From: Gemmatimonadota bacterium
GTDB lineage: Bacteria; Gemmatimonadota; Gemmatimonadetes; Gemmatimonadales; Gemmatimonadaceae
Length of the DNA stretch: 49,508 nucleotides
Assembly: GCA_021299375.1 (NCBI GenBank)
Contig: JAJTGR010000043.1
Span: forward strand, 1 to 49,508
Direction: 5' to 3'
Part shown: in pieces, positions 1-49,508 of the stretch
Layout of the letters: each line of letters begins with the position of its first letter
How positions within the stretch are numbered: the first letter of the stretch is position 1
Position numbers and translations under genes: made by a program
Notes under the pieces: generated by a model
The model's database searches: none
What the model saw: the letters and a program-made list of their open reading frames with translations, nothing else
What the model was told of the DNA's origin: nothing

Positions 1-1283
1 ATCGGCGGCGACCTGTTCGCGATCGTCTACGAGGCGAAGACGGGCATGCTGCACGGACTGAATGCGTCCGGATGGGCGCCGAAGGCGCTCACCGCGGAGT
101 AGCTTCGGGCGAAGGGGCACAGGCGCATGCCGCAGCGAGGCATCGATGCCGCGACGGTGCCGGGGCTGTGAAGGGATGGGCGGCGCCGCGGGCCCGGTTC
201 GGGCGGGTGCCGTTCGCCCGCATTCTCGCGCCGGCCATTCAGTACGCCGAGATCGGGTTCCCGGTGGGCGACGTGGTGAGCGTGCACTGGCAGGACAGTG
301 AGGAAGCGCTGCGGCGTGATGCCGCCACCGCGAAGACCTTCCTGGCTGACGGCCGGGTGCCGCAGGTCGGCGACATGTTCCGCAATCCCGAGCTGGCCTG
401 GACCTATCGCCAGATCGCGGCGGCTGGGGCGACGGCGTTCTACTGTGGGTCGGTGGCGGCAAAGCTGCTGGCCAGCTCGAAGACGCACGGGGGTACCATG
501 ACGGCGGCCGACCTCGCCGAGTACGAGGTGGAATGGGTGACGCCCATCTCGACCACGTACCGCGGCTGGACCGTGTACGCATTGTCGCCCAATGGACAGG
601 GTAGCGCGGCGCTTCTCATGCTCAACATCATGGAGCAGTTCCCGATGGCGTCGATGGGGCACAACTCGACCGCCGCGCTGCACCACATGATCGAGGCCAA
701 GAAGCTCGCCTACGCCGACCTGCAGCGCTACGACGCCGACCCGCGATTCGCCACGGTGCCGGTGAACGGACTGTTGTCCAAGACGTACGCCGCCGAGCGC
801 GCGAAGCTCGTGCATGCCACACGCGCCAACTGCACCGTCCCCTACGGAACCCCCGAGGGCACCGATAACGGCACGACGTACCTGAGTGCGGTGGACCGGG
901 AGGGGAACATGATCTCCTTCATCCAGCGCAACTACTCCACGGGGGGCTGGAACCAGTCGCAGGCGCACGCGCAGTTCGTGTCGAACATCGAGGACTTCGG
1001 CATGAACATCCAGGGCGCGCTCGACGCGCCGCGCTTTTCGAAGGAAACCTTCCCGGGCTGCGACGTGAACCTCGCGGCGCGCATTGCCGCGAGCACACGC
1101 GATGCGCTGACGGCCATGGGGCACCAACTCGTGATGCGCGGCGACTCCTCGAGCACCCGCATGGGTGCCGGGCAAGCGGTGCAACGCAACCGGCGCACCA
1201 CGCTCAACGCGTGAGCGTCGGAGCCGCGCAAGGACGGTGCGGCGATCTCGGAGCTGCTGCCCCCGGGGTCGCCGCGGCGCTGA
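1..1283 (+). pseudogene. gamma-glutamyltransferase pseudogene, 5' end outside window
   Basis: Remnant of a gamma-glutamyltranspeptidase, normally an N-terminal-nucleophile enzyme that cleaves glutathione in the periplasm. Reading begins in frame 1 (GGDLFAIVYEAKTG, GLNASGWAPKAL). It meets TAG at 100-102 where the family has Tyr, and continues as LRAKGHRRMPQRGIDAATVPG. It then loses one G in the G-run at 162-165, which shifts it to frame 3 (AVKGWAAPRARFGRVPFARI). The catalytic Thr region survives (NGTTYLSAVDREGN). About 60 residues are missing in frame near 945, where FIQRNYS is joined directly to GGWNQSQAHAQFVSNI; this removes the Ser-Ser oxyanion segment. A TGA at 1212-1214 replaces an expected Gly codon, and family-like ASEPRKDGAAI follows it. 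Four independent lesions make a pseudogene far more likely than sequencing error. Confidence 0.88.
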
Positions 1284-1555
1284 CGCGCGCGGTGGCCGGT
1301 TGACACGGCCAACGCGCGTCGTTCGACCTCGACCCCAGGCCGTTCCGCCCGCTGCGGCGCCAGCCCGTCGACCTCGCGCGCCCCGACCCCGGCCCCCGAC
1401 TGCCCGATGACAGGGCAGGCCTGCGCCAGCTGCTCCCGCGCGCGTCCGGCCACGCGCGGCAGCGCCCACACAGGCGCCGCGGCAGGGTCAGCGCTGAGGG
1501 TGTCGCGCCAGGGGTGACCAGGCGTCATGTCTTGAACCATTCAAGGGCGGACCTT
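1284..1555. other. No recognisable gene
   Basis: This GC-rich stretch lies between the gamma-glutamyltransferase remnant and the 3' end of the minus-strand hydrolase gene. Reading frames are open on both strands but their products are Arg/Ala-rich and I recognise none. I see no RNA gene, promoter or terminator I can defend. Confidence 0.4.
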
Positions 1556-2338
1556 TCATGGCACACGAGCCGTCGCCGTTCCGGGCCGCCCAACAGCCGC
1601 CTGCTGGTCGGCCGTCTGGGGCGGGCAGAGGTGCCGCAGCAGCCACGCTCGGGTCAAGGCCGCCGCCTGCTCCCCTGCACCGGGCTCCAGGAACTGATGG
1701 CGGGCCCCGGGGATGACCTCGAGCGACCGCGGGCCGTGCAGGTGGCGGAACGCCTCCTCGTTGATGCGCCGGGTCTCGGGGTCGCGATCACCCACGATGA
1801 GCAGGGTTGGTGCTCCCAGGCGCGGGAAGAACGGCCCGGCCAGATCGGGGCGGGCGCTGCGCGTCACCACGGCTCCCACACGCTCGGGGTACTCGGCCGC
1901 CGCGTAGAGCGCCGCAGCGCCAACGGCCCGGTCACCGACCAGGCCGAGCGGCAGTTGCGGCAGATCGGTGCGGGCACGGATCGCCGCCATCACGGCGATG
2001 AGGCGGTCGACGAGCAGGCTGATGTCGAAGAATGGCGTACCGTTCGCATGATCGCCGCGGGCCTCGTCGGCGGTGCACAGGTCGGCGCGAAGCGTCGCCA
2101 CCCCGGCCGCATGCAGCACGTCGACGAGGGTGGTGTGCGTCGGGTCGAGGCGCTCGTCGGCGGCGTCGTGCAGCACCACCGCGAGGGCCACGGCATCCGT
2201 CGGCGCCGTCAGCGTGGCGCGCAGGGTCGTACCACCCACGTCGCACTCGATCGGCGTGGTGGGTATCGGTGCCGCTGTTTGCGGCGAAGCGGGTGGCGCC
2301 AATGGTGGAATGTCGAGCCGGTCAGTCGTGCGAGCCAT
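1556..2338 (-). CDS. Alpha/beta-hydrolase (dienelactone-hydrolase-like), nucleophile Ser missing
   Basis: The protein has 260 aa and an alpha/beta-hydrolase fold of the type often seen alone or fused to phosphoribosyltransferases. I see the beta-strand segment VALAVVLHDAADERLDP, the strand APTLLIVGDRDPETRRIN carrying the acid, and PGARHQF carrying the catalytic His. The nucleophile elbow should read G-x-S-x-G, as in GASTGAAAAL. Here it reads GDRAVGAAAL, so Arg sits at the Ser position. The protein is probably catalytically dead or changed in function. The start is ATG 2338, preceded by a purine-rich GGGG stretch; the frame is open further upstream but homology is not. It lies in a zone of decaying genes, so loss of the active site may be early pseudogenisation. 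Confidence 0.7.
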   Translation of the reverse strand: MARTTDRLDIPPLAPPASPQTAAPIPTTPIECDVGGTTLRATLTAPTDAVALAVVLHDAADERLDPTHTTLVDVLHAAGVATLRADLCTADEARGDHANGTPFFDISLLVDRLIAVMAAIRARTDLPQLPLGLVGDRAVGAAALYAAAEYPERVGAVVTRSARPDLAGPFFPRLGAPTLLIVGDRDPETRRINEEAFRHLHGPRSLEVIPGARHQFLEPGAGEQAAALTRAWLLRHLCPPQTADQQAAVGRPGTATARVP

Positions 2339-2486
2339 GTTGCCCCCGGGGAGAACGTTACATGGCCGAATGATGCGCTGAACGATCGGTGGTGCCAGCG
2401 GGGAATCCACTCCGGCCTGCGGGGGAAACGCCGACACGGGGCCCGCGAGACGGGCGGTTCGTATGGTCGACGGGTGAAGCGCACGC

Positions 2487-2804
2487 GTGTTCGGCATGGG
2501 GTGCCGAGAGGCGCGTGATGGCCCACACGGCATGCTCCCGGACGATCGTGTGTTCGTGCTCCGTCATCGCCTCGAGCACCGCCAGATCTTCGTGGGTGCC
2601 GATGTTGCCCAGCACGAGGCACGCGCTGCGCTGCAGCACTCAGCGCCTGGCGCGCTTGACGGCGGAGCTCTTGCACGCCACGGCGTAGTCCGCCGGCGTC
2701 CTCATCAGGATCTCGTGGGCCAGCGCGTGCGTGCCGCCCCGCTCATGCGCCCCGGCGAACATCGCGCGCGGCGCGAACGCCGGCAGCATGACGTGGCGTG
2801 CGAA
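2487..2804 (-). pseudogene. C-terminal remnant of an epoxyqueuosine reductase-like gene
   Basis: Only the HEAT-repeat-like tail of a QueG homologue remains. The minus-strand frame reads FAPRAMFAGAHERGGTHALA, then SSAVKRARR, then a TGA at 2640-2642 in the place of Trp/Leu. It continues LQRSACLVLGNIGTHEDLAV and HTIVREHAVWAITRL. It resembles the tail of the intact queG in this window (GSAMKRAKLAGLRRNAAVVL and following), but only about half the residues match, so it is a diverged paralogue and not a recent copy. The Fe-S and cobalamin-binding parts are gone. An upstream in-frame TGA at 2805-2807 marks the edge. Confidence 0.75.
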
Positions 2805-3005
2805 TCACGTGGCCCACGGGCACACAGCATTGGACGAGTGGCCGGAAAGCCGTTTTAAGATCCAACTCTTGGCTGGGCCGTTGCCGCTCGAGAGACCCAC
2901 GACTTGAGCACACACAAACCGATTGCCCTGGGCGGCGGGTTGGACCCAGTCCATCTGCTCGGAAGCTTGTCCGCCTCAGGACCTTCGTAGCGTACTTCCG
3001 AGCAT
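2805..3005. other. Intergenic, nothing recognised
   Basis: This is spacer between the queG-like remnant and the AlbA_2 pseudogene. TACTTC at 2994-2999 lies six bases before the ATG at 3006 and resembles the -10 spacing seen at other genes in the window. I see no other feature. Confidence 0.35.
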
Positions 3006-4357
3006 ATGGACCTTGTCGAGATCCTCACCCGCCCCGCAGGCAAAACCCTCGAGTTCAAGCGCGACCTCTCCTCCCCGGAGGGCGTGCTCAAGACCTTGGT
3101 AGCGTTCGCCGATACCGCCGGCGGTACGCTGCTCGTGGGGGTCGAAGATCATACGCGCAACGTGCGTGGTGTCCCGTATGCGCTGGATGTCGAGGAGCGC
3201 ATCGCGAACATCGTGAGCGACTCGATTGCGCCGCGGCTGTTGCCGGAGATCGACATTCTGCCGCGGCGCCGCACGCAGGTCATCGCCATTCAGATGCATC
3301 CGAGTGCTGCTCGCCCGCACTACCTCAAACGAGAGGGAGCGGAGTCGGGCGCCTATGTCCGCGTTGGCTCCACCAACCGCCGCGCCGACGCCGAGATGCT
3401 GCAGGAGCTCCGCCGCACCGCGCGTGGGGAGAACTACGACGAGCAGCCGAAGGTCGACGTCGACTCGGAAGCGCCGGACTTCCGAGCTGCTTCCGAGTCC
3501 TTCAAGCCCCTCCGGACCCCTCGGCGACGCGACCTCGTGACGCTGAGGCTCCTTGCCACGCAGCAAGGCCACACCGTACCAACGGGAGGGGGCATGCTGC
3601 TCTTCGGTCGGGAGCGCGAGCGCCACTTCCCGGACGCCTCGATCCAGGCGGGGCGCTTTGACGGGCTCGACAAGAGCCGTATCCTCGAGCGGGCCGAGTT
3701 CCGCAACCCACCGGTCGGTGCTATCGAGGACGCCATCGCGTTCATCGAGAAGCATTCCCCGTACAGTGCCGACATCGGCAGAGTCCGTCGAACGGATTGC
3801 TGGAACCTCCCGCCTGTTGCCGTACGACAAGCCGTCATCTACGCGGTCGCGCACGCCGACTACGCGCAGCGCGGCGCTCCGATTCGTATCTCGATCTTCG
3901 ACGATCGCCTGGAGATCGAGAATCCGGGTCTGCTCCCGTTCGGCCTCACGATCGCAGACCTTGAGCATGGCATCTCCAAGCTCCGAAACCGAGTAATCGG
4001 CCGCGTCTTCCATGCCTTCGGCCTTATCGAGTAGTGGGGGCGTGGCATCCAGCGCATGACCGCCGCGTGCCGCGAGGCCGGGCTGGCTGACCCTCGACTT
4101 GAGGAGATCGCGACGAGGTTTCGCGTGACCATCTTCACCTCACGGGTCAACCGCCCCACGCTCGATGATACCGATCAGGCCATCGTCGATGGACTGTCAG
4201 ACGGGCGGGCAAGTTGACCAGTGAGATCGCCGCCGTCATTGGACTGACCCCACGGGCCACCCGCACCCGACTGGCCCGCCTGGTGGGGAGCGGGCTTGTT
4301 CGAGAAGTTGGAAGCGGGCCACGGGACCCGAAGTGACGCTATCTCCTCGCGAGATAA
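3006..4357 (+). pseudogene. AlbA_2/Schlafen-type ATP-binding transcriptional regulator, broken by two stops and a frameshift
   Basis: This is a COG2865-type protein: N-terminal AlbA_2 nucleic-acid-binding domain (KTLEFKRDLSS, LLVGVEDHTRNVRGV), a central segment with GGMLLFGRERERHFPDA, a GHKL-like ATPase part (AVRQAVIYAVAHADYAQRGA, DDRLEIENPGLLPFGLT), and a C-terminal winged helix. The first frame stops at TAG 4032-4034, where the family has Gln (GLIE-Q-WG). The same frame continues WGRGIQRMTAACREAGLADP. It shifts near 4212-4217, and the new frame reads TSEIAAVIGLTPRATRTRLA. It meets TGA at 4334-4336, probably an old CGA, then RYLLAR and TAA at 4355-4357. Full-length relatives act as stress or phage-related regulators. 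The first 342 residues could still be made as a fragment lacking the winged helix. Confidence 0.85.
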
Positions 4358-4404
4358 GGCCAGGAATGCGTATGGAGGGCAGGCCGCCGCCTGACGCACA
4401 GTTA

Positions 4405-4781
4405 CACACGTCTTGACGAGACCGCTCGACCGCCACGCCCTGCGTTTCGCGCCGCAACGTGGCGAACGCGACCGCGAGTACGATCTGCAAATCCGGCGGG
4501 ACTTCACGCGGAATCGCGACCTGCACCTCGCGCGGAACGACGCTGTTTCGACGTCGCTCGGCGGCTTCTGCCTTGTTCCAGAGCGAGGCATTATCGCCCG
4601 CCCAGCCGACGAGGGCTGCGAAGACAGCGTGTTGCTTCTTCGGGTCGTGGAGGGTCTCCCCGAGTCGCTCATCGGTGATGGGGCTTCCCAGCTACCTCCA
4701 TCGATAGGCCGAAGCCACGCAGCGACTGCGGCCTTGCGACCGTGAGAGCGAGCTGAAGAACGACCGGCGATAGATCGATAC
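4405..4781 (-). pseudogene. MobA/MobL-family relaxase remnant
   Basis: The minus strand reads SIYRRSFFSSLSRSQGRSR then CVASAYR, the typical N-terminus of MobA/MobL plasmid relaxases (SxSRSxGRSA..AAAYR). A TAG at 4692-4694 follows, then in the same frame ITDERLGETLHDPKK, LWNKAEAAERRRNSVVPREV and QVAIPREVPPDLQ, also family hallmarks. No ATG/GTG start is present at the expected place (the codon before SIY is GTA). The His-rich metal motif expected further on is missing, because homology ends near 4405 beside the AlbA_2 pseudogene. It is therefore a truncated, nonsense-mutated mobilization gene. It is the clearest sign that an integrated plasmid or mobilizable element once occupied this place. 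Confidence 0.75.
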
Positions 4782-5095
4782 GGTCGCGCGGGGTTGGGGT
4801 CCGGGGCGCAGCCCCGGGCACGCGCAAACGGAGTTGGCAGGAGCGTGCCCTCGCCTTCGGCGGTGGGTACCCACTTCGAAGTCATCGGATGAGCCCGGGC
4901 CCCGCCCCCGCGATCCCCGCCGCCACCCCGGACTTGCCGAAGCTGCCCCGTTCCTCCGACCCTTCGGTGCTCCGCCGACGATCGTGCCGCCATCCTGGAC
5001 TACTGGGTGCTCGATCTGCTCGTTGTTGTGGAGCGGGTTCGCGGCAAGCGCCGCGCAAACATCAAGACGGCCGTCGTGACGCTGCGGACGTCACC
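4782..5095. other. Non-coding stretch upstream of the relaxase remnant, with one hairpin
   Basis: No gene is recognised. A perfect stem-loop lies at 4801-4817 (CCGGGGC, loop GCA, GCCCCGG), just upstream of the relaxase remnant in its reading direction. That is where mobilizable plasmids often carry oriT-proximal inverted repeats; this placement is the only hint. The rest is GC-rich with Pro/Arg-rich shadow frames. Confidence 0.4.
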
Positions 5096-6268
5096 TCATG
5101 CCCCGCGAGACTTCGACATTTCATCAGGGGCATCGTCTGCCGCGCGTAGGGCAGACTCGATCTCCGCGCGGACGGATTCGTCCGGCTCGACGGCCAAGCG
5201 CTCCCGAAGCGCGGCAACGCCGGCGTCGGAGCCGATCCGCCCGACCGCCCAGGCGGCGTGGCCTCGCACAAGGGGGAGCGCGTCTCCCAAAGCGATGATC
5301 AGAGCAGGCAGGTCAGCTTCCGTGCCCGTATTGCCCAACACGACGGCCGCGTTTCTGCGCAGCCCCGCGAGCTTGGCGCGCTTCATGGCCGAGCCGCGGA
5401 AAAGCTCCGTGTACTCGGGCACGCCCATTCCCAACACACGAAGTGCCAACTCCCGAGAAGGCACGCCGTCCAGGAAGGGGCGTGGCCGGAAAGGCGAATC
5501 CTCCGACAATTCCTTGGAAAACTTCCGGTTATACGGACACACGTCATTGCAGATGTCACACCCGTACAGCAGCCCGCCCATTGCCGCCCGCAGGGGCTCG
5601 GGAATGCCGTCGCGCAACTCGATCGTGAGGTAGCTGATGCAGCGGCTGGCATCGAGCACCCGCGGCGCGGGGAGGGCCCCGGTTGGGCATGCGTCCAGAC
5701 ACCGTGTGCACGCGCCACAGCGGTCGGCTTCGAATGGTGCACTGGGCTCGAGCTCGAGCGACACGAACAGCGACGCCAGGAACACGAACGAGCCGGCCCG
5801 CGGCGTGATGAGCATGGTGTTCTTGCCGAACCACCCCAGGCCGGCCCGTTGCGCGAGGTCGCGTTCGAGGATCGGGCCGCTGTCCACGTACGGACGGGCG
5901 TCGATGGGGTGGCCCAGCTCGCGCTCGAGCCAGCGGTGCAGCTCCCGGACGCGTTCGCGGAGCACCACGTGGTAGTCGTCGCCCCGGGCATAGCGCGCCA
6001 CGGGGCCGGACGGCTCACGCCCGCCGTACGACGCAGCCACCACCACGGCATGCGTCGCGCCGGGGTGCGGCTGGCGGGCGTCGCGACGCAACTCGGCGCC
6101 GGCACCGTCGAGGTACGCCATGGTCCCATGCCGGCCGGCCTCCAGCCAGGCATCGAAGTGCGGTCGGGTGGCCGGTTCGCCGAGCGCCGCCACGCCGAAC
6201 GCATCGAACCCGAGGCCATACGCACACGCCTCGAGCCCACGGGTCAGCGAGGCTGGCGCCCCACCCAT
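5096..6268 (-). CDS. queG: Epoxyqueuosine reductase QueG
   Basis: Cobalamin- and Fe-S-dependent enzyme of 390 aa that reduces epoxyqueuosine to queuosine in the anticodon of GUN tRNAs, in the cytosol. Two ferredoxin-type clusters are visible: Cys184-x2-Cys187-x2-Cys190-x3-Cys194-Pro and Cys237-x2-Cys240-x3-Cys244-Pro. The catalytic segment is RPYVDSGPILERDLAQRAGLG (about residues 125-145), followed by GWFGKNTMLI. A HEAT-repeat tail fills roughly 290-385. Length and domain order match the family. The start at ATG 6268 overlaps the stop of the upstream 83-aa gene by 25 bp, so the two are probably cotranscribed. A diverged partial relative lies at 2487-2804. Confidence 0.93.
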   Translation of the reverse strand: MGGAPASLTRGLEACAYGLGFDAFGVAALGEPATRPHFDAWLEAGRHGTMAYLDGAGAELRRDARQPHPGATHAVVVAASYGGREPSGPVARYARGDDYHVVLRERVRELHRWLERELGHPIDARPYVDSGPILERDLAQRAGLGWFGKNTMLITPRAGSFVFLASLFVSLELEPSAPFEADRCGACTRCLDACPTGALPAPRVLDASRCISYLTIELRDGIPEPLRAAMGGLLYGCDICNDVCPYNRKFSKELSEDSPFRPRPFLDGVPSRELALRVLGMGVPEYTELFRGSAMKRAKLAGLRRNAAVVLGNTGTEADLPALIIALGDALPLVRGHAAWAVGRIGSDAGVAALRERLAVEPDESVRAEIESALRAADDAPDEMSKSRGA

Positions 6269-6495
6269 CTGGCGAAGGCGATCACATCGTCGGCGGGCGG
6301 GATGGCTGCCTCGTCACCGTATGCGGTGTACATGCGCCACCGCACATAGCTCTGGGCCGGGAGCGGGAGAAACGGGACGCGCCGATACCAATGTCGATGC
6401 CGGAACCGCCACGCCACGCGGAGCAGATCCACGGCGAGAAAGGGATTCAGGAGCGCACGCAGCGCGAGGGTCATGGCCAGGCGGAGCCAATCCAT
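6244..6495 (-). CDS. Small conserved-looking protein, function unknown
   Basis: The protein has 83 aa and begins MDWLRLAMTLALRALLNPFL. It has one hydrophobic N-terminal segment, then an Arg/Trp-rich part (RFRHRHWYRRVPFLPLP) and an acidic-hydrophobic tail. The frame stays open upstream to 6615, but ATG 6495 is favoured because a TATATT hexamer (6507-6502) lies exactly six bases before it. That fits a leaderless transcript and would exclude longer forms. It overlaps queG by 25 bp and probably leads that operon. I do not recognise a family; a membrane-associated or peripheral role is only a guess from the hydrophobic start. Confidence 0.6.
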   Translation of the reverse strand: MDWLRLAMTLALRALLNPFLAVDLLRVAWRFRHRHWYRRVPFLPLPAQSYVRWRMYTAYGDEAAIPPADDVIAFARWVGRQPR

Positions 6496-6501
6496 GCACC
6501 C

Positions 6502-6507
6502 AATATA
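6502..6507 (-). promoter_or_regulatory. -10 element (TATATT), leaderless arrangement
   Basis: TATATT on the minus strand ends seven bases before the ATG at 6495, placing the predicted transcription start on the start codon. No good -35 is seen. Confidence 0.45.
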
Positions 6508-6664
6508 GTCGGGTGGGGCATCCCATTCGCCTTGCCGGCGCTGACCAGCCGCCGTGGCGCTCACCGCCGTGACGATCGCGGCGCCGCGATGGGGCTCCCC
6601 ATGGGCGGAGGCCACTCGTGACCCCGACGGGCGATCCGGCTCGCGGCGTGAGGGGCGGCGCGGC

Positions 6665-6670
6665 TACCTT
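6665..6670 (+). promoter_or_regulatory. -10 element (TACCTT), leaderless arrangement
   Basis: TACCTT lies exactly six bases before ATG 6677, and no Shine-Dalgarno sequence is present. Same geometry as at other operon-first genes in this window. Confidence 0.4.
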
Positions 6671-6676
6671 CCGCGC

Positions 6677-7003
6677 ATGACCCTCGACGAATATCAGGAG
6701 CTCGCGGCGCGCACGCTGGGTCGCGACCGCACGCACGAGCAGCAGCTGGCAAATGCCGCCCTCGGGCTCACCGGGGAAGCCGGTGAGGTGGCCGAGGTCA
6801 TCAAGAAACACCTCTTCCATGCCACGCCGCTCGACCAGGAGGCGCTGGTCAAGGAGTTGGGCGACTGCCTCTGGTACCTGGGCGCCTTTGCCACGGTGCT
6901 CGGGCTCTCGCTCGACGACATCGCGCAGCGGAACATCGACAAGTTGCGCCGGCGCTATCCGGAAGGTTTCGACCCCGAACGCAGCCGGAATCGCACCGAG
7001 TAG
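6677..7003 (+). CDS. MazG-like nucleoside triphosphate pyrophosphohydrolase
   Basis: All-alpha NTP pyrophosphohydrolase of 108 aa that hydrolyses nucleoside triphosphates to monophosphates, usually for pool sanitation. The metal-binding ExxE...ExxD pattern is visible: GEAGEVAEVIKKH (about 37-49) and ELGDCLWYLG (about 65-74). It is a single-domain form, shorter than the two-domain E. coli MazG. ATG 6677 (MTLDEYQELAARTLGRD) is chosen because family homology begins there and a -10 hexamer lies six bases upstream; the upstream open frame has no homology. It converges with the phosphodiesterase gene, leaving only four bases between stops. Confidence 0.87.
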   Translation: MTLDEYQELAARTLGRDRTHEQQLANAALGLTGEAGEVAEVIKKHLFHATPLDQEALVKELGDCLWYLGAFATVLGLSLDDIAQRNIDKLRRRYPEGFDPERSRNRTE

Positions 7004-7007
7004 CGGG

Positions 7008-8471
7008 TCAGCCGGCCGCCGATACCGGCGTGCCGCGCAAGAACGAACGGCCATCGAAGTCCGTCGTACAGGAAATGCCGAGCAGATCGAGCGCACTGGG
7101 GACCACGTCCGCCGTGCGGTGGGGAGGCCGCGTCACCGGCAGATCCACGAGCAGCGGTACCAGCATCTGCGGGCGGAGCAGGGCCCCGTGGGTGGAGACG
7201 TGGGACACCGGTTCGAAACGCGCGCGCAGGTCCCAGTCCGGGCTCGCCGACACGATGAGATCGCCGGCGCGCGGCGCCGTGGCCAGCCATGACAGCTGCA
7301 CGAGGGCATCGGGATAGGGAGTCGCGCTGGTCGCCTCCCACGCGGTGCCTGCATCGAGGTCATGCAGCGAGTCGCCGAGTTCGAGCGGGTCCCCCGTCGT
7401 GGTGAGGTAGGACCAGCGTGGCCCCGTGGGCGATTCGCGGCGCTGCACCACCGCCGCGCCCCGCGTGGCGTGTCGCACTTCCACCGTGGTCGCCGAGGAG
7501 GCGGTGGCGACGAGGTCGACCGAGGGCCGGGCCAGCAGGGCGTCGAGGGTGGCGCCCCAGCGCGCGGCGTGGGTTGGCCACCAGCGACGCGTGCGCTCGC
7601 CTGGTGAGAGATACAGGTGTGCCATGGCGTTCCCGCCGACCATGAGGGCGACATCCGGGTCGCGCACATGGAGGCGCGGATGCGCCAGGACACGCAGCCC
7701 CTCGGCTTCCAGCCATCCATGCAGGTCGTCGTGCTGCGACACGGGCGCGTGCCCGTGGTCGCCGACCACCCACACGTGCAGCGCATCCCGCCAGCCATCG
7801 CGTACGGCAATCGCCTGGGCCTGCGCCACGGCGGCATCCAGGTCGCCGATGGCGGCGCGGACGGGGGCGGAGTCGCTGCCGTAGGCGTGCGCGAACTTGT
7901 CGGGGCTGGTGATGGCGAGCACCGACACCTTCGGGCGCACGGCGGCGAAGCGCGAGAGAAAGGCGCCGGTGGCCTGCTGTTCGACTCGGCGCCACCCGAG
8001 CAGATCGCCGCGGAAGTGCGAGGGGGCGGCGCGCAGCATCCAGGCCACCGATCGACCGATGCGCCCGTGCGTGGCGCCTCGGCCCAGCATGCTCATGCCG
8101 GCGAGTGACGGGCGGGCGAGGTCGAGGAGCGTGGGGACATCGGCGTGCACATCGCCATCCACATGCCAGATGTCGATGCCGGCGTAGCTGCGCGCCTGCG
8201 CCGGGGCCCACGAGAGCGAACGGGCCCGGTCGTACCAGCGGAGTCCCGGCAGGCCGACCCGTGCAGGGTGTCGTCCCATGAGGAACGGCACGTACGCCGG
8301 GCCAGTGACCGATGGGAACGACGAGGTGACCGCGTGAAAGCTGCCACGGGCCCGCAACGCCGCCAGCGCCGGGGTGCGCCCGGCGTCCATCTCGTCCGCC
8401 AGGACGTCGTGGCGCACACCATCGGCCACCACGAGGAGCAACCGCCGGAGCCCCGTGCTATCATGCGTCAT
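7008..8471 (-). CDS. Alkaline-phosphatase-superfamily phosphodiesterase/nucleotide pyrophosphatase-like protein
   Basis: The 487-aa protein belongs to the type I phosphodiesterase/AP superfamily, which uses two metals and a Thr/Ser nucleophile. Visible elements: first metal Asp in LLLVVADGVRHD; nucleophile region TSSFPSVTGPAYVPFLMGRHP; Asp/His ligands in ITSPDKFAHAYGSD; VVGDHGHAPVSQHDD; and the last His in VSTHGALLRP. No signal peptide is obvious, so a cytosolic location is likely. The substrate cannot be told. The start is uncertain: ATG 8471 (MTHDSTGLRRLL) sits closest to homology, while in-frame starts at 8498 and 8501 would add about ten residues. It is divergent from the LOG-family gene. 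Confidence 0.82.
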   Translation of the reverse strand: MTHDSTGLRRLLLVVADGVRHDVLADEMDAGRTPALAALRARGSFHAVTSSFPSVTGPAYVPFLMGRHPARVGLPGLRWYDRARSLSWAPAQARSYAGIDIWHVDGDVHADVPTLLDLARPSLAGMSMLGRGATHGRIGRSVAWMLRAAPSHFRGDLLGWRRVEQQATGAFLSRFAAVRPKVSVLAITSPDKFAHAYGSDSAPVRAAIGDLDAAVAQAQAIAVRDGWRDALHVWVVGDHGHAPVSQHDDLHGWLEAEGLRVLAHPRLHVRDPDVALMVGGNAMAHLYLSPGERTRRWWPTHAARWGATLDALLARPSVDLVATASSATTVEVRHATRGAAVVQRRESPTGPRWSYLTTTGDPLELGDSLHDLDAGTAWEATSATPYPDALVQLSWLATAPRAGDLIVSASPDWDLRARFEPVSHVSTHGALLRPQMLVPLLVDLPVTRPPHRTADVVPSALDLLGISCTTDFDGRSFLRGTPVSAAG

Positions 8472-8543
8472 CGGCGCGTCCGCCTCACGCGTCCGCATCA
8501 CGCCTGCCTGTCATGGCCGTTCCGCTCCCTCACCCGCCCTCCG

Positions 8544-9452
8544 ATGGCGAAATCTCCCCGTTCCGTGTCGCGTAAGGCAAACGGCCCAACGCCTGCTCCC
8601 GTCACATCGGCCAAGGCCGGCAAGGCGGCGCGCCCGGCGACGCCGGAGGCGATGGGATCGAAACCGTTGTCGCTGCGCGGGGCCAAGCCGGTCCACCGGC
8701 GCGACCCCGCACTGGTCGACGAGGACATTCGTGATCGTCCAATCCTCACCGAAGACGAAAAGTTGCTGCAGCACGCCGTCGAGGAGTCGACGGCCTTCAC
8801 GACCTCCGACCCGTGGCGGGTCATGCGCATCATGTCCGAGTTCGTCGAAGGCTTTGACGCCCTGGCTGGCATCGCCAAAGGGGTGACGATCTTCGGCTCG
8901 GCACGGACGGGGCCGGACGATCCGCACTACGCGGCCGCTCGCGAAACCGCGCGTCTGCTGGCCGAACAGGGCTTCTCCATCATCACCGGGGCCGGACCGG
9001 GCATCATGGAGGCTGCCAATCGCGGCGCCCGAGATGGCGGCGGACACTCGGTGGGGTGCAACATCGAACTCCCGTTCGAGCAGGGCGCCAACCCGTTTGT
9101 CGACACCCTGGTGAACTTCCGCTACTTCTTCGTACGGAAGACGATGTTCATCAAGTACTCGAACGCGTTCATCATCTTTCCCGGCGGCTTCGGCACCCTC
9201 GACGAGCTCTTCGAGGCACTCACGCTGATCCAGACGGGGAAGATCTACCAGTTCCCGGTCGTGCTGTTCGGGCGCCACTACTGGGCGGGGCTCGTGCGCT
9301 GGATCAATGCGCGGGTCGCGGGTGAAGGGAAGATCTCGCCGGGTGATCTGGACCTGGTGCTGATGACCGACGACCCGGCCGAGGCGGCGCAGGCCGTGAT
9401 CGACGCGCATGCGGCGCAGGCGGCCACACGACAGCGGGGGCGTGGGGGCTGA
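8544..9452 (+). CDS. LOG-family (TIGR00730-type) nucleotide phosphoribohydrolase-like protein
   Basis: The 302-aa protein has the LOG fold; relatives release cytokinin-type bases from nucleoside 5'-monophosphates, or hydrolyse AMP and related nucleotides. Hallmarks: GVTIFGSARTGPDD, ITGAGPGIMEAANRGARDGG, and the active-site motif IFPGGFGTLDELFEALTLIQ (PGGxGTxxE). The first about 60 residues are Lys/Ala/Pro-rich and low complexity, with no homology expected. They precede a helical segment (TEDEKLLQHAVEESTAFTTS) typical of the longer bacterial subgroup. ATG 8544 is the first start downstream of the divergent gene; a later start is possible because the N-terminus is poorly conserved. Confidence 0.88.
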   Translation: MAKSPRSVSRKANGPTPAPVTSAKAGKAARPATPEAMGSKPLSLRGAKPVHRRDPALVDEDIRDRPILTEDEKLLQHAVEESTAFTTSDPWRVMRIMSEFVEGFDALAGIAKGVTIFGSARTGPDDPHYAAARETARLLAEQGFSIITGAGPGIMEAANRGARDGGGHSVGCNIELPFEQGANPFVDTLVNFRYFFVRKTMFIKYSNAFIIFPGGFGTLDELFEALTLIQTGKIYQFPVVLFGRHYWAGLVRWINARVAGEGKISPGDLDLVLMTDDPAEAAQAVIDAHAAQAATRQRGRGG

Positions 9453-9530
9453 CGGGGCGGCGGTCCCACGCCACGCGCTGCCGCGCACTGGCCCCCGCCC
9501 GCCTTCTATCCCGCACCCTACCGTGCGGTG

Positions 9531-9571
9531 TATATTGGCCTCAGTCACGCCCGGCCCGAACGGCCGGGCGT
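9531..9571 (+). promoter_or_regulatory. greA promoter and 5'-end hairpin leader
   Basis: A -10 TATATT lies at 9531-9536, giving an expected transcription start near 9543. A 10-bp perfect stem follows at once (9547-9556 pairs with 9562-9571, loop CGAAC). After five more bases there is a TTTTT run at 9577-9581, then ATG 9603. The structure would be the first thing transcribed in the leader. It could act as an intrinsic attenuator or produce a short leader RNA, comparable to the attenuated greA leader (GraL) of E. coli. It could also be the terminator of the preceding LOG-family gene. Confidence 0.5.
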
Positions 9572-9602
9572 TCGCCTTTTTCCGGACTCCGCTGGATCGC
9601 GC

Positions 9603-10088
9603 ATGTTTCAGGAACTCATCGCCCAGATGGCACGCGAAGTCGAAAAGCTCACGTACGAGCTCAACGTCACGCTGCCGCACGAAATCCGGAAGGCCGTCGA
9701 ACTCGGCGACCTGAAGGAGAACAGCGAGTACAAGGCGGCCCTCGAGCGCCAGCAGTTCGTACAGGCGCGCCTCGGGCAGCTCACGCAGCGCGTGACGAAG
9801 TTGGCGAACATCGACATCGCGCAGATCCCGGCCGACAAGGTGGGGCTGGGCTCGCGCGTGGTGGTCGAAGACGAGCAGACCAAGGCCCGCGAGCGCTACG
9901 AACTGGTCTTCGGCGACGCCGGTGAACTGCAGGACGGGCACGTCACCATGGGCTCGCCCATCGGGCGGGCACTGCAGGGCAAGGCGGTCGGTGAGCAGGC
10001 CATCCTCAAGCTGCCCACGCGCGTGCGACGGCTGGTGATCGTGGAGTTGCACACGATTCACCAGCGCAACGCGGACGAGCTGGTCTGA
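9603..10088 (+). CDS. greA: Transcription elongation factor GreA
   Basis: The 161-aa protein enters the RNA polymerase secondary channel and stimulates cleavage of backtracked RNA. The N-terminal coiled coil (about 1-75) carries the acidic tip ELGDLKENSEYKAA with Asp36, Glu39 and Glu42 in the GreA pattern. The C-terminal FKBP-like domain (about 80-160) includes GSRVVVEDEQT and GSPIGRALQGKAVGEQ. Length is typical. ATG 9603 (MFQELIAQMAREVEKL) is chosen by homology. A hairpin leader lies upstream. The next gene begins 26 bp after the stop on the same strand and may be cotranscribed. Confidence 0.93.
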   Translation: MFQELIAQMAREVEKLTYELNVTLPHEIRKAVELGDLKENSEYKAALERQQFVQARLGQLTQRVTKLANIDIAQIPADKVGLGSRVVVEDEQTKARERYELVFGDAGELQDGHVTMGSPIGRALQGKAVGEQAILKLPTRVRRLVIVELHTIHQRNADELV

Positions 10089-10114
10089 CGCCACGGCATC
10101 GCCCGAACCCGCCA

Positions 10115-11095
10115 ATGCAGCGCGCTGAGTACGCCGTCCGCGGACCCGTACCGCAGGACGTGATCGCCTGTGTGGAACGTGAGACGCCCGCGCCCGGTGC
10201 CGGCGAGGTGCTGCTGGAAATGCTGGCAGCGCCGATCAACCCGTCGGACGTGCTCACGCTCACCGGGCAGTACGGGGCTCTGCCGCCGTTGCCTGCCGTG
10301 GGTGGCAACGAGGGAGTGGCCCGCGTGGCGGCGCTCGGTGGTGGCGTCGCGACGGTGGCCGTGGGCGACCTCGTGCTCATGCCGGTGGCCACCGGAACAT
10401 GGACGTCGCACACGGTGGCCCCGGCGGCCACGCTGCTCCGCCTGCCGCCCGGCGGTGATGTGCAGCAGCTCGCCATGCTCACGGTGAACCCGCCCACGGC
10501 GTCGCTGCTGCTCTCCGAGTTCGTCCCGCTGGCGGCGGGAGACTGGGTCATCCAGAACGCGGCCAACAGCGGGGTGGGCGAGTACGTCATCCAGCTCGCC
10601 CGCGCTCGCGGGCTGCGTACCGTGAACGTCGTGCGGCGGGCGGACGCGGTGGCGCCGCTCGAGGCACTGGGCGCCGATGTGGTGGTCGTCGATGGCCCCG
10701 ACCTCGCGCCACGCGTGGCGGCGGCGACGAGCAGGGGCGCCATACGCCTCGCGCTCGATGCCGTGGGCGGCAGCGCGACGGGGCGCCTGGCCCAGTGCCT
10801 GGCCCCGGGCGGTACGGTCGTGAACTATGGCGCGCTCTCCGGGACGGCGTGCGAAATGGCCCCGGGGATGCTGGTGTTTCGCGGCGTCACCCTGCGCGGC
10901 TTCTGGCTGGCGACGTGGTTCCGCCACAGAACACCGGCCCAGCAGCTGGCAATGTACGGCGACCTTGCGCAGCGTATCGCGCGCGGCGAGCTCGCGGCTC
11001 GCATTCACGCCACATATCCGCTGGCGCGAGTCAAGGAGGCGGTGGCCGCCGCCGCGACCGGTGGACGCGGCGGAAAGATCCTGTTGGTGCCGTAG
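10115..11095 (+). CDS. MDR-superfamily 2-enoyl thioester reductase-like (MECR/Etr1-type) oxidoreductase
   Basis: Medium-chain dehydrogenase/reductase of 326 aa without the catalytic-zinc Cys/His set. Its pattern fits NADPH-dependent trans-2-enoyl-thioester reductases: LLEMLAAPINPSDVLTLTGQYG, PPLPAVGGNEGVARV, LTVNPPTASLLLSEFVPL and the signature GDWVIQNAANSGVGEYVIQ. The Rossmann part (about 140-280) binds the cofactor. It would reduce the enoyl double bond during fatty-acid synthesis or act on small enones. It is followed by the convergent glpD gene, and fatty-acid degradation genes lie just beyond. A quinone-oxidoreductase role is the alternative. Confidence 0.82.
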   Translation: MQRAEYAVRGPVPQDVIACVERETPAPGAGEVLLEMLAAPINPSDVLTLTGQYGALPPLPAVGGNEGVARVAALGGGVATVAVGDLVLMPVATGTWTSHTVAPAATLLRLPPGGDVQQLAMLTVNPPTASLLLSEFVPLAAGDWVIQNAANSGVGEYVIQLARARGLRTVNVVRRADAVAPLEALGADVVVVDGPDLAPRVAAATSRGAIRLALDAVGGSATGRLAQCLAPGGTVVNYGALSGTACEMAPGMLVFRGVTLRGFWLATWFRHRTPAQQLAMYGDLAQRIARGELAARIHATYPLARVKEAVAAAATGGRGGKILLVP

Positions 11096-11122
11096 GCGCG
11101 CCCGAGCCGTCGCGCCCGTCAC

Positions 11123-12781
11123 TCACGCCTCGTCGATCGAGAACAGTCGCGCCGCCTCGGCATCGTAGGCGGCCAGCTGTGCCGCCCGGGTCTCGTCGCT
11201 CCACCCCAGGCGGGCCTGCATGAGCGGCGCAATACGCCGCGCGGCCGCGCGCCCGTGATCGCGTGTCTCGAACGCCACGTGGGTGCGCCGCACGAGCACG
11301 TCGGCGAGAGTGCAGGCGAGTTCATGCTCCACGCCGTACGCCACCTCGGCCATCACATACGGCAGCGGCGACTCGATACGCTGCGACAGCGCGGGCTCCC
11401 GCTGTGCGTACTGCCAGACGGTCCGCCAGCGACTGCCGTAGGCCAGGGCCAGCCGCTCACCGGCGGCGGCGTCAAGCGTTGCGTCAGAGGCGTCGGCCAC
11501 CACAGCGTCACGACTCAAGACGTCGCCCCCGGGCAGTGGCGTGGTCGTACTGGCGTCGGTACGCGTCGGGATCGCCGGATCGCCCCCCGTGGCCGCGAAC
11601 TCCCGCCGCGCCTGGGCGAGCACGTCGGCGGCCATGGCCCGATAGGTGGTCAGCTTGCCACCGGTCACGCTGACGAGACCGTCGGGCCGGTGCGTGATGG
11701 CGTGTTCGCGCGAAGCGGCATTGGCGCTGTGCTCACCGGCGCGCGCCACCGCGAGCGGCCGGATGCCGCACCACGCCGCGACGACATCGTCCATGGACAG
11801 GGCGGCGTGTGGAACGCATCGGTTCACCGAGTCCAGCAGGTAGGTGACATCCGTGTGCGTGGCGCGGATGTCATCGGGGCCGCGGCGCGCCGGATGCTCG
11901 GTGGTGCCGATGATGGCATGTACACCGGCGGGGATGACGAACATGACGCGCCCATCGAGCGGCGAGACGATGGTGATGGCGTCGCGGTTGCCGAGGCGTT
12001 GCCGCGGCACGGCGATGTGGGTGCCGGCCGAACCGAGCACCTGCGAACCGGTCGCGTCTCCCGTGAGGCCGGCCGTCGCGTCGCTCCAGGGGCCGGTGGC
12101 ATTGACCACCACACGGGCCTGCACCTGCAGGGCCGTCCCACCGATCCGGTCATGCACGCGCGCGCCGGCCAGCCGGGTGCCCTGGTGAACGGGCCCGACC
12201 ACCGCGGCGTGGTTCACGATCGTGGCCCCGTGCGCCTGGGCCGCCAGTGCACTGGCGAGCGTGAGGCGGGTGTCGTCGGTCGCGGCGTCCCAGTACCGGG
12301 CACCGCCCAGCAGCCCTTCGCGGGCCAGCGCCGGCTCGTACGCCAGGACCGCCTCGGCGTCCAGCCCCTCGTGCCGCCGGACGTTGCGAAAAAGCGCCAA
12401 GGCATCGTACAGCAACAGGCCGGCGCGCACTTGCCAGCGCGGCACCCGAGCGCCGGGGTACACCGGCCAGGTGAACGCCAGCGGTCGCACGAGGTGGGGG
12501 GCCAGCGCCAGCAGCAGGCGCCGTTCCCGGCTCGACTCGAACACGAGGCCGAGGTGCCCATGCTCGAGGTAGCGCACACCACCATGCACGAGCCGCGACG
12601 AGCGGCTGGACGTGCCGCTGGCAAAGTCATCGCGCTCGACGAGCGCCGTGCGGTAGCCCGCCAGGGCTGCCTCGCGGGCGATGCCGGCGCCAGTGATGCC
12701 GCCGCCGATGACGAGCAGGTCGAACCGCTCGTTCGCCAGCGCCGTGAGCGCCGCCTGCCGGGAGTCGCTGAGCACCGCCAT
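11123..12781 (-). CDS. glpD: Aerobic glycerol-3-phosphate dehydrogenase
   Basis: FAD-dependent enzyme of 552 aa that oxidises sn-glycerol-3-phosphate to dihydroxyacetone phosphate at the membrane and passes electrons to quinone. The FAD-binding GxGxxG is in DLLVIGGGITGAGIAREAAL (residues 24-37). GlpD hallmarks follow: DFASGTSSRSSRLVHGGVRYLE, NATGPWSDATAGLTG, ITIVSPLDGRVMFVIPA, ATHTDVTYLLDSVNR and SVTGGKLTTYRAMA. A C-terminal helical domain (about 400-550) is present (YVMAEVAYGVEHELACTLADVLVRR). The upstream ATG (12817) adds 12 residues without homology, so MAVLSDSR at 12781 is preferred. It is divergent from the thiolase gene, which suggests joint lipid/glycerol use. Confidence 0.92.
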   Translation of the reverse strand: MAVLSDSRQAALTALANERFDLLVIGGGITGAGIAREAALAGYRTALVERDDFASGTSSRSSRLVHGGVRYLEHGHLGLVFESSRERRLLLALAPHLVRPLAFTWPVYPGARVPRWQVRAGLLLYDALALFRNVRRHEGLDAEAVLAYEPALAREGLLGGARYWDAATDDTRLTLASALAAQAHGATIVNHAAVVGPVHQGTRLAGARVHDRIGGTALQVQARVVVNATGPWSDATAGLTGDATGSQVLGSAGTHIAVPRQRLGNRDAITIVSPLDGRVMFVIPAGVHAIIGTTEHPARRGPDDIRATHTDVTYLLDSVNRCVPHAALSMDDVVAAWCGIRPLAVARAGEHSANAASREHAITHRPDGLVSVTGGKLTTYRAMAADVLAQARREFAATGGDPAIPTRTDASTTTPLPGGDVLSRDAVVADASDATLDAAAGERLALAYGSRWRTVWQYAQREPALSQRIESPLPYVMAEVAYGVEHELACTLADVLVRRTHVAFETRDHGRAAARRIAPLMQARLGWSDETRAAQLAAYDAEAARLFSIDEA

Positions 12782-12833
12782 GGCCTCACGATGCCGAAGG
12801 GACCGGGTGGTCGCCACCCCCGCCTCTCGCCAC

Positions 12834-12839
12834 TAAGTT
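12834..12839 (+). promoter_or_regulatory. -10 element (TAAGTT), leaderless arrangement
   Basis: TAAGTT lies exactly six bases before ATG 12846 of the thiolase gene, and no Shine-Dalgarno sequence is seen. Confidence 0.4.
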
Positions 12840-12845
12840 CGACCG

Positions 12846-14144
12846 ATGCCCACCTACGGAAATGGGCGACGGGTGGCCATCGTCGCCGGCGTCCGCACCC
12901 CGTTCGCGCGCTCGGGGACCTCGCTCAAGGACTACTCGGCCATCGACCTCGGGCGCTTCGCCGTGGCCGAACTGGTGCAGCGCACCGGGATCGACGGCGC
13001 GGCCGTGGACCTGCTCGTCTTCGGCACGGTGGTGCACTCGGTGGTGGCGCCGAACCTCGCGCGTGAAGTCGCCCTGTTGCCGCACTTCCCGCGCACGCTG
13101 CAGGCGTACACGGTGAGCCGCGCCTGCGCCTCGGCCAACCAGGCCATCACCGACGCCGCCGACCAGATCGCGCTCGGTCACGCCGACATCGCCATCGCTG
13201 GTGGCAGCGAGTCCCTCTCGCAAGTGCCCATCCTGCACTCGCGCGGCATGAGCGATGTCCTCGTGGCGGCGTCCAGGGCCCGATCCCTGTCGCAGCGCGT
13301 CGCCACGCTGGCGCGGGTGCGGCCGAAGGACTTCGTGCCCATCACGCCCGCCATTGCCGAACCGAGCACCGGCGAGACGATGGGGCAGAGCGCCGACAAG
13401 ATGGCCAAGATCAACGGCATTGCTCGTGAGGCGCAGGACCGGCTGGCACTGCGGTCGCACCAGCATGCCGCGCGGGGGCTCGACGACGGTCGGCTGTCGG
13501 CGGAGATCGTGCCGGTGCCGGTGCCGCCCGCCTGTACCGACATGCTGGCCACCGACAATGGCGTGCGGCGGGACTCCACGTACGACCAGCTGGCGTCACT
13601 CCGGCCGGTGTTCGATCGACAGTACGGCACGGTTACCGCCGGCAACGCGTCCCCGCTCACCGATGGCGCGGCCGCCGTCCTGCTCATGAGCGAAGACACG
13701 GCGCGGGCGCTGGGGTACGCGCCGGTGGCGTTCATCCGGTCGTACGCCTATGCGGCGGTCGACCCCGGTGAGCAACTGCTGCAGGCGCCAGTCCTGGCCG
13801 CGCCGGTGGCACTGGCGCGTGCGGGCCTCACGCTGCGCGACATTGGTCTCGTGGACATGCACGAGGCCTTTGCGGCGCAGGTGCTGAGCAACGTGCAGGG
13901 GCTGGCGTCGAAGTGGTGGGCCGAGCGCGCCGGCCTCTCGCAACCGGTGGGTGAGGTCGATCCGGAGCGGCTCAACGTGCTCGGTGGTTCGCTGTCCATC
14001 GGTCACCCCTTCGGTGCCACGGGAGCGCGCATCGTCACCTCGCTTGGCCACGAGATGCAGCGACGCGGGGCGCAATTCGGCCTGCTCACGGTGTGTGCCG
14101 CCGGCGGCATGGGGCACGCCATGGTGCTGGAGAGCGCCCGGTGA
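12846..14144 (+). CDS. fadI: Acetyl-CoA acyltransferase (3-ketoacyl-CoA thiolase, FadI-like)
   Basis: Thiolase of 432 aa for the last step of beta-oxidation, cleaving 3-ketoacyl-CoA with CoA. The acyl-accepting Cys94 is in VSRACASANQAI. The other catalytic residues are in DMHEAFAAQVL (His), GHPFGATGARIV (His) and LLTVCAAGGMGHAM (Cys). It is longer than acetoacetyl-CoA thiolases, as in the FadI group. It forms a two-gene operon with fadJ, whose GTG start overlaps the TGA here (GTGA), so the two subunits of a trifunctional-type complex are probably made in step. Confidence 0.92.
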   Translation: MPTYGNGRRVAIVAGVRTPFARSGTSLKDYSAIDLGRFAVAELVQRTGIDGAAVDLLVFGTVVHSVVAPNLAREVALLPHFPRTLQAYTVSRACASANQAITDAADQIALGHADIAIAGGSESLSQVPILHSRGMSDVLVAASRARSLSQRVATLARVRPKDFVPITPAIAEPSTGETMGQSADKMAKINGIAREAQDRLALRSHQHAARGLDDGRLSAEIVPVPVPPACTDMLATDNGVRRDSTYDQLASLRPVFDRQYGTVTAGNASPLTDGAAAVLLMSEDTARALGYAPVAFIRSYAYAAVDPGEQLLQAPVLAAPVALARAGLTLRDIGLVDMHEAFAAQVLSNVQGLASKWWAERAGLSQPVGEVDPERLNVLGGSLSIGHPFGATGARIVTSLGHEMQRRGAQFGLLTVCAAGGMGHAMVLESAR

Positions 14145-16321
14145 CATCCACGGCTCACCCTGCTGGCACCGTACTCCTCGAGGATGCGGCCACCGGGCTC
14201 ACGCTGTTGCTGCACGACGGCGTGGCCGAGATCCGCTACGACCAGCCAGGGGCGCCGGTGAATACGCTCACCACGCGTATCGCGCCGGTGTTCGCGCAGT
14301 GCTTCGATCGCATCGAGCGCGACCCGTCCATCACGGGCGCCGTGCTGGTGAGTGGCAAGGCGGACACGTGGATCGCCGGCGCCGACATCGAGGAGCTCAC
14401 GCGCATCACGTCGGCTGAGCAGGGGGAGGCGTTGTCGCGCGGGGGGCAGCAGTTGCTGGACCGGCTGGCAGCGCTCTCCAAGCCCGTGGTGGCGGCCATT
14501 CACGGCGCCGCGCTTGGCGGTGGCCTGGAGGTGGCGCTCGCCTGCCGGTATCGCATCGCGACCGAGCATGCCAAGACGGTACTGGCGCTCCCGGAGGTGC
14601 AGCTCGGGCTGATCCCCGGGGCCGGAGGCACACAGCGCCTGCCGCGCACCGTGGGGGTGCAGGCGGCGCTCGACATGATCCTCACGGGTCGAAACATCCG
14701 CGCGAGGAAGGCGTGGCAGATGGGGCTCGTGCATGAACTCGTGCACCCCGCGATTCTGCGCGATATCGCCATGCGGCGTGTACAGGAACTGGCGCGCGGC
14801 GAGACGCTGCCCGTCCGCGCCCGCAAGGCGGCCGCGAGCACCGTGCTGCTCGAGGAGAACCCGCTCGGGCGCAGCCTGGTGTTCCGCAAGGCACGCGAGT
14901 CGGTGCTCGCGAAGACCCGCGGTCACTATCCCGCGCCCCTGGCCGCCATTGACGTCATCCAGCGCGGATTCGCCGACGGCCCGGAGGCCGGCCAGCGCGA
15001 GGAGGCGCGGCGCTTCGGCGCCCTGACCGTGTCGCCGGTGTGCCGCCAGCTGGCCTCGATCTTTTTCGCGACGACGGCGCTCAAGAAGGACAGCGGGCTC
15101 GCCGCGGGCATCGTGGCCACGCCGCGCGCTGTACGCCGCCTTGGTGTGCTCGGCGCCGGCTTCATGGGGGCCGGCATCACCAGCGTGGCCGTGCAGGCCG
15201 GCGTACCGGTCCGGCTCAAGGACGCGTCGCTCGACCGGGTCGCCGCGGGGTGGAAGGCGGTACGCGACGTGGTGCGCGAGCGGCTCAGGAAGCAGCAGAT
15301 CACCCGGCCGCAGTACGACGACACGATGTCACTGGTGGGCACCACGACCGACTACCGCGGCTTCGCCAGTGTGGACCTCGTCATCGAGGCCGTTTTCGAA
15401 GATCGCGCGGTCAAACATCAGGTGCTGCGCGAGGTGGAGGCGGCAGCGCCGCATGCCATTTTCGCGTCGAACACCAGTACGATTCCCATTCGTGACATCG
15501 CCGCGGGCGCGGCACACCCCGAGCGTGTGGTCGGCATGCACTTCTTCTCGCCGGTGCACAAGATGCCGCTGCTGGAGGTCATCGTCACGCCGGCGACCAG
15601 CGCCGAGACGACGGCCACGGTGGCGGCGTTCGGCCGCATGCTCGGCAAGACCGTGATCGTGGTGCAGGACGGTGCGGGATTCTACGTCAATCGCATCCTG
15701 GCCCCGTACCTCAACGAGAGTGGCCGCCTGCTCGACGACGGGGCACGCATCGAGGCAATCGACGATGCACTGGTCGCCTTCGGTTTTCCGGTGGGGCCGC
15801 TCACGCTGCTCGACGACGTGGGCCTGGACATTGCCGGCAAGTCGGGGCCCATCATGGCCGCCGCATTCGGGGCACGCCTGCAGGCACCGGACGCCCTCGC
15901 CCGTGTGATCGCCAGTGGCCGTCTCGGGCGCAAGGCGCGGCGCGGGTTCTATCGTTACGCGGCCGATGGCAAGCGCGAAGGGGCTGACGAGGACATCTAC
16001 GCCCTGACGACGGCCGGCGCCGCCCGCCGTCCCATGCCCCGCGAGGACATGCAGGAACGGGCCGTGCTGCCCCTGCTCAACGAGGCGGTACGCTGCCTCG
16101 AGGACGGCATCCTCCGCTCGCCGCGCGACGGGGATATCGGCGCGGTGTTCGGCATCGGGTTCCCGCCGTTCCTCGGTGGCCCGTTCCGCCATCTCGACAC
16201 GCTCGGCGCCGCCACGGTGGTGGAACGGCTCGACGCCTTGAATGGCCGCTTTCCCGGACGCTTCGAGCCGGCCGCGCTGTTGCGTGAGATGGCCACAACG
16301 GGCCGCCGGTTTCACCCCTGA
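14141..16321 (+). CDS. fadJ: Fatty oxidation complex alpha subunit (enoyl-CoA hydratase / 3-hydroxyacyl-CoA dehydrogenase)
   Basis: Bifunctional protein of 726 aa. The N-terminal crotonase domain (about 1-190) has IAGADIEELTRI, AAIHGAALGGGLEVALACRY and LPEVQLGLIPGAGGTQRLP with the two catalytic Glu. The NAD-binding 3-hydroxyacyl-CoA dehydrogenase domain starts near residue 325 (RRLGVLGAGFMGAGITSVAV) and contains VFEDRAVKHQVLREVE, FASNTSTIPI and MHFFSPVHKMPLLEVIV. Two C-terminal dehydrogenase helical domains follow (GFYVNRILAPYLNE; GIGFPPFLGGPFRH). The start is GTG 14141, overlapping the thiolase stop; there is no ATG nearby with homology. Confidence 0.92.
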   Translation: MTSTAHPAGTVLLEDAATGLTLLLHDGVAEIRYDQPGAPVNTLTTRIAPVFAQCFDRIERDPSITGAVLVSGKADTWIAGADIEELTRITSAEQGEALSRGGQQLLDRLAALSKPVVAAIHGAALGGGLEVALACRYRIATEHAKTVLALPEVQLGLIPGAGGTQRLPRTVGVQAALDMILTGRNIRARKAWQMGLVHELVHPAILRDIAMRRVQELARGETLPVRARKAAASTVLLEENPLGRSLVFRKARESVLAKTRGHYPAPLAAIDVIQRGFADGPEAGQREEARRFGALTVSPVCRQLASIFFATTALKKDSGLAAGIVATPRAVRRLGVLGAGFMGAGITSVAVQAGVPVRLKDASLDRVAAGWKAVRDVVRERLRKQQITRPQYDDTMSLVGTTTDYRGFASVDLVIEAVFEDRAVKHQVLREVEAAAPHAIFASNTSTIPIRDIAAGAAHPERVVGMHFFSPVHKMPLLEVIVTPATSAETTATVAAFGRMLGKTVIVVQDGAGFYVNRILAPYLNESGRLLDDGARIEAIDDALVAFGFPVGPLTLLDDVGLDIAGKSGPIMAAAFGARLQAPDALARVIASGRLGRKARRGFYRYAADGKREGADEDIYALTTAGAARRPMPREDMQERAVLPLLNEAVRCLEDGILRSPRDGDIGAVFGIGFPPFLGGPFRHLDTLGAATVVERLDALNGRFPGRFEPAALLREMATTGRRFHP

Positions 16322-16340
16322 CGCATGACGGAGTGAGTGG

Positions 16341-16889
16341 ATGATGCACGATGAGGAACTGCACCCCCGCATGGCCGAGGTGGTCGGCGCCCTGCGCGAC
16401 GCGCAACAGGAGATGCTCGCGCTGCTGGACGGAGTGTCGCCGGAGCGTGCGGTACGTCGGCCGCACGACCACGCGTGGAGTATCGCGCAGGTGGTCGAGC
16501 ACCTCGCGATCGTCGAGGATGGCACGGGTCGCCTCATCGGCACGCTGCTCAAGCAGGTCAAAGACACCCGGGATTCCGACACCACCCCCATCGCCCCCAC
16601 ACTCGCACCCTGGCGGGTGATGGATGCGGCCGCTCGCCCCATTGCCGCGCCGCCCATGGTGACGCCCGGTGACACGGCCTCGCTGGCCGAGGCGGCCGCG
16701 CGGCAGGGCGCATCGCGGGCGCGGCTGATCGCGGCGCTGATCGATGCGTCCGGCCGGGCGCTTGGGGCCGTGTCGCATCCCCACCCCGTGCTTGGTGCGC
16801 TCGACGGGTACCAGTGGGCGCTCTTCCTCGCGCAGCACCAGCGCCGGCACTTTGCCCAGCTCCGCACGATCCTCGCGTCACAGCCCTGA
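16341..16889 (+). CDS. DinB-family (DinB_2) putative metal-dependent protein
   Basis: Four-helix-bundle protein of 182 aa of the DinB/YfiT type; members bind a metal with three His and several act as thiol-dependent transferases. Candidate ligands: His in IAQVVEHLAIVEDG (about residue 54), and the pair in FLAQHQRRHFAQLRTI near the C-terminus. It begins MMHDEELHP; either Met is possible. It sits 19 bp after fadJ on the same strand and 23 bp before the UPF0173 gene, so it may belong to one long transcript. The substrate is unknown. Confidence 0.78.
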   Translation: MMHDEELHPRMAEVVGALRDAQQEMLALLDGVSPERAVRRPHDHAWSIAQVVEHLAIVEDGTGRLIGTLLKQVKDTRDSDTTPIAPTLAPWRVMDAAARPIAAPPMVTPGDTASLAEAAARQGASRARLIAALIDASGRALGAVSHPHPVLGALDGYQWALFLAQHQRRHFAQLRTILASQP

Positions 16890-16912
16890 TCCCTTCTTCC
16901 CCGGGTCCTGTC

Positions 16913-17593
16913 ATGCAGCTCACGTACTACGGGCACGCCTGCTTCGCCGTCGACATCGACGGCGCACGCCTGCTCTTCGATCCCTTCATCTCACCGAACC
17001 CGCTCGCCGCGGGAATCGACGTGGAGGCCATTGCCGCAGACTACGTCCTCGTCTCGCACGGGCACGGCGATCATGTGGCGGACGTGGCGGCCATCACGAA
17101 GCGCACGGGGGCCACGCTGCTCTCCAACTACGAGATCGTGCAGTGGTTCGCCGGCCAGGGCGTGACGAAGGGCCACGGCATGAACTTCGGCGGCAGTGTA
17201 CGGCTTCCCTTCGGACGCGTGAAATTCGTGACCGCCGTGCACAGCAGCACGCTTCCCGATGGGACGCCGGGCGGCAACCCGGGAGGCTTCGTGGTCACCG
17301 GTGGCGGCAAGACGTTCTATTACGCCGGCGACACCGCGCTCACCTACGACATGAAACTCATCGCCGAGGCGTGCGCGGTGGATGTTGCGGTGCTGCCCAT
17401 CGGCGACACCTTCACCATGGACGCCGCCGACGCCGCGCGGGCTGCGGAGTTCGTGGGCACGAAGACCGTGGTCGGTGTGCACTACGACACGTTCCCGCCC
17501 ATCGCGATCGATCACGACGCCGCGCGCGCCGCGTTCGCCGCCCGCGGTATCACCCTGCTGCTCCCCGCCATCGGCGAGACGGTGGCGCTGTGA
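16913..17593 (+). CDS. UPF0173-type metal-dependent hydrolase (metallo-beta-lactamase fold)
   Basis: Cytosolic metallo-beta-lactamase-fold protein of 226 aa close to the UPF0173 group. It starts MQLTYYGHACFAVDIDG and has the two-metal motif SHGHGDHVADV (HxHxDH, about residues 45-53). The later ligands are in AVHSS, YYAGDTALTYDM and VGVHYDTFPPI. The physiological substrate of the group is not established. ATG 16913 is fixed by homology. Its TGA overlaps the GTG start of the peptidase gene, so the two are probably translationally coupled. Confidence 0.88.
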   Translation: MQLTYYGHACFAVDIDGARLLFDPFISPNPLAAGIDVEAIAADYVLVSHGHGDHVADVAAITKRTGATLLSNYEIVQWFAGQGVTKGHGMNFGGSVRLPFGRVKFVTAVHSSTLPDGTPGGNPGGFVVTGGGKTFYYAGDTALTYDMKLIAEACAVDVAVLPIGDTFTMDAADAARAAEFVGTKTVVGVHYDTFPPIAIDHDAARAAFAARGITLLLPAIGETVAL

Positions 17594-19236
17594 AGCGCCT
17601 CGTCACCACCGGCTCGCTGCTGCTTACCGCGTGGTTCACGGCGTGTGGCACGGCACCCACGCCGGCGCCTGCGCCGGCCGCGCAGCCCCGCACGCGCGCC
17701 GAACGGACCAACTTCACCGAGACCTCGTCGCACGCCGACGTGATCGCGTTCGTGGACTCCCTGCGGACCCTCGGCGCGCCCATCACGGTGACCGAGCTGG
17801 CCACGTCGCCCATGGGCAAGTCGGTGCCCCTGGTGATCGCCTCGCGGCCTCGCGTGGCCTCGCCCGAGGAGGCGCGGCGCCTCGGGCGGCCGGTGGTGTA
17901 CGTGCAGGCCAACATCCATGCCGGCGAGGTGGAGGGCAAGGAGGCCGTGCTCGCGCTGCTGCGCGACTGGTCGTTCGCCCGCAGTCCGACTGTGCTCGAC
18001 TCGCTGGTCGTGATCGTGGTTCCCATCTACAACGCCGACGGCAACGACAAGCTGGCGGCACAGGCCCGCAACCGGGGGGCGCAGAACGGTCCGGAGCTGA
18101 TCGGAGAGCGCCCGAACGGCATGGGGCTCGACCTCAATCGGGACTACATCAAGGCCGAAGCCCCCGAGACGCGCGGTGCTCTCGCGGCGTTCAATGCGTG
18201 GGAGCCGGATGTCTTCATGGACCTCCACACCACCAACGGCAGCTACCACGGCTACGCGCTCACCTATTCGCCGTCGCTGCATCCCGCCTCGCCGCTGGCG
18301 CCGTACGTGGCCGACACCCTGCTGCCGGAGATCCGTCGCCGCATGAAGGCGCGTCACGGGTTCGCGGTCTTCCCCTACGGCAACTTCACCTCGGCCGATG
18401 GCCGTGAGACCAACACCGCCGCCGAGAAGTCCGGGTGGTGGACGTACGAGCACAAGCCGCGCTTCGGCACCAACTACTACGGGCTGCGCGGGCCCATCAG
18501 CATCCTCAGCGAAGCGTACTCCCACGATCCGTTCGACCGGCGCGTGGCCAGCACGCGGGCCTTCGTGCAGGAGATCCTGTCGTACGTGGCGGAACAGCGC
18601 CGCGGCATCGCCGCCCGGGTGCAGCGCGGCGTGGCGGCGGCCACCCTTGGCGAACGGAGTGTCCGCGCCGTACCTGTGCGGTCGCGGTTCTTCTCGCGCC
18701 CCGATACCCAGGCCGTGCTGGTGGAACGGCTCGACCGGACGGGCGATTCCACCCGCACGCAGCCCGGCGTGCCGATCGGCATCCGGCGCTCGGGTGTCAT
18801 CACCGCCCAGCGCATGCCGGTGGTCGACCGTTTCGAGGCGGCGCTCACACAGGCCCCGGCCCCGTACGGGTACGTCCTGGGTCCCGAATGGGCCAAGGCG
18901 GCCGACCTGCTGCGGGCCCACGGGGTGCGCGTGGAAACGCTGCCGGCGCCGGCGACGGCGACCCTCCAGGTGTTCGTGGTCGATTCGGTGGCGATCGCGG
19001 CCCGCCCGTTTCAGGGGCATCGGGAGGCCACCGTCACCGGGGCGTGGCGTGACGTCACCAGGCAACTGCCGGCCGGCACGTTCCGGGTCGCCCCGGGCAC
19101 CGCGCGGGATCTGCTGGCCGTGCTGCTGCTGGAGCCCCAGAGCGATGATGGGCTGCTCACCTGGAACGTCTTCGACTCCGCCCTCGGAAAGGGGAGCGAG
19201 GCGCCGGTGGCGCGTCTGGTCGCCCCCCTCCGTTAG
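17590..19236 (+). CDS. M14-family metallopeptidase lipoprotein
   Basis: Zinc carboxypeptidase-fold protein of 548 aa. The N-terminus KRLVTTGSLLLTAWFTACG is a lipoprotein signal with the lipid Cys near residue 18, so the protein is probably anchored in the periplasm or outer membrane. Zinc ligands fit HxxE...H: NIHAGEVEGKEAV (about 105) and VFMDLHTTNGSYHGYA (about 215). The general-base Glu fits SILSEAYSHDPFDRR. The C-terminal 200 residues form a second domain without recognised motifs. The start is GTG 17590, overlapping the previous stop. Members trim peptides or peptidoglycan, but the substrate here is unknown. Confidence 0.87.
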   Translation: MKRLVTTGSLLLTAWFTACGTAPTPAPAPAAQPRTRAERTNFTETSSHADVIAFVDSLRTLGAPITVTELATSPMGKSVPLVIASRPRVASPEEARRLGRPVVYVQANIHAGEVEGKEAVLALLRDWSFARSPTVLDSLVVIVVPIYNADGNDKLAAQARNRGAQNGPELIGERPNGMGLDLNRDYIKAEAPETRGALAAFNAWEPDVFMDLHTTNGSYHGYALTYSPSLHPASPLAPYVADTLLPEIRRRMKARHGFAVFPYGNFTSADGRETNTAAEKSGWWTYEHKPRFGTNYYGLRGPISILSEAYSHDPFDRRVASTRAFVQEILSYVAEQRRGIAARVQRGVAAATLGERSVRAVPVRSRFFSRPDTQAVLVERLDRTGDSTRTQPGVPIGIRRSGVITAQRMPVVDRFEAALTQAPAPYGYVLGPEWAKAADLLRAHGVRVETLPAPATATLQVFVVDSVAIAARPFQGHREATVTGAWRDVTRQLPAGTFRVAPGTARDLLAVLLLEPQSDDGLLTWNVFDSALGKGSEAPVARLVAPLR

Positions 19237-19239
19237 TTT
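19234..19239 (+). promoter_or_regulatory. -10 element (TAGTTT), leaderless arrangement
   Basis: TAGTTT sits exactly six bases before ATG 19246, with no Shine-Dalgarno sequence. It overlaps the end of the peptidase gene, so proline dehydrogenase may have its own promoter. Confidence 0.4.
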
Positions 19240-19245
19240 ACCGCC

Positions 19246-20175
19246 ATGCTCCGCTCGTCCCTGCTCTATCTCTCGCGCCAGCAGCGCATTTTCGACTTCG
19301 TCAAGAACGTCGGCTTCGCGCGCCAGATGGCCTCGCGCTTCGTGGCCGGCGAGACCATCACCACCGCCATCGAGGCGGTGGCGCGCCTCAACGACCATGG
19401 CATCACGGCGTCGCTCGACCTGCTCGGGGAGAGTGTCACCAGTGAGGCCGAGGCGCGCGAGACGGGACGGCAGTATCTGGAGATCCTCGACCGCATCGCG
19501 GCGCGGAAGCTCCACGCGAATGTGTCGGTCAAGCTCACCGCGCTGGGGCAGGACATCTCCGACGAGCTCGGCGTGGAAGTGGTGCGCGAGGTGCTGACGC
19601 GGGCGAAGCAGTACGAGAGCTTCGTGCGCCTCGACATGGAGTCGAGCGCCTACACGGACCGCACGCTCGACACGTTCGAGCAGCGGCTCTATCCGGACTT
19701 CCGGGACCACGTCGGCATCGTGCTGCAGAGCGCCCTGCGCCGCACGCTCGATGACGTGGACCGGGCCAACCGGCTGCAATGCCGGGTGCGGCTCTGCAAG
19801 GGCGCGTATCTCGAGCCCGCAGACGTGGCATTCCCCGAGAAGGCCGACGTCGACCGCAACTACGTGGTGGCCATGCACCGCCTCATGGAGCATGGCCGCT
19901 ATCCTGGCATTGCCACGCACGACGAGGCGATCATCGCCGAGGCCAAACGCTTCGCACAGGAGCGGGGCATCGCCTCCGACCGCTTCGAATTCCAGATGCT
20001 CTACGGTGTGCGCCGCGACCTGCAGGAGCAGATCGTGAAGGAGGGCTACCGCATGCGCGTCTACGTGCCCTTCGGCAGCCAGTGGTACCCCTACCTCATG
20101 CGGCGCCTCGCCGAACGCCCCGCCAACATCGCGTTCATGGCCGGCAACATCGTGAAGGAGACGTTGCACCGCTGA
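19246..20175 (+). CDS. Proline dehydrogenase (monofunctional)
   Basis: FAD-dependent (beta-alpha)8-barrel enzyme of 309 aa that oxidises proline to pyrroline-5-carboxylate and delivers electrons to the quinone pool. Signatures: NVSVKLTALGQDISDELG, YESFVRLDMESSAYTDRTLD, GIVLQSALRRTLDDVD, CRVRLCKGAYLEP, YPGIATHDEAII, RFEFQMLYGVRRDLQ, and the C-terminal active-site helix YVPFGSQWYPYLMRRLAERP. It is the stand-alone type, not the PutA fusion; no pyrroline-5-carboxylate dehydrogenase is next to it. A small unknown gene and rsgA follow closely. Confidence 0.93.
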   Translation: MLRSSLLYLSRQQRIFDFVKNVGFARQMASRFVAGETITTAIEAVARLNDHGITASLDLLGESVTSEAEARETGRQYLEILDRIAARKLHANVSVKLTALGQDISDELGVEVVREVLTRAKQYESFVRLDMESSAYTDRTLDTFEQRLYPDFRDHVGIVLQSALRRTLDDVDRANRLQCRVRLCKGAYLEPADVAFPEKADVDRNYVVAMHRLMEHGRYPGIATHDEAIIAEAKRFAQERGIASDRFEFQMLYGVRRDLQEQIVKEGYRMRVYVPFGSQWYPYLMRRLAERPANIAFMAGNIVKETLHR

Positions 20176-20182
20176 GGCCCGC

Positions 20183-20536
20183 ATGACGGAGCATCACGGG
20201 CATCATCACCCGCCGGATCACGGCGCCGGCGATGAACGCACCCTCGGCGGGTACATGGCCGTGCACAAGCGCCCCGCGGCGTTCGAGGGGGTGGATGGGC
20301 GGTCCTACTCCGCCGACATCCTCACCGATACCACGGGCGATCGCCAGGCGCCGTGGGGCGCGTATCTGTTCTTCGTGCGCTGGGGGCCGGGTGAGCCGGA
20401 GGTGCAGGGGCACCTCGAAACGGGATTCCTGGTCACGGGCACGAGTGAGGCGGTCGTGCGGCATCAGCTCGGGCAGATGCAACTGGCCACCGTGAAGGCC
20501 ACCCTCGACGGCCTCATTCGCGGTGTGCCGGCGTGA
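20183..20536 (+). CDS. Hypothetical protein with His-rich N-terminus
   Basis: The protein has 117 aa and begins MTEHHGHHHPPDHGAGDE, seven His in the first 13 residues, which could bind a metal. The rest reads as a small mixed alpha/beta domain (WGAYLFFVRWGPGEPEVQG, GFLVTGTSEAVVRHQLGQM). No signal peptide and no family recognised. It lies 7 bp after the proline dehydrogenase gene, and its TGA overlaps the GTG of rsgA, so it is probably expressed with both. Codon use is like its neighbours. Confidence 0.62.
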   Translation: MTEHHGHHHPPDHGAGDERTLGGYMAVHKRPAAFEGVDGRSYSADILTDTTGDRQAPWGAYLFFVRWGPGEPEVQGHLETGFLVTGTSEAVVRHQLGQMQLATVKATLDGLIRGVPA

Positions 20537-21492
20537 ATGACACACCCGGCGTCACGGAGCCGGCGATCGGGGCGCCCGAGGCCGACGGGGTCGTCGTGCA
20601 GGGCACGGGCGGAGTGTGGGAGGTCCGGACCGACGATGCCCGATCGGTGTCCGCATCGCTTCGCGGACGGCTCAAGCATGAGGCGCACGGCGCGCTCAAG
20701 CTGGCCGTCGGTGACCGCGTGACGGTCGTGCGTGACCGCAGCGAAGGGGCAGCGTGGAGCATCACGCGCATCCACACTCGGCGCAGCAAGCTGGCGCGAC
20801 GGGCCCCCGGCGGTGCGCGCGGGGAACGCGTCGTGGTGGCCAATCTCGACCAGGTGCTGGCGGTGTTCGCCGCCGCGCGCCCGGAGCCGCATCCCCGCAT
20901 GCTCGACCGCTTTCTCGTCATCGCCGAGGCCAATGGTCTCGCGGCGCGCATCGTGGTCAACAAGTGCGACCTCGTGCCGCCGGCAGCAGCTCGGGCGCTG
21001 TTCGCCGAGCAGGAGGCCGCCGGCTATCCCGTGCACTACACCAGCGTGGTCACCGGCGAAGGGGTCGATGAGCTGCGGGCCGAACTCGCGGGCCGGAGCT
21101 CCGCGCTCTCCGGCCCCTCCGGCGTGGGCAAGTCCTCGCTCATGAACACGCTGTTTCCCGGGCTCGACCTGCGGACGGCGGCCATCAGCGAGAGCGTGAA
21201 CAAGGGCCGTCACACGACGGTGGGCGCGGTCCTGCACCCGTTGCCCGGGGGCGGTTTCCTGGCCGACACGCCCGGACTGCGTGAGGTGGGGCTGTGGGGC
21301 ATCGAGGCCCGCGACATTCCGGCGTGCTTTCCCGAGTTCCGCAGGCTGCTGGACCGCTGCCGGTTCGCCGATTGTACGCACACCGTGGAGCCGGGGTGTG
21401 CCATCCGTGATGCCGTGGCCAGCGGCGCGGTCGCGCGCGGGCGCTACGCCAGCTACGTGAAGTTGCGCGACGAGCTGCAGGGGGTCGCGTGA
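20533..21492 (+). CDS. rsgA: Ribosome small-subunit-dependent GTPase A
   Basis: Circularly permuted GTPase of 319 aa that acts in late 30S subunit maturation. Order of parts: OB-fold (about 15-80); G4 NKCD (about 142); G1 GPSGVGKSSLMNTLF (about 195); switch region with GRHTTVGAVL; G3 DTPGLREVG (about 247); and a zinc knuckle (CRFADCTHTVEPGC, about 277-290). The start is GTG 20533, overlapping the preceding stop. Length is normal. Confidence 0.93.
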   Translation: MNDTPGVTEPAIGAPEADGVVVQGTGGVWEVRTDDARSVSASLRGRLKHEAHGALKLAVGDRVTVVRDRSEGAAWSITRIHTRRSKLARRAPGGARGERVVVANLDQVLAVFAAARPEPHPRMLDRFLVIAEANGLAARIVVNKCDLVPPAAARALFAEQEAAGYPVHYTSVVTGEGVDELRAELAGRSSALSGPSGVGKSSLMNTLFPGLDLRTAAISESVNKGRHTTVGAVLHPLPGGGFLADTPGLREVGLWGIEARDIPACFPEFRRLLDRCRFADCTHTVEPGCAIRDAVASGAVARGRYASYVKLRDELQGVA

Positions 21493-21854
21493 GGGTGCGG
21501 GCGGCGCGTGGATGGACGGTGCTCTGGCTCGGAATGGCGGCGTCGGTGTCTGCGCAGACCTCGCCGGCGTCCGATGCGCTGCAGTGCGAGTCGGTCGTCC
21601 GCCGCACCGTGGCGCCCGCCGATCGCGCTGCGGTCGAGCGACGCAGTGCGGCCCGCCCTGAACTGCCGCTCGCCAGCTTCCTGCGGGGCTGCCTGCTCAT
21701 GGGCGAGGGGCGTTTCAACAAGGCCGCCGACCAGTTCGAGCGGGCATCGGCCCGGGAAGCCCGCTGACTGCAGCATCGTGGCGATGTGGCGGCTGCCGAG
21801 CGCGACCTCCGTAGCCTCGTGCGGCTTGCACCCGACAGCGCGCCACTGCCCTGA
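21489..21854 (+). pseudogene. Secreted TPR-like protein gene, apparently shrunken and interrupted
   Basis: A GTG overlapping the rsgA stop opens a 92-codon frame with signal peptide VRAARGWTVLWLGMAASVSA, then a TPR-like start (LASFLRGCLLMGEGRFNKAA, DQFERASAREA). It stops at TGA 21765-21767. The same frame continues after the stop with RGDVAAAERDLRSLVRLAPD and ends at 21854, which reads like the last repeat of a tetratricopeptide protein. The simplest view is a TPR gene that lost its middle and gained a stop. A genuine 92-aa secreted protein is the alternative. Confidence 0.5.
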
Positions 21855-21965
21855 GCGCATGGAGAAACCGGCGTCAGCGCACCGGGCGCGCTGTACCCGC
21901 GGTGGCATCACGCTGTTGGGCTTCGCGACGGGGCTTCGCGCGAGACGAGCGTCCGATGCCGCCGG

Positions 21966-22703
21966 CTACTTCGCGCGAATCGTGCCGAGGCCCCCGTCGA
22001 CTCCGTACACCTGCCCCGTGACCCAGGTGGCGTCCGGCCCGAGCAGGAACGCCATGCAGGCGGCCACGTCGTCCGGCTGTCCCACTCGGCCCAGTGCATG
22101 CATGGCCTGTGAGGCGGCGAGCGCCGGTGCCGAGGCCGTGATCCGCGCCGTGAGCGGCGTATCCACGAGCCCCGGGGCGACGGCGTTCACGCGCAGGTTC
22201 CGCCCGGCGTAGGTCGCCGCTGCCGACAGCACGAGCCCCTGCACGCCGCCCTTGGCGGCCGCAATCGCCTCGTGGTTGGCCAGCCCGATGCGTGCTGCCG
22301 CCGTGCTGCACAGCACGATGCTGCCGCCCTGCGGCATCGTCCGCGCCGCCGCCCGCACCACACCGAACGCAGACGTGAGGTTCTGCGCCATGACCTGCTG
22401 GAACTCCTCGAACTTCGTGAGGTGGGCCGGCTTGAGCAGCAAGGAGCCCACGCAATTGGCGACGCCCCCGAGTGCCCCGTAATGCGCGACCGCGGCATCG
22501 GTCACCCGGTCGATCTCGCCCCAGTCGGTGGCGTCCGCCGCGGCGAATGGGGCTCCAAGCTCCGCGGCGAGGGCCGACAACGGCTCCTCTCTGCGAGCCG
22601 AAAGGAATACCGGCGTTCCGGCCGCCCGCAGGCGTCGGGCGAGCTGGGCACCGATGCCACCGGTGGCACCGAAAAGGAGAACCGCGTGCGATGTCTGGGA
22701 CAT
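21966..22703 (-). CDS. SDR-family oxidoreductase, catalytic Tyr replaced
   Basis: Short-chain dehydrogenase/reductase of 245 aa. The cofactor site is VLLFGATGGIGAQLARRL (about residues 8-25), and NLTSAF near residue 110 fits the structural Asn region. The catalytic segment reads SIVLCSTAAARIG then LANHEAIAAAKGG. Ser and Lys are in place, but the residue four before Lys is Ile, not Tyr. The C-terminus (RVNAVAPGLVDTPLTARI, GQVYGVDGGLG) is typical. Activity as a normal dehydrogenase is doubtful; the NHEAIAAAK variant may define a subgroup with another chemistry. It lies alone between the TPR remnant and a secreted protein gene on the same strand. Confidence 0.8.
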   Translation of the reverse strand: MSQTSHAVLLFGATGGIGAQLARRLRAAGTPVFLSARREEPLSALAAELGAPFAAADATDWGEIDRVTDAAVAHYGALGGVANCVGSLLLKPAHLTKFEEFQQVMAQNLTSAFGVVRAAARTMPQGGSIVLCSTAAARIGLANHEAIAAAKGGVQGLVLSAAATYAGRNLRVNAVAPGLVDTPLTARITASAPALAASQAMHALGRVGQPDDVAACMAFLLGPDATWVTGQVYGVDGGLGTIRAK

Positions 22704-22739
22704 GCACGCGGAACTCGGGTGCGGCGCCGACAGTTCCCA

Positions 22740-23672
22740 TTACCAATCCTTCAAGTCGCTCCAGCTGCTCCAGCGCAGCGACTCGCCCTTGAAGTACGGC
22801 GTGAGCCGCTTGATGTCGACGGCGTTCGCCGCAAGCGCGGCCTCCTCTTCGGCCGTGAACACGCCCTGCCCGCCGGTCTTGAGGGTCGGGTCTTCCTGCT
22901 TGAGGGCCCACAGGGCGATGCGTTCGCGGATGAGGCCGTACTGCTGCCGCGTGAGCTGTTCCTTCACGACGTCGGCCGGCTCGAAGGTGTCGTTCGCGTC
23001 GCTGACCGCCCCGCGCGCACTCGCCTCTCGCGCCTCGTACACCGCTGCCTGCGCGGCAATGATCGGGGCCGGCGTGAAGTCAATCGTGCACTTGCCGCCC
23101 ATGGTCATGACGGCGCTGCGCTTGAGGAGCACGTTCACCGTGTCCTGCAGGAAGAGCGTCGCCCGCTGGTCGTTGCGCTGCCTCGCCGCGTTCAGTCGAC
23201 GCTGCACGGCCGTTGCCTGATCCTGCAGGCGCGTCAGCTCGGCGATGGTCTTGTCCGAAAGCGACACCGCCGGCTTCTCGTTGAACGCCGTGACCACACT
23301 GTCACCGCAGGCCGTGCTGGTCGCGGCTCTGGCACTGAACTCCCGAGTGACCAGAGCGAGCTCCCGACGTTTCTGCGCCTCGGCGATCAGGGGCTGCAGG
23401 CTCGCCACCACCAGCGCCACGCGATCGGTGGTCAGCTTCGTGTCGGCGGGCTTGGCCGACGTCGAGCCGGATGCGGCGCCCGTACTCTTCGCTGCCGCGG
23501 CGGTCGTGGAGTCTTTCTTGGCGGCGAGCTTGTCCTCGGTCGCCCTTTTCACGGCGTCGGCGCCCATTTTCCTGAGCCGTCCGAGCTGTGCCTCGGCGGG
23601 TGACGCCACCAACGTGAGCAACAGCCCGCTGAGAACGACCCCGGGTCGGGTACTGAGGAAAACGTTCGGCAT
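22740..23672 (-). CDS. Secreted protein of unknown function, low-complexity Ala/Lys/Thr N-terminal region
   Basis: The protein has 310 aa. The signal peptide is PGVVLSGLLLTLVASPAEA, ending at AEAQ. A charged stretch (RATEDKLAAKKDSTTAAAA) and a Ser/Thr/Ala linker follow. Then a largely helical domain has two Cys (STACGDSVV and GGKCTIDF) that could pair. C-terminal features: QQYGLIRERIALWALK and LTPYFKGESLRWSSWSDL. I recognise no family. ATG 23672 is preferred over the longer frame because the signal peptide begins there. Location is probably periplasm. Confidence 0.6.
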   Translation of the reverse strand: MPNVFLSTRPGVVLSGLLLTLVASPAEAQLGRLRKMGADAVKRATEDKLAAKKDSTTAAAAKSTGAASGSTSAKPADTKLTTDRVALVVASLQPLIAEAQKRRELALVTREFSARAATSTACGDSVVTAFNEKPAVSLSDKTIAELTRLQDQATAVQRRLNAARQRNDQRATLFLQDTVNVLLKRSAVMTMGGKCTIDFTPAPIIAAQAAVYEAREASARGAVSDANDTFEPADVVKEQLTRQQYGLIRERIALWALKQEDPTLKTGGQGVFTAEEEAALAANAVDIKRLTPYFKGESLRWSSWSDLKDW

Positions 23673-23703
23673 GGCAGGTTCCGGTGAAGGGACTGTACGG
23701 AAA

Positions 23704-24216
23704 TCAACGCCGGGCCGGTTTGGGCGCAAGCACACCCACCGGCCTCGCCACGAAGGCCAGCGGCACAGGCCGCAGGCCGGGCCACGGCCGCATGCTCGCG
23801 GCGTCGCGCACCAGCCGTCGGGCAGAGAGCCCGCCGTCGAGTCTCACGGCGATGGTGTCAGCCGCACCCAGCGCCGCGGGGACACGGCCATGCTCGAGCC
23901 GCTGCGGGGAGCTCGGCAGCGCCTCGAGCCACCCGCCCCGGGCTCGGGCCAGGGCGATTTCGGCGCTGATCATGGTCGCCCGCACCTGGCGTGATCCGAG
24001 CACACGGGGCCACTCGGCCCAGGGCATGGAGGCGTGGTGCCAGGCGAGTGACGGCAGCGCAGCCGGCACCGGGACACAGGCGTCCGACAGCGGCCTGCAA
24101 TCGACCTCGCGCAAGACCGGCGGCGCGGCAGCGCGCGGCGGCGCTGCCGCAATACATGGCGCGAGCCCCAGCAGGAGCCCGCACACCGCCACGCGCCGCG
24201 TGTCGTGGTGCCCCAT
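23704..24216 (-). CDS. Small secreted protein of unknown function
   Basis: The protein has 170 aa and begins MGHHDTRRVAVCGLLLGLAP, followed by CIAAAPP: a Sec signal or lipoprotein-like start. The body is Ala/Arg/Pro-rich with a Cys pair (EVDCRPLSDACVPV). The middle (QVRATMISAEIALARARGGW) is helical. No family recognised. The longer open frame (to 24267) lacks a signal-like start, so ATG 24216 is chosen. It lies downstream of the pdxH 3'-end duplication. Confidence 0.5.
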   Translation of the reverse strand: MGHHDTRRVAVCGLLLGLAPCIAAAPPRAAAPPVLREVDCRPLSDACVPVPAALPSLAWHHASMPWAEWPRVLGSRQVRATMISAEIALARARGGWLEALPSSPQRLEHGRVPAALGAADTIAVRLDGGLSARRLVRDAASMRPWPGLRPVPLAFVARPVGVLAPKPARR

Positions 24217-24286
24217 CGACCCGCAACTCAAGACCGGGAGGTGCCGCCCGCCAGAGCCGGCGACCACCGTCAGTGTGCAGGCCTCA

Positions 24287-24368
24287 ACCCAAGAATGCCG
24301 TTCAGGGCGAGAGTTGCCGCTTCACCGACCCAAGACTGCCGTTCAGGGCGAGAGTCGCCGCTTCACCC
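24287..24368. repeat. 41-bp tandem duplication including the pdxH 3' end
   Basis: Two adjacent 41-bp copies (24287-24327 and 24328-24368) differ at only a few positions. The right copy holds the last codons and TGA of pdxH; the left copy is a non-coding echo of them lying just beyond the stop. Each copy contains the core GCCGTTCAGGGCGAGAGT. Confidence 0.85.
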
Positions 24369-24978
24369 ACGCACCCGCCTCCCGGCGGAACTGCACCCGG
24401 TCGTGCAGCCGGCTCGGGCGCCCCTGCCAGAATTCGATCTCCTCGGGCACCACCCGGAATCCGCCCCAGTGCTCGGGGAGGGGAACGCTTCCCCCGCTGA
24501 ATCGGGTCGCGTTCTCGGCGAGCCGCACCTCGAGTTCGGCGCGCGAGGTCAGGACACTGCTTTGCGTCGAGGTCCAGGCCCCGATGCGGCTCGGCAGTGG
24601 CCGCGACTCGAAGTAGGTGGCCGCTTCGTCGCGACTCACCCGCTGTACCGCGCCATTGATGCGCACCTGCCGCTCGAGCTCCGCCCAGAAGAAGCAAAGC
24701 GATGCACATGGATTGTCGGCAAGCTCGCGCCCCTTGCGGCTGCGGTAATCCGTGTAGAACACGAAGCCGCGCTGGTCGACACCCTTGAGCAGGACAATGC
24801 GGGCCGAGGGATACGCATCGGGTGTCGCAGTGGCCAGGCACATGGCGTTCGGCTCGACCACTTCGGCCTGAATGGCCTCCTCGAACCACGCGGTGAACTG
24901 GAGGATGGGGTCGTCGGCCACGTCGTGTTCGGAGAGCGCGTGGCGCTGATATTCCTTGCGGAGGTCGGCGATGGACAT
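24343..24978 (-). CDS. pdxH: Pyridoxamine/pyridoxine 5'-phosphate oxidase
   Basis: FMN enzyme of 211 aa that makes pyridoxal 5'-phosphate from PNP or PMP in the cytosol. Signatures: MSIADLRKEYQRHALSEHDV, ARIVLLKGVDQRGFVFYTDY then RSRKG (FMN phosphate site), RQVRINGAVQRVSRDEAATY, and the C-terminal substrate segment ending FRREAGAWVKRRLSP. ATG 24978 is set by homology; the open frame extends 33 codons further into the divergent promoter region. PLP is the cofactor of BioF and BioA encoded nearby. The last codons lie in a 41-bp tandem duplication. Confidence 0.92.
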   Translation of the reverse strand: MSIADLRKEYQRHALSEHDVADDPILQFTAWFEEAIQAEVVEPNAMCLATATPDAYPSARIVLLKGVDQRGFVFYTDYRSRKGRELADNPCASLCFFWAELERQVRINGAVQRVSRDEAATYFESRPLPSRIGAWTSTQSSVLTSRAELEVRLAENATRFSGGSVPLPEHWGGFRVVPEEIEFWQGRPSRLHDRVQFRREAGAWVKRRLSP

Positions 24979-25038
24979 GCGAAGCCGGTCGAGTCGAAGG
25001 GAATCGGTCGGGCCCTGCAGGAGCCCGACCCTGTAACG

Positions 25039-25044
25039 TACACT
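25039..25044 (+). promoter_or_regulatory. Possible -10 (TACACT) for the DsbA-family gene
   Basis: TACACT lies seven bases before ATG 25052. This would give a nearly leaderless transcript. Weak evidence on its own. Confidence 0.3.
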
Positions 25045-25051
25045 CCATGGT

Positions 25052-25723
25052 ATGGGATCCACGACGACCGCGCGCACGATCGCGCTCGAGCTCTACGCCG
25101 ACCTGGTGTGCCCCTGGTGCTGGATCGGTGACCGGCGCCTGTGCGCGGCCATTGCGCAGGTGCAGGCGGCACACCCTGCGGTGCACTTCGACTTGACGTG
25201 GCGGCCGTTCCAGCTCGACCCCACGGTGCCGGCGGCGGGCCGACCATGGGCGGAGGTCATCGAGCAGAAGTTCGGTGGTCGCGCCAATGCCGACCCCATC
25301 TTCGCCCGGGTGGCCGAGGCGGGGCAGGCAGACGGCATCGCGTTCGCCTTCGACCGTATCACCACTGCTCCCAACACGGCGCGCGGCCACGGGCTCGTGC
25401 TTCACGCCCAGCAGACCGGGCGCGATCCGCGGCCGCTCGTGGAGGCGCTGTTCGCGGCGTACTTCGCCGACGGAGAGGACCTCGGCAACCACAACACGCT
25501 CATGCGCATCGCCGCGGCCCACGGCGTACCGGAGGCCGAGGCGCGCGAGGTGCTTCGCAGTGGCCGCTACGACGTCGACGTGCAGCAGAGCCAGCGCGAA
25601 GCCGCCCGTCTGGGCATCCGTGGCGTGCCGTTCCTCGTGCTCGAGGGGCAATACGGCGTGAGCGGAGCGCAGCCGGTCGAGGTATACACACAGGCGCTGG
25701 CTCGGGTACTGCTGACGGCGTAA
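25052..25723 (+). CDS. DsbA-family (FrnE-like) oxidoreductase
   Basis: Thioredoxin-fold protein of 223 aa with Cys20-Pro-Trp-Cys23 in LYADLVCPWCWIGDRRL, a helical insertion, and the cis-Pro loop IRGVPFLVLEGQYGVSGAQP. It has no signal peptide, so it belongs to the cytosolic FrnE/2-hydroxychromene isomerase-like branch and not to periplasmic DsbA. The substrate is unknown. It is divergent from pdxH and followed by a large minisatellite that begins at its stop codon. Confidence 0.87.
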   Translation: MGSTTTARTIALELYADLVCPWCWIGDRRLCAAIAQVQAAHPAVHFDLTWRPFQLDPTVPAAGRPWAEVIEQKFGGRANADPIFARVAEAGQADGIAFAFDRITTAPNTARGHGLVLHAQQTGRDPRPLVEALFAAYFADGEDLGNHNTLMRIAAAHGVPEAEAREVLRSGRYDVDVQQSQREAARLGIRGVPFLVLEGQYGVSGAQPVEVYTQALARVLLTA

Positions 25724-26165
25724 GCAATGACGGCGGCACCGAGTACCGCGTCATGTTTCACGACGTGATCGGTCGACCGCCGCCGCCCCCGCCCCCACGA
25801 TCACGCCGTCACACATGACGTAGTCCCCGCCGCCCCCACGATCACGCCGTCACACATGACGCCGTTGTCGGTGCCGTCGTTACGGATGCCGTAGTCCCCC
25901 CCGCCCCCACGATCACGCCGTCACACATGACGCCGTTGTCGGTGCCGTCATTACGGATGCCGTAGTCCCCGCCGCCCCCACGATCACGCCGTCACACATG
26001 ACGCCGTTGTCGATGCCGTCGTTACGGATGCCGTCGTTACGGATGCCGTCGGTACGGATGCCGTAGTCCCCCCCGCCCCCACGATCACGCCGTCACACAT
26101 GACGCCGTTGTCGGTGCCGTCGGTACGGATGCCGTCACTACAGGTGCCGTGGTGACGGATGCCGC
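25722..26165. repeat. Nested minisatellite (71-bp unit, 15-bp sub-unit) with an inverted copy at its left edge
   Basis: The element ACGATCACGCCGTCACACAT begins at 25797, 25838, 25909, 25980 and 26081. Spacings are 41, 71, 71 and 101 bp, which differ by 30 bp, or two 15-bp sub-units of the type GCCGTCGTTACGGAT. Sub-units run on alone to about 26165. At 25724-25772 a degenerate copy lies in the opposite orientation (TGACGGCGGCACCGAGTAC, then GTCATGTTTCACGACGTG), so a long hairpin is possible with the first direct copy. The array fills the gap between two convergent genes. It is not a CRISPR array: unit lengths vary and nothing between repeats is unique. Confidence 0.9.
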
Positions 26166-26180
26166 GACCAGCCGCACGAC

Positions 26181-27251
26181 TCACACCTCGACCAGCGGCA
26201 GCGGCGCCCGTGGGTACTGCTCCGGCACCCCCGCCAGCGGGTCGCCCGTGTACGCGTCGCCATCCGGCGTCTCCAGCACGAAGCCGGCATCCTCGATCAT
26301 GCGGAGATCGTCGCGGGCGGTCTGCCCCTGTGTGGTGAGATAGTCGCCGATGAAGATCGAGTTGGCCGGATAGAGCCCCATGACCTGCATGCTGCGCAGG
26401 TGCACCTCGCGGCCGCCCGAAATGCGGATCTCCTGCGTCGGCAGCAGGAAACGGTACAGACACAGAATGCGCAGGCAGCGGCGCGGGTCGAGGGCGTTGG
26501 AGCCCTCGAACGAGGTGCCAGGCACCGGAATGAGGAAGTTCACCGGTACGCTCTTCACGTCGAGTTCGCGCAGCGACAGCGCCAGGTCGATCACGTCGTC
26601 GTCGCCCTCCCCCATGCCGAGGATGCCGCCGCTGCACGTCTTCATGCCGGCTGCCTTCACCGCTTCCACCGTCTGCACGCGGTCCTCGAAGGTGTGCGTG
26701 GACACGATTTCCGGCGTGAAGTTGGCCGAGGTGTTGAGGTTGTGGTTCACCGTCTCCACCCCCGCTTCCTTGAGGCGCAGCACCTGCTCCTCGTTGAGCA
26801 GGCCGAGGCAGGCGCAGATCTTGAGGTCGTGCTTGGCGCGCACGGCTTTCACCGCGTCGAGCACCTTCCCGAACACGGTTGCACCCGGTGACCGCCCCGA
26901 GATCACCATGCACATCGTGCCGGCCTTGAGCGCCGCCGCGCGGTCGGCAGCCTCCATGATCTTCTCCTGCGCCAGCAGCGGATACTTCTCGATCTCCGCC
27001 GCCGAAATCTTGGACTGCGAGCAGTAACCGCAGTCTTCGGGGCACAGGCCGCTCTGCGCATTGAGCAGGAAATGCAGGCGGACCCGGTTGCCCCAGGCGA
27101 CGCGGCGCACCCGGTACGCGGCGGCCAGCTGGTCGAGCAGCGCCTCGTCAGGGGCCGTGAGCACGGCGCGAGCCTCGTCGCGGGTGAGCAACTCGCCCGC
27201 AAGGGCCTTGTCGGCGAGGTGCTGCCAGTCGGGAAGCGCGTGGGAGATCAT
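26181..27251 (-). CDS. bioB: Biotin synthase
   Basis: Radical-SAM enzyme of 356 aa that inserts sulfur into dethiobiotin. The [4Fe-4S] triad is Cys70-x3-Cys74-x2-Cys77 ([14 protein letters not shown]). Family segments: [28 protein letters not shown]-type [40 protein letters not shown], and [13 protein letters not shown]. The 3' half keeps [15 protein letters not shown] with the Arg ligand of the second cluster. It is the last gene of the minus-strand run bioF-bioA-bioD-bioB, 60 bp after bioD. The minisatellite starts near its stop. Confidence 0.95.
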
Positions 27252-27311
27252 CGGAACCGGTGTGACGGGTGAAGACGAAGAATTCGGCGGCGCACGGCAG
27301 GACGCCGTCGC

Positions 27312-28037
27312 CTACGGCAACAATACATCGAGGCCCGCCGCTTGGGCGGCCATCGCCAGGGCTGCGAAATCGTCGAGGCGGTCCACCCACGGAAAGCGCA
27401 GGATGGTGTGGGTAGGCAACAGCTGGCGCAACGCCTCATGATTGGTGGCCTCGGCCACTGAGAGGGCATGGGGGCCGAGTGAGGTCAGCACGATACCCGC
27501 GAGCGAGAGCCCGGCGGCTTCGGCCGCACGCACCGTGAGCAGCACGTGGTTGAGCACCCCGAGACGGTTCCCCGCCACGAGCAGCAGGTCGCACTGCCAG
27601 CGGCTGAAGAGATCGGCGTAGGACAGCGTGGGCGTGATGGGCACGAGCAGGCCACCGGCCCCCTCCACGAGCAGCAGGTCGCGGTCGCGTTCCAGTTCGG
27701 CTCGCGCGGCGTCGAGCGCGTCCACATCGATGACGACCCCGGCGCGCTGCGCCGCCACCATCGGGGCCAGCGGTTCCTCCAGCACGTACGGACGCACGAG
27801 CGACATCGGGTCGCCGTTTCCGCAGGCCGCCTGCAGCCGTTCGGCGTCGGACGCCAAACCGGTAGGCGAGACCGGCCGCTCTTCGATCCCGCTCTCCACC
27901 GGTTTCATGGCCGCCACGCGCACGCCACGCTGCCGCGCCCGCGCCGCGAGGGCACAGGTCGCGACCGTCTTGCCGATACCGGTGTCGGTGCCGGTCACCC
28001 CGATCCGCCGCGGCGGCAACGCCCGTGGCTCAGTCAT
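27312..28037 (-). CDS. bioD: Dethiobiotin synthetase
   Basis: ATP-dependent ligase of 241 aa that closes the ureido ring of dethiobiotin from DAPA and CO2. The P-loop is GVTGTDTGIGKTVATCALA (about residues 13-30). Other conserved pieces: MKPVESGIEE, LLVEGAGGLLVPITPTLSYAD and LVAGNRLGVLNHVLLT. The start ATG 28037 overlaps the bioA stop by 8 bp. Length is typical. Confidence 0.93.
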   Translation of the reverse strand: MTEPRALPPRRIGVTGTDTGIGKTVATCALAARARQRGVRVAAMKPVESGIEERPVSPTGLASDAERLQAACGNGDPMSLVRPYVLEEPLAPMVAAQRAGVVIDVDALDAARAELERDRDLLLVEGAGGLLVPITPTLSYADLFSRWQCDLLLVAGNRLGVLNHVLLTVRAAEAAGLSLAGIVLTSLGPHALSVAEATNHEALRQLLPTHTILRFPWVDRLDDFAALAMAAQAAGLDVLLP

Positions 28038-29361
28038 CGATGGGGCCACCGCTGCCGATCGGGGCCGCGCGTTCGCCGCTCAGGAACCGGTGCAGCACGG
28101 TGTAGACACGATCGAGTTCGTCATCGGAGGTGCAGTAGGGCGGGAGGCAATAGGCCACGTTACCGAGCGGGCGGATGAGCACGCCTTGCGCGATGGCGAA
28201 GGCGGCCAGCTCGCGGCCGATGTCGCTGAGATACCCGGATGGTGCCTCGAGTTCCACGGCCGCCACCGTGCCCAGTTGGCGCACGGCACGCACCCCGGGC
28301 ACACCACGCAGCGTGTCGAGCTGACGAGCGTTCGCCTGCTCGATGCGGCGGCGATCGGTCACGCTGCGGCTGTCGAACAGCCGCAGCGACGCCCGCGCCG
28401 CCGCGCAGGCAATGGGATTGGCCGTGTACGAATGCCCGTGGAAGAATGTCTTGCGGCGGTCCTCGCTGCGAAACGCCTCGAACAGGCTCTCGGTGGCGGC
28501 TGTGGCGCCCAGCGGGAGCACGCCACCGGTGATGCCCTTGGACAGGCACAGCAGATCGGGAGACACGCCCGCGCGTTCACAGGCGAACAGCGGTCCCGTG
28601 CGACCGAAGCCGGTCATCACTTCATCGGCGATGAGATGCACACCCGCCGCCTGTGTGCGTAGGCGGATACCGCGCAGGACGTCCTCATCCCACACCCGCA
28701 TGCCGCCGGCGCCCAGAATGAGCGGCTCGACGATCACCGCGGCGAGGTCCGCGCCGCGTGTAGCGATCAGCGCGTCGAGCGCCGCCAGCGTGGCGCCCTC
28801 GGATGGATCGGGGAGCCGCGCCACCTCGAAAAGGAGCGGCTCGTACATGTGCGTGAACACACCCCGTGCCCCCGCGGCCATCGCGCCGAAGGTATCGCCG
28901 TGATACGCGTGCTCGAGCGCGGCCACAAGGCGGCGCGGCGTGCCGAGGTTGGCGAAGGCCTGCAGCGAGATCTTGATCGCCACCTCCACCGCCGTCGAGC
29001 CGTTGTCCGAGAAGAAGATGCGCGACAGCCCCGCCGGCAGCACCTGCACGAGCTCCTCGGCCAGCAACGCTGCCGGTTCGTGCGTGAAGCCCGCGAAGAT
29101 CACCTGATCGAGCGTGCCCGCCTGGGTGGCGATGGCCTGCACCAGTTCGGGACGGCAATGGCCATGCGTGGTCACCCACCACGACGAAATGGCATCGAGA
29201 ATGGGGCGCCCCGTGGCGGGGTACAACCAGCTGCCCTCTGCCCGCACGATCGGTACGGGGGCAGGTGCCTGCCAGTGCTGGGTATACGGGTGCCATACAT
29301 GGGCCCGATCGGGGTGCACGATGCGGGCCGCTGTGCGCGCACCGTCCGAGGGCGTGCTCAT
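28030..29361 (-). CDS. bioA: Adenosylmethionine-8-amino-7-oxononanoate aminotransferase
   Basis: PLP aminotransferase (class III) of 443 aa that converts KAPA to DAPA with S-adenosylmethionine as amino donor. Signatures: HVWHPYTQH, LDAISSWWVTTHGHCRPELV, FFSDNGSTAVEVAIKISLQA, ALEHAYHGDTFGAMAAGARG, LIADEVMTGFGRTG, the PLP Lys in DLLCLSKGITGGVLPLG, and FFHGHSYTANPIACAAA. The start overlaps the bioF stop by four bases (ATGA). The reading frame is open far upstream, but only ATG 29361 matches the family. Confidence 0.94.
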   Translation of the reverse strand: MSTPSDGARTAARIVHPDRAHVWHPYTQHWQAPAPVPIVRAEGSWLYPATGRPILDAISSWWVTTHGHCRPELVQAIATQAGTLDQVIFAGFTHEPAALLAEELVQVLPAGLSRIFFSDNGSTAVEVAIKISLQAFANLGTPRRLVAALEHAYHGDTFGAMAAGARGVFTHMYEPLLFEVARLPDPSEGATLAALDALIATRGADLAAVIVEPLILGAGGMRVWDEDVLRGIRLRTQAAGVHLIADEVMTGFGRTGPLFACERAGVSPDLLCLSKGITGGVLPLGATAATESLFEAFRSEDRRKTFFHGHSYTANPIACAAARASLRLFDSRSVTDRRRIEQANARQLDTLRGVPGVRAVRQLGTVAAVELEAPSGYLSDIGRELAAFAIAQGVLIRPLGNVAYCLPPYCTSDDELDRVYTVLHRFLSGERAAPIGSGGPIDD

Positions 29362-30524
29362 GGCTTGCGCAGGGTGGCGACGAGGGTGGCCGCCAGGGCG
29401 TCCACCATCTCCATGGGATGGACCGCCGACAGCGAGATACGCAGCCGCGACGTGCCGACGGGCACGGTGGGCGGACGCACACCGCCCACGAGGAACCCGC
29501 GCCGGCGCAGGTCGGCCACGATCGCCATGGTGCGGACCGGGTCGCCCACCAGCACTGGCACGATATGGCCATCCGGCGGCCCGGCAATGGCGAAGCCGGC
29601 AGCCTGCAGCCGTTCGCGCAGCCGCCGTCCGCGCGCGCGCACGGCTTCGCGCCGCCACGGCTCCACGTCGGCAATACGCAGCGCCTCGAGCGTGGCCGCC
29701 GCGAGCGCCGGTGGTGAGCCCGTGGTGAAGATGAACGAGCGCGCACGGCTCACCAGCAGCTCCACCAGCTCCTGTGAACCGCCGACATAGGCACCGGCCG
29801 TACCCAGCGCCTTGCCGAGCGTACCGACGACCACGTCGACCTCGCCCGTCACGCCGAAGTGCTCGACGGAGCCGGCGCCGGTTGCGCCCAGTACGCCGGT
29901 GCCGTGAGCGTCGTCGACGTACGTCCACGCCTGGTGACGTCGCGCCAGAGGCACCAGTCGGTCGAGCGGGCAAGTGTCTCCGTCCATCGAGAATACGCCC
30001 TCCACCACGATCAGCGCGCGGCGGAATGCCGAGCGTTCGGCGGCCAGCATGGCGGCCAGTGCCTCGAGGTCGTTGTGCGGGAACACCCGCACCGTGGCGC
30101 GCGACAGGCGACAGCCGTCGATGAGCGACGCGTGGTTGAGCGCGTCGGAGTAGATCACATCGCCGCGTCCCACGAGCGCGGGAATGGCGCCCACGTTCAC
30201 CATGTAGCCCGACGGGAAGAGCAACGTGTACGCACACCCCTTGAGTCGCGCGAGCGTGTGCTCGAGGGTCTCGTGGATGGGGTAGTTGCCGGAAATGAGC
30301 CGGGCCGCCGCGGCGCCCGTGCCTTCGGCCTGCAGCACCGCCTGCGCCGCACGTGCCACCCGCGGGTCGGAGGCGAGGCCGAGGTAGTCGTTGGAGGCGA
30401 AGTCCACGAGGCGCTCGCCGTGCACGAGCACCGTGCCGGCGCGGCGCTGCTGCACCTGGCGCAGCGCGCGCTTGAGTCCCGCCGCCTCCAGGCCGCGCAG
30501 CTCCTCGTCGAGTGCCGCATTCAT
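29358..30524 (-). CDS. bioF: 8-amino-7-oxononanoate synthase
   Basis: PLP enzyme of 388 aa that condenses pimeloyl thioester with alanine. Signatures: VDFASNDYLGLASDPRV, GTGAAAARLISGNYPIHETL, FPSGYMVNVGAIPAL, DALNHASLIDGCRLS, VDDAHGTGVLGATGAG, and the PLP Lys in VGTLGKALGTAGAYVGG. The start is ambiguous: ATG 30524 (MNAALDEELRGLEAAGLKRA) fits homology, ATG 30539 adds five residues, and GTG 30563 would overlap the upstream TGA in the GTGA style seen repeatedly here. First biotin gene of the run; no bioC or bioH is seen in the window. Confidence 0.92.
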   Translation of the reverse strand: MNAALDEELRGLEAAGLKRALRQVQQRRAGTVLVHGERLVDFASNDYLGLASDPRVARAAQAVLQAEGTGAAAARLISGNYPIHETLEHTLARLKGCAYTLLFPSGYMVNVGAIPALVGRGDVIYSDALNHASLIDGCRLSRATVRVFPHNDLEALAAMLAAERSAFRRALIVVEGVFSMDGDTCPLDRLVPLARRHQAWTYVDDAHGTGVLGATGAGSVEHFGVTGEVDVVVGTLGKALGTAGAYVGGSQELVELLVSRARSFIFTTGSPPALAAATLEALRIADVEPWRREAVRARGRRLRERLQAAGFAIAGPPDGHIVPVLVGDPVRTMAIVADLRRRGFLVGGVRPPTVPVGTSRLRISLSAVHPMEMVDALAATLVATLRKP

Positions 30525-30559
30525 GGTCGACGGCGGCATCAGCGGCACGATCGGGTTGG

Positions 30560-30910
30560 TCACTTGATCACGAAGGTGAGCTGCGTCTTGGTGGGGTGCG
30601 CCGAGCAGGCGCCGCCGAAGGTCCCGAGCGGCACGGTGTACTCGGACTGCGCACCCGCCTCGACGGTGAACATGGCCAGGCGATGCTGCACCGTGTCTTC
30701 GTTCACTATGCGGATGGTGCGGCGCCCGCCGGCGCCGCCCACGAACACGGTGTCCGGAAGCGCCATGGCGCGGCCAAGCGCGTTTTCCACCACGGCCACG
30801 CCACCGCGTTGCACGCGAATGAGGGTGTCCGGGCGCGGCCAGGTGAACCACACCCCGGCGGCGGTAACCGCCGCCAGCGCAGCAACGGTCGCGATACGGG
30901 ACAAGCTCAC
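30560..30910 (-). CDS. Small membrane-anchored or secreted protein, possible cupredoxin-like fold
   Basis: The protein has 116 aa, start GTG 30910. The N-terminal segment SRIATVAALAAVTAAGVWFTW is a signal anchor. The body is beta-rich (TIRIVNEDTVQHRLAMFTVE, SEYTVPLGTFGGACSAHPTK). His, Cys and Met are spaced in a way that could bind copper (VQHRLAMF; GACSAHPTK). Its place after the PCu(A)C and SCO genes supports a copper or oxidase-assembly role, but I cannot assign a family. Confidence 0.55.
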   Translation of the reverse strand: MSLSRIATVAALAAVTAAGVWFTWPRPDTLIRVQRGGVAVVENALGRAMALPDTVFVGGAGGRRTIRIVNEDTVQHRLAMFTVEAGAQSEYTVPLGTFGGACSAHPTKTQLTFVIK

Positions 30911-30947
30911 GGGCTACGCCTCACCACGGCCGCGTCACCCCGTCCGG

Positions 30948-31400
30948 TCATGGTGTCCGCACCGGCACGGGCACCGCGAGCGAATCCCCATTGTCGAAGC
31001 GCAACATGAGCGGCACGGTGTCGCCCACGGCGACGGCGCGCACCAGGTCGATCAGCATGACGTGCACGGCGCCCGGCGCCATGACCAGCGAGTCGCCGGC
31101 GGCGATGGTGATGGACGGGCGCGCCTGCATGTGCGCCATGCCGTCGTGCTGCATGGTCTCGTGCACCTCGGTGGCGCGCGCCCACGGGCTGCTGGCGCCC
31201 ACGAGCGTGGTGGCCACGGTGTCGCCGTTGACGAGCGTGAGATAGGCGCCGCTGGTGGCGCCCGAGTCGGCAAAGCGCGCCCACGCATCGCGCACCATCC
31301 GCTCGCGCGGCGGCGCCGCGCCTTCGCTGGTTGTGCAGGCGCTGGAGACGGCCATGAGCGTGGCACTCGCCACCAGCAGCGACCGTCGGGAACCGGACAT
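30948..31400 (-). CDS. PCu(A)C-type copper chaperone
   Basis: Periplasmic protein of 150 aa. Signal peptide RSLLVASATLMAVSSACTTS has a lipobox-like end, so it may be lipid-anchored. The PCuAC/DUF461 copper site is clear: VHETMQHDGMAHMQARPSIT and GAVHVMLIDL give the His/Met ligands of the family (H..M.....M....H.M). Family members carry Cu(I) to the CuA site of cytochrome oxidase together with SCO proteins. It lies 5 bp after the SCO gene. The start at 31400 is chosen by the signal peptide. Confidence 0.85.
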   Translation of the reverse strand: MSGSRRSLLVASATLMAVSSACTTSEGAAPPRERMVRDAWARFADSGATSGAYLTLVNGDTVATTLVGASSPWARATEVHETMQHDGMAHMQARPSITIAAGDSLVMAPGAVHVMLIDLVRAVAVGDTVPLMLRFDNGDSLAVPVPVRTP

Positions 31401-31405
31401 CGTCT

Positions 31406-32008
31406 TCACTTGGGCAACGGCGTGCGGCGGAGCACACGCCCGAGGTCGGCTGCGAGCGCTTCCCACCGCGTACCGAAGGGATACAGCGCCACCAGCGCCC
31501 CCGTGTCGTCCACCAGAAAGACCTGCGATGAGTGGCTTACCAGATAGCCGCTGGCCGTCGGGGCGTCCTCCTTCGCGGCAGCCACGCCGAAGGCCTGCAT
31601 GATGTTCGCCGTCGTCATCGGGTCACCCGAGAGCCCCACGAAGCTGGCGTCGTATTGGGTGGCATAGCGCTGGGCCACCGCCGGCGTGTCGCGTTCCGGG
31701 TCGACCGACACGAACACCCAGCGCACCCGCGCCGCCGCGTCCCCCAGCTGCGCCTTGGCGCGCTTCCAGTCTGCCAGCGTGGTGGGGCATACGTCCGGGC
31801 AGTGCGTGTACCCGAAGAACAGCACCATCGGACGGCCCGGCTCCGGCGCCGTGGCGAAGGGCGAACCGTCCGCCCGTGCAAACGTGAACGCGGCCATGGG
31901 GCGCGGCGGATCGACGGCGACGCCGTCGAACACCGCATGGGATTCACACCCGCTGAAGAGCCACGCCGCGAGGAGAGCGCCCGTTGATCGGGTCAGGGCG
32001 CGGCGCAT
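31406..32008 (-). CDS. SCO1/SenC-family copper-binding thioredoxin-fold lipoprotein
   Basis: The protein has 200 aa. Lipoprotein signal TRSTGALLAAWLFSGCES has the lipid Cys at 21. The copper site is Cys70-x3-Cys74 in GYTHCPDVCPTTLADWKRA, with the third ligand His in YLVSHSSQVFLVDD (about 160). VFVSVDPERDTPAVAQRYA is a family hallmark. Role: assembly of the cytochrome c oxidase CuA centre. The start could also be GTG 32017. It overlaps the end of the Fur-family gene by 16 bp, so it lies in the same operon. Confidence 0.9.
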   Translation of the reverse strand: MRRALTRSTGALLAAWLFSGCESHAVFDGVAVDPPRPMAAFTFARADGSPFATAPEPGRPMVLFFGYTHCPDVCPTTLADWKRAKAQLGDAAARVRWVFVSVDPERDTPAVAQRYATQYDASFVGLSGDPMTTANIMQAFGVAAAKEDAPTASGYLVSHSSQVFLVDDTGALVALYPFGTRWEALAADLGRVLRRTPLPK

Positions 32009-32367
32009 AGCGCGCACAGGCCGTACAACACCACTTCATGCGACTCGAGCCGGAAGCCGGAGGGCGTGAGGTCGCGCAGGTCTCCTGGGCACCCATGAAT
32101 TTCGAACACCCGATTGCACGCCCGGCAGCTGAAGTGGTGGTGATGGGCCGAGCCCGCGCGTTCGTACCGTGGCGCTTCGCCGGGCAGTTCCACCGGAACG
32201 AGCCAGCCGCTGTCCACCAGCGAGTTGATGGTGCGGTAGACCGTCGCAATGCCCAGCTTCGCGACCTGCCCACGCCCCGCCTCCAGGACCTCGTGCGGCC
32301 CGAGGGGGCGCGGCGTTTCCTCAAACACCTGACGGATGGCGTCGCGCTGTCGTGTGTTGCGTTCCAT
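31993..32367 (-). CDS. Fur-family metalloregulator (Zur candidate)
   Basis: The protein has 124 aa. The winged-helix part includes RQRDAIRQVFEETPRPLGPH and GIATVYRTINSLVDSGWL. The dimer domain has the HHHHFSCRACNRVFEIHGC segment and a second CxxC (LYGLCALCAAP), giving the four-Cys structural zinc site. The pattern ESHEVVLYGLCALC resembles Zur more than iron-sensing Fur, but assignment by eye is not secure. It leads an operon with copper chaperones and biotin genes. A CATATT hexamer lies six bases before the ATG. It is a reasonable candidate for the protein reading the TGATAAT boxes found between 34 and 46 kb. Confidence 0.87.
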   Translation of the reverse strand: MERNTRQRDAIRQVFEETPRPLGPHEVLEAGRGQVAKLGIATVYRTINSLVDSGWLVPVELPGEAPRYERAGSAHHHHFSCRACNRVFEIHGCPGDLRDLTPSGFRLESHEVVLYGLCALCAAP

Positions 32368-32453
32368 GCGCGAAATATGTCACGGTGCGCCCGCAGGGGG
32401 CACGGGGCACCGCGCAGTGGCGCACACCGCGGCGCTCGGATTGATTTGCCGTG

Positions 32454-33107
32454 ATGACCGCGCCCTTTCGCTCTTCGGCTTCCTCCCGCGTACCCGCCTG
32501 GGGGCGATGGCTCCTCGCGAGTCTGGCGGCGATCGCGTTGGCCCATCTGCTTGACGCCACGGCTTGGCGGGTCCGCCTGCCAACCGTCTACGAGAAGGAC
32601 TGGGGGCGCCTGCTGCGCATCGTCGGCTTCCTGCCCACGTGGGGGCTGGTGACGTTGGCGTTCTGGCTCGAACAGCGCCCCAGCCGGCGCCGCGGCCCCG
32701 AAACGGCCCTGCTCATTCTGGCACCCACGTTCGGGGGGGCGGCCGCGGAGGTTCTGAAGCTCCTCTTTCGGCGGGTCCGTCCCGACCCGGAAGCGTTTGG
32801 CTACCTGTTCCGCGCGTTCTCGGATGGTCCGTTGTCCAATCGCGGCCTCGGGCTCCCCAGCTCCCACGCCCTGGTGGCGTTCGCCGGCGCCTTTGCCCTG
32901 GCCCGGATCTTCCCGCGGGCGCGCTGGGTGTTCTATGCGGTGGCCGCCGGGTGCGGGTTCACCCGCGTGCTCGCCAATGCGCACTATCTCAGCGACATCG
33001 TCGTGGCGGCGTGCGTGGCATACGGGATCGTGATGGCCTTGACCCGTCGCTTACCGGGCGCGCTGGCGTCCGGTCCGGTTCCCGAGGGCGACGCCGGACA
33101 TCGGTGA
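32454..33107 (+). CDS. PAP2-family membrane phosphatase
   Basis: Multi-spanning protein of 217 aa with the three PAP2 motifs: KLLFRRVRPDPEAF (KxxxxxxRP), GLPSSHALVAFAGAFALA (PSSH), and TRVLANAHYLSDIVVA in the place of SRxxxxxH, with Thr for Ser. Such enzymes dephosphorylate phosphatidic acid, undecaprenyl diphosphate or similar lipids on the outer face of the inner membrane. A GTG just before (32451) is an alternative start. It is divergent from the Fur-family operon and stands alone. Confidence 0.85.
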   Translation: MTAPFRSSASSRVPAWGRWLLASLAAIALAHLLDATAWRVRLPTVYEKDWGRLLRIVGFLPTWGLVTLAFWLEQRPSRRRGPETALLILAPTFGGAAAEVLKLLFRRVRPDPEAFGYLFRAFSDGPLSNRGLGLPSSHALVAFAGAFALARIFPRARWVFYAVAAGCGFTRVLANAHYLSDIVVAACVAYGIVMALTRRLPGALASGPVPEGDAGHR

Positions 33108-33142
33108 CGGGCCGGGCCGCGTGACGCGATGGCTCCCGAGGG

Positions 33143-33553
33143 TCAGCCGCCCCGCGGCGCATGCAGTTGAAGAGGAAGCACCCGCGCGAATGCGGTGAAG
33201 TCGCCATCGGTGGTCAGAATCGCCAGCCCGCGGCTCAAGGCAACCGCGCAGAGCAGGAAGTCGGTATGTGATCCCTGCACACCAGCGGCACGGCAACGGT
33301 TGCAGCACTCCGCGGCCTGTTCAAAGTCCGCTGAGCCAAGCACGAGATCGGGGAAAGCGCGCAGGTGGGCGCGAAGCGACTCGAACTGCGAAGGTTCCCG
33401 CACGCCGGAGAGCAGTTCCTGGCGAATCGCGCCCATGATCTCCACGCGCCCTTCGCGGATCAGCTCCCGCAACTCCGCCACCACCGGGCTGTCCTGCACC
33501 GTTGCGCGACGCAACGCCAGCGACCACACCGACGTGTCGACCAGCACGTTCAT
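33143..33553 (-). CDS. vapC: VapC-type PIN-domain toxin
   Basis: PIN-domain RNase of 136 aa. Acidic residues fit the family: Asp6 in NVLVDTSVWSLALR, Glu in GAIRQELLSGVRE, Asp in GSHTDFLLCAVALSRG and Asp in AILTTDGDFTAFA. It would cleave RNA in a Mg-dependent way unless bound by VapB. Its ATG overlaps the vapB stop by four bases (ATGA). Confidence 0.9.
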   Translation of the reverse strand: MNVLVDTSVWSLALRRATVQDSPVVAELRELIREGRVEIMGAIRQELLSGVREPSQFESLRAHLRAFPDLVLGSADFEQAAECCNRCRAAGVQGSHTDFLLCAVALSRGLAILTTDGDFTAFARVLPLQLHAPRGG

Positions 33554-33747
33554 CGCCGACGATTCGCCTTGTAGTCGTACGTCGGGTCGATGTCGATGGT
33601 GCCGAACAGCTCCACCACCATCGCCTGCTTGCGATGCCGGATGTACTCCGCCAGCGCCTCGTTGACGGTGTCCTTCTTGGTGCGGTGCCCGCCGACGCGC
33701 AGGGCCTCGTCGAGGAGTCGGTCGTCGATCGCCAGGTTGGTCGCCAT
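33550..33747 (-). CDS. vapB: VapB-type antitoxin
   Basis: Ribbon-helix-helix antitoxin of 65 aa. MATNLAIDDRLLDEALRVGG is the DNA-binding start and RTKKDTVNEALAEYIRHRKQ completes it. The tail VVELFGTIDIDPTYDYKANR is the toxin-neutralising part (VapB of the DUF2191/VapB47 type). The start ATG 33747 is supported by the RHH pattern; the open frame upstream is not coding. A repressor site lies directly in front. Confidence 0.88.
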   Translation of the reverse strand: MATNLAIDDRLLDEALRVGGHRTKKDTVNEALAEYIRHRKQAMVVELFGTIDIDPTYDYKANRRR

Positions 33748-33783
33748 GTGTGAAAACCTACACAGGTATGTAAACACGGGCAA
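33748..33783 (-). promoter_or_regulatory. vapBC promoter and inverted-repeat operator
   Basis: Minus strand: TTGCCC (33783-33778), 17-bp spacer, TAGGTT (33760-33755), then ATG seven bases on. The interval contains the dyads ACCTACACAGGT and TGTG-N8-CACA, as expected for autoregulation by a VapBC complex. Confidence 0.5.
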
Positions 33784-33984
33784 GTAGACCGCAGGGCGCG
33801 CCGGGCCGGCCTGCTGTTCCTCAACGATCAGGACGCAGGCGTCGAGCATCGCCGTGAGCGCGGATGCTTCCTGGGCCGCCTGTCCCCGCGTGCCTGCTGG
33901 GTGTTCGACCTCCTCGCGCTCGGGTGTGGACGGACGCCTGTGCCGGCGATGGCGCCTTCGCTGAGTAACGCGGGCGTCGCACGA

Positions 33985-34012
33985 TTGATTTTAGCTGATA
34001 ATGGCATATCAT
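33985..34012 (+). promoter_or_regulatory. TonB-receptor promoter with Zur-like box
   Basis: TTGATT (33985-33990), 16-bp spacer, TATCAT (34007-34012), then exactly six bases to ATG 34019. The 16-bp element TGATAATGGCATATCA (33996-34011) overlaps spacer and -10. It has TGATA...TATCA dyad symmetry and resembles elements at 41216 and 46036, so a repressor bound there would block transcription. Confidence 0.6.
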
Positions 34013-34018
34013 GTGCGA

Positions 34019-36835
34019 ATGTGGGAGCGCAATCGACACAGCCGCATGCGAGGAATGGTCCGCCTTGGGTCCGTTCAAAGCCTGACGAGCGCTGTAGTGA
34101 TGATGGTATCTGCATGGCCCGTTGCTGCGCAGGCTGGCTGTACCCCGGCAGACGTTTCAGGCGTGGTCCAGCGGCTCCCTGAGCGCACGCCGGTTGCTGG
34201 TGCGATGCTCGAGATCGGCCCTGTGCGCGCCGTTTCAGATTCCGCCGGGCGCTTCACCTTCGTCGGCGTCCCGCCCGGGCCCACGGAGCTCCGCGCCCGG
34301 GCGCCGACCCTGGCGGAACGCCGGATGCCGATTTCACCCTGCGGCCCGGAGCCACTGCGTCTCTTCGTGCGCCTCGCGGAACGCGCGGTCCAGCTCGATC
34401 AGGTGGTGGTGACGGCGGCCGAGGTCCCGCGCTCAGCGGAGGGCTCCAGCGTCTCGATCATCGGTCGCGACGCCATCGAGCATGTACAGGCCTCCAGCCT
34501 GGCCGATGTGCTGCAACTCATGCCCGGCCAGGCAGCGCTCAATCCCAGCCTCGCCGGTGCGCGGCAGGCGCTCTTGCGACAGGTGCCGACCGCGGCGTCC
34601 CGCGATCCTGGGCCCGGCACCGAAGCCGAGCGCGCCAATGCCCTCGGCACGGCCATCGTGCTCGACGGCGTGCCCGTCTCGAACAACGCGAATTTGCAGA
34701 CCACGGTCACCATCCTGAACAGCGGCCCGAATACGCTGCCGCCGTTCTCGAGTACCGCCGGGCGTGGTCTCGATCTTCGGCAGATTCCAGCCGACAACAT
34801 CGAGTCCGTCGAGGTGATTCGCGGGGTGCCGAGTGCGCGGCACGGTGATCTCACCGCCGGTGCGATTCTGGTGACCTCACGAGCTGGTGCGCAGACCCCC
34901 GAGCTGCGGGTCCGCGCCAATCCGCAAACGCTCGAGGCGAGTACCGTGGCCGGCTGGGGGCGCGCCACGCGCGACGGGCTGTCCCTCGATGCGAATCTGG
35001 TCTCCAGTCAGGATGACCCCCGGTCCACGCTTGATCGCTTCACGCGGGCGACGGTGCAGGCGGCGCTCACCCGTGAACGCCCGCGGCTCGGGGTGTCGCT
35101 ACGGCTGCGCGCGTACGGCATGCTCGACGAAAGTCGCCAGGATCCGGACGATCGCCGATACCAGCGGCTGGTGTCCTCGCGCGACCAGGGCGGCCGCCTC
35201 GATCTGCGGGTGCGCGCCGGCACGCGCACCGGCTGGCTGACGGAGCTGACGGCGAGCGGGAGCCTGGCCACGCAGCTGTCACGCTATCAGGAGCTGGTGA
35301 CCCGCGACATCTTCCCGCTCTCGGCCGCGCGCCGTGACACCACCGCGCCCGGTGTGTACGGACGCAGCGAGTATCTCACACGGCTGACCGTCGACGGCCA
35401 GCCGCGCAATGCGTACGTGCGGCTCGAAACCCGCAGTTCGCGCACGTGGCGTGGGCGCCGGCACGAACCCGTCGTGGGGCTCGAGCTGCGCGTCGATGAC
35501 AACGCGGGCGACGGGCGCCTCTTCGATCCCATCGAGCCGCCGCGCCAAAATTACGGCGTCGGCGATCGACCGGAGCGTTTCGATCGCGTTCCGGCGCAGA
35601 CGCTGCTCTCCGCGTACGTCGAGCATCGCGTACGGGCGTTGTGGCGAGGGCGTGCGCTCGACGCCAGTGCCGGTGCGCGCCTCGATGCCATCGACCCCTC
35701 GTGGACGGCGCGCGGGGCCAGTGCGCAGGCCGTGCCGCGACTCGCCCTGAGCGTGGTGTTGACGCGGCACCTCACATGGCGCGCATCGCACGGGGTGACC
35801 ACCAAGGCACCCACGTTGTCGCAGCGGTATCCGCTGCCGCGATACTTCGACCTGACGTCATTCAACTACTACCCGACCAACCCGGCCGAACGACTGGTGC
35901 TGATGACCACCAAGGTCGTCAACGTGCACAATCCCGCGCTGGCGCCGGCCCGGGCCACCAAGTCGGAGACCGGTGTTGACTGGCAGGTCGGTCGCACGAC
36001 GGGCATGGTGGCCGTCTTTCGCGAGCGGACGAGCGGCGCGTTCGGGACGAGTCGGGTACCGATCGGCATCGCCGTGCCGCAGTACCGCGCCACGGCTTTC
36101 CCAGCCGGGCGTCCACCGATCCTCGACCCCGTGCCGGAGCGCATCGATGCCTTTGTCGGTCTTTACGATGTGCCGCGCAACAGTCGGCGTATCGAGACCG
36201 ATGGCCTCGAGGCGACCGCCGAGCTCCCCGAATGGAGCGCCGTGCGCACGCAGCTGTCGTTCAGCGGTGGCTGGTTTCGCACCGTGGCGCGCGATGACGA
36301 TGTCGACATCCCGGTGGAGCAGTTCATCAGCGGCTCGGTTCAGCCCGAACGCATCGGCGTCTACGCCGGCGGACGCGGCCTGCAATCGGAACGGGCCATC
36401 ACCGCCGTGCGCCTCGTGCATCGCGCACCCCAACTTGGCCTCGCTGCCTCACTGCTCTGGCAAACGACCTGGCGTGAAGATGATCGCCCCGTCGGCCGCA
36501 CCGACGGCACTCCGCTCGGATTCGTGGATCTGACTGGACGGATCACGCCGCTCAGCCCCGCCGAGGCGGCCTCGCCTCCCTACGCATCACTCGCGCGGGC
36601 CGTGACGCCCCTTGAGGGACGCTGGGAGCGTCGGCCTCCTCTCCATCTGGTCAATCTGCGCCTCACCAAGACGCTGCCGGGGCGCACGCAGGTCGCGCTC
36701 TTCGCCAACAACGCACTCGCCGATCGCCCACTCTATCGGCGGGAGCGACAGATCGGTTTCGAACGCCGCAATCCGCCCGCCTTCTTCGGGCTCGAGTTTC
36801 TCGCCTCACTCCCCACACCCACCAGGACGCCCTGA
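34019..36835 (+). CDS. TonB-dependent outer-membrane receptor
   Basis: The protein has 938 aa. Signal sequence LTSAVVMMVSAWPVAAQA, then a carboxypeptidase-regulatory-like domain (VSGVVQRLPERTPVAGAMLE), then the plug (QVVVTAAEVPRSAEG; DVLQLMPGQAALNPS; PADNIESVEVIRGVPSARHG), then a long beta-barrel ending in the NNALADRPLYRRERQ part. The start is placed at ATG 34019 because the promoter TATCAT lies six bases before it; ATG 34046 or 34055 would give a shorter signal. The DUF4876- and DUF6850-like genes follow, the same partners seen in Bacteroidetes loci. The likely substrate is a metal, perhaps zinc or a zincophore, judging only from the box and the neighbours. Confidence 0.88.
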   Translation: MWERNRHSRMRGMVRLGSVQSLTSAVVMMVSAWPVAAQAGCTPADVSGVVQRLPERTPVAGAMLEIGPVRAVSDSAGRFTFVGVPPGPTELRARAPTLAERRMPISPCGPEPLRLFVRLAERAVQLDQVVVTAAEVPRSAEGSSVSIIGRDAIEHVQASSLADVLQLMPGQAALNPSLAGARQALLRQVPTAASRDPGPGTEAERANALGTAIVLDGVPVSNNANLQTTVTILNSGPNTLPPFSSTAGRGLDLRQIPADNIESVEVIRGVPSARHGDLTAGAILVTSRAGAQTPELRVRANPQTLEASTVAGWGRATRDGLSLDANLVSSQDDPRSTLDRFTRATVQAALTRERPRLGVSLRLRAYGMLDESRQDPDDRRYQRLVSSRDQGGRLDLRVRAGTRTGWLTELTASGSLATQLSRYQELVTRDIFPLSAARRDTTAPGVYGRSEYLTRLTVDGQPRNAYVRLETRSSRTWRGRRHEPVVGLELRVDDNAGDGRLFDPIEPPRQNYGVGDRPERFDRVPAQTLLSAYVEHRVRALWRGRALDASAGARLDAIDPSWTARGASAQAVPRLALSVVLTRHLTWRASHGVTTKAPTLSQRYPLPRYFDLTSFNYYPTNPAERLVLMTTKVVNVHNPALAPARATKSETGVDWQVGRTTGMVAVFRERTSGAFGTSRVPIGIAVPQYRATAFPAGRPPILDPVPERIDAFVGLYDVPRNSRRIETDGLEATAELPEWSAVRTQLSFSGGWFRTVARDDDVDIPVEQFISGSVQPERIGVYAGGRGLQSERAITAVRLVHRAPQLGLAASLLWQTTWREDDRPVGRTDGTPLGFVDLTGRITPLSPAEAASPPYASLARAVTPLEGRWERRPPLHLVNLRLTKTLPGRTQVALFANNALADRPLYRRERQIGFERRNPPAFFGLEFLASLPTPTRTP

Positions 36836-36836
36836 G

Positions 36837-38084
36837 ATGTTCGCGTATTCCCCTTTGTCCGCATTGGTCGGCCGCCCGACCGCCTCCGCCGTGCTACGGT
36901 CGCTGTCGCTACTCGCGATCCTCGCCGGCTGCAGTGATGGCAGCAATGAAGTCCAGACCTTCGCCGTCGACGTGCAGGTCACCCTCCCGGAGACGTACGG
37001 CCAGACCGCGGCCGCCAACGCCCGCGTGCTGCTCACGAGCACGGAGCGCAATGTCACCGACACGGCGGTGGCCGACGCACAAGGGGTGGCGCGCTTCCCG
37101 CGCGTGCTTCCCGGTACCTATGTCATCGCCAGCAGTCTCGCCCTCGACCCGGAACGCGCCTTTGCCCTCACCGGCCAACGCACCGCCCTGACGCTCAATG
37201 CCCTCGATCCGGCTCGCACCATCCTGTCGGCACCCCCGTCGCCGTTTGTGCAGCGGTTGAGCGGTTCCCGCCTCGGCGATCTGGTCATCAAGGAGGTGTA
37301 CTACCCGGCCTCGCGCACGCCGAGTGGCGGCACGTACTTCTCCGACCAGTTCGTCGAGATCTACAACAACGCGACCGATACGGTATTTGCCGACGGGCTG
37401 CTCATCGCCGACGCGTACGGCCCCGCGGGACAGATCAATCCCACTACGGTGCCCACGCCGCTGCAATCGCAGACCGGCAGCGTGTTCGTGTCCAGCATCT
37501 GGCAGGTTCCCGGGACCGGGCGACAGTACCCGCTGGCTCCGGGGCAGAGTCTGCTTATCGCGCAGGACGGCATTGATCACCGCAATGACCCCAACGGCAA
37601 CCCGGCGAGTCCGGTGAACCTGGCGAATGCGGACTTCGAGACGTTCAACCTTCGGCCGGACGGGCGCGACCTCGATTCCCCGGCCGTTCCCAACTTGACC
37701 CGCATTGTGCACCGGGGCGGTTTCGACTGGCTGCTCGCCGTGTTCGGTCCCGGGGTGGTGATTTTCCGGTCGACGAATGTGGCCGCCCTCGATTCGACGC
37801 TGGTGCCGGGGACCACCGCCACGTGGGTCACGCGCGTGCCCAACGAAATCGTGATCGATGCGTTCGAGGCGCTGCAGAACGGCAACAGCGGCGCCTACAA
37901 GCGGGTGCCGGCGGCGCTCGACGCCGGCTACGTCTTCTCGTCGGGCACCTACACCAGCGAGTCGGCACGGCGGCGCCTGGCCACCACCATTGGCACCCGC
38001 CGGGTGCTGCGTGATTCGAACAACAGTAGCGCGGATTTCGAGATCATCACCCGGCCCACCCCGCGCAGCTTCGGCGCCCCGTGA
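36837..38084 (+). CDS. DUF4876-like surface lipoprotein
   Basis: The protein has 415 aa. The signal LRSLSLLAILAGCSDGS has a lipobox LAGC, so it is lipid-anchored. An N-terminal beta-sandwich (FAVDVQVTLPETYGQTAAA; GVARFPRVLPGTYVIAS) is followed by a lamin-tail-like domain (DLVIKEVYYPASRTPSGGTY, DQFVEIYNNATDTVFADG). This arrangement matches DUF4876 proteins that accompany TonB receptors in Bacteroidetes. It may help capture the substrate at the surface. It starts one base after the receptor stop; its TGA overlaps the GTG of the next gene. Molecular function is unknown. Confidence 0.75.
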   Translation: MFAYSPLSALVGRPTASAVLRSLSLLAILAGCSDGSNEVQTFAVDVQVTLPETYGQTAAANARVLLTSTERNVTDTAVADAQGVARFPRVLPGTYVIASSLALDPERAFALTGQRTALTLNALDPARTILSAPPSPFVQRLSGSRLGDLVIKEVYYPASRTPSGGTYFSDQFVEIYNNATDTVFADGLLIADAYGPAGQINPTTVPTPLQSQTGSVFVSSIWQVPGTGRQYPLAPGQSLLIAQDGIDHRNDPNGNPASPVNLANADFETFNLRPDGRDLDSPAVPNLTRIVHRGGFDWLLAVFGPGVVIFRSTNVAALDSTLVPGTTATWVTRVPNEIVIDAFEALQNGNSGAYKRVPAALDAGYVFSSGTYTSESARRRLATTIGTRRVLRDSNNSSADFEIITRPTPRSFGAP

Positions 38085-39613
38085 GGTGCGTGCCGGCGCG
38101 AGGGTGGGCTGCCCTCGTGCTTCTCGGGGGGCAGGCGATGACGGCGGGGGCGCAAGCCTCGCCGTACCACGCCTCCTCCCCGCTACCCGGGTGCTGTCGC
38201 GCCACGCCGGTGACACCGCCGACCGTGGACACGCTCCCCGGCCTGCTTCGGGTCGTGCGACACGCGGCGGCACTCGACGATCTGCCTGCCACCTCGCGAC
38301 GGTTCGTGCTCGGGAGCCATGTGCTCGCGGGGGCGCTGCGGCTGCCTCAGGACGCGCGCACGGAACGTGCCGTGCATCTGCTCGCCGAGGGCAGCAGGCC
38401 CGCCGGCCGTTGGCGCACCTGGGGACAGGCGGCGTTCACGCGACAGGCGGAGCTCGATGTGGCGTGGCGGAATCAGTCCGCCCCGTCGTTGCGCTCGGCG
38501 TATGTCTGGGCCGACTCCGTGGGCGGGACCTTCCGCAGCGATCACCTCGAACTCGCGGCGGCGCTCGTGTCGCCCGCCGTGCGGGGTTTCACCGTCGCCC
38601 TTCCGGTCGACTATGGGCTCGGACAGGGGGCGCGGCGTAACGATCCGCGGCCGCTGTACCGTCGGCGCGTCGCCGAGGTGGCCCCCGCCGTCCGCCTGCA
38701 GCGTGGCGCGCATCAGGTGGGCGTGGGTGTCACGCAGGGGTGGCATCGCGAGGATCTTGAGATCGGCGGTGGCACCAGCCCCGAGGTGCCGGTCGTGTTT
38801 CGGCTGCGCGGGATCGCCACGTTTGATCGCACGCAGCTGATTTCTGCCGAGCGCGCGCTCATCGGCGGGGTCGTCGGAGGCCACGCCGCGTACCACTGGC
38901 AGTCGACGCGCTGGGCCATTGCCACCGGCGCCATGGTGCGCCTCGAGCGCGACTCGGTGCGCGACGGGATCGCCGCACCGGTGAGCGGGGGAAGCACGCG
39001 CCGCCTGCGTCAGGACCTTCGGCTGCTCGCCCGGCGTCAGGATGGCCGCGGCGGGGTGGAACTCGATCTGCGCGGGCAGCAGGAAATCTCACGCGGCCGC
39101 GATCCGGTCTTCTCGGCGGTGAATGCCATCGCCGAAGGACGGCGCGTGCAGATGATTACCGAATGGTGGCGCGGTACCTCGCGGCCGCGCGCCGCATGGT
39201 TGATTCGGGTGGAAGGCATCTGGCATGCGCTGGAGCGCCGCGATATCGCGGCAGATGCCCAGTGGGCCGCGACGCGGTTTCCCCTGGCGGTCAGTGGCGG
39301 ACATCGCTGGCCGATACCCGCGGGCGCGCTCTGGGTCGAACTGGGCGCATCGCGCGAGTCGGTCGCCGACCGGCGTCGGCTGAGTGGTCGCCCCACCCGC
39401 CTGTCGGCGACGATCGCCGATCCCGAATATGCGCTCATGGCAGCGCCAGTCTCCGGCGCCCGGGTGGGACTGGGTTGGGATCGCGTCCGCAACGGCGCCC
39501 TCACCTCCCGCGTGGCCGTCTCAGCCTCCGCCCGACGCACCGACGGGCCACTCTTCGATCGTCGCCAGAACCTGGCGGCCCAGGCGATGGCGCTGACCGT
39601 GGAGCTCTTCTGA
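38081..39613 (+). CDS. DUF6850-like outer-membrane beta-barrel protein
   Basis: The protein has 510 aa, start GTG 38081 (GTGA overlap). Signal peptide WAALVLLGGQAMTAGAQA. The rest is beta-barrel-like, alternating strands ending in a terminal Phe (AQAMALTVELF). Family-type pieces: YVWADSVGGTFRSDHLELAA and VDYGLGQGARRNDPRPLY. In Bacteroidetes this family is found beside DUF4876 and TonB receptors. I take it as an accessory barrel of the uptake system, by context. The assignment is by memory of the motif and gene order. Confidence 0.65.
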   Translation: MRCVPARGWAALVLLGGQAMTAGAQASPYHASSPLPGCCRATPVTPPTVDTLPGLLRVVRHAAALDDLPATSRRFVLGSHVLAGALRLPQDARTERAVHLLAEGSRPAGRWRTWGQAAFTRQAELDVAWRNQSAPSLRSAYVWADSVGGTFRSDHLELAAALVSPAVRGFTVALPVDYGLGQGARRNDPRPLYRRRVAEVAPAVRLQRGAHQVGVGVTQGWHREDLEIGGGTSPEVPVVFRLRGIATFDRTQLISAERALIGGVVGGHAAYHWQSTRWAIATGAMVRLERDSVRDGIAAPVSGGSTRRLRQDLRLLARRQDGRGGVELDLRGQQEISRGRDPVFSAVNAIAEGRRVQMITEWWRGTSRPRAAWLIRVEGIWHALERRDIAADAQWAATRFPLAVSGGHRWPIPAGALWVELGASRESVADRRRLSGRPTRLSATIADPEYALMAAPVSGARVGLGWDRVRNGALTSRVAVSASARRTDGPLFDRRQNLAAQAMALTVELF

Positions 39614-39638
39614 ACACTCTGACACCGGGACACAGCTG

Positions 39639-40544
39639 ATGCCCTACGCACGACCTCTGCGGGTCTCATTGGCACTCCTCGCCACCGCCCTCCTGATCAC
39701 GGCCTGCCGCGCTGGCCGGCCGTCGGCGCGCGTAACCGCGGGCCCCGTCGCCGCCGGGGCGGCCGCCACCTGTTTCCCGGTCGAGACTCTGCCGCCCGCC
39801 GATCGGCGTCTTGCCGAGCAGGTCCTGCTGGAGTTCGGCGATCGCGAGGGGCTGTACACGCTCGCCGGGGGGCTCAAGCCGATCTCCAGCGACGTGCGCG
39901 ACGTGACGCTGCGGGTGGCGCCCACCCTCGACACCGCAGCGGTGGGCACGCTGGAGCAACTGCGCCGGGTGTCGGCGGCGCTCACCTGCGGGGACCTTGG
40001 CGTGTTCGTGCAGGTGTTCACCGCCACCCAGCGCCTGCGCGACTCCAGTGAGGTCCGCAACACGTCGCTGGTGCTCTTCCATCGGGGAGGCGTGCGGCGG
40101 ACCATCATCGCCCATCGCGACTTCTTCAACTCGCTCGGCGTGACGCCGGCGGCAGACCCCCGCGAGGTCGTGTTGGCGGTGGAGAACGCGCCACGGTCCG
40201 CCCGCTGGCGCGGCTACGGGTACCTGTTCGGCTATCCCGATGCCGCGGTTGATTTCTTCGTCCGTGCGGGGGAGGAGGGCGACGCCACGCGGACCCTGGT
40301 GCCGCGCGACTTCCGCCGAATCGAGACCTGGCACAAGTACCCGGCGGCGCCGGACGGCCCCCCGACGCTGTCGAGCTTCGTCTTCGCGGTGCCCAAGGGC
40401 AGCGACGATAGCGCCGACGAGCGCCGCCTCCGCGCCGCCGCGGCCCCGATCTTCTCCCGCTATGCCCGCGAACGCGGCACCGCGATTCGGGGCGACAGTA
40501 CCGGGGCGGCCACGCTCTGGCGGCGGTGGCTGGCACCGCCCTGA
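39639..40544 (+). CDS. Lipoprotein of unknown function in the TonB unit
   Basis: The protein has 301 aa. Lipoprotein signal LRVSLALLATALLITACRAG has the lipid Cys near 23. The soluble part reads LYTLAGGLKPISSDVRDVTL, LGVFVQVFTATQRLRDSSEV and RGYGYLFGYPDAAVDFFVRA, with no enzyme motif I know. Two Cys (AATCFPVE and ALTCGDLG) may pair. It lies 25 bp after the barrel gene and is the last of the four-gene unit. Its 3' end is part of a 13-bp tandem repeat. Confidence 0.65.
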   Translation: MPYARPLRVSLALLATALLITACRAGRPSARVTAGPVAAGAAATCFPVETLPPADRRLAEQVLLEFGDREGLYTLAGGLKPISSDVRDVTLRVAPTLDTAAVGTLEQLRRVSAALTCGDLGVFVQVFTATQRLRDSSEVRNTSLVLFHRGGVRRTIIAHRDFFNSLGVTPAADPREVVLAVENAPRSARWRGYGYLFGYPDAAVDFFVRAGEEGDATRTLVPRDFRRIETWHKYPAAPDGPPTLSSFVFAVPKGSDDSADERRLRAAAAPIFSRYARERGTAIRGDSTGAATLWRRWLAPP

Positions 40545-40606
40545 GGCACCGCCCTGAGGCAGCGCCCTGAGGCAGCGCCCTGAGGCGGCGCCTTGAGGCA
40601 GCACCC
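40532..40606. repeat. 13-bp tandem repeat starting at a gene's stop codon
   Basis: Five full copies (40532-40596) of a GGCAGCGCCCTGA-type unit plus a partial one. The first copy is the coding end of the lipoprotein gene (Ala-Pro-Pro-stop). Since 13 is not a multiple of three, successive copies offer TGA in each reading frame. Confidence 0.85.
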
Positions 40607-40626
40607 ATACCACACCATCACCGGCG

Positions 40627-41211
40627 CTACTGCACCCGCTCGCGCTCGGCCCGCGCACTCCAGATGGCCGCCAGGTCGGTTGTCTCGCAGAAGCGCCGCC
40701 GTTTGTGTCGCGGCAATTGGGCCAGCACTCGGCTTCGGTGGGCGGTCCCGAGGGCCTGACGGGCCCATGATTCGTAGCGCGTGAGCTGCACGGCCAATTC
40801 GGTCAGGGCGCGGTGGACCCGGTCCCAGTCGGCCGCTGAGACCGGAGAGCGGCTCACGGGAAGCGCGCTCGGTTTGTGCAGCGGGAGCGGCAAGGCATCG
40901 CGCAGCAGGCGCGGCGTCATGGCGTGGCGTTGGATCAGGACACCTGGTGTCAGCAAGGCAGACTCTGGCATCGCGTCGCCGCCGACCGGCCCGATGTACA
41001 CGCCGAACCCCCAGCAGACGAGCTGCCCGGCGGACCCATCGAGCGGCAGGCAGTAACACGTGGTACCGCCTCCCTCGCCGCTGCGCAGACGTGCAAAGCC
41101 GAACCGCACCAGCGCATTGCCTTCGGCGTGCCGGATATCGTGGCCGATGAACCACAGCTGCTGATCGAGCAGGACCGAGAGCCGGTGGGCAGTGGGGGGT
41201 TGCAGGGCCAT
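40627..41211 (-). CDS. Uncharacterised protein sharing a Zur-like promoter with L33/CobW
   Basis: The protein has 194 aa, no signal peptide. It begins [20 protein letters not shown]. Recognisable blocks: [40 protein letters not shown] and DDW-type [20 protein letters not shown], ending with a basic stretch ([20 protein letters not shown]). Four Cys and several His could bind a metal. I recognise no family. The promoter is strong on paper: TTGACG, 16 bp, TATTAT, then six bases to ATG. The TGATAAT box covers it, so it is probably induced under the same condition as the zinc-independent L33. Confidence 0.65.
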
Positions 41212-41245
41212 TTAATGATAATAGTGTCGCAGTACTATACGTCAA
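41212..41245. promoter_or_regulatory. Divergent promoter with Zur-like box (unknown gene / rpmG-cobW)
   Basis: Minus: TTGACG (41245-41240), 16-bp spacer, TATTAT (41223-41218), six bases to ATG 41211. Plus: TACTAT at 41233-41238 is a possible -10 for rpmG. The element TGATAATAGTGTCGCA (41216-41231) overlies the minus -10, and the dyad ATAGT...ACTAT continues to the right. One repressor could silence both directions. Confidence 0.6.
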
Positions 41246-41265
41246 TCTCCACCGCGAGGTGCCGC

Positions 41266-41424
41266 ATGGCAAAGTCCGGCCGGGTCCAGGTGAAGCTGCG
41301 CTCCACCGAGAGCCACTTCATGTACGTCACGACCAAGAATCCGCGCACCACGCCGCAGCGCATTGAACAGCGCAAGTACGACCCGCACGTGCAGCGCCAC
41401 GTGCTCTTCCGGGAGTCCAAGTGA
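41266..41424 (+). CDS. rpmG: Ribosomal protein L33, cysteine-free (zinc-independent) form
   Basis: The protein has 52 aa: [20 protein letters not shown], then [20 protein letters not shown]. It has no Cys, so it lacks the zinc ribbon of the C+ form. In many bacteria the C- paralogue is made under zinc starvation and replaces the C+ protein in the ribosome. Here it shares a promoter region with a TGATAAT box and is coupled to a COG0523 GTPase. A GAGGT Shine-Dalgarno five bases before ATG 41266 contrasts with the leaderless neighbours. C- L33 is also the ordinary form in many species, so the rest of the genome must be checked. Confidence 0.9.
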
Positions 41425-42692
41425 GCGCCGCCACGACCTTGTCGACCGATCGCCGGCTGCCGGTCACGGTGCTGTCCGGCTTCCTCGGCGCCGGCAAGAC
41501 GACGCTGCTCAATCACGTGCTGGCCAACCGCGACGGCCTGCGGGTGGCGGTCATCGTCAACGACATGAGCGAAGTGAACATCGACGCCCAGCTCGTGCGC
41601 GGCGGCGAGGCGGCGCTGTCGCGCACGCAGGAAACGCTGGTCGAGATGACGAACGGCTGCATCTGCTGCACGCTGCGCGATGACCTGCTGCAGGAGGTCG
41701 CGCGCCTCGCCGCCGAGGGGCGCTTCGATTATCTGCTCATCGAAAGCACCGGCATCGGTGAGCCACTGCCGGTCGCGGCCACCTTCACCTTCGAAACCGA
41801 AGAGGGCGTGTCGCTGTCGCACGTGGCCCGGCTCGACACCATGGTCACGGTGGTCGACGCCCACCGCTTCCGCACCGACCTCGGTTCACTCGACGACCTG
41901 CGCGCCCGCCAGTTGGCGCTCGGCGACGACGATGAGCGTACGATCCCCGACTTGCTCATCGATCAGGTCGAGTTCGCGAACGTCATCGTCATCAACAAGG
42001 CGGACCTGCTCAGCGAGCACGCGCTCGGCGAGTTGCAGGCGCTGCTGCGGCATCTCAACCCGGACGCCGAGCTGATCGTCGCGACCCGCGGCGTCGTGGC
42101 GCCGGCGCGGATTCTCGGCACCGGCCGGTTCGATTTCGAGCAGGCCGAAGCGGCGCCTGGCTGGCAGAAGGAGCTCAACGGTGAGCATGTGCCGGAAACC
42201 GAGGAGTACGGCATCGGCAGCTTCGTGTACCGGGCGCGTCGTCCGTTTCACCCCGAGCGGCTCTGGCGGGCGGTGGATACCGGGCTGCCCGGCGTGCTGC
42301 GCGCCAAGGGGTTTTTCTGGGTGGCAACACGCCCGGATCTGGTGGGGACGTGGTCGCAAGCTGGCCAGTTGCTGGAGGTGAACCCCGGCGGTTACTGGTA
42401 TGCGGCCAGTGCGCCGGAGCACTGGGACGTGGATGACGAGCAGCGGCAGGTCATCCTCGATCTGTGGCATCCGGAACTCGGCGACCGTCGGCAGGAGATT
42501 GCCATCATCGGGCAGGGGCTCAACCAGGCGGCCCTCACGGCGATGCTCGACGCCTGCCTGGTGACGGAGGAGGAGCAGCGCGCCGGTCCGTCGCTGTGGC
42601 AGACCTTCACCGACCCGTTCCCCGAGTGGAGTGAAGTGGAGGTGGACGACGAGGAGAGCGAGCAGGACATCGACAAGGTCATCGCCTCGTGA
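41421..42692 (+). CDS. COG0523 (CobW/ZNG1-type) GTPase, putative zinc metallochaperone
   Basis: G3E GTPase of 423 aa. Walker [10 protein letters not shown] (residues 20-28), NDMSEVNID, the metal-binding Cys80-x-Cys82-Cys83 in [16 protein letters not shown], switch [15 protein letters not shown], and NKADLLSE (about 192). The C-terminal CobW_C domain contains [16 protein letters not shown]. Such proteins bind Zn in the CxCC site and hand it to client enzymes, often in Zur regulons. The tail is strongly acidic ([15 protein letters not shown]). The start is GTG 41421, overlapping the rpmG stop. A 13-bp hairpin follows the stop. Confidence 0.9.
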
Positions 42693-42697
42693 TCGCG

Positions 42698-42727
42698 CAC
42701 CGATGGCGCCAGACGGCGCCATCGGTG
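42698..42727. terminator. Bidirectional terminator-like hairpin
   Basis: A perfect 13-bp stem (CACCGATGGCGCC / GGCGCCATCGGTG) with loop AGAC lies between the convergent COG0523 gene and the gene ending at 42742. There is no T-run on either side. Confidence 0.6.
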
Positions 42728-42741
42728 GGTAGAACCGCTGT

Positions 42742-43254
42742 TCAGTCGCGGTGCGGCGCCGCACCCGGTGCCGCGCCGTCCGCCGGCTGACGCGTGAGGA
42801 ACACGCGTTCGCCGGTGCCGCGAGAGCCACCGCGAGTGAAGTGTCGCTCGAGCACGAGTATGCCGCCGTCGCGGGCGATGATTCGGCTCTGGTGGTAGGT
42901 CCCGTCGTCGCCGGTATCGGTCATCACCTGCACCTTGCCGGTCAACCCCGGCACGGCCCAGGCGCCTGCTTCGCTGTACACCGTGCGATCGCCGCGCTGC
43001 AGTGTGTGGGTGTAGCGGAGGGTCGGCTCGAATACCGTCTCGATGATGAGGCTGCCCGCCCGGATGTCAGTGACGGTGCGGGCGGCCGTTTGCCGGGCAT
43101 CACGAAAGGCCTGCTTCGCCTTCGCCGTGGAATCGGGCGCCCAGCGAAAGAGCTCCATAGAATCGAGGCGCCAGCGGCCGACCAGCGCGTACGCGGCGGG
43201 CTCCTCCATCGCGTCTTCCTCGGCAGCGCTCACGGCGCGAGCGATGCGCGACAT
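42742..43254 (-). CDS. Hypothetical protein, possibly lipocalin-like
   Basis: The protein has 170 aa. It begins MSRIARAVSAAEEDAMEEPA; a second Met before EEPAAYALVGRWRLDSMELF may be the true start. The body is beta-rich: GSLIIETVFEPTLRYTHTLQ, GDRTVYSEAGAWAVPGLTGK, DGGILVLERHFTRGG, the kind of pattern seen in small lipocalin-like domains that begin with GxW. No signal peptide is evident. It overlaps the upstream DsbA-like gene by 25 bp. Function unknown. Confidence 0.5.
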   Translation of the reverse strand: MSRIARAVSAAEEDAMEEPAAYALVGRWRLDSMELFRWAPDSTAKAKQAFRDARQTAARTVTDIRAGSLIIETVFEPTLRYTHTLQRGDRTVYSEAGAWAVPGLTGKVQVMTDTGDDGTYHQSRIIARDGGILVLERHFTRGGSRGTGERVFLTRQPADGAAPGAAPHRD

Positions 43255-43904
43255 GGCGCCGCTTCACCAACCACGCGCACCGCCTGGGCAGCCCCGTTGC
43301 GCCGGGTCACCAGCAGCGTCGGTGTGCCGTCGACCGCGAGCTGACCGGCGAGGCGCGCGTCGCTCATCACCAACGGACGCATGGCGCCGCTGTGCAGGCA
43401 GCGCTCGAACTGCGCGGAGTCGAGACCGGCGCTCACCGCCAGACGCCGAAACTCCGGCGCCGGATCGCGTCGATGGCGCCACGCCTCCTGTTGCTCGAGC
43501 AGCGTGCGATTGAGCTGGTCGAAGGCCGCGGCTCCGCCGAGGGCGCCGGCGCAGAACGCGGCCTCGGCGGCATGGGCGCCGCGCAGCAGTCCCGGAATCG
43601 GACTGATCCGCAGCACGAGATTGGCCCGCGACGTCGCGGCGAGCTGCGTCAGCGAGTCACCTCGTGCCATCACGAACGCGCGGAAGCTCGGGCAGGCGTG
43701 GTCGACGAACTCGTGAATCGTGGGACGCAGGGTGTCGATGGCGCTGGCTGGACCGGCGCCTCGGGTGCGGGCGGCGTCGGCCCGACGGATGAGTGGCAGG
43801 TCGGCGCGCGCACTGTCGGCGGCCGAGAGCGGTGACTGGGCCACGCTGGCGGAGCATGGCGCGAGGGCGGCGGTGACGAGCAACAGGAGCAGCGGATTGC
43901 GCAT
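43230..43904 (-). CDS. Secreted DsbA-like thioredoxin-fold protein with a single active-site Cys
   Basis: The protein has 224 aa. Signal peptide NPLLLLLVTAALAPCSASVA. Thioredoxin-fold evidence: IHEFVDHACPSFRAFVMARG in the place of FxDxxCPxC, a helical insertion, and the cis-Pro loop LAVDGTPTLLVTRRNG. The second Cys of CxxC is Phe here, so it cannot be a normal dithiol oxidase; a single-Cys role (isomerase-like, thiol sensor) or only structural use is possible. A box-like sequence (43951-43966) lies upstream. A TTG at 43910 is an alternative start. Confidence 0.65.
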   Translation of the reverse strand: MRNPLLLLLVTAALAPCSASVAQSPLSAADSARADLPLIRRADAARTRGAGPASAIDTLRPTIHEFVDHACPSFRAFVMARGDSLTQLAATSRANLVLRISPIPGLLRGAHAAEAAFCAGALGGAAAFDQLNRTLLEQQEAWRHRRDPAPEFRRLAVSAGLDSAQFERCLHSGAMRPLVMSDARLAGQLAVDGTPTLLVTRRNGAAQAVRVVGEAAPCRASLAP

Positions 43905-43950
43905 GATCAATGGGATCGAGAAGGCCCGTGCCGAACTGGAGCGTTTTTAT

Positions 43951-43966
43951 TGACAGTGGCGTATCA
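43951..43966. promoter_or_regulatory. Weaker Zur-like box
   Basis: TGACAGTGGCGTATCA keeps the TGAnA...TATCA frame of the 33996 element, and its right part TGGCGTATCATG matches TGGCATATCATG there with one change. It lies 47 bp upstream of the DsbA-like gene. No clear promoter is seen, so this is the least certain of the four. Confidence 0.3.
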
Positions 43967-44058
43967 TGAATAGGGAAGGGGCGCGTGGCTCTGGCCGCCG
44001 CGCCGGGCTATTTCGCGACGCAGGCTGAGATGACGAACAGTTTGTCAATCAATCGATC

Positions 44059-44087
44059 TTGCAAGTGGCGAAGCAAAGCGGTACCAT
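44059..44087 (+). promoter_or_regulatory. Promoter of the SmtB-type repressor, leaderless arrangement
   Basis: TTGCAA (44059-44064), 17-bp spacer, TACCAT (44082-44087), exactly six bases to ATG 44094. There is no Shine-Dalgarno sequence. TGTCAATCAATCGATCTTG just upstream is a possible operator region. Confidence 0.5.
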
Positions 44088-44093
44088 ACGCCC

Positions 44094-44441
44094 ATGACCG
44101 ACGTCGACTGCACCGACCTACCCCACATTCCGCTGGCCCAGCGCCCCAGCGTGTCACCCGCGGTGCGGGATCGGGCCGCCCGCATGCTGAGCGCCGCCGG
44201 CGAGCCATCGCGGCTTGCCCTGCTCGAGCAGCTCGAAGGGCGTGAACTGTGTGTGTCGGATCTGGTGCACATCACCGGCGACCCCATGCCGACGATTTCG
44301 CAGCGCTTGCGCGTGCTCAAGACCGAAGGGCTGCTGCGCTCGCGTCGCGAAGGCAAGCACGTGTTCTACACCCTCGCGGACGGGCACGTCCAGGAATTGC
44401 TCCGCAACATCCTGCGCCACGCCGCGGAGCTCGCGGGCTAG
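44094..44441 (+). CDS. ArsR/SmtB-family zinc-sensing repressor
   Basis: The protein has 115 aa. The helix-turn-helix is SDLVHITGDPMPTISQRLRV then LKTEGLLRSRREGKHVFY. The alpha-5 zinc site is complete: Asp96, His98, His109, Glu112, exactly the D-x-H-x10-H-x2-E spacing of SmtB/CzrA. Extra possible ligands are Cys6 and His11 in the N-terminal arm and Cys53 in ELCVSD. Metal binding would release it from DNA and so switch on efflux or storage genes. The first target is probably the His-rich gene right behind it. Confidence 0.92.
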   Translation: MTDVDCTDLPHIPLAQRPSVSPAVRDRAARMLSAAGEPSRLALLEQLEGRELCVSDLVHITGDPMPTISQRLRVLKTEGLLRSRREGKHVFYTLADGHVQELLRNILRHAAELAG

Positions 44442-44521
44442 CCCCATGGTCGCACGCCGCGGGCGCCGCCGAGGGCGACCGCGGATCATCCTCAGCCTCG
44501 GCCCTCCACAGGAGTCGCAAC

Positions 44522-44863
44522 TTGTCACATCACGCCGATCATCCGCACACCCACGGCCCGGGTTGCGGGCACACCGGGGTCCTGCACAACGGGCACGTCG
44601 ACTATCTGCACGACGGGCATCTGCACCATCAGGATGGGACCGTGGTCGAGGAGCATCGCTTCGATGTCTCCGACGCCAATCCCTCGGCCTGCACGCCGTC
44701 GCACCGGTGCGGTGGGCACGATGCGGCGCACGTGCACGGCGTCGGATGCGGTCACCCTCCCGTGCCCCATGGCGATCACATGGACTACCTCGTCGACGGA
44801 CACCTGCATCATCCGCACGACGGGCACTGCGACTTCCACGGGGCCCTCGCCTCGGTGGCCTGA
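44522..44863 (+). CDS. Tiny His-rich metal-binding protein
   Basis: The protein has 113 aa, with about one quarter His. The start is TTG 44522 with AGGAG seven bases before; there is no closer ATG/GTG. It is built of two similar halves: GCGHTGVLHNGHVDYLHDGH and GCGHPPVPHGDHMDYLVDGH, joined by EEHRFDVSDANPSACTPSHR. Cys-Gly-His triplets and HxH pairs are good for zinc buffering. There is no signal peptide, so it should be cytosolic. Similar short proteins accompany ArsR-type genes in other bacteria. Probably a zinc store or chaperone controlled by the SmtB-type repressor. Confidence 0.75.
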   Translation: MSHHADHPHTHGPGCGHTGVLHNGHVDYLHDGHLHHQDGTVVEEHRFDVSDANPSACTPSHRCGGHDAAHVHGVGCGHPPVPHGDHMDYLVDGHLHHPHDGHCDFHGALASVA

Positions 44864-44878
44864 TCGCGCCTCGCGGTC

Positions 44879-44909
44879 GGCGGGCGCGCGTCGGGTACGA
44901 GCGCCCGCC
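44879..44909. terminator. Hairpin between convergent genes
   Basis: A 9-bp stem (GGCGGGCGC at 44879-44887 with GCGCCCGCC at 44901-44909) has a 13-base loop. It lies between the His-rich gene and the DUF3299 gene. There is no T-run. Confidence 0.45.
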
Positions 44910-44944
44910 CGTCGGAGCTCGCCGCGACGCCCGCCGTCCGCCGC

Positions 44945-45565
44945 TCAATCTTCGCGGTAGGGCACGATGCGCTGGCCGGTCATGGTGAACGACACCGCCC
45001 CGTACGGGCTGTTCACCCGCTGCACTTCGAGCAGACCTTCCACCCAGACCGGGTCGAAAAGCGCGAGCGACTTCGGGCCGCCGGCCAGCTTCACGAATAC
45101 CATCTGATTGGGCGGCGGTGGCGGCGTGTGCACGCAGGCGCCGAAATAGGGCACCAGCAGGAACTCCTTGGCCCGCTCCTGGAAATCCTCGAGCGGCACG
45201 ATGAACCCGGGGATGCGTACGCGACGCCCCTTCAGCCGCGCCAACTCAGGCGGGACGCTCGTGGAGCGGTAGTCCAGCAGCCCCAGTAGGCGCCAGTCCA
45301 CGGTGAGTATGGTCGGGTCGGGAGCCTCGTCAGGCGGGGCGTCTGCCGCAGTGTCGCCTGTCGTGCCGGCCACTGGCGCCTGGATCGGGGCGTGGCGCGC
45401 GCCATAGAGTACCTCGGTTGGTAGGGGCGCGGGCCGAACCGACCAGTACGCGGCGAGGATCACCACCACGAGCACCTGCAGTGCGCGCACCACCCGTCGC
45501 CTCCCAGCCGATGGCAACCTCGGAGGAAGGGGGAGCCGGCGTTCGGCGGCGCGCCCGTCCGTCAC
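44945..45565 (-). CDS. DUF3299 protein, membrane-anchored
   Basis: The protein has 206 aa, start GTG 45565, overlapping the MerC-like stop (GTGA). One N-terminal membrane segment (VVRALQVLVVVILAAYWSVR), then a Pro/Asp-rich linker, then the DUF3299 domain: DWRLLGLLDYRSTSVPPELA, IPGFIVPLEDFQERAKEFLL, VPYFGACVHTPPPPPNQMVF, ending TMTGQRIVPYRED. The conserved Cys-x-His in GACVHTPPPPPNQ could be a metal site. As I recall, members are found with ZrgA-type zinc uptake genes. A second copy of the domain is encoded at 48563-49081. Confidence 0.82.
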   Translation of the reverse strand: MTDGRAAERRLPLPPRLPSAGRRRVVRALQVLVVVILAAYWSVRPAPLPTEVLYGARHAPIQAPVAGTTGDTAADAPPDEAPDPTILTVDWRLLGLLDYRSTSVPPELARLKGRRVRIPGFIVPLEDFQERAKEFLLVPYFGACVHTPPPPPNQMVFVKLAGGPKSLALFDPVWVEGLLEVQRVNSPYGAVSFTMTGQRIVPYRED

Positions 45566-46029
45566 GAGGTCGTGGCCGCTGCGTCGCGGGTGGCGCACGG
45601 CGCGCAGACGCGCCCGTCGCGCCAGTTCAGCACATGCGCAGCCACGAGCCCCGCCGCACCGACCACCACCACGAGCGGCTCCACCGTTTCCGAGAGACCG
45701 CTGACGCGTGCGAGCAGCAGCACACCGATGCCGAGCCCGAACAGCACCAGCGGGCGCCGTCGGCCATGGGCGCGGCGTCCGCTGCGCAGCGCCACGGTGC
45801 CGATCACCAGCGACGCACTCAGGAAAGCCCACTCGAGCCAGTCCGACAGCGCCTGTCCGAATCCGAAAAGCGCGAGCATCGCCAGAAAGAAGGCACCGGC
45901 CGCGCAGTGGATGGCGCAGATGACAGACACGGTGATCCCGGCGGCATCGAGCCACACGGCGCGAAGACGTGTCCCGATGCTGATCGTCTGCGGCGCTTGC
46001 ATGTCCACGGCGAGGGGCGATGTAGGCAT
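45562..46029 (-). CDS. MerC-like inner-membrane protein
   Basis: The protein has 155 aa with four predicted membrane helices. The MerC pattern is visible in helix 1 (AGITVSVICAIHCAAGAFFL: Cys-x2-His-Cys). A terminal Cys pair follows (NWRDGRVCAPCATRDA). MerC proteins bring in mercury; relatives without a mer operon probably handle zinc or other soft metals. It carries a TGATAAT box over its promoter and is coupled to a DUF3299 gene, which suggests zinc uptake. Start ATG 46029. Confidence 0.8.
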   Translation of the reverse strand: MPTSPLAVDMQAPQTISIGTRLRAVWLDAAGITVSVICAIHCAAGAFFLAMLALFGFGQALSDWLEWAFLSASLVIGTVALRSGRRAHGRRRPLVLFGLGIGVLLLARVSGLSETVEPLVVVVGAAGLVAAHVLNWRDGRVCAPCATRDAAATTS

Positions 46030-46034
46030 AATTA

Positions 46035-46062
46035 ATGATAATAGCTAATCAATACCCGTCAA
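46035..46062 (-). promoter_or_regulatory. merC-DUF3299 promoter with Zur-like box
   Basis: Minus strand: TTGACG (46062-46057), 16-bp spacer, TATCAT (46040-46035), five bases to ATG 46029. TGATAATAGCTAATCA at 46036-46051 covers the -10. The 13-mer TTAATGATAATAG is shared exactly with the 41212 promoter. Confidence 0.6.
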
Positions 46063-46174
46063 TCCGCCGGTCCGCCGCGCTGCGAGCCAGCGCCGGTCGC
46101 CATTGCCTCCCACCGTCGGCGTTCGCCACCGTGGGGACCGTGGAGAAGGTCGTCGGCGACGCGGGAAACTGTCC

Positions 46175-46225
46175 CAATTGCGTCTGACAGTGCAATTGCA
46201 GCGCGGGCCGATGCGTCGCTAATCT
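46175..46225 (+). promoter_or_regulatory. Transporter promoter with a separate inverted-repeat operator
   Basis: The perfect inverted repeat CAATTGC-N10-GCAATTG (46175-46198) runs into TTGCAG (46196-46201, -35). An 18-bp spacer, TAATCT (46220-46225) and six bases to ATG 46232 follow. It differs from the TGATAAT boxes, so another regulator, perhaps the SmtB-type protein, is expected. Confidence 0.45.
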
Positions 46226-46231
46226 TCCGAC

Positions 46232-48049
46232 ATGTCGGGCCCCGCATTCCTTGCCGCCAGCCTCGGTGCCCTCGCGGCCGGTCCGGTCATCACGTGGTTG
46301 GCGGGGCATCGGACCCAGCTGCTCGCCTTTCTCGACGGCCTCATCCTCGTCGCGATCGGCGGGCTGGTCCTCTTCGCTGTGGTGCCGCACGCCTTGCACG
46401 AGCGCGATCTCGTGGCGGTGGCGTGCATGCTCGCCGGCCTTGTCCTTCCGACGCTGGCCGAACGCCTGTTACACTACGGGGCCCGCCAGACACACGCGGT
46501 GGTCGTCCTGCTCGCGCTGTGTGGGGTGGCGGTCCACTCCGCCCTCGACGGCAGCGCCCTCCGCCAGGCAGGAGATGACCCGGCCAGCGTGCTCGGGTAC
46601 GGCGTGTTGCTGCACCAGATTCCGGTGAGTCTCACCGTCTGGTGGGTCTTGCGGGACCGGCCGCGCGTCGTGGCCTGGGCTGCCCTCGGGTTGATGGCGC
46701 TCACGACCATCGTTGGCTACGCGGCCGAACCGGTCGTGCTCGCGCTGCTGCCGGACTCGGCGGCGCTCTGGTTCGAGGCGCTCGTGGCCGGGTCGCTGCT
46801 GCATGTCATCTCCCACCCGGCGCACGATCACGCGCACGATCACGCGCACGATCACGCGCACGATCACGCGCACGATCACGCACACGACCACGCACACGAC
46901 CACGCACACGACCACGCACACGACCACGCACACGGCGACGCTCCGTGGACGAACGGTATGGGGGCGCTTGCCGGCCTCGGATTGCTCGTCGCGCTCTACC
47001 TTGGCCGTGACGCGTCGGTCGAGGTGCCGGTGGACGGCACCCTGCGCACCTTCTGGTCGCTCCTGCTCGACACCGCCCCGGCCGTACTGTTGGCCTATGT
47101 AGCGGCCGGGCTGCTGCATGCCTTTCTCCCCGCCAGCAGCCTGACGTGGCTGAGCCGCGGTTCCCGGCTCCGGCAAGGCATGGCCGGCATGGCGGTTGGT
47201 CTGCCGTTACCGATCTGTTCCTGCGGCGTGGTGCCGCTCTACCAGCAGATCGTGCAGCAAGGCGCGTCCACGACCGCGGCGATCGCATTTCTCGTGGCCA
47301 CGCCCGAACTGGGTATCGATGCGGTGCTGCTGTCCGTTCCGCTGCTCGGCGCACCGTTCGCTGTCGTGCGTGTGCTGGCGGCCGTTGCGGCCGCATTGAC
47401 GGTGGCGCTGATCATGGGACGCTATGTGCGCAGCCGTGGACGCGCCTTGCCCGTGGCGGCGCCGGTGACCGCCCAACCGACAATTCCCGACCGTATGCGC
47501 CGGGCGGTGCAGATCGGGTTGGGTGAGATGGTCGACCACACCGCGCCGTGGATTCTGGTGGGGCTGCTTCTGGCCGCCCTTGCGATGCCCTTGCTGGAGG
47601 GCTCGTGGCTGACGCGACTGCCGACCGGCGTCGATGTCGTGGTGTTCGCCGTGCTCGGCCTGCCCCTCTACATTTGCGCGTCGGCGTCGACGCCGCTGGT
47701 GGCCGTGCTCGTCGCCGCTGGTGTCTCCCCGGGCGCTGGTCTGGCGCTGTTGCTCACCGGACCGGCCACCAACGTGGCCACGTTGGGTATCCTCACCCGC
47801 ATGCATGGGCGCCGCTTCGCCATTGGCTTTGCGGTGGCCATGAGCGTGAGCGCGGTCGTGCTCGGGTGGCTGACCAATCTGTTTCTGCCCTCGCTCGGTG
47901 CCTCGCAGCCGGCGATCGATGCCGAGCAGCTGGGAACGCCCTGGCAGGTCGCTGCCGTCGCGCTGGTGGCGCTGCTCTACGCGGCGTCGATCGTGCGGCG
48001 CGGTATACGAGGCTTTCTCGGCGAGCTTCGGCTGGCCGAATCGCACTGA
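46232..48049 (+). CDS. ZIP-like / SO_0444-type Cu-Zn permease fusion with (AHDH)9 linker
   Basis: Membrane protein of 605 aa. The N-terminal 195 residues look like a ZIP-type unit (FLDGLILVAIGGLVLFAVVP, GVAVHSALDGSALRQA, LGYGVLLHQIPVSLTVWWVL, LVAGSLLHVISH) with His in membrane helices. Residues 197-232 are nine Ala-His-Asp-His repeats. The C-terminal part (about 250-600) is a permease of the ArsP/SO_0444 efflux type: LPLPICSCGVVPLYQQIVQQ with Cys-x-Cys near 330, ATPELGIDAVLLSVPLLGAP, and a second half-site GLPLYICASASTPLVAVLVA. It probably moves zinc or copper out of the cell, with the His loop as sensor or buffer. It is convergent with the DUF2796 gene; stops are one base apart. Confidence 0.82.
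   Translation: MSGPAFLAASLGALAAGPVITWLAGHRTQLLAFLDGLILVAIGGLVLFAVVPHALHERDLVAVACMLAGLVLPTLAERLLHYGARQTHAVVVLLALCGVAVHSALDGSALRQAGDDPASVLGYGVLLHQIPVSLTVWWVLRDRPRVVAWAALGLMALTTIVGYAAEPVVLALLPDSAALWFEALVAGSLLHVISHPAHDHAHDHAHDHAHDHAHDHAHDHAHDHAHDHAHDHAHGDAPWTNGMGALAGLGLLVALYLGRDASVEVPVDGTLRTFWSLLLDTAPAVLLAYVAAGLLHAFLPASSLTWLSRGSRLRQGMAGMAVGLPLPICSCGVVPLYQQIVQQGASTTAAIAFLVATPELGIDAVLLSVPLLGAPFAVVRVLAAVAAALTVALIMGRYVRSRGRALPVAAPVTAQPTIPDRMRRAVQIGLGEMVDHTAPWILVGLLLAALAMPLLEGSWLTRLPTGVDVVVFAVLGLPLYICASASTPLVAVLVAAGVSPGAGLALLLTGPATNVATLGILTRMHGRRFAIGFAVAMSVSAVVLGWLTNLFLPSLGASQPAIDAEQLGTPWQVAAVALVALLYAASIVRRGIRGFLGELRLAESH
46820..46927 (+). repeat. 12-bp coding tandem repeat (Ala-His-Asp-His x9)
   Basis: Five copies of GCGCACGATCAC are followed by four of GCACACGACCAC. 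Each block is internally uniform but the two use different codons, so they expanded separately. The repeat stays in frame. Confidence 0.95.
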
Positions 48050-48050
48050 C

Positions 48051-48572
48051 TTACGGAATCACCTGGCCGCGATCGCGGCTGATGGTGGCGCCCACCTGCG
48101 CCGTGTCGGACACCAGCTGGATAGCGACCCGGTCGATCCCCGGGAACGCGGCGCTGAAGCCGAAACGGATCGGTTTTCCGGCCACCGGCTTCTTGCAGGC
48201 AATGCGATATTGGGCGCGGACCTCCCCGTGTCCGGACCGCTCCTCCACCACCCGGACCTCCTGCGGCGCGACGGTGCAGCCAAGGGTCGCATCGAAACGC
48301 AGCAGTTGCGCGCCCTGCGTGCGCAGGCGTTGGAGCGCGGCCTCCTGCTTGGCACGCTCGGCGGCGGTGCGCGGCGCGCGCTCGAAGCCGTAGAGATCAT
48401 CGCCGGCTCCGCGAAACTCCGCCGTGCCGCCGGTGCCTTCCATGCCGACGATGAGCGAGGCTTGACCGTGCACGTGTTGGGCGCGCAGGGACGTCGCGCC
48501 CAGTGCGCTGAGGGTGAGCAGGGCGCTTCCCACGGTGAAGGAGCGAGTCAGGGTGCGCGTGGTCAGGGCCAT
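48051..48572 (-). CDS. DUF2796 (ZrgA-like) periplasmic zinc-binding protein
   Basis: The protein has 173 aa. Signal peptide SFTVGSALLTLSALGATSLR, ending AQ. The mature start QHVHGQASLIVGMEG is typical of DUF2796. Further pieces: GAGDDLYGFERAPRTAAERA, RFDATLGCTVAPQEVRVVEE, EVRAQYRIACKKPVAGKPI with two Cys. Known ZrgA proteins carry a long His-rich insert; this one is short of His, so it may be a minimal version. It overlaps the DUF3299 gene by 10 bp. Expected role: zinc capture in the periplasm. Confidence 0.8.
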   Translation of the reverse strand: MALTTRTLTRSFTVGSALLTLSALGATSLRAQHVHGQASLIVGMEGTGGTAEFRGAGDDLYGFERAPRTAAERAKQEAALQRLRTQGAQLLRFDATLGCTVAPQEVRVVEERSGHGEVRAQYRIACKKPVAGKPIRFGFSAAFPGIDRVAIQLVSDTAQVGATISRDRGQVIP

Positions 48573-49081
48573 TTGCCGGTCTTTTCGTAGGGGACGATTC
48601 GGTCGACCCGCATCTGGAAGCCGGCGACGCCGTAGACGGACTTGTATTTGATAACCTGCAGTGTGCCCTCGATCCAGACGGGTTCCATCGTCGATATCCG
48701 CGTCGTGCTCTGCAGGGTCACATACACCAGCTGGTTGGGCGGCGGCGGCGGCAGGTGTACGCAGGCGCCGAAGTAGGGCACCAGCAGGAACTCCTTGGCG
48801 CGCTCCTGAAAGTCCTCGAGAGGCACGACAAAGCCGGCCAGGCGCACCAGCCGACGCTCGAGCGATCGGAGCGTATCGCTCACCTGCCCCGTCTTGAAGT
48901 CGAGGGTACGCAGCACACGCCAATCGATGGTGATGACGTCGGCAGCGGCCGGCCCCACCTCGCCGTGCCTTTCGACCGCGGACGGTCCGCCGATTGCCTG
49001 AGCCGAGGCCACCGGTGTGGCGCCGCACAGGGCAGCGACGCCCAGCATACTCACCGACGACAGCCAGCGACGAACAGGCAT
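48563..49081 (-). CDS. Second DUF3299 protein, secreted
   Basis: The protein has 172 aa. Signal peptide RRWLSSVSMLGVAALCGATP ending ASAQA. The domain is very like the one at 44945: DWRVLRTLDFKTGQVSDTLR, LAGFVVPLEDFQERAKEFLL, VPYFGACVHLPPPPPNQLVY, ending FQMRVDRIVPYEKTGKWP. The Cys-x-His-x-Pro block is kept. It lies between the WD40 gene (7 bp) and the DUF2796 gene (overlap), a three-gene operon. Confidence 0.85.
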   Translation of the reverse strand: MPVRRWLSSVSMLGVAALCGATPVASAQAIGGPSAVERHGEVGPAAADVITIDWRVLRTLDFKTGQVSDTLRSLERRLVRLAGFVVPLEDFQERAKEFLLVPYFGACVHLPPPPPNQLVYVTLQSTTRISTMEPVWIEGTLQVIKYKSVYGVAGFQMRVDRIVPYEKTGKWP

Positions 49082-49088
49082 CAGGGCC

Positions 49089-49508
49089 TCATCGGACCGC
49101 CGGCCACCCGACGACCCATCCGGATTGGTGACTGCTGAAGACGCGACGTTCCGACGGATGCCACGCCAGACAAAGCAGAGGAGCGGGGATGAATCCGGCG
49201 GCCATCGCCTGCTTCGACGAACTCACCAGATCCCACACCAGAAGTTGACCATCTTCGCCGCCGGTCGCCACCCACAGCCCCTGGTGAAAGAACGCCACAT
49301 CGGTGAGCGGCAGCACGTGCCCCGCCAGCGACACGGGATGCGTACCGGCTGGCCCCTTGCCGGCGAAGTTCCACACCGTGCCGTAGCCTCCGCCGGTGGT
49401 AACGAGCTTCTTGCCATCGCTGCTCCAGGAAATCTTGCGCACCTTCTGCGAGTAGCCGCTCATCTCGAGGTCGCCCTTGGTCGCCACCTCGAAGATGTGC
49501 ACGGCCGA
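49089..49508 (-). CDS. WD40-repeat protein, 5' end beyond window
   Basis: Only the C-terminal 139 codons are in the window. At least two WD-type repeats are visible: VRKISWSSDGKKLVTTGGGY and PLTDVAFFHQGLWVATGGED then GQLLVWDLV, and a last CLAWHPSERRVFSSHQSGWV. The gene continues past 49508. WD40 genes are known to accompany COG0523 and zinc-uptake genes in several bacteria, and its operon place here fits. Likely a scaffold; no enzymatic motif. Confidence 0.82.
   Translation of the reverse strand, partial: SAVHIFEVATKGDLEMSGYSQKVRKISWSSDGKKLVTTGGGYGTVWNFAGKGPAGTHPVSLAGHVLPLTDVAFFHQGLWVATGGEDGQLLVWDLVSSSKQAMAAGFIPAPLLCLAWHPSERRVFSSHQSGWVVGWPAVR

Follow-up and report, generated by a model that had tools for sequence, protein, structure and literature searches.

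The metal ligands of BbZIP, a structurally characterized ZIP transporter, are M99, H177, N178, E181, Q207, D208, E211, and E240, and H275 and E276 of helix 7 line the metal exit (PMC9873690). The His-rich loop between TM3 and TM4 of BbZIP senses zinc and throttles uptake (PMC10256678). On the efflux side, SO_0444 protects against an excess of Zn and Cu, and SO_0444 mutants are sensitive to both metals (PMC3219624). In Vibrio, ZrgA acts in zinc acquisition. COG0523 proteins together with zinc-free ribosomal paralogues are hallmarks of Zur regulons, and Zur activates exporters in some bacteria (PMC6103462). The window analyzed here, a 49,508-nucleotide stretch of a Gemmatimonas genome, carries a gene whose single product links a ZIP-type fold, through a His/Asp array, to a distinct permease fold (Table 1). 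We found no description of such a ZIP/ArsP_1 fusion in the open-access literature; the subscription literature lay outside the scope of the search and may hold an earlier one.

Table 1. Features of the fusion gene and its surroundings in the window.
Feature	Coordinates	Strand	Basis
Second Fur-family regulator, proposed Zur	31993..32367	-	Pfam FUR; second of the genome's two Fur paralogues
Predicted Zur/Fur-type operator 5' of L33-zigA (same as that at MerC/fusion)	41212..41234	+	13-mer, PWM
Cysteine-free bL33 ribosomal protein, zinc-independent type	41266..41424	+	Sequence
ZigA, zinc metallochaperone GTPase (COG0523)	41421..42692	+	NCBIfam NF038288, 607 bits over cut-off 600
Other DUF3299 protein	within 44945-45955	-	Pfam
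MerC-family membrane protein, divergent from fusion	45562..46029	-	Pfam MerC 7e-24
Predicted Zur/Fur-type operator between MerC and fusion	46032..46054	+	13-mer at two genome sites; top match of window-free PWM
Possible degenerate second box, 51 bp 5' of fusion ATG	46181..46203	+	Weak PWM 8.2; suggestive
Fusion gene, 605 aa	46232..48049	+	ORF, GC3, full-length homologues
ZIP-fold unit helices 1-7 (aa 1-196), incl. H102, D106, H128, H191, H195, D35	46232..46819	+	AF2, VIA alignment to BbZIP, conservation, hhalign
AHDH x9 (aa 197-232), TM7-TM8 loop, predicted cytoplasmic	46820..46927	+	ZIP homology topology, positive-inside counts
ZIP-fold unit helix 8 (aa 238-258)	46943..47005	+	VIA alignment, model 1-258 to BbZIP 57-307
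ArsP_1 permease domain (aa 271-549), ion-transporter (ArsB/INDY) fold	47042..47878	+	Pfam; Z 13.8 to ArsB 10tp_A
CSC motif (C329, C331)	47216..47224	+	Sequence; relatives
ZrgA-family zinc-uptake protein	48051..48620	-	Pfam ZrgA 7e-31
DUF3299 protein	48563..49081	-	Pfam

An earlier note on this DNA had described one reading frame with a ZIP-like N-terminal unit, nine Ala-His-Asp-His repeats, and a permease with a CSC motif. The frame is a single uninterrupted ORF that starts with ATG and has a high GC content at third codon positions, the AHDH units number exactly nine, and an ArsP_1 domain with CSC at aa 329-331 follows them. A frame artefact or a chance repeat was ruled out by the ORF, GC3, and array analyses, and a mis-joined pair of genes by the occurrence of one frame across the fusion-bearing Gemmatimonas genomes. 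Five of the units are encoded by GCGCACGATCAC and the next four by GCACACGACCAC; these two codon versions, five of one and then four of the other, show that the array grew by tandem duplication. Tandem Repeats Finder gave a period of 12, 9.3 copies, and a match of 98%. The array varies in homologues, and Nannocystis has a C-terminal His tail in its place. A homologue from the Shewanella order (L091, 1240-3582, minus strand) has a linker with very long tandem GHDDHA/V-type units, unlike the AHDH of the window.

The fold of the chain was predicted with AlphaFold2 from a shallow alignment of 15 rows, the window protein plus 14 relatives. The model had a mean pLDDT of 84.1 and a pTM of 0.83, and its confidence was very low over just one long stretch, the array. 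Residues 1-258 matched BbZIP with a VIA Z of 16.9 (3.4 Å over 208 residues, spanning eight helices), and ZIP entries, led by those of BbZIP, outranked all non-ZIP structure matches, which speaks against an unrelated membrane fold. When predicted alone, the N-terminal unit again matched ZIP, with a reduced Z of 9.7 (Foldseek probability 1.00, E 0.006). The unit is thus ZIP-like as the earlier note had claimed, but it is not just the stretch before the array, since the helix after it belongs to the fold too; the domain would therefore have eight helices, with the array as the loop between TM7 and TM8. Both the ZIP topology and an excess of arginine in loops 1-2, 3-4, and 5-6 (5, versus 2 in loops 2-3, 4-5, and 6-7, a weak count) predict that this loop is cytoplasmic.

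Sequence profiles agreed with the model. Pfam Zip (PF02535) matched aa 86-192 of the window protein with E 2.5e-4 to 4e-5 and 20.8-23.4 bits, below the gathering score of 35.1 bits, and matched 11 of 15 homologous N-units (best E 2.8e-7); the fusion of the congener G020 narrowly cleared the cut-off with 35.3 bits. A profile of the N-units retrieved the classical ZIPs of Gemmatimonadaceae with E of about 1e-16, and hhalign aligned the two groups with a probability of 98.9. Run against PDB sequences, the N-unit profile returned chance matches only. As predicted structure and sequence profiles concur, we assign a ZIP fold to the N-terminal unit (aa 1-258) on the strength of the model. The ZIP subgroup that the N-unit profile found best carries HT[FI]xDG and HK[LVIF]PEG motifs, has a lysine in place of the M2 aspartate, and is common in Gemmatimonadaceae (L138, L162, L170, and other loci).

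The metal site was compared with that of BbZIP by hhalign and motif alignment. H102, D106, and H128 align with H177, E181, and Q207, so that ligands are present at the M1 positions as H/D/H, as in the LIV-1 type. The M2 ligands N178, D208, and E240 are missing, the window protein having S103 and Q129, and E211 is replaced by V132. Among 63 N-units of four architectures, standalone ones included, H102, D106, H128, and H191 are nearly invariant, with few exceptions, and neither E nor H was found at position 132. A glutamate at the E211 position is also missing in gemmatimonad LIV-1-type ZIPs. Through a common AG...VxSH pattern, H195 would correspond to BbZIP H275. Judged from these alignments, the metal site of the ZIP-like half is changed, not discarded; because the E211 position is V132 and the M2 ligands are missing, transport activity is not assured.

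The C-terminal half matched Pfam ArsP_1 (PF03773) with E 3e-35 and 122.3 bits, clearing the gathering score of 32.3, and the model after residue 258 matched ArsB as well as further structures with the ion-transporter fold. A PDB sequence search with the permease profile returned zero matches. The CSC lies in the context PICSCGVVPLY (aa 327-337); CSC or CAC was present in every full-size fused permease of the first set of relatives, and a YxC site is also kept wherever the permease is full-size. Against the NCBIfam SO_0444 model (NF033936) the window permease scored 219.4 bits, below the equivalog cut-off of 300, and three relatives scored 195-218 bits. The Gemmatimonadota rows were 48-60% identical to the window in the N-unit and 54-66% identical in the permease half.

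Of 30 Gemmatimonas genomes, 24 carry the fusion, and wherever the contig was complete it forms one frame. Five genomes (G005, G011, G014, G017, and G020) gave two matched pieces within a single frame, and G012 and G014 were cut by contig ends. It also occurs in a second genus of Gemmatimonadaceae and, beyond the family, in Bdellovibrionales, Nannocystis, marine Deltaproteobacteria, and others. Within the GTDB order that contains Shewanella, 95 of 247 genomes had an N-unit match. There the unit is followed by a permease without CSC (CxPDA type), by a gutted permease, or stands alone as a protein of about 200-290 aa, so that a gene that is never split in Gemmatimonas does have a counterpart in many gammaproteobacteria that consists of the N-unit only. 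Next to the standalone and CSC-less gammaproteobacterial forms lie unrelated genes, for example those for an FAD-linked oxidase, a flavodoxin, and a DeoR regulator, and no zinc genes were seen among these neighbours. A search of 72,556 plasmid records returned one weak match, to the permease only.

The gutted permease was found at 18 Shewanella-type loci. A 516-598 aa version, with the ZIP-like unit intact and the CSC core of the permease lost, is seen at the Shewanella-type loci L034, L045, and L054-L070. In the closed Gemmatimonas genome G020 the CSC region is likewise gone from a gene that retains its N-unit and stands at the same zigA and L33 locus. By this comparison the permease half appears to have been gutted independently at least twice, in Shewanella and in G020. 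Since the N-unit persists whether fused, gutted, or alone, the ZIP-fold unit is the constant part of the family.

The locus has two alternative fillings, SCO1-Fur-PAP2-[fusion] and SCO1-(Fur)-PAP2-[classical ZIP]. A classical ZIP takes the place of the fusion, among the same neighbours, in G010, G008, and G018 and in two species of another genus. Of the six Gemmatimonas genomes without the fusion, five have a classical ZIP, which in all three testable cases occupies the locus of the fusion; the sixth (G023), a fragmented assembly, has neither. Conversely, none of the 24 fusion-bearing Gemmatimonas genomes gave another Zip match, an apparent extra ZIP in G020 being its own fusion. No ABC-3 (ZnuB-type) permease was found in the window genome and no strong one in the fusion-bearing genomes examined, with weak matches of 20-30 bits in G005, G016, and G020. 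In a phylogeny built from the two flanking proteins the replacement is one event, and the mutual exclusion of ZIP and fusion is thus a strong single case, not a set of repeated cases. The inner-membrane zinc-import slot appears to be filled by the fusion.

The genes around the fusion point in the same direction (Table 1). Besides those listed, the window encodes a TonB receptor and, at 44094, an ArsR-type regulator; the neighbours that were inspected included no ZntR-type (MerR) gene. The usual order in relatives is SCO1-Fur and, divergently, PAP2-fusion-COG0523 GTPase, often with zigA-L33, ZrgA, and DUF3299 as well, and in many relatives the COG0523 GTPase is immediately 3' of the fusion. A marine deltaproteobacterial contig (L029) groups MerC, the fusion, a relative of DUF4876, and ZigA. 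Directly 3' of the ArsR-type gene, a frame at 44249-44863 (plus strand) encodes a small His-rich protein (GCGHTGVLHNGHVDYLHDGHLHH...), and this pair also stands 5' of the fusion in G005 and G006. An uncharacterized ORF of 194 aa at 40627-41211 (minus strand), without a Pfam match, is abutted by the L33-zigA box and recurs beside zigA in G015 and G005.

A predicted operator is common to the fusion and to L33-zigA, a pair of known Zur targets typical of zinc starvation. The 13-mer TTAATGATAATAG has just two sites in the 4.48-Mb genome (at most two mismatches), one 5' of L33-zigA and the other in the divergent MerC/fusion promoter. The box TGATAgTGnnTTnGCAATA was found in the fusion promoters of relatives (12 of 17 sequences, window excluded) 23-106 bp upstream of the ATG; its palindromic form had a log-likelihood ratio of 88-96 versus 28-40 in shuffles, a figure inflated by kinship. 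With a PWM built from the 12 relatives' sites, the window being left out, both window operators ranked first, at 25.0 and 22.1, and 40 shuffled windows gave a best score of 21.8 and a mean best of 11.1. The same PWM found the box 5' of the classical ZIP in G010 (25.8) and, more weakly, in two species of another genus (15.7 and 17.9). In the window the box adjoins MerC and is separated by 188 bp from the ATG of the fusion; the degenerate second box stands where the box is found in some relatives. In G008 and G018 the Fur gene of the locus is missing, a single Fur paralogue remains genome-wide, and the strong box is missing too. As both are missing together, the second Fur paralogue seems to pair with the box, and we infer that it is Zur. 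At the distant fusion loci L027-L035 the PWM did not find the Gemmatimonas box convincingly. Weaker box-like sites lie at 33992-34014, at the start of a gene run for a TonB receptor, DUF4876, and DUF6850, and at 43947-43969, between a DsbA-like gene and ArsR; they score no higher than the best shuffle (21.8) and are at most suggestive of further regulon members.

We consider it probable, though well short of certain, that the fusion, a divergent ZIP-fold protein carrying an ArsP_1-type permease at its end, serves in zinc acquisition and is made, under Zur-like control, when zinc is scarce. The neighbours, the common operator, the replacement of a classical ZIP, and the independent loss of the permease core suggest that the ZIP-like half is the essential half and working core and that the setting is one of zinc starvation; for these two reasons the protein most likely helps zinc uptake rather than export. 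As zinc falls, a Zur-type repressor of the Fur family, probably the one in Table 1, would leave the common box. Periplasmic zinc would arrive by way of the nearby TonB receptor and the ZrgA- and DUF3299-type proteins and may be held in the ZIP fold by the M1 core, aided by H191 and H195 of helix 7. It would then be released to the cytoplasmic loop, where the 18 His and 9 Asp of the array could buffer it; alternatively the array may sense zinc and throttle uptake, by analogy with the BbZIP loop and from another loop of the fold. The COG0523/ZigA GTPases encoded alongside may take the zinc over, and the permease half would be an accessory that can be lost. Several observations count against zinc acquisition: V132, with never E or H at that position, the missing M2 ligands, the distance of the box from the ATG and its place beside MerC, the gammaproteobacterial forms without zinc-gene neighbours, the single replacement event, the shallow alignment behind the model, and the SO_0444 phenotype.

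That phenotype belongs to the reading of the earlier note, a Zn/Cu exporter of SO_0444 type in which the ZIP-fold half and the His array are a cytoplasmic-zinc sensor or delivery module. An ArsP_1 half with CSC, a cytoplasmic array, the nearby ArsR-type regulator, and the exporters that Zur activates in some bacteria are all consistent with it. We nevertheless find it unlikely: the SO_0444 score is under the equivalog cut-off, the box is common with L33-zigA and a classical ZIP, the fusion stands in for a ZIP importer at the same locus, and what was lost is the permease core and not the ZIP half. Neither the SO_0444 phenotype nor Zur-activated exporters account for the replacement or for that loss. 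The permease loss also makes it quite unlikely that both halves transport, with the ZIP importing zinc and the permease exporting zinc or a thiol/metal complex in a two-way valve or exchange cycle. Conservation of the two halves and retention of the CSC and YxC sites in full-size permeases would fit this, but nothing points to coupling, and the N-unit stays where the core is lost (G020, Shewanella) or CxPDA replaces CSC (other gammaproteobacteria). A version in which the chain couples a ZIP importer to an ArsB-fold permease in a zinc-starvation cycle, the His/Asp loop being the hand-over point, seems improbable to us; if true, zinc could come in as a thiol or a second ion goes out, for example, and the one chain would replace classical ZIP and ABC importers in Gemmatimonas. 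The lost E211 position and M2 ligands, and a new and nearly invariant H191 in a unit conserved even alone, would instead suit a ZIP fold that no longer transports and serves as a zinc receptor in the membrane or as a scaffold for assembly, working with the COG0523 chaperones and the periplasmic proteins encoded nearby. That nearly all members keep the M1 H-D-H core, and that the fusion takes the locus of a classical importer, leaves this very unlikely. On balance we retain zinc acquisition as the best explanation.

On that explanation, the fusion would be the zinc importer of the inner membrane that had been missing in Gemmatimonas. Automatic annotation would call it a Cu/Zn efflux pump and the evidence suggests the opposite role, so that genomes carrying it are probably misread. 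The family would be a branch of the ZIP fold in which the central ligand was lost, the His loop moved, and a second transporter fold acquired or shed, and its natural variants (fused, gutted, and standalone) make the minimum metal site of a ZIP directly testable.

Compared with known systems, the protein resembles the SO_0444-type Cu/Zn efflux permeases in its ArsP_1 half with CSC, but it scores below their cut-off, has a ZIP-fold half in front and a permease half that evolution can dispense with, and lies among zinc-starvation genes with no ZntR-type gene seen adjacent. It shares eight helices, the M1 residues, and a His-rich cytoplasmic loop with the ZIP family (BbZIP, LIV-1 type), but falls below the Pfam cut-off, has V132 for E211, lacks the M2 ligands (Q/R at 129), and, unlike BbZIP, bears its His loop at TM7-TM8 instead of TM3-TM4 and a permease at its end. 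The locus is like the Zur-regulated zinc-acquisition loci (Vibrio zrgABCDE, zigA/rpmG) in its ZrgA, ZigA/COG0523, cysteine-free L33, TonB receptor, Fur-family regulator, and common box, and unlike them in a genome without a zinc ABC permease. With the classical ZIP of its sister species the fusion has in common both the locus and the operator.
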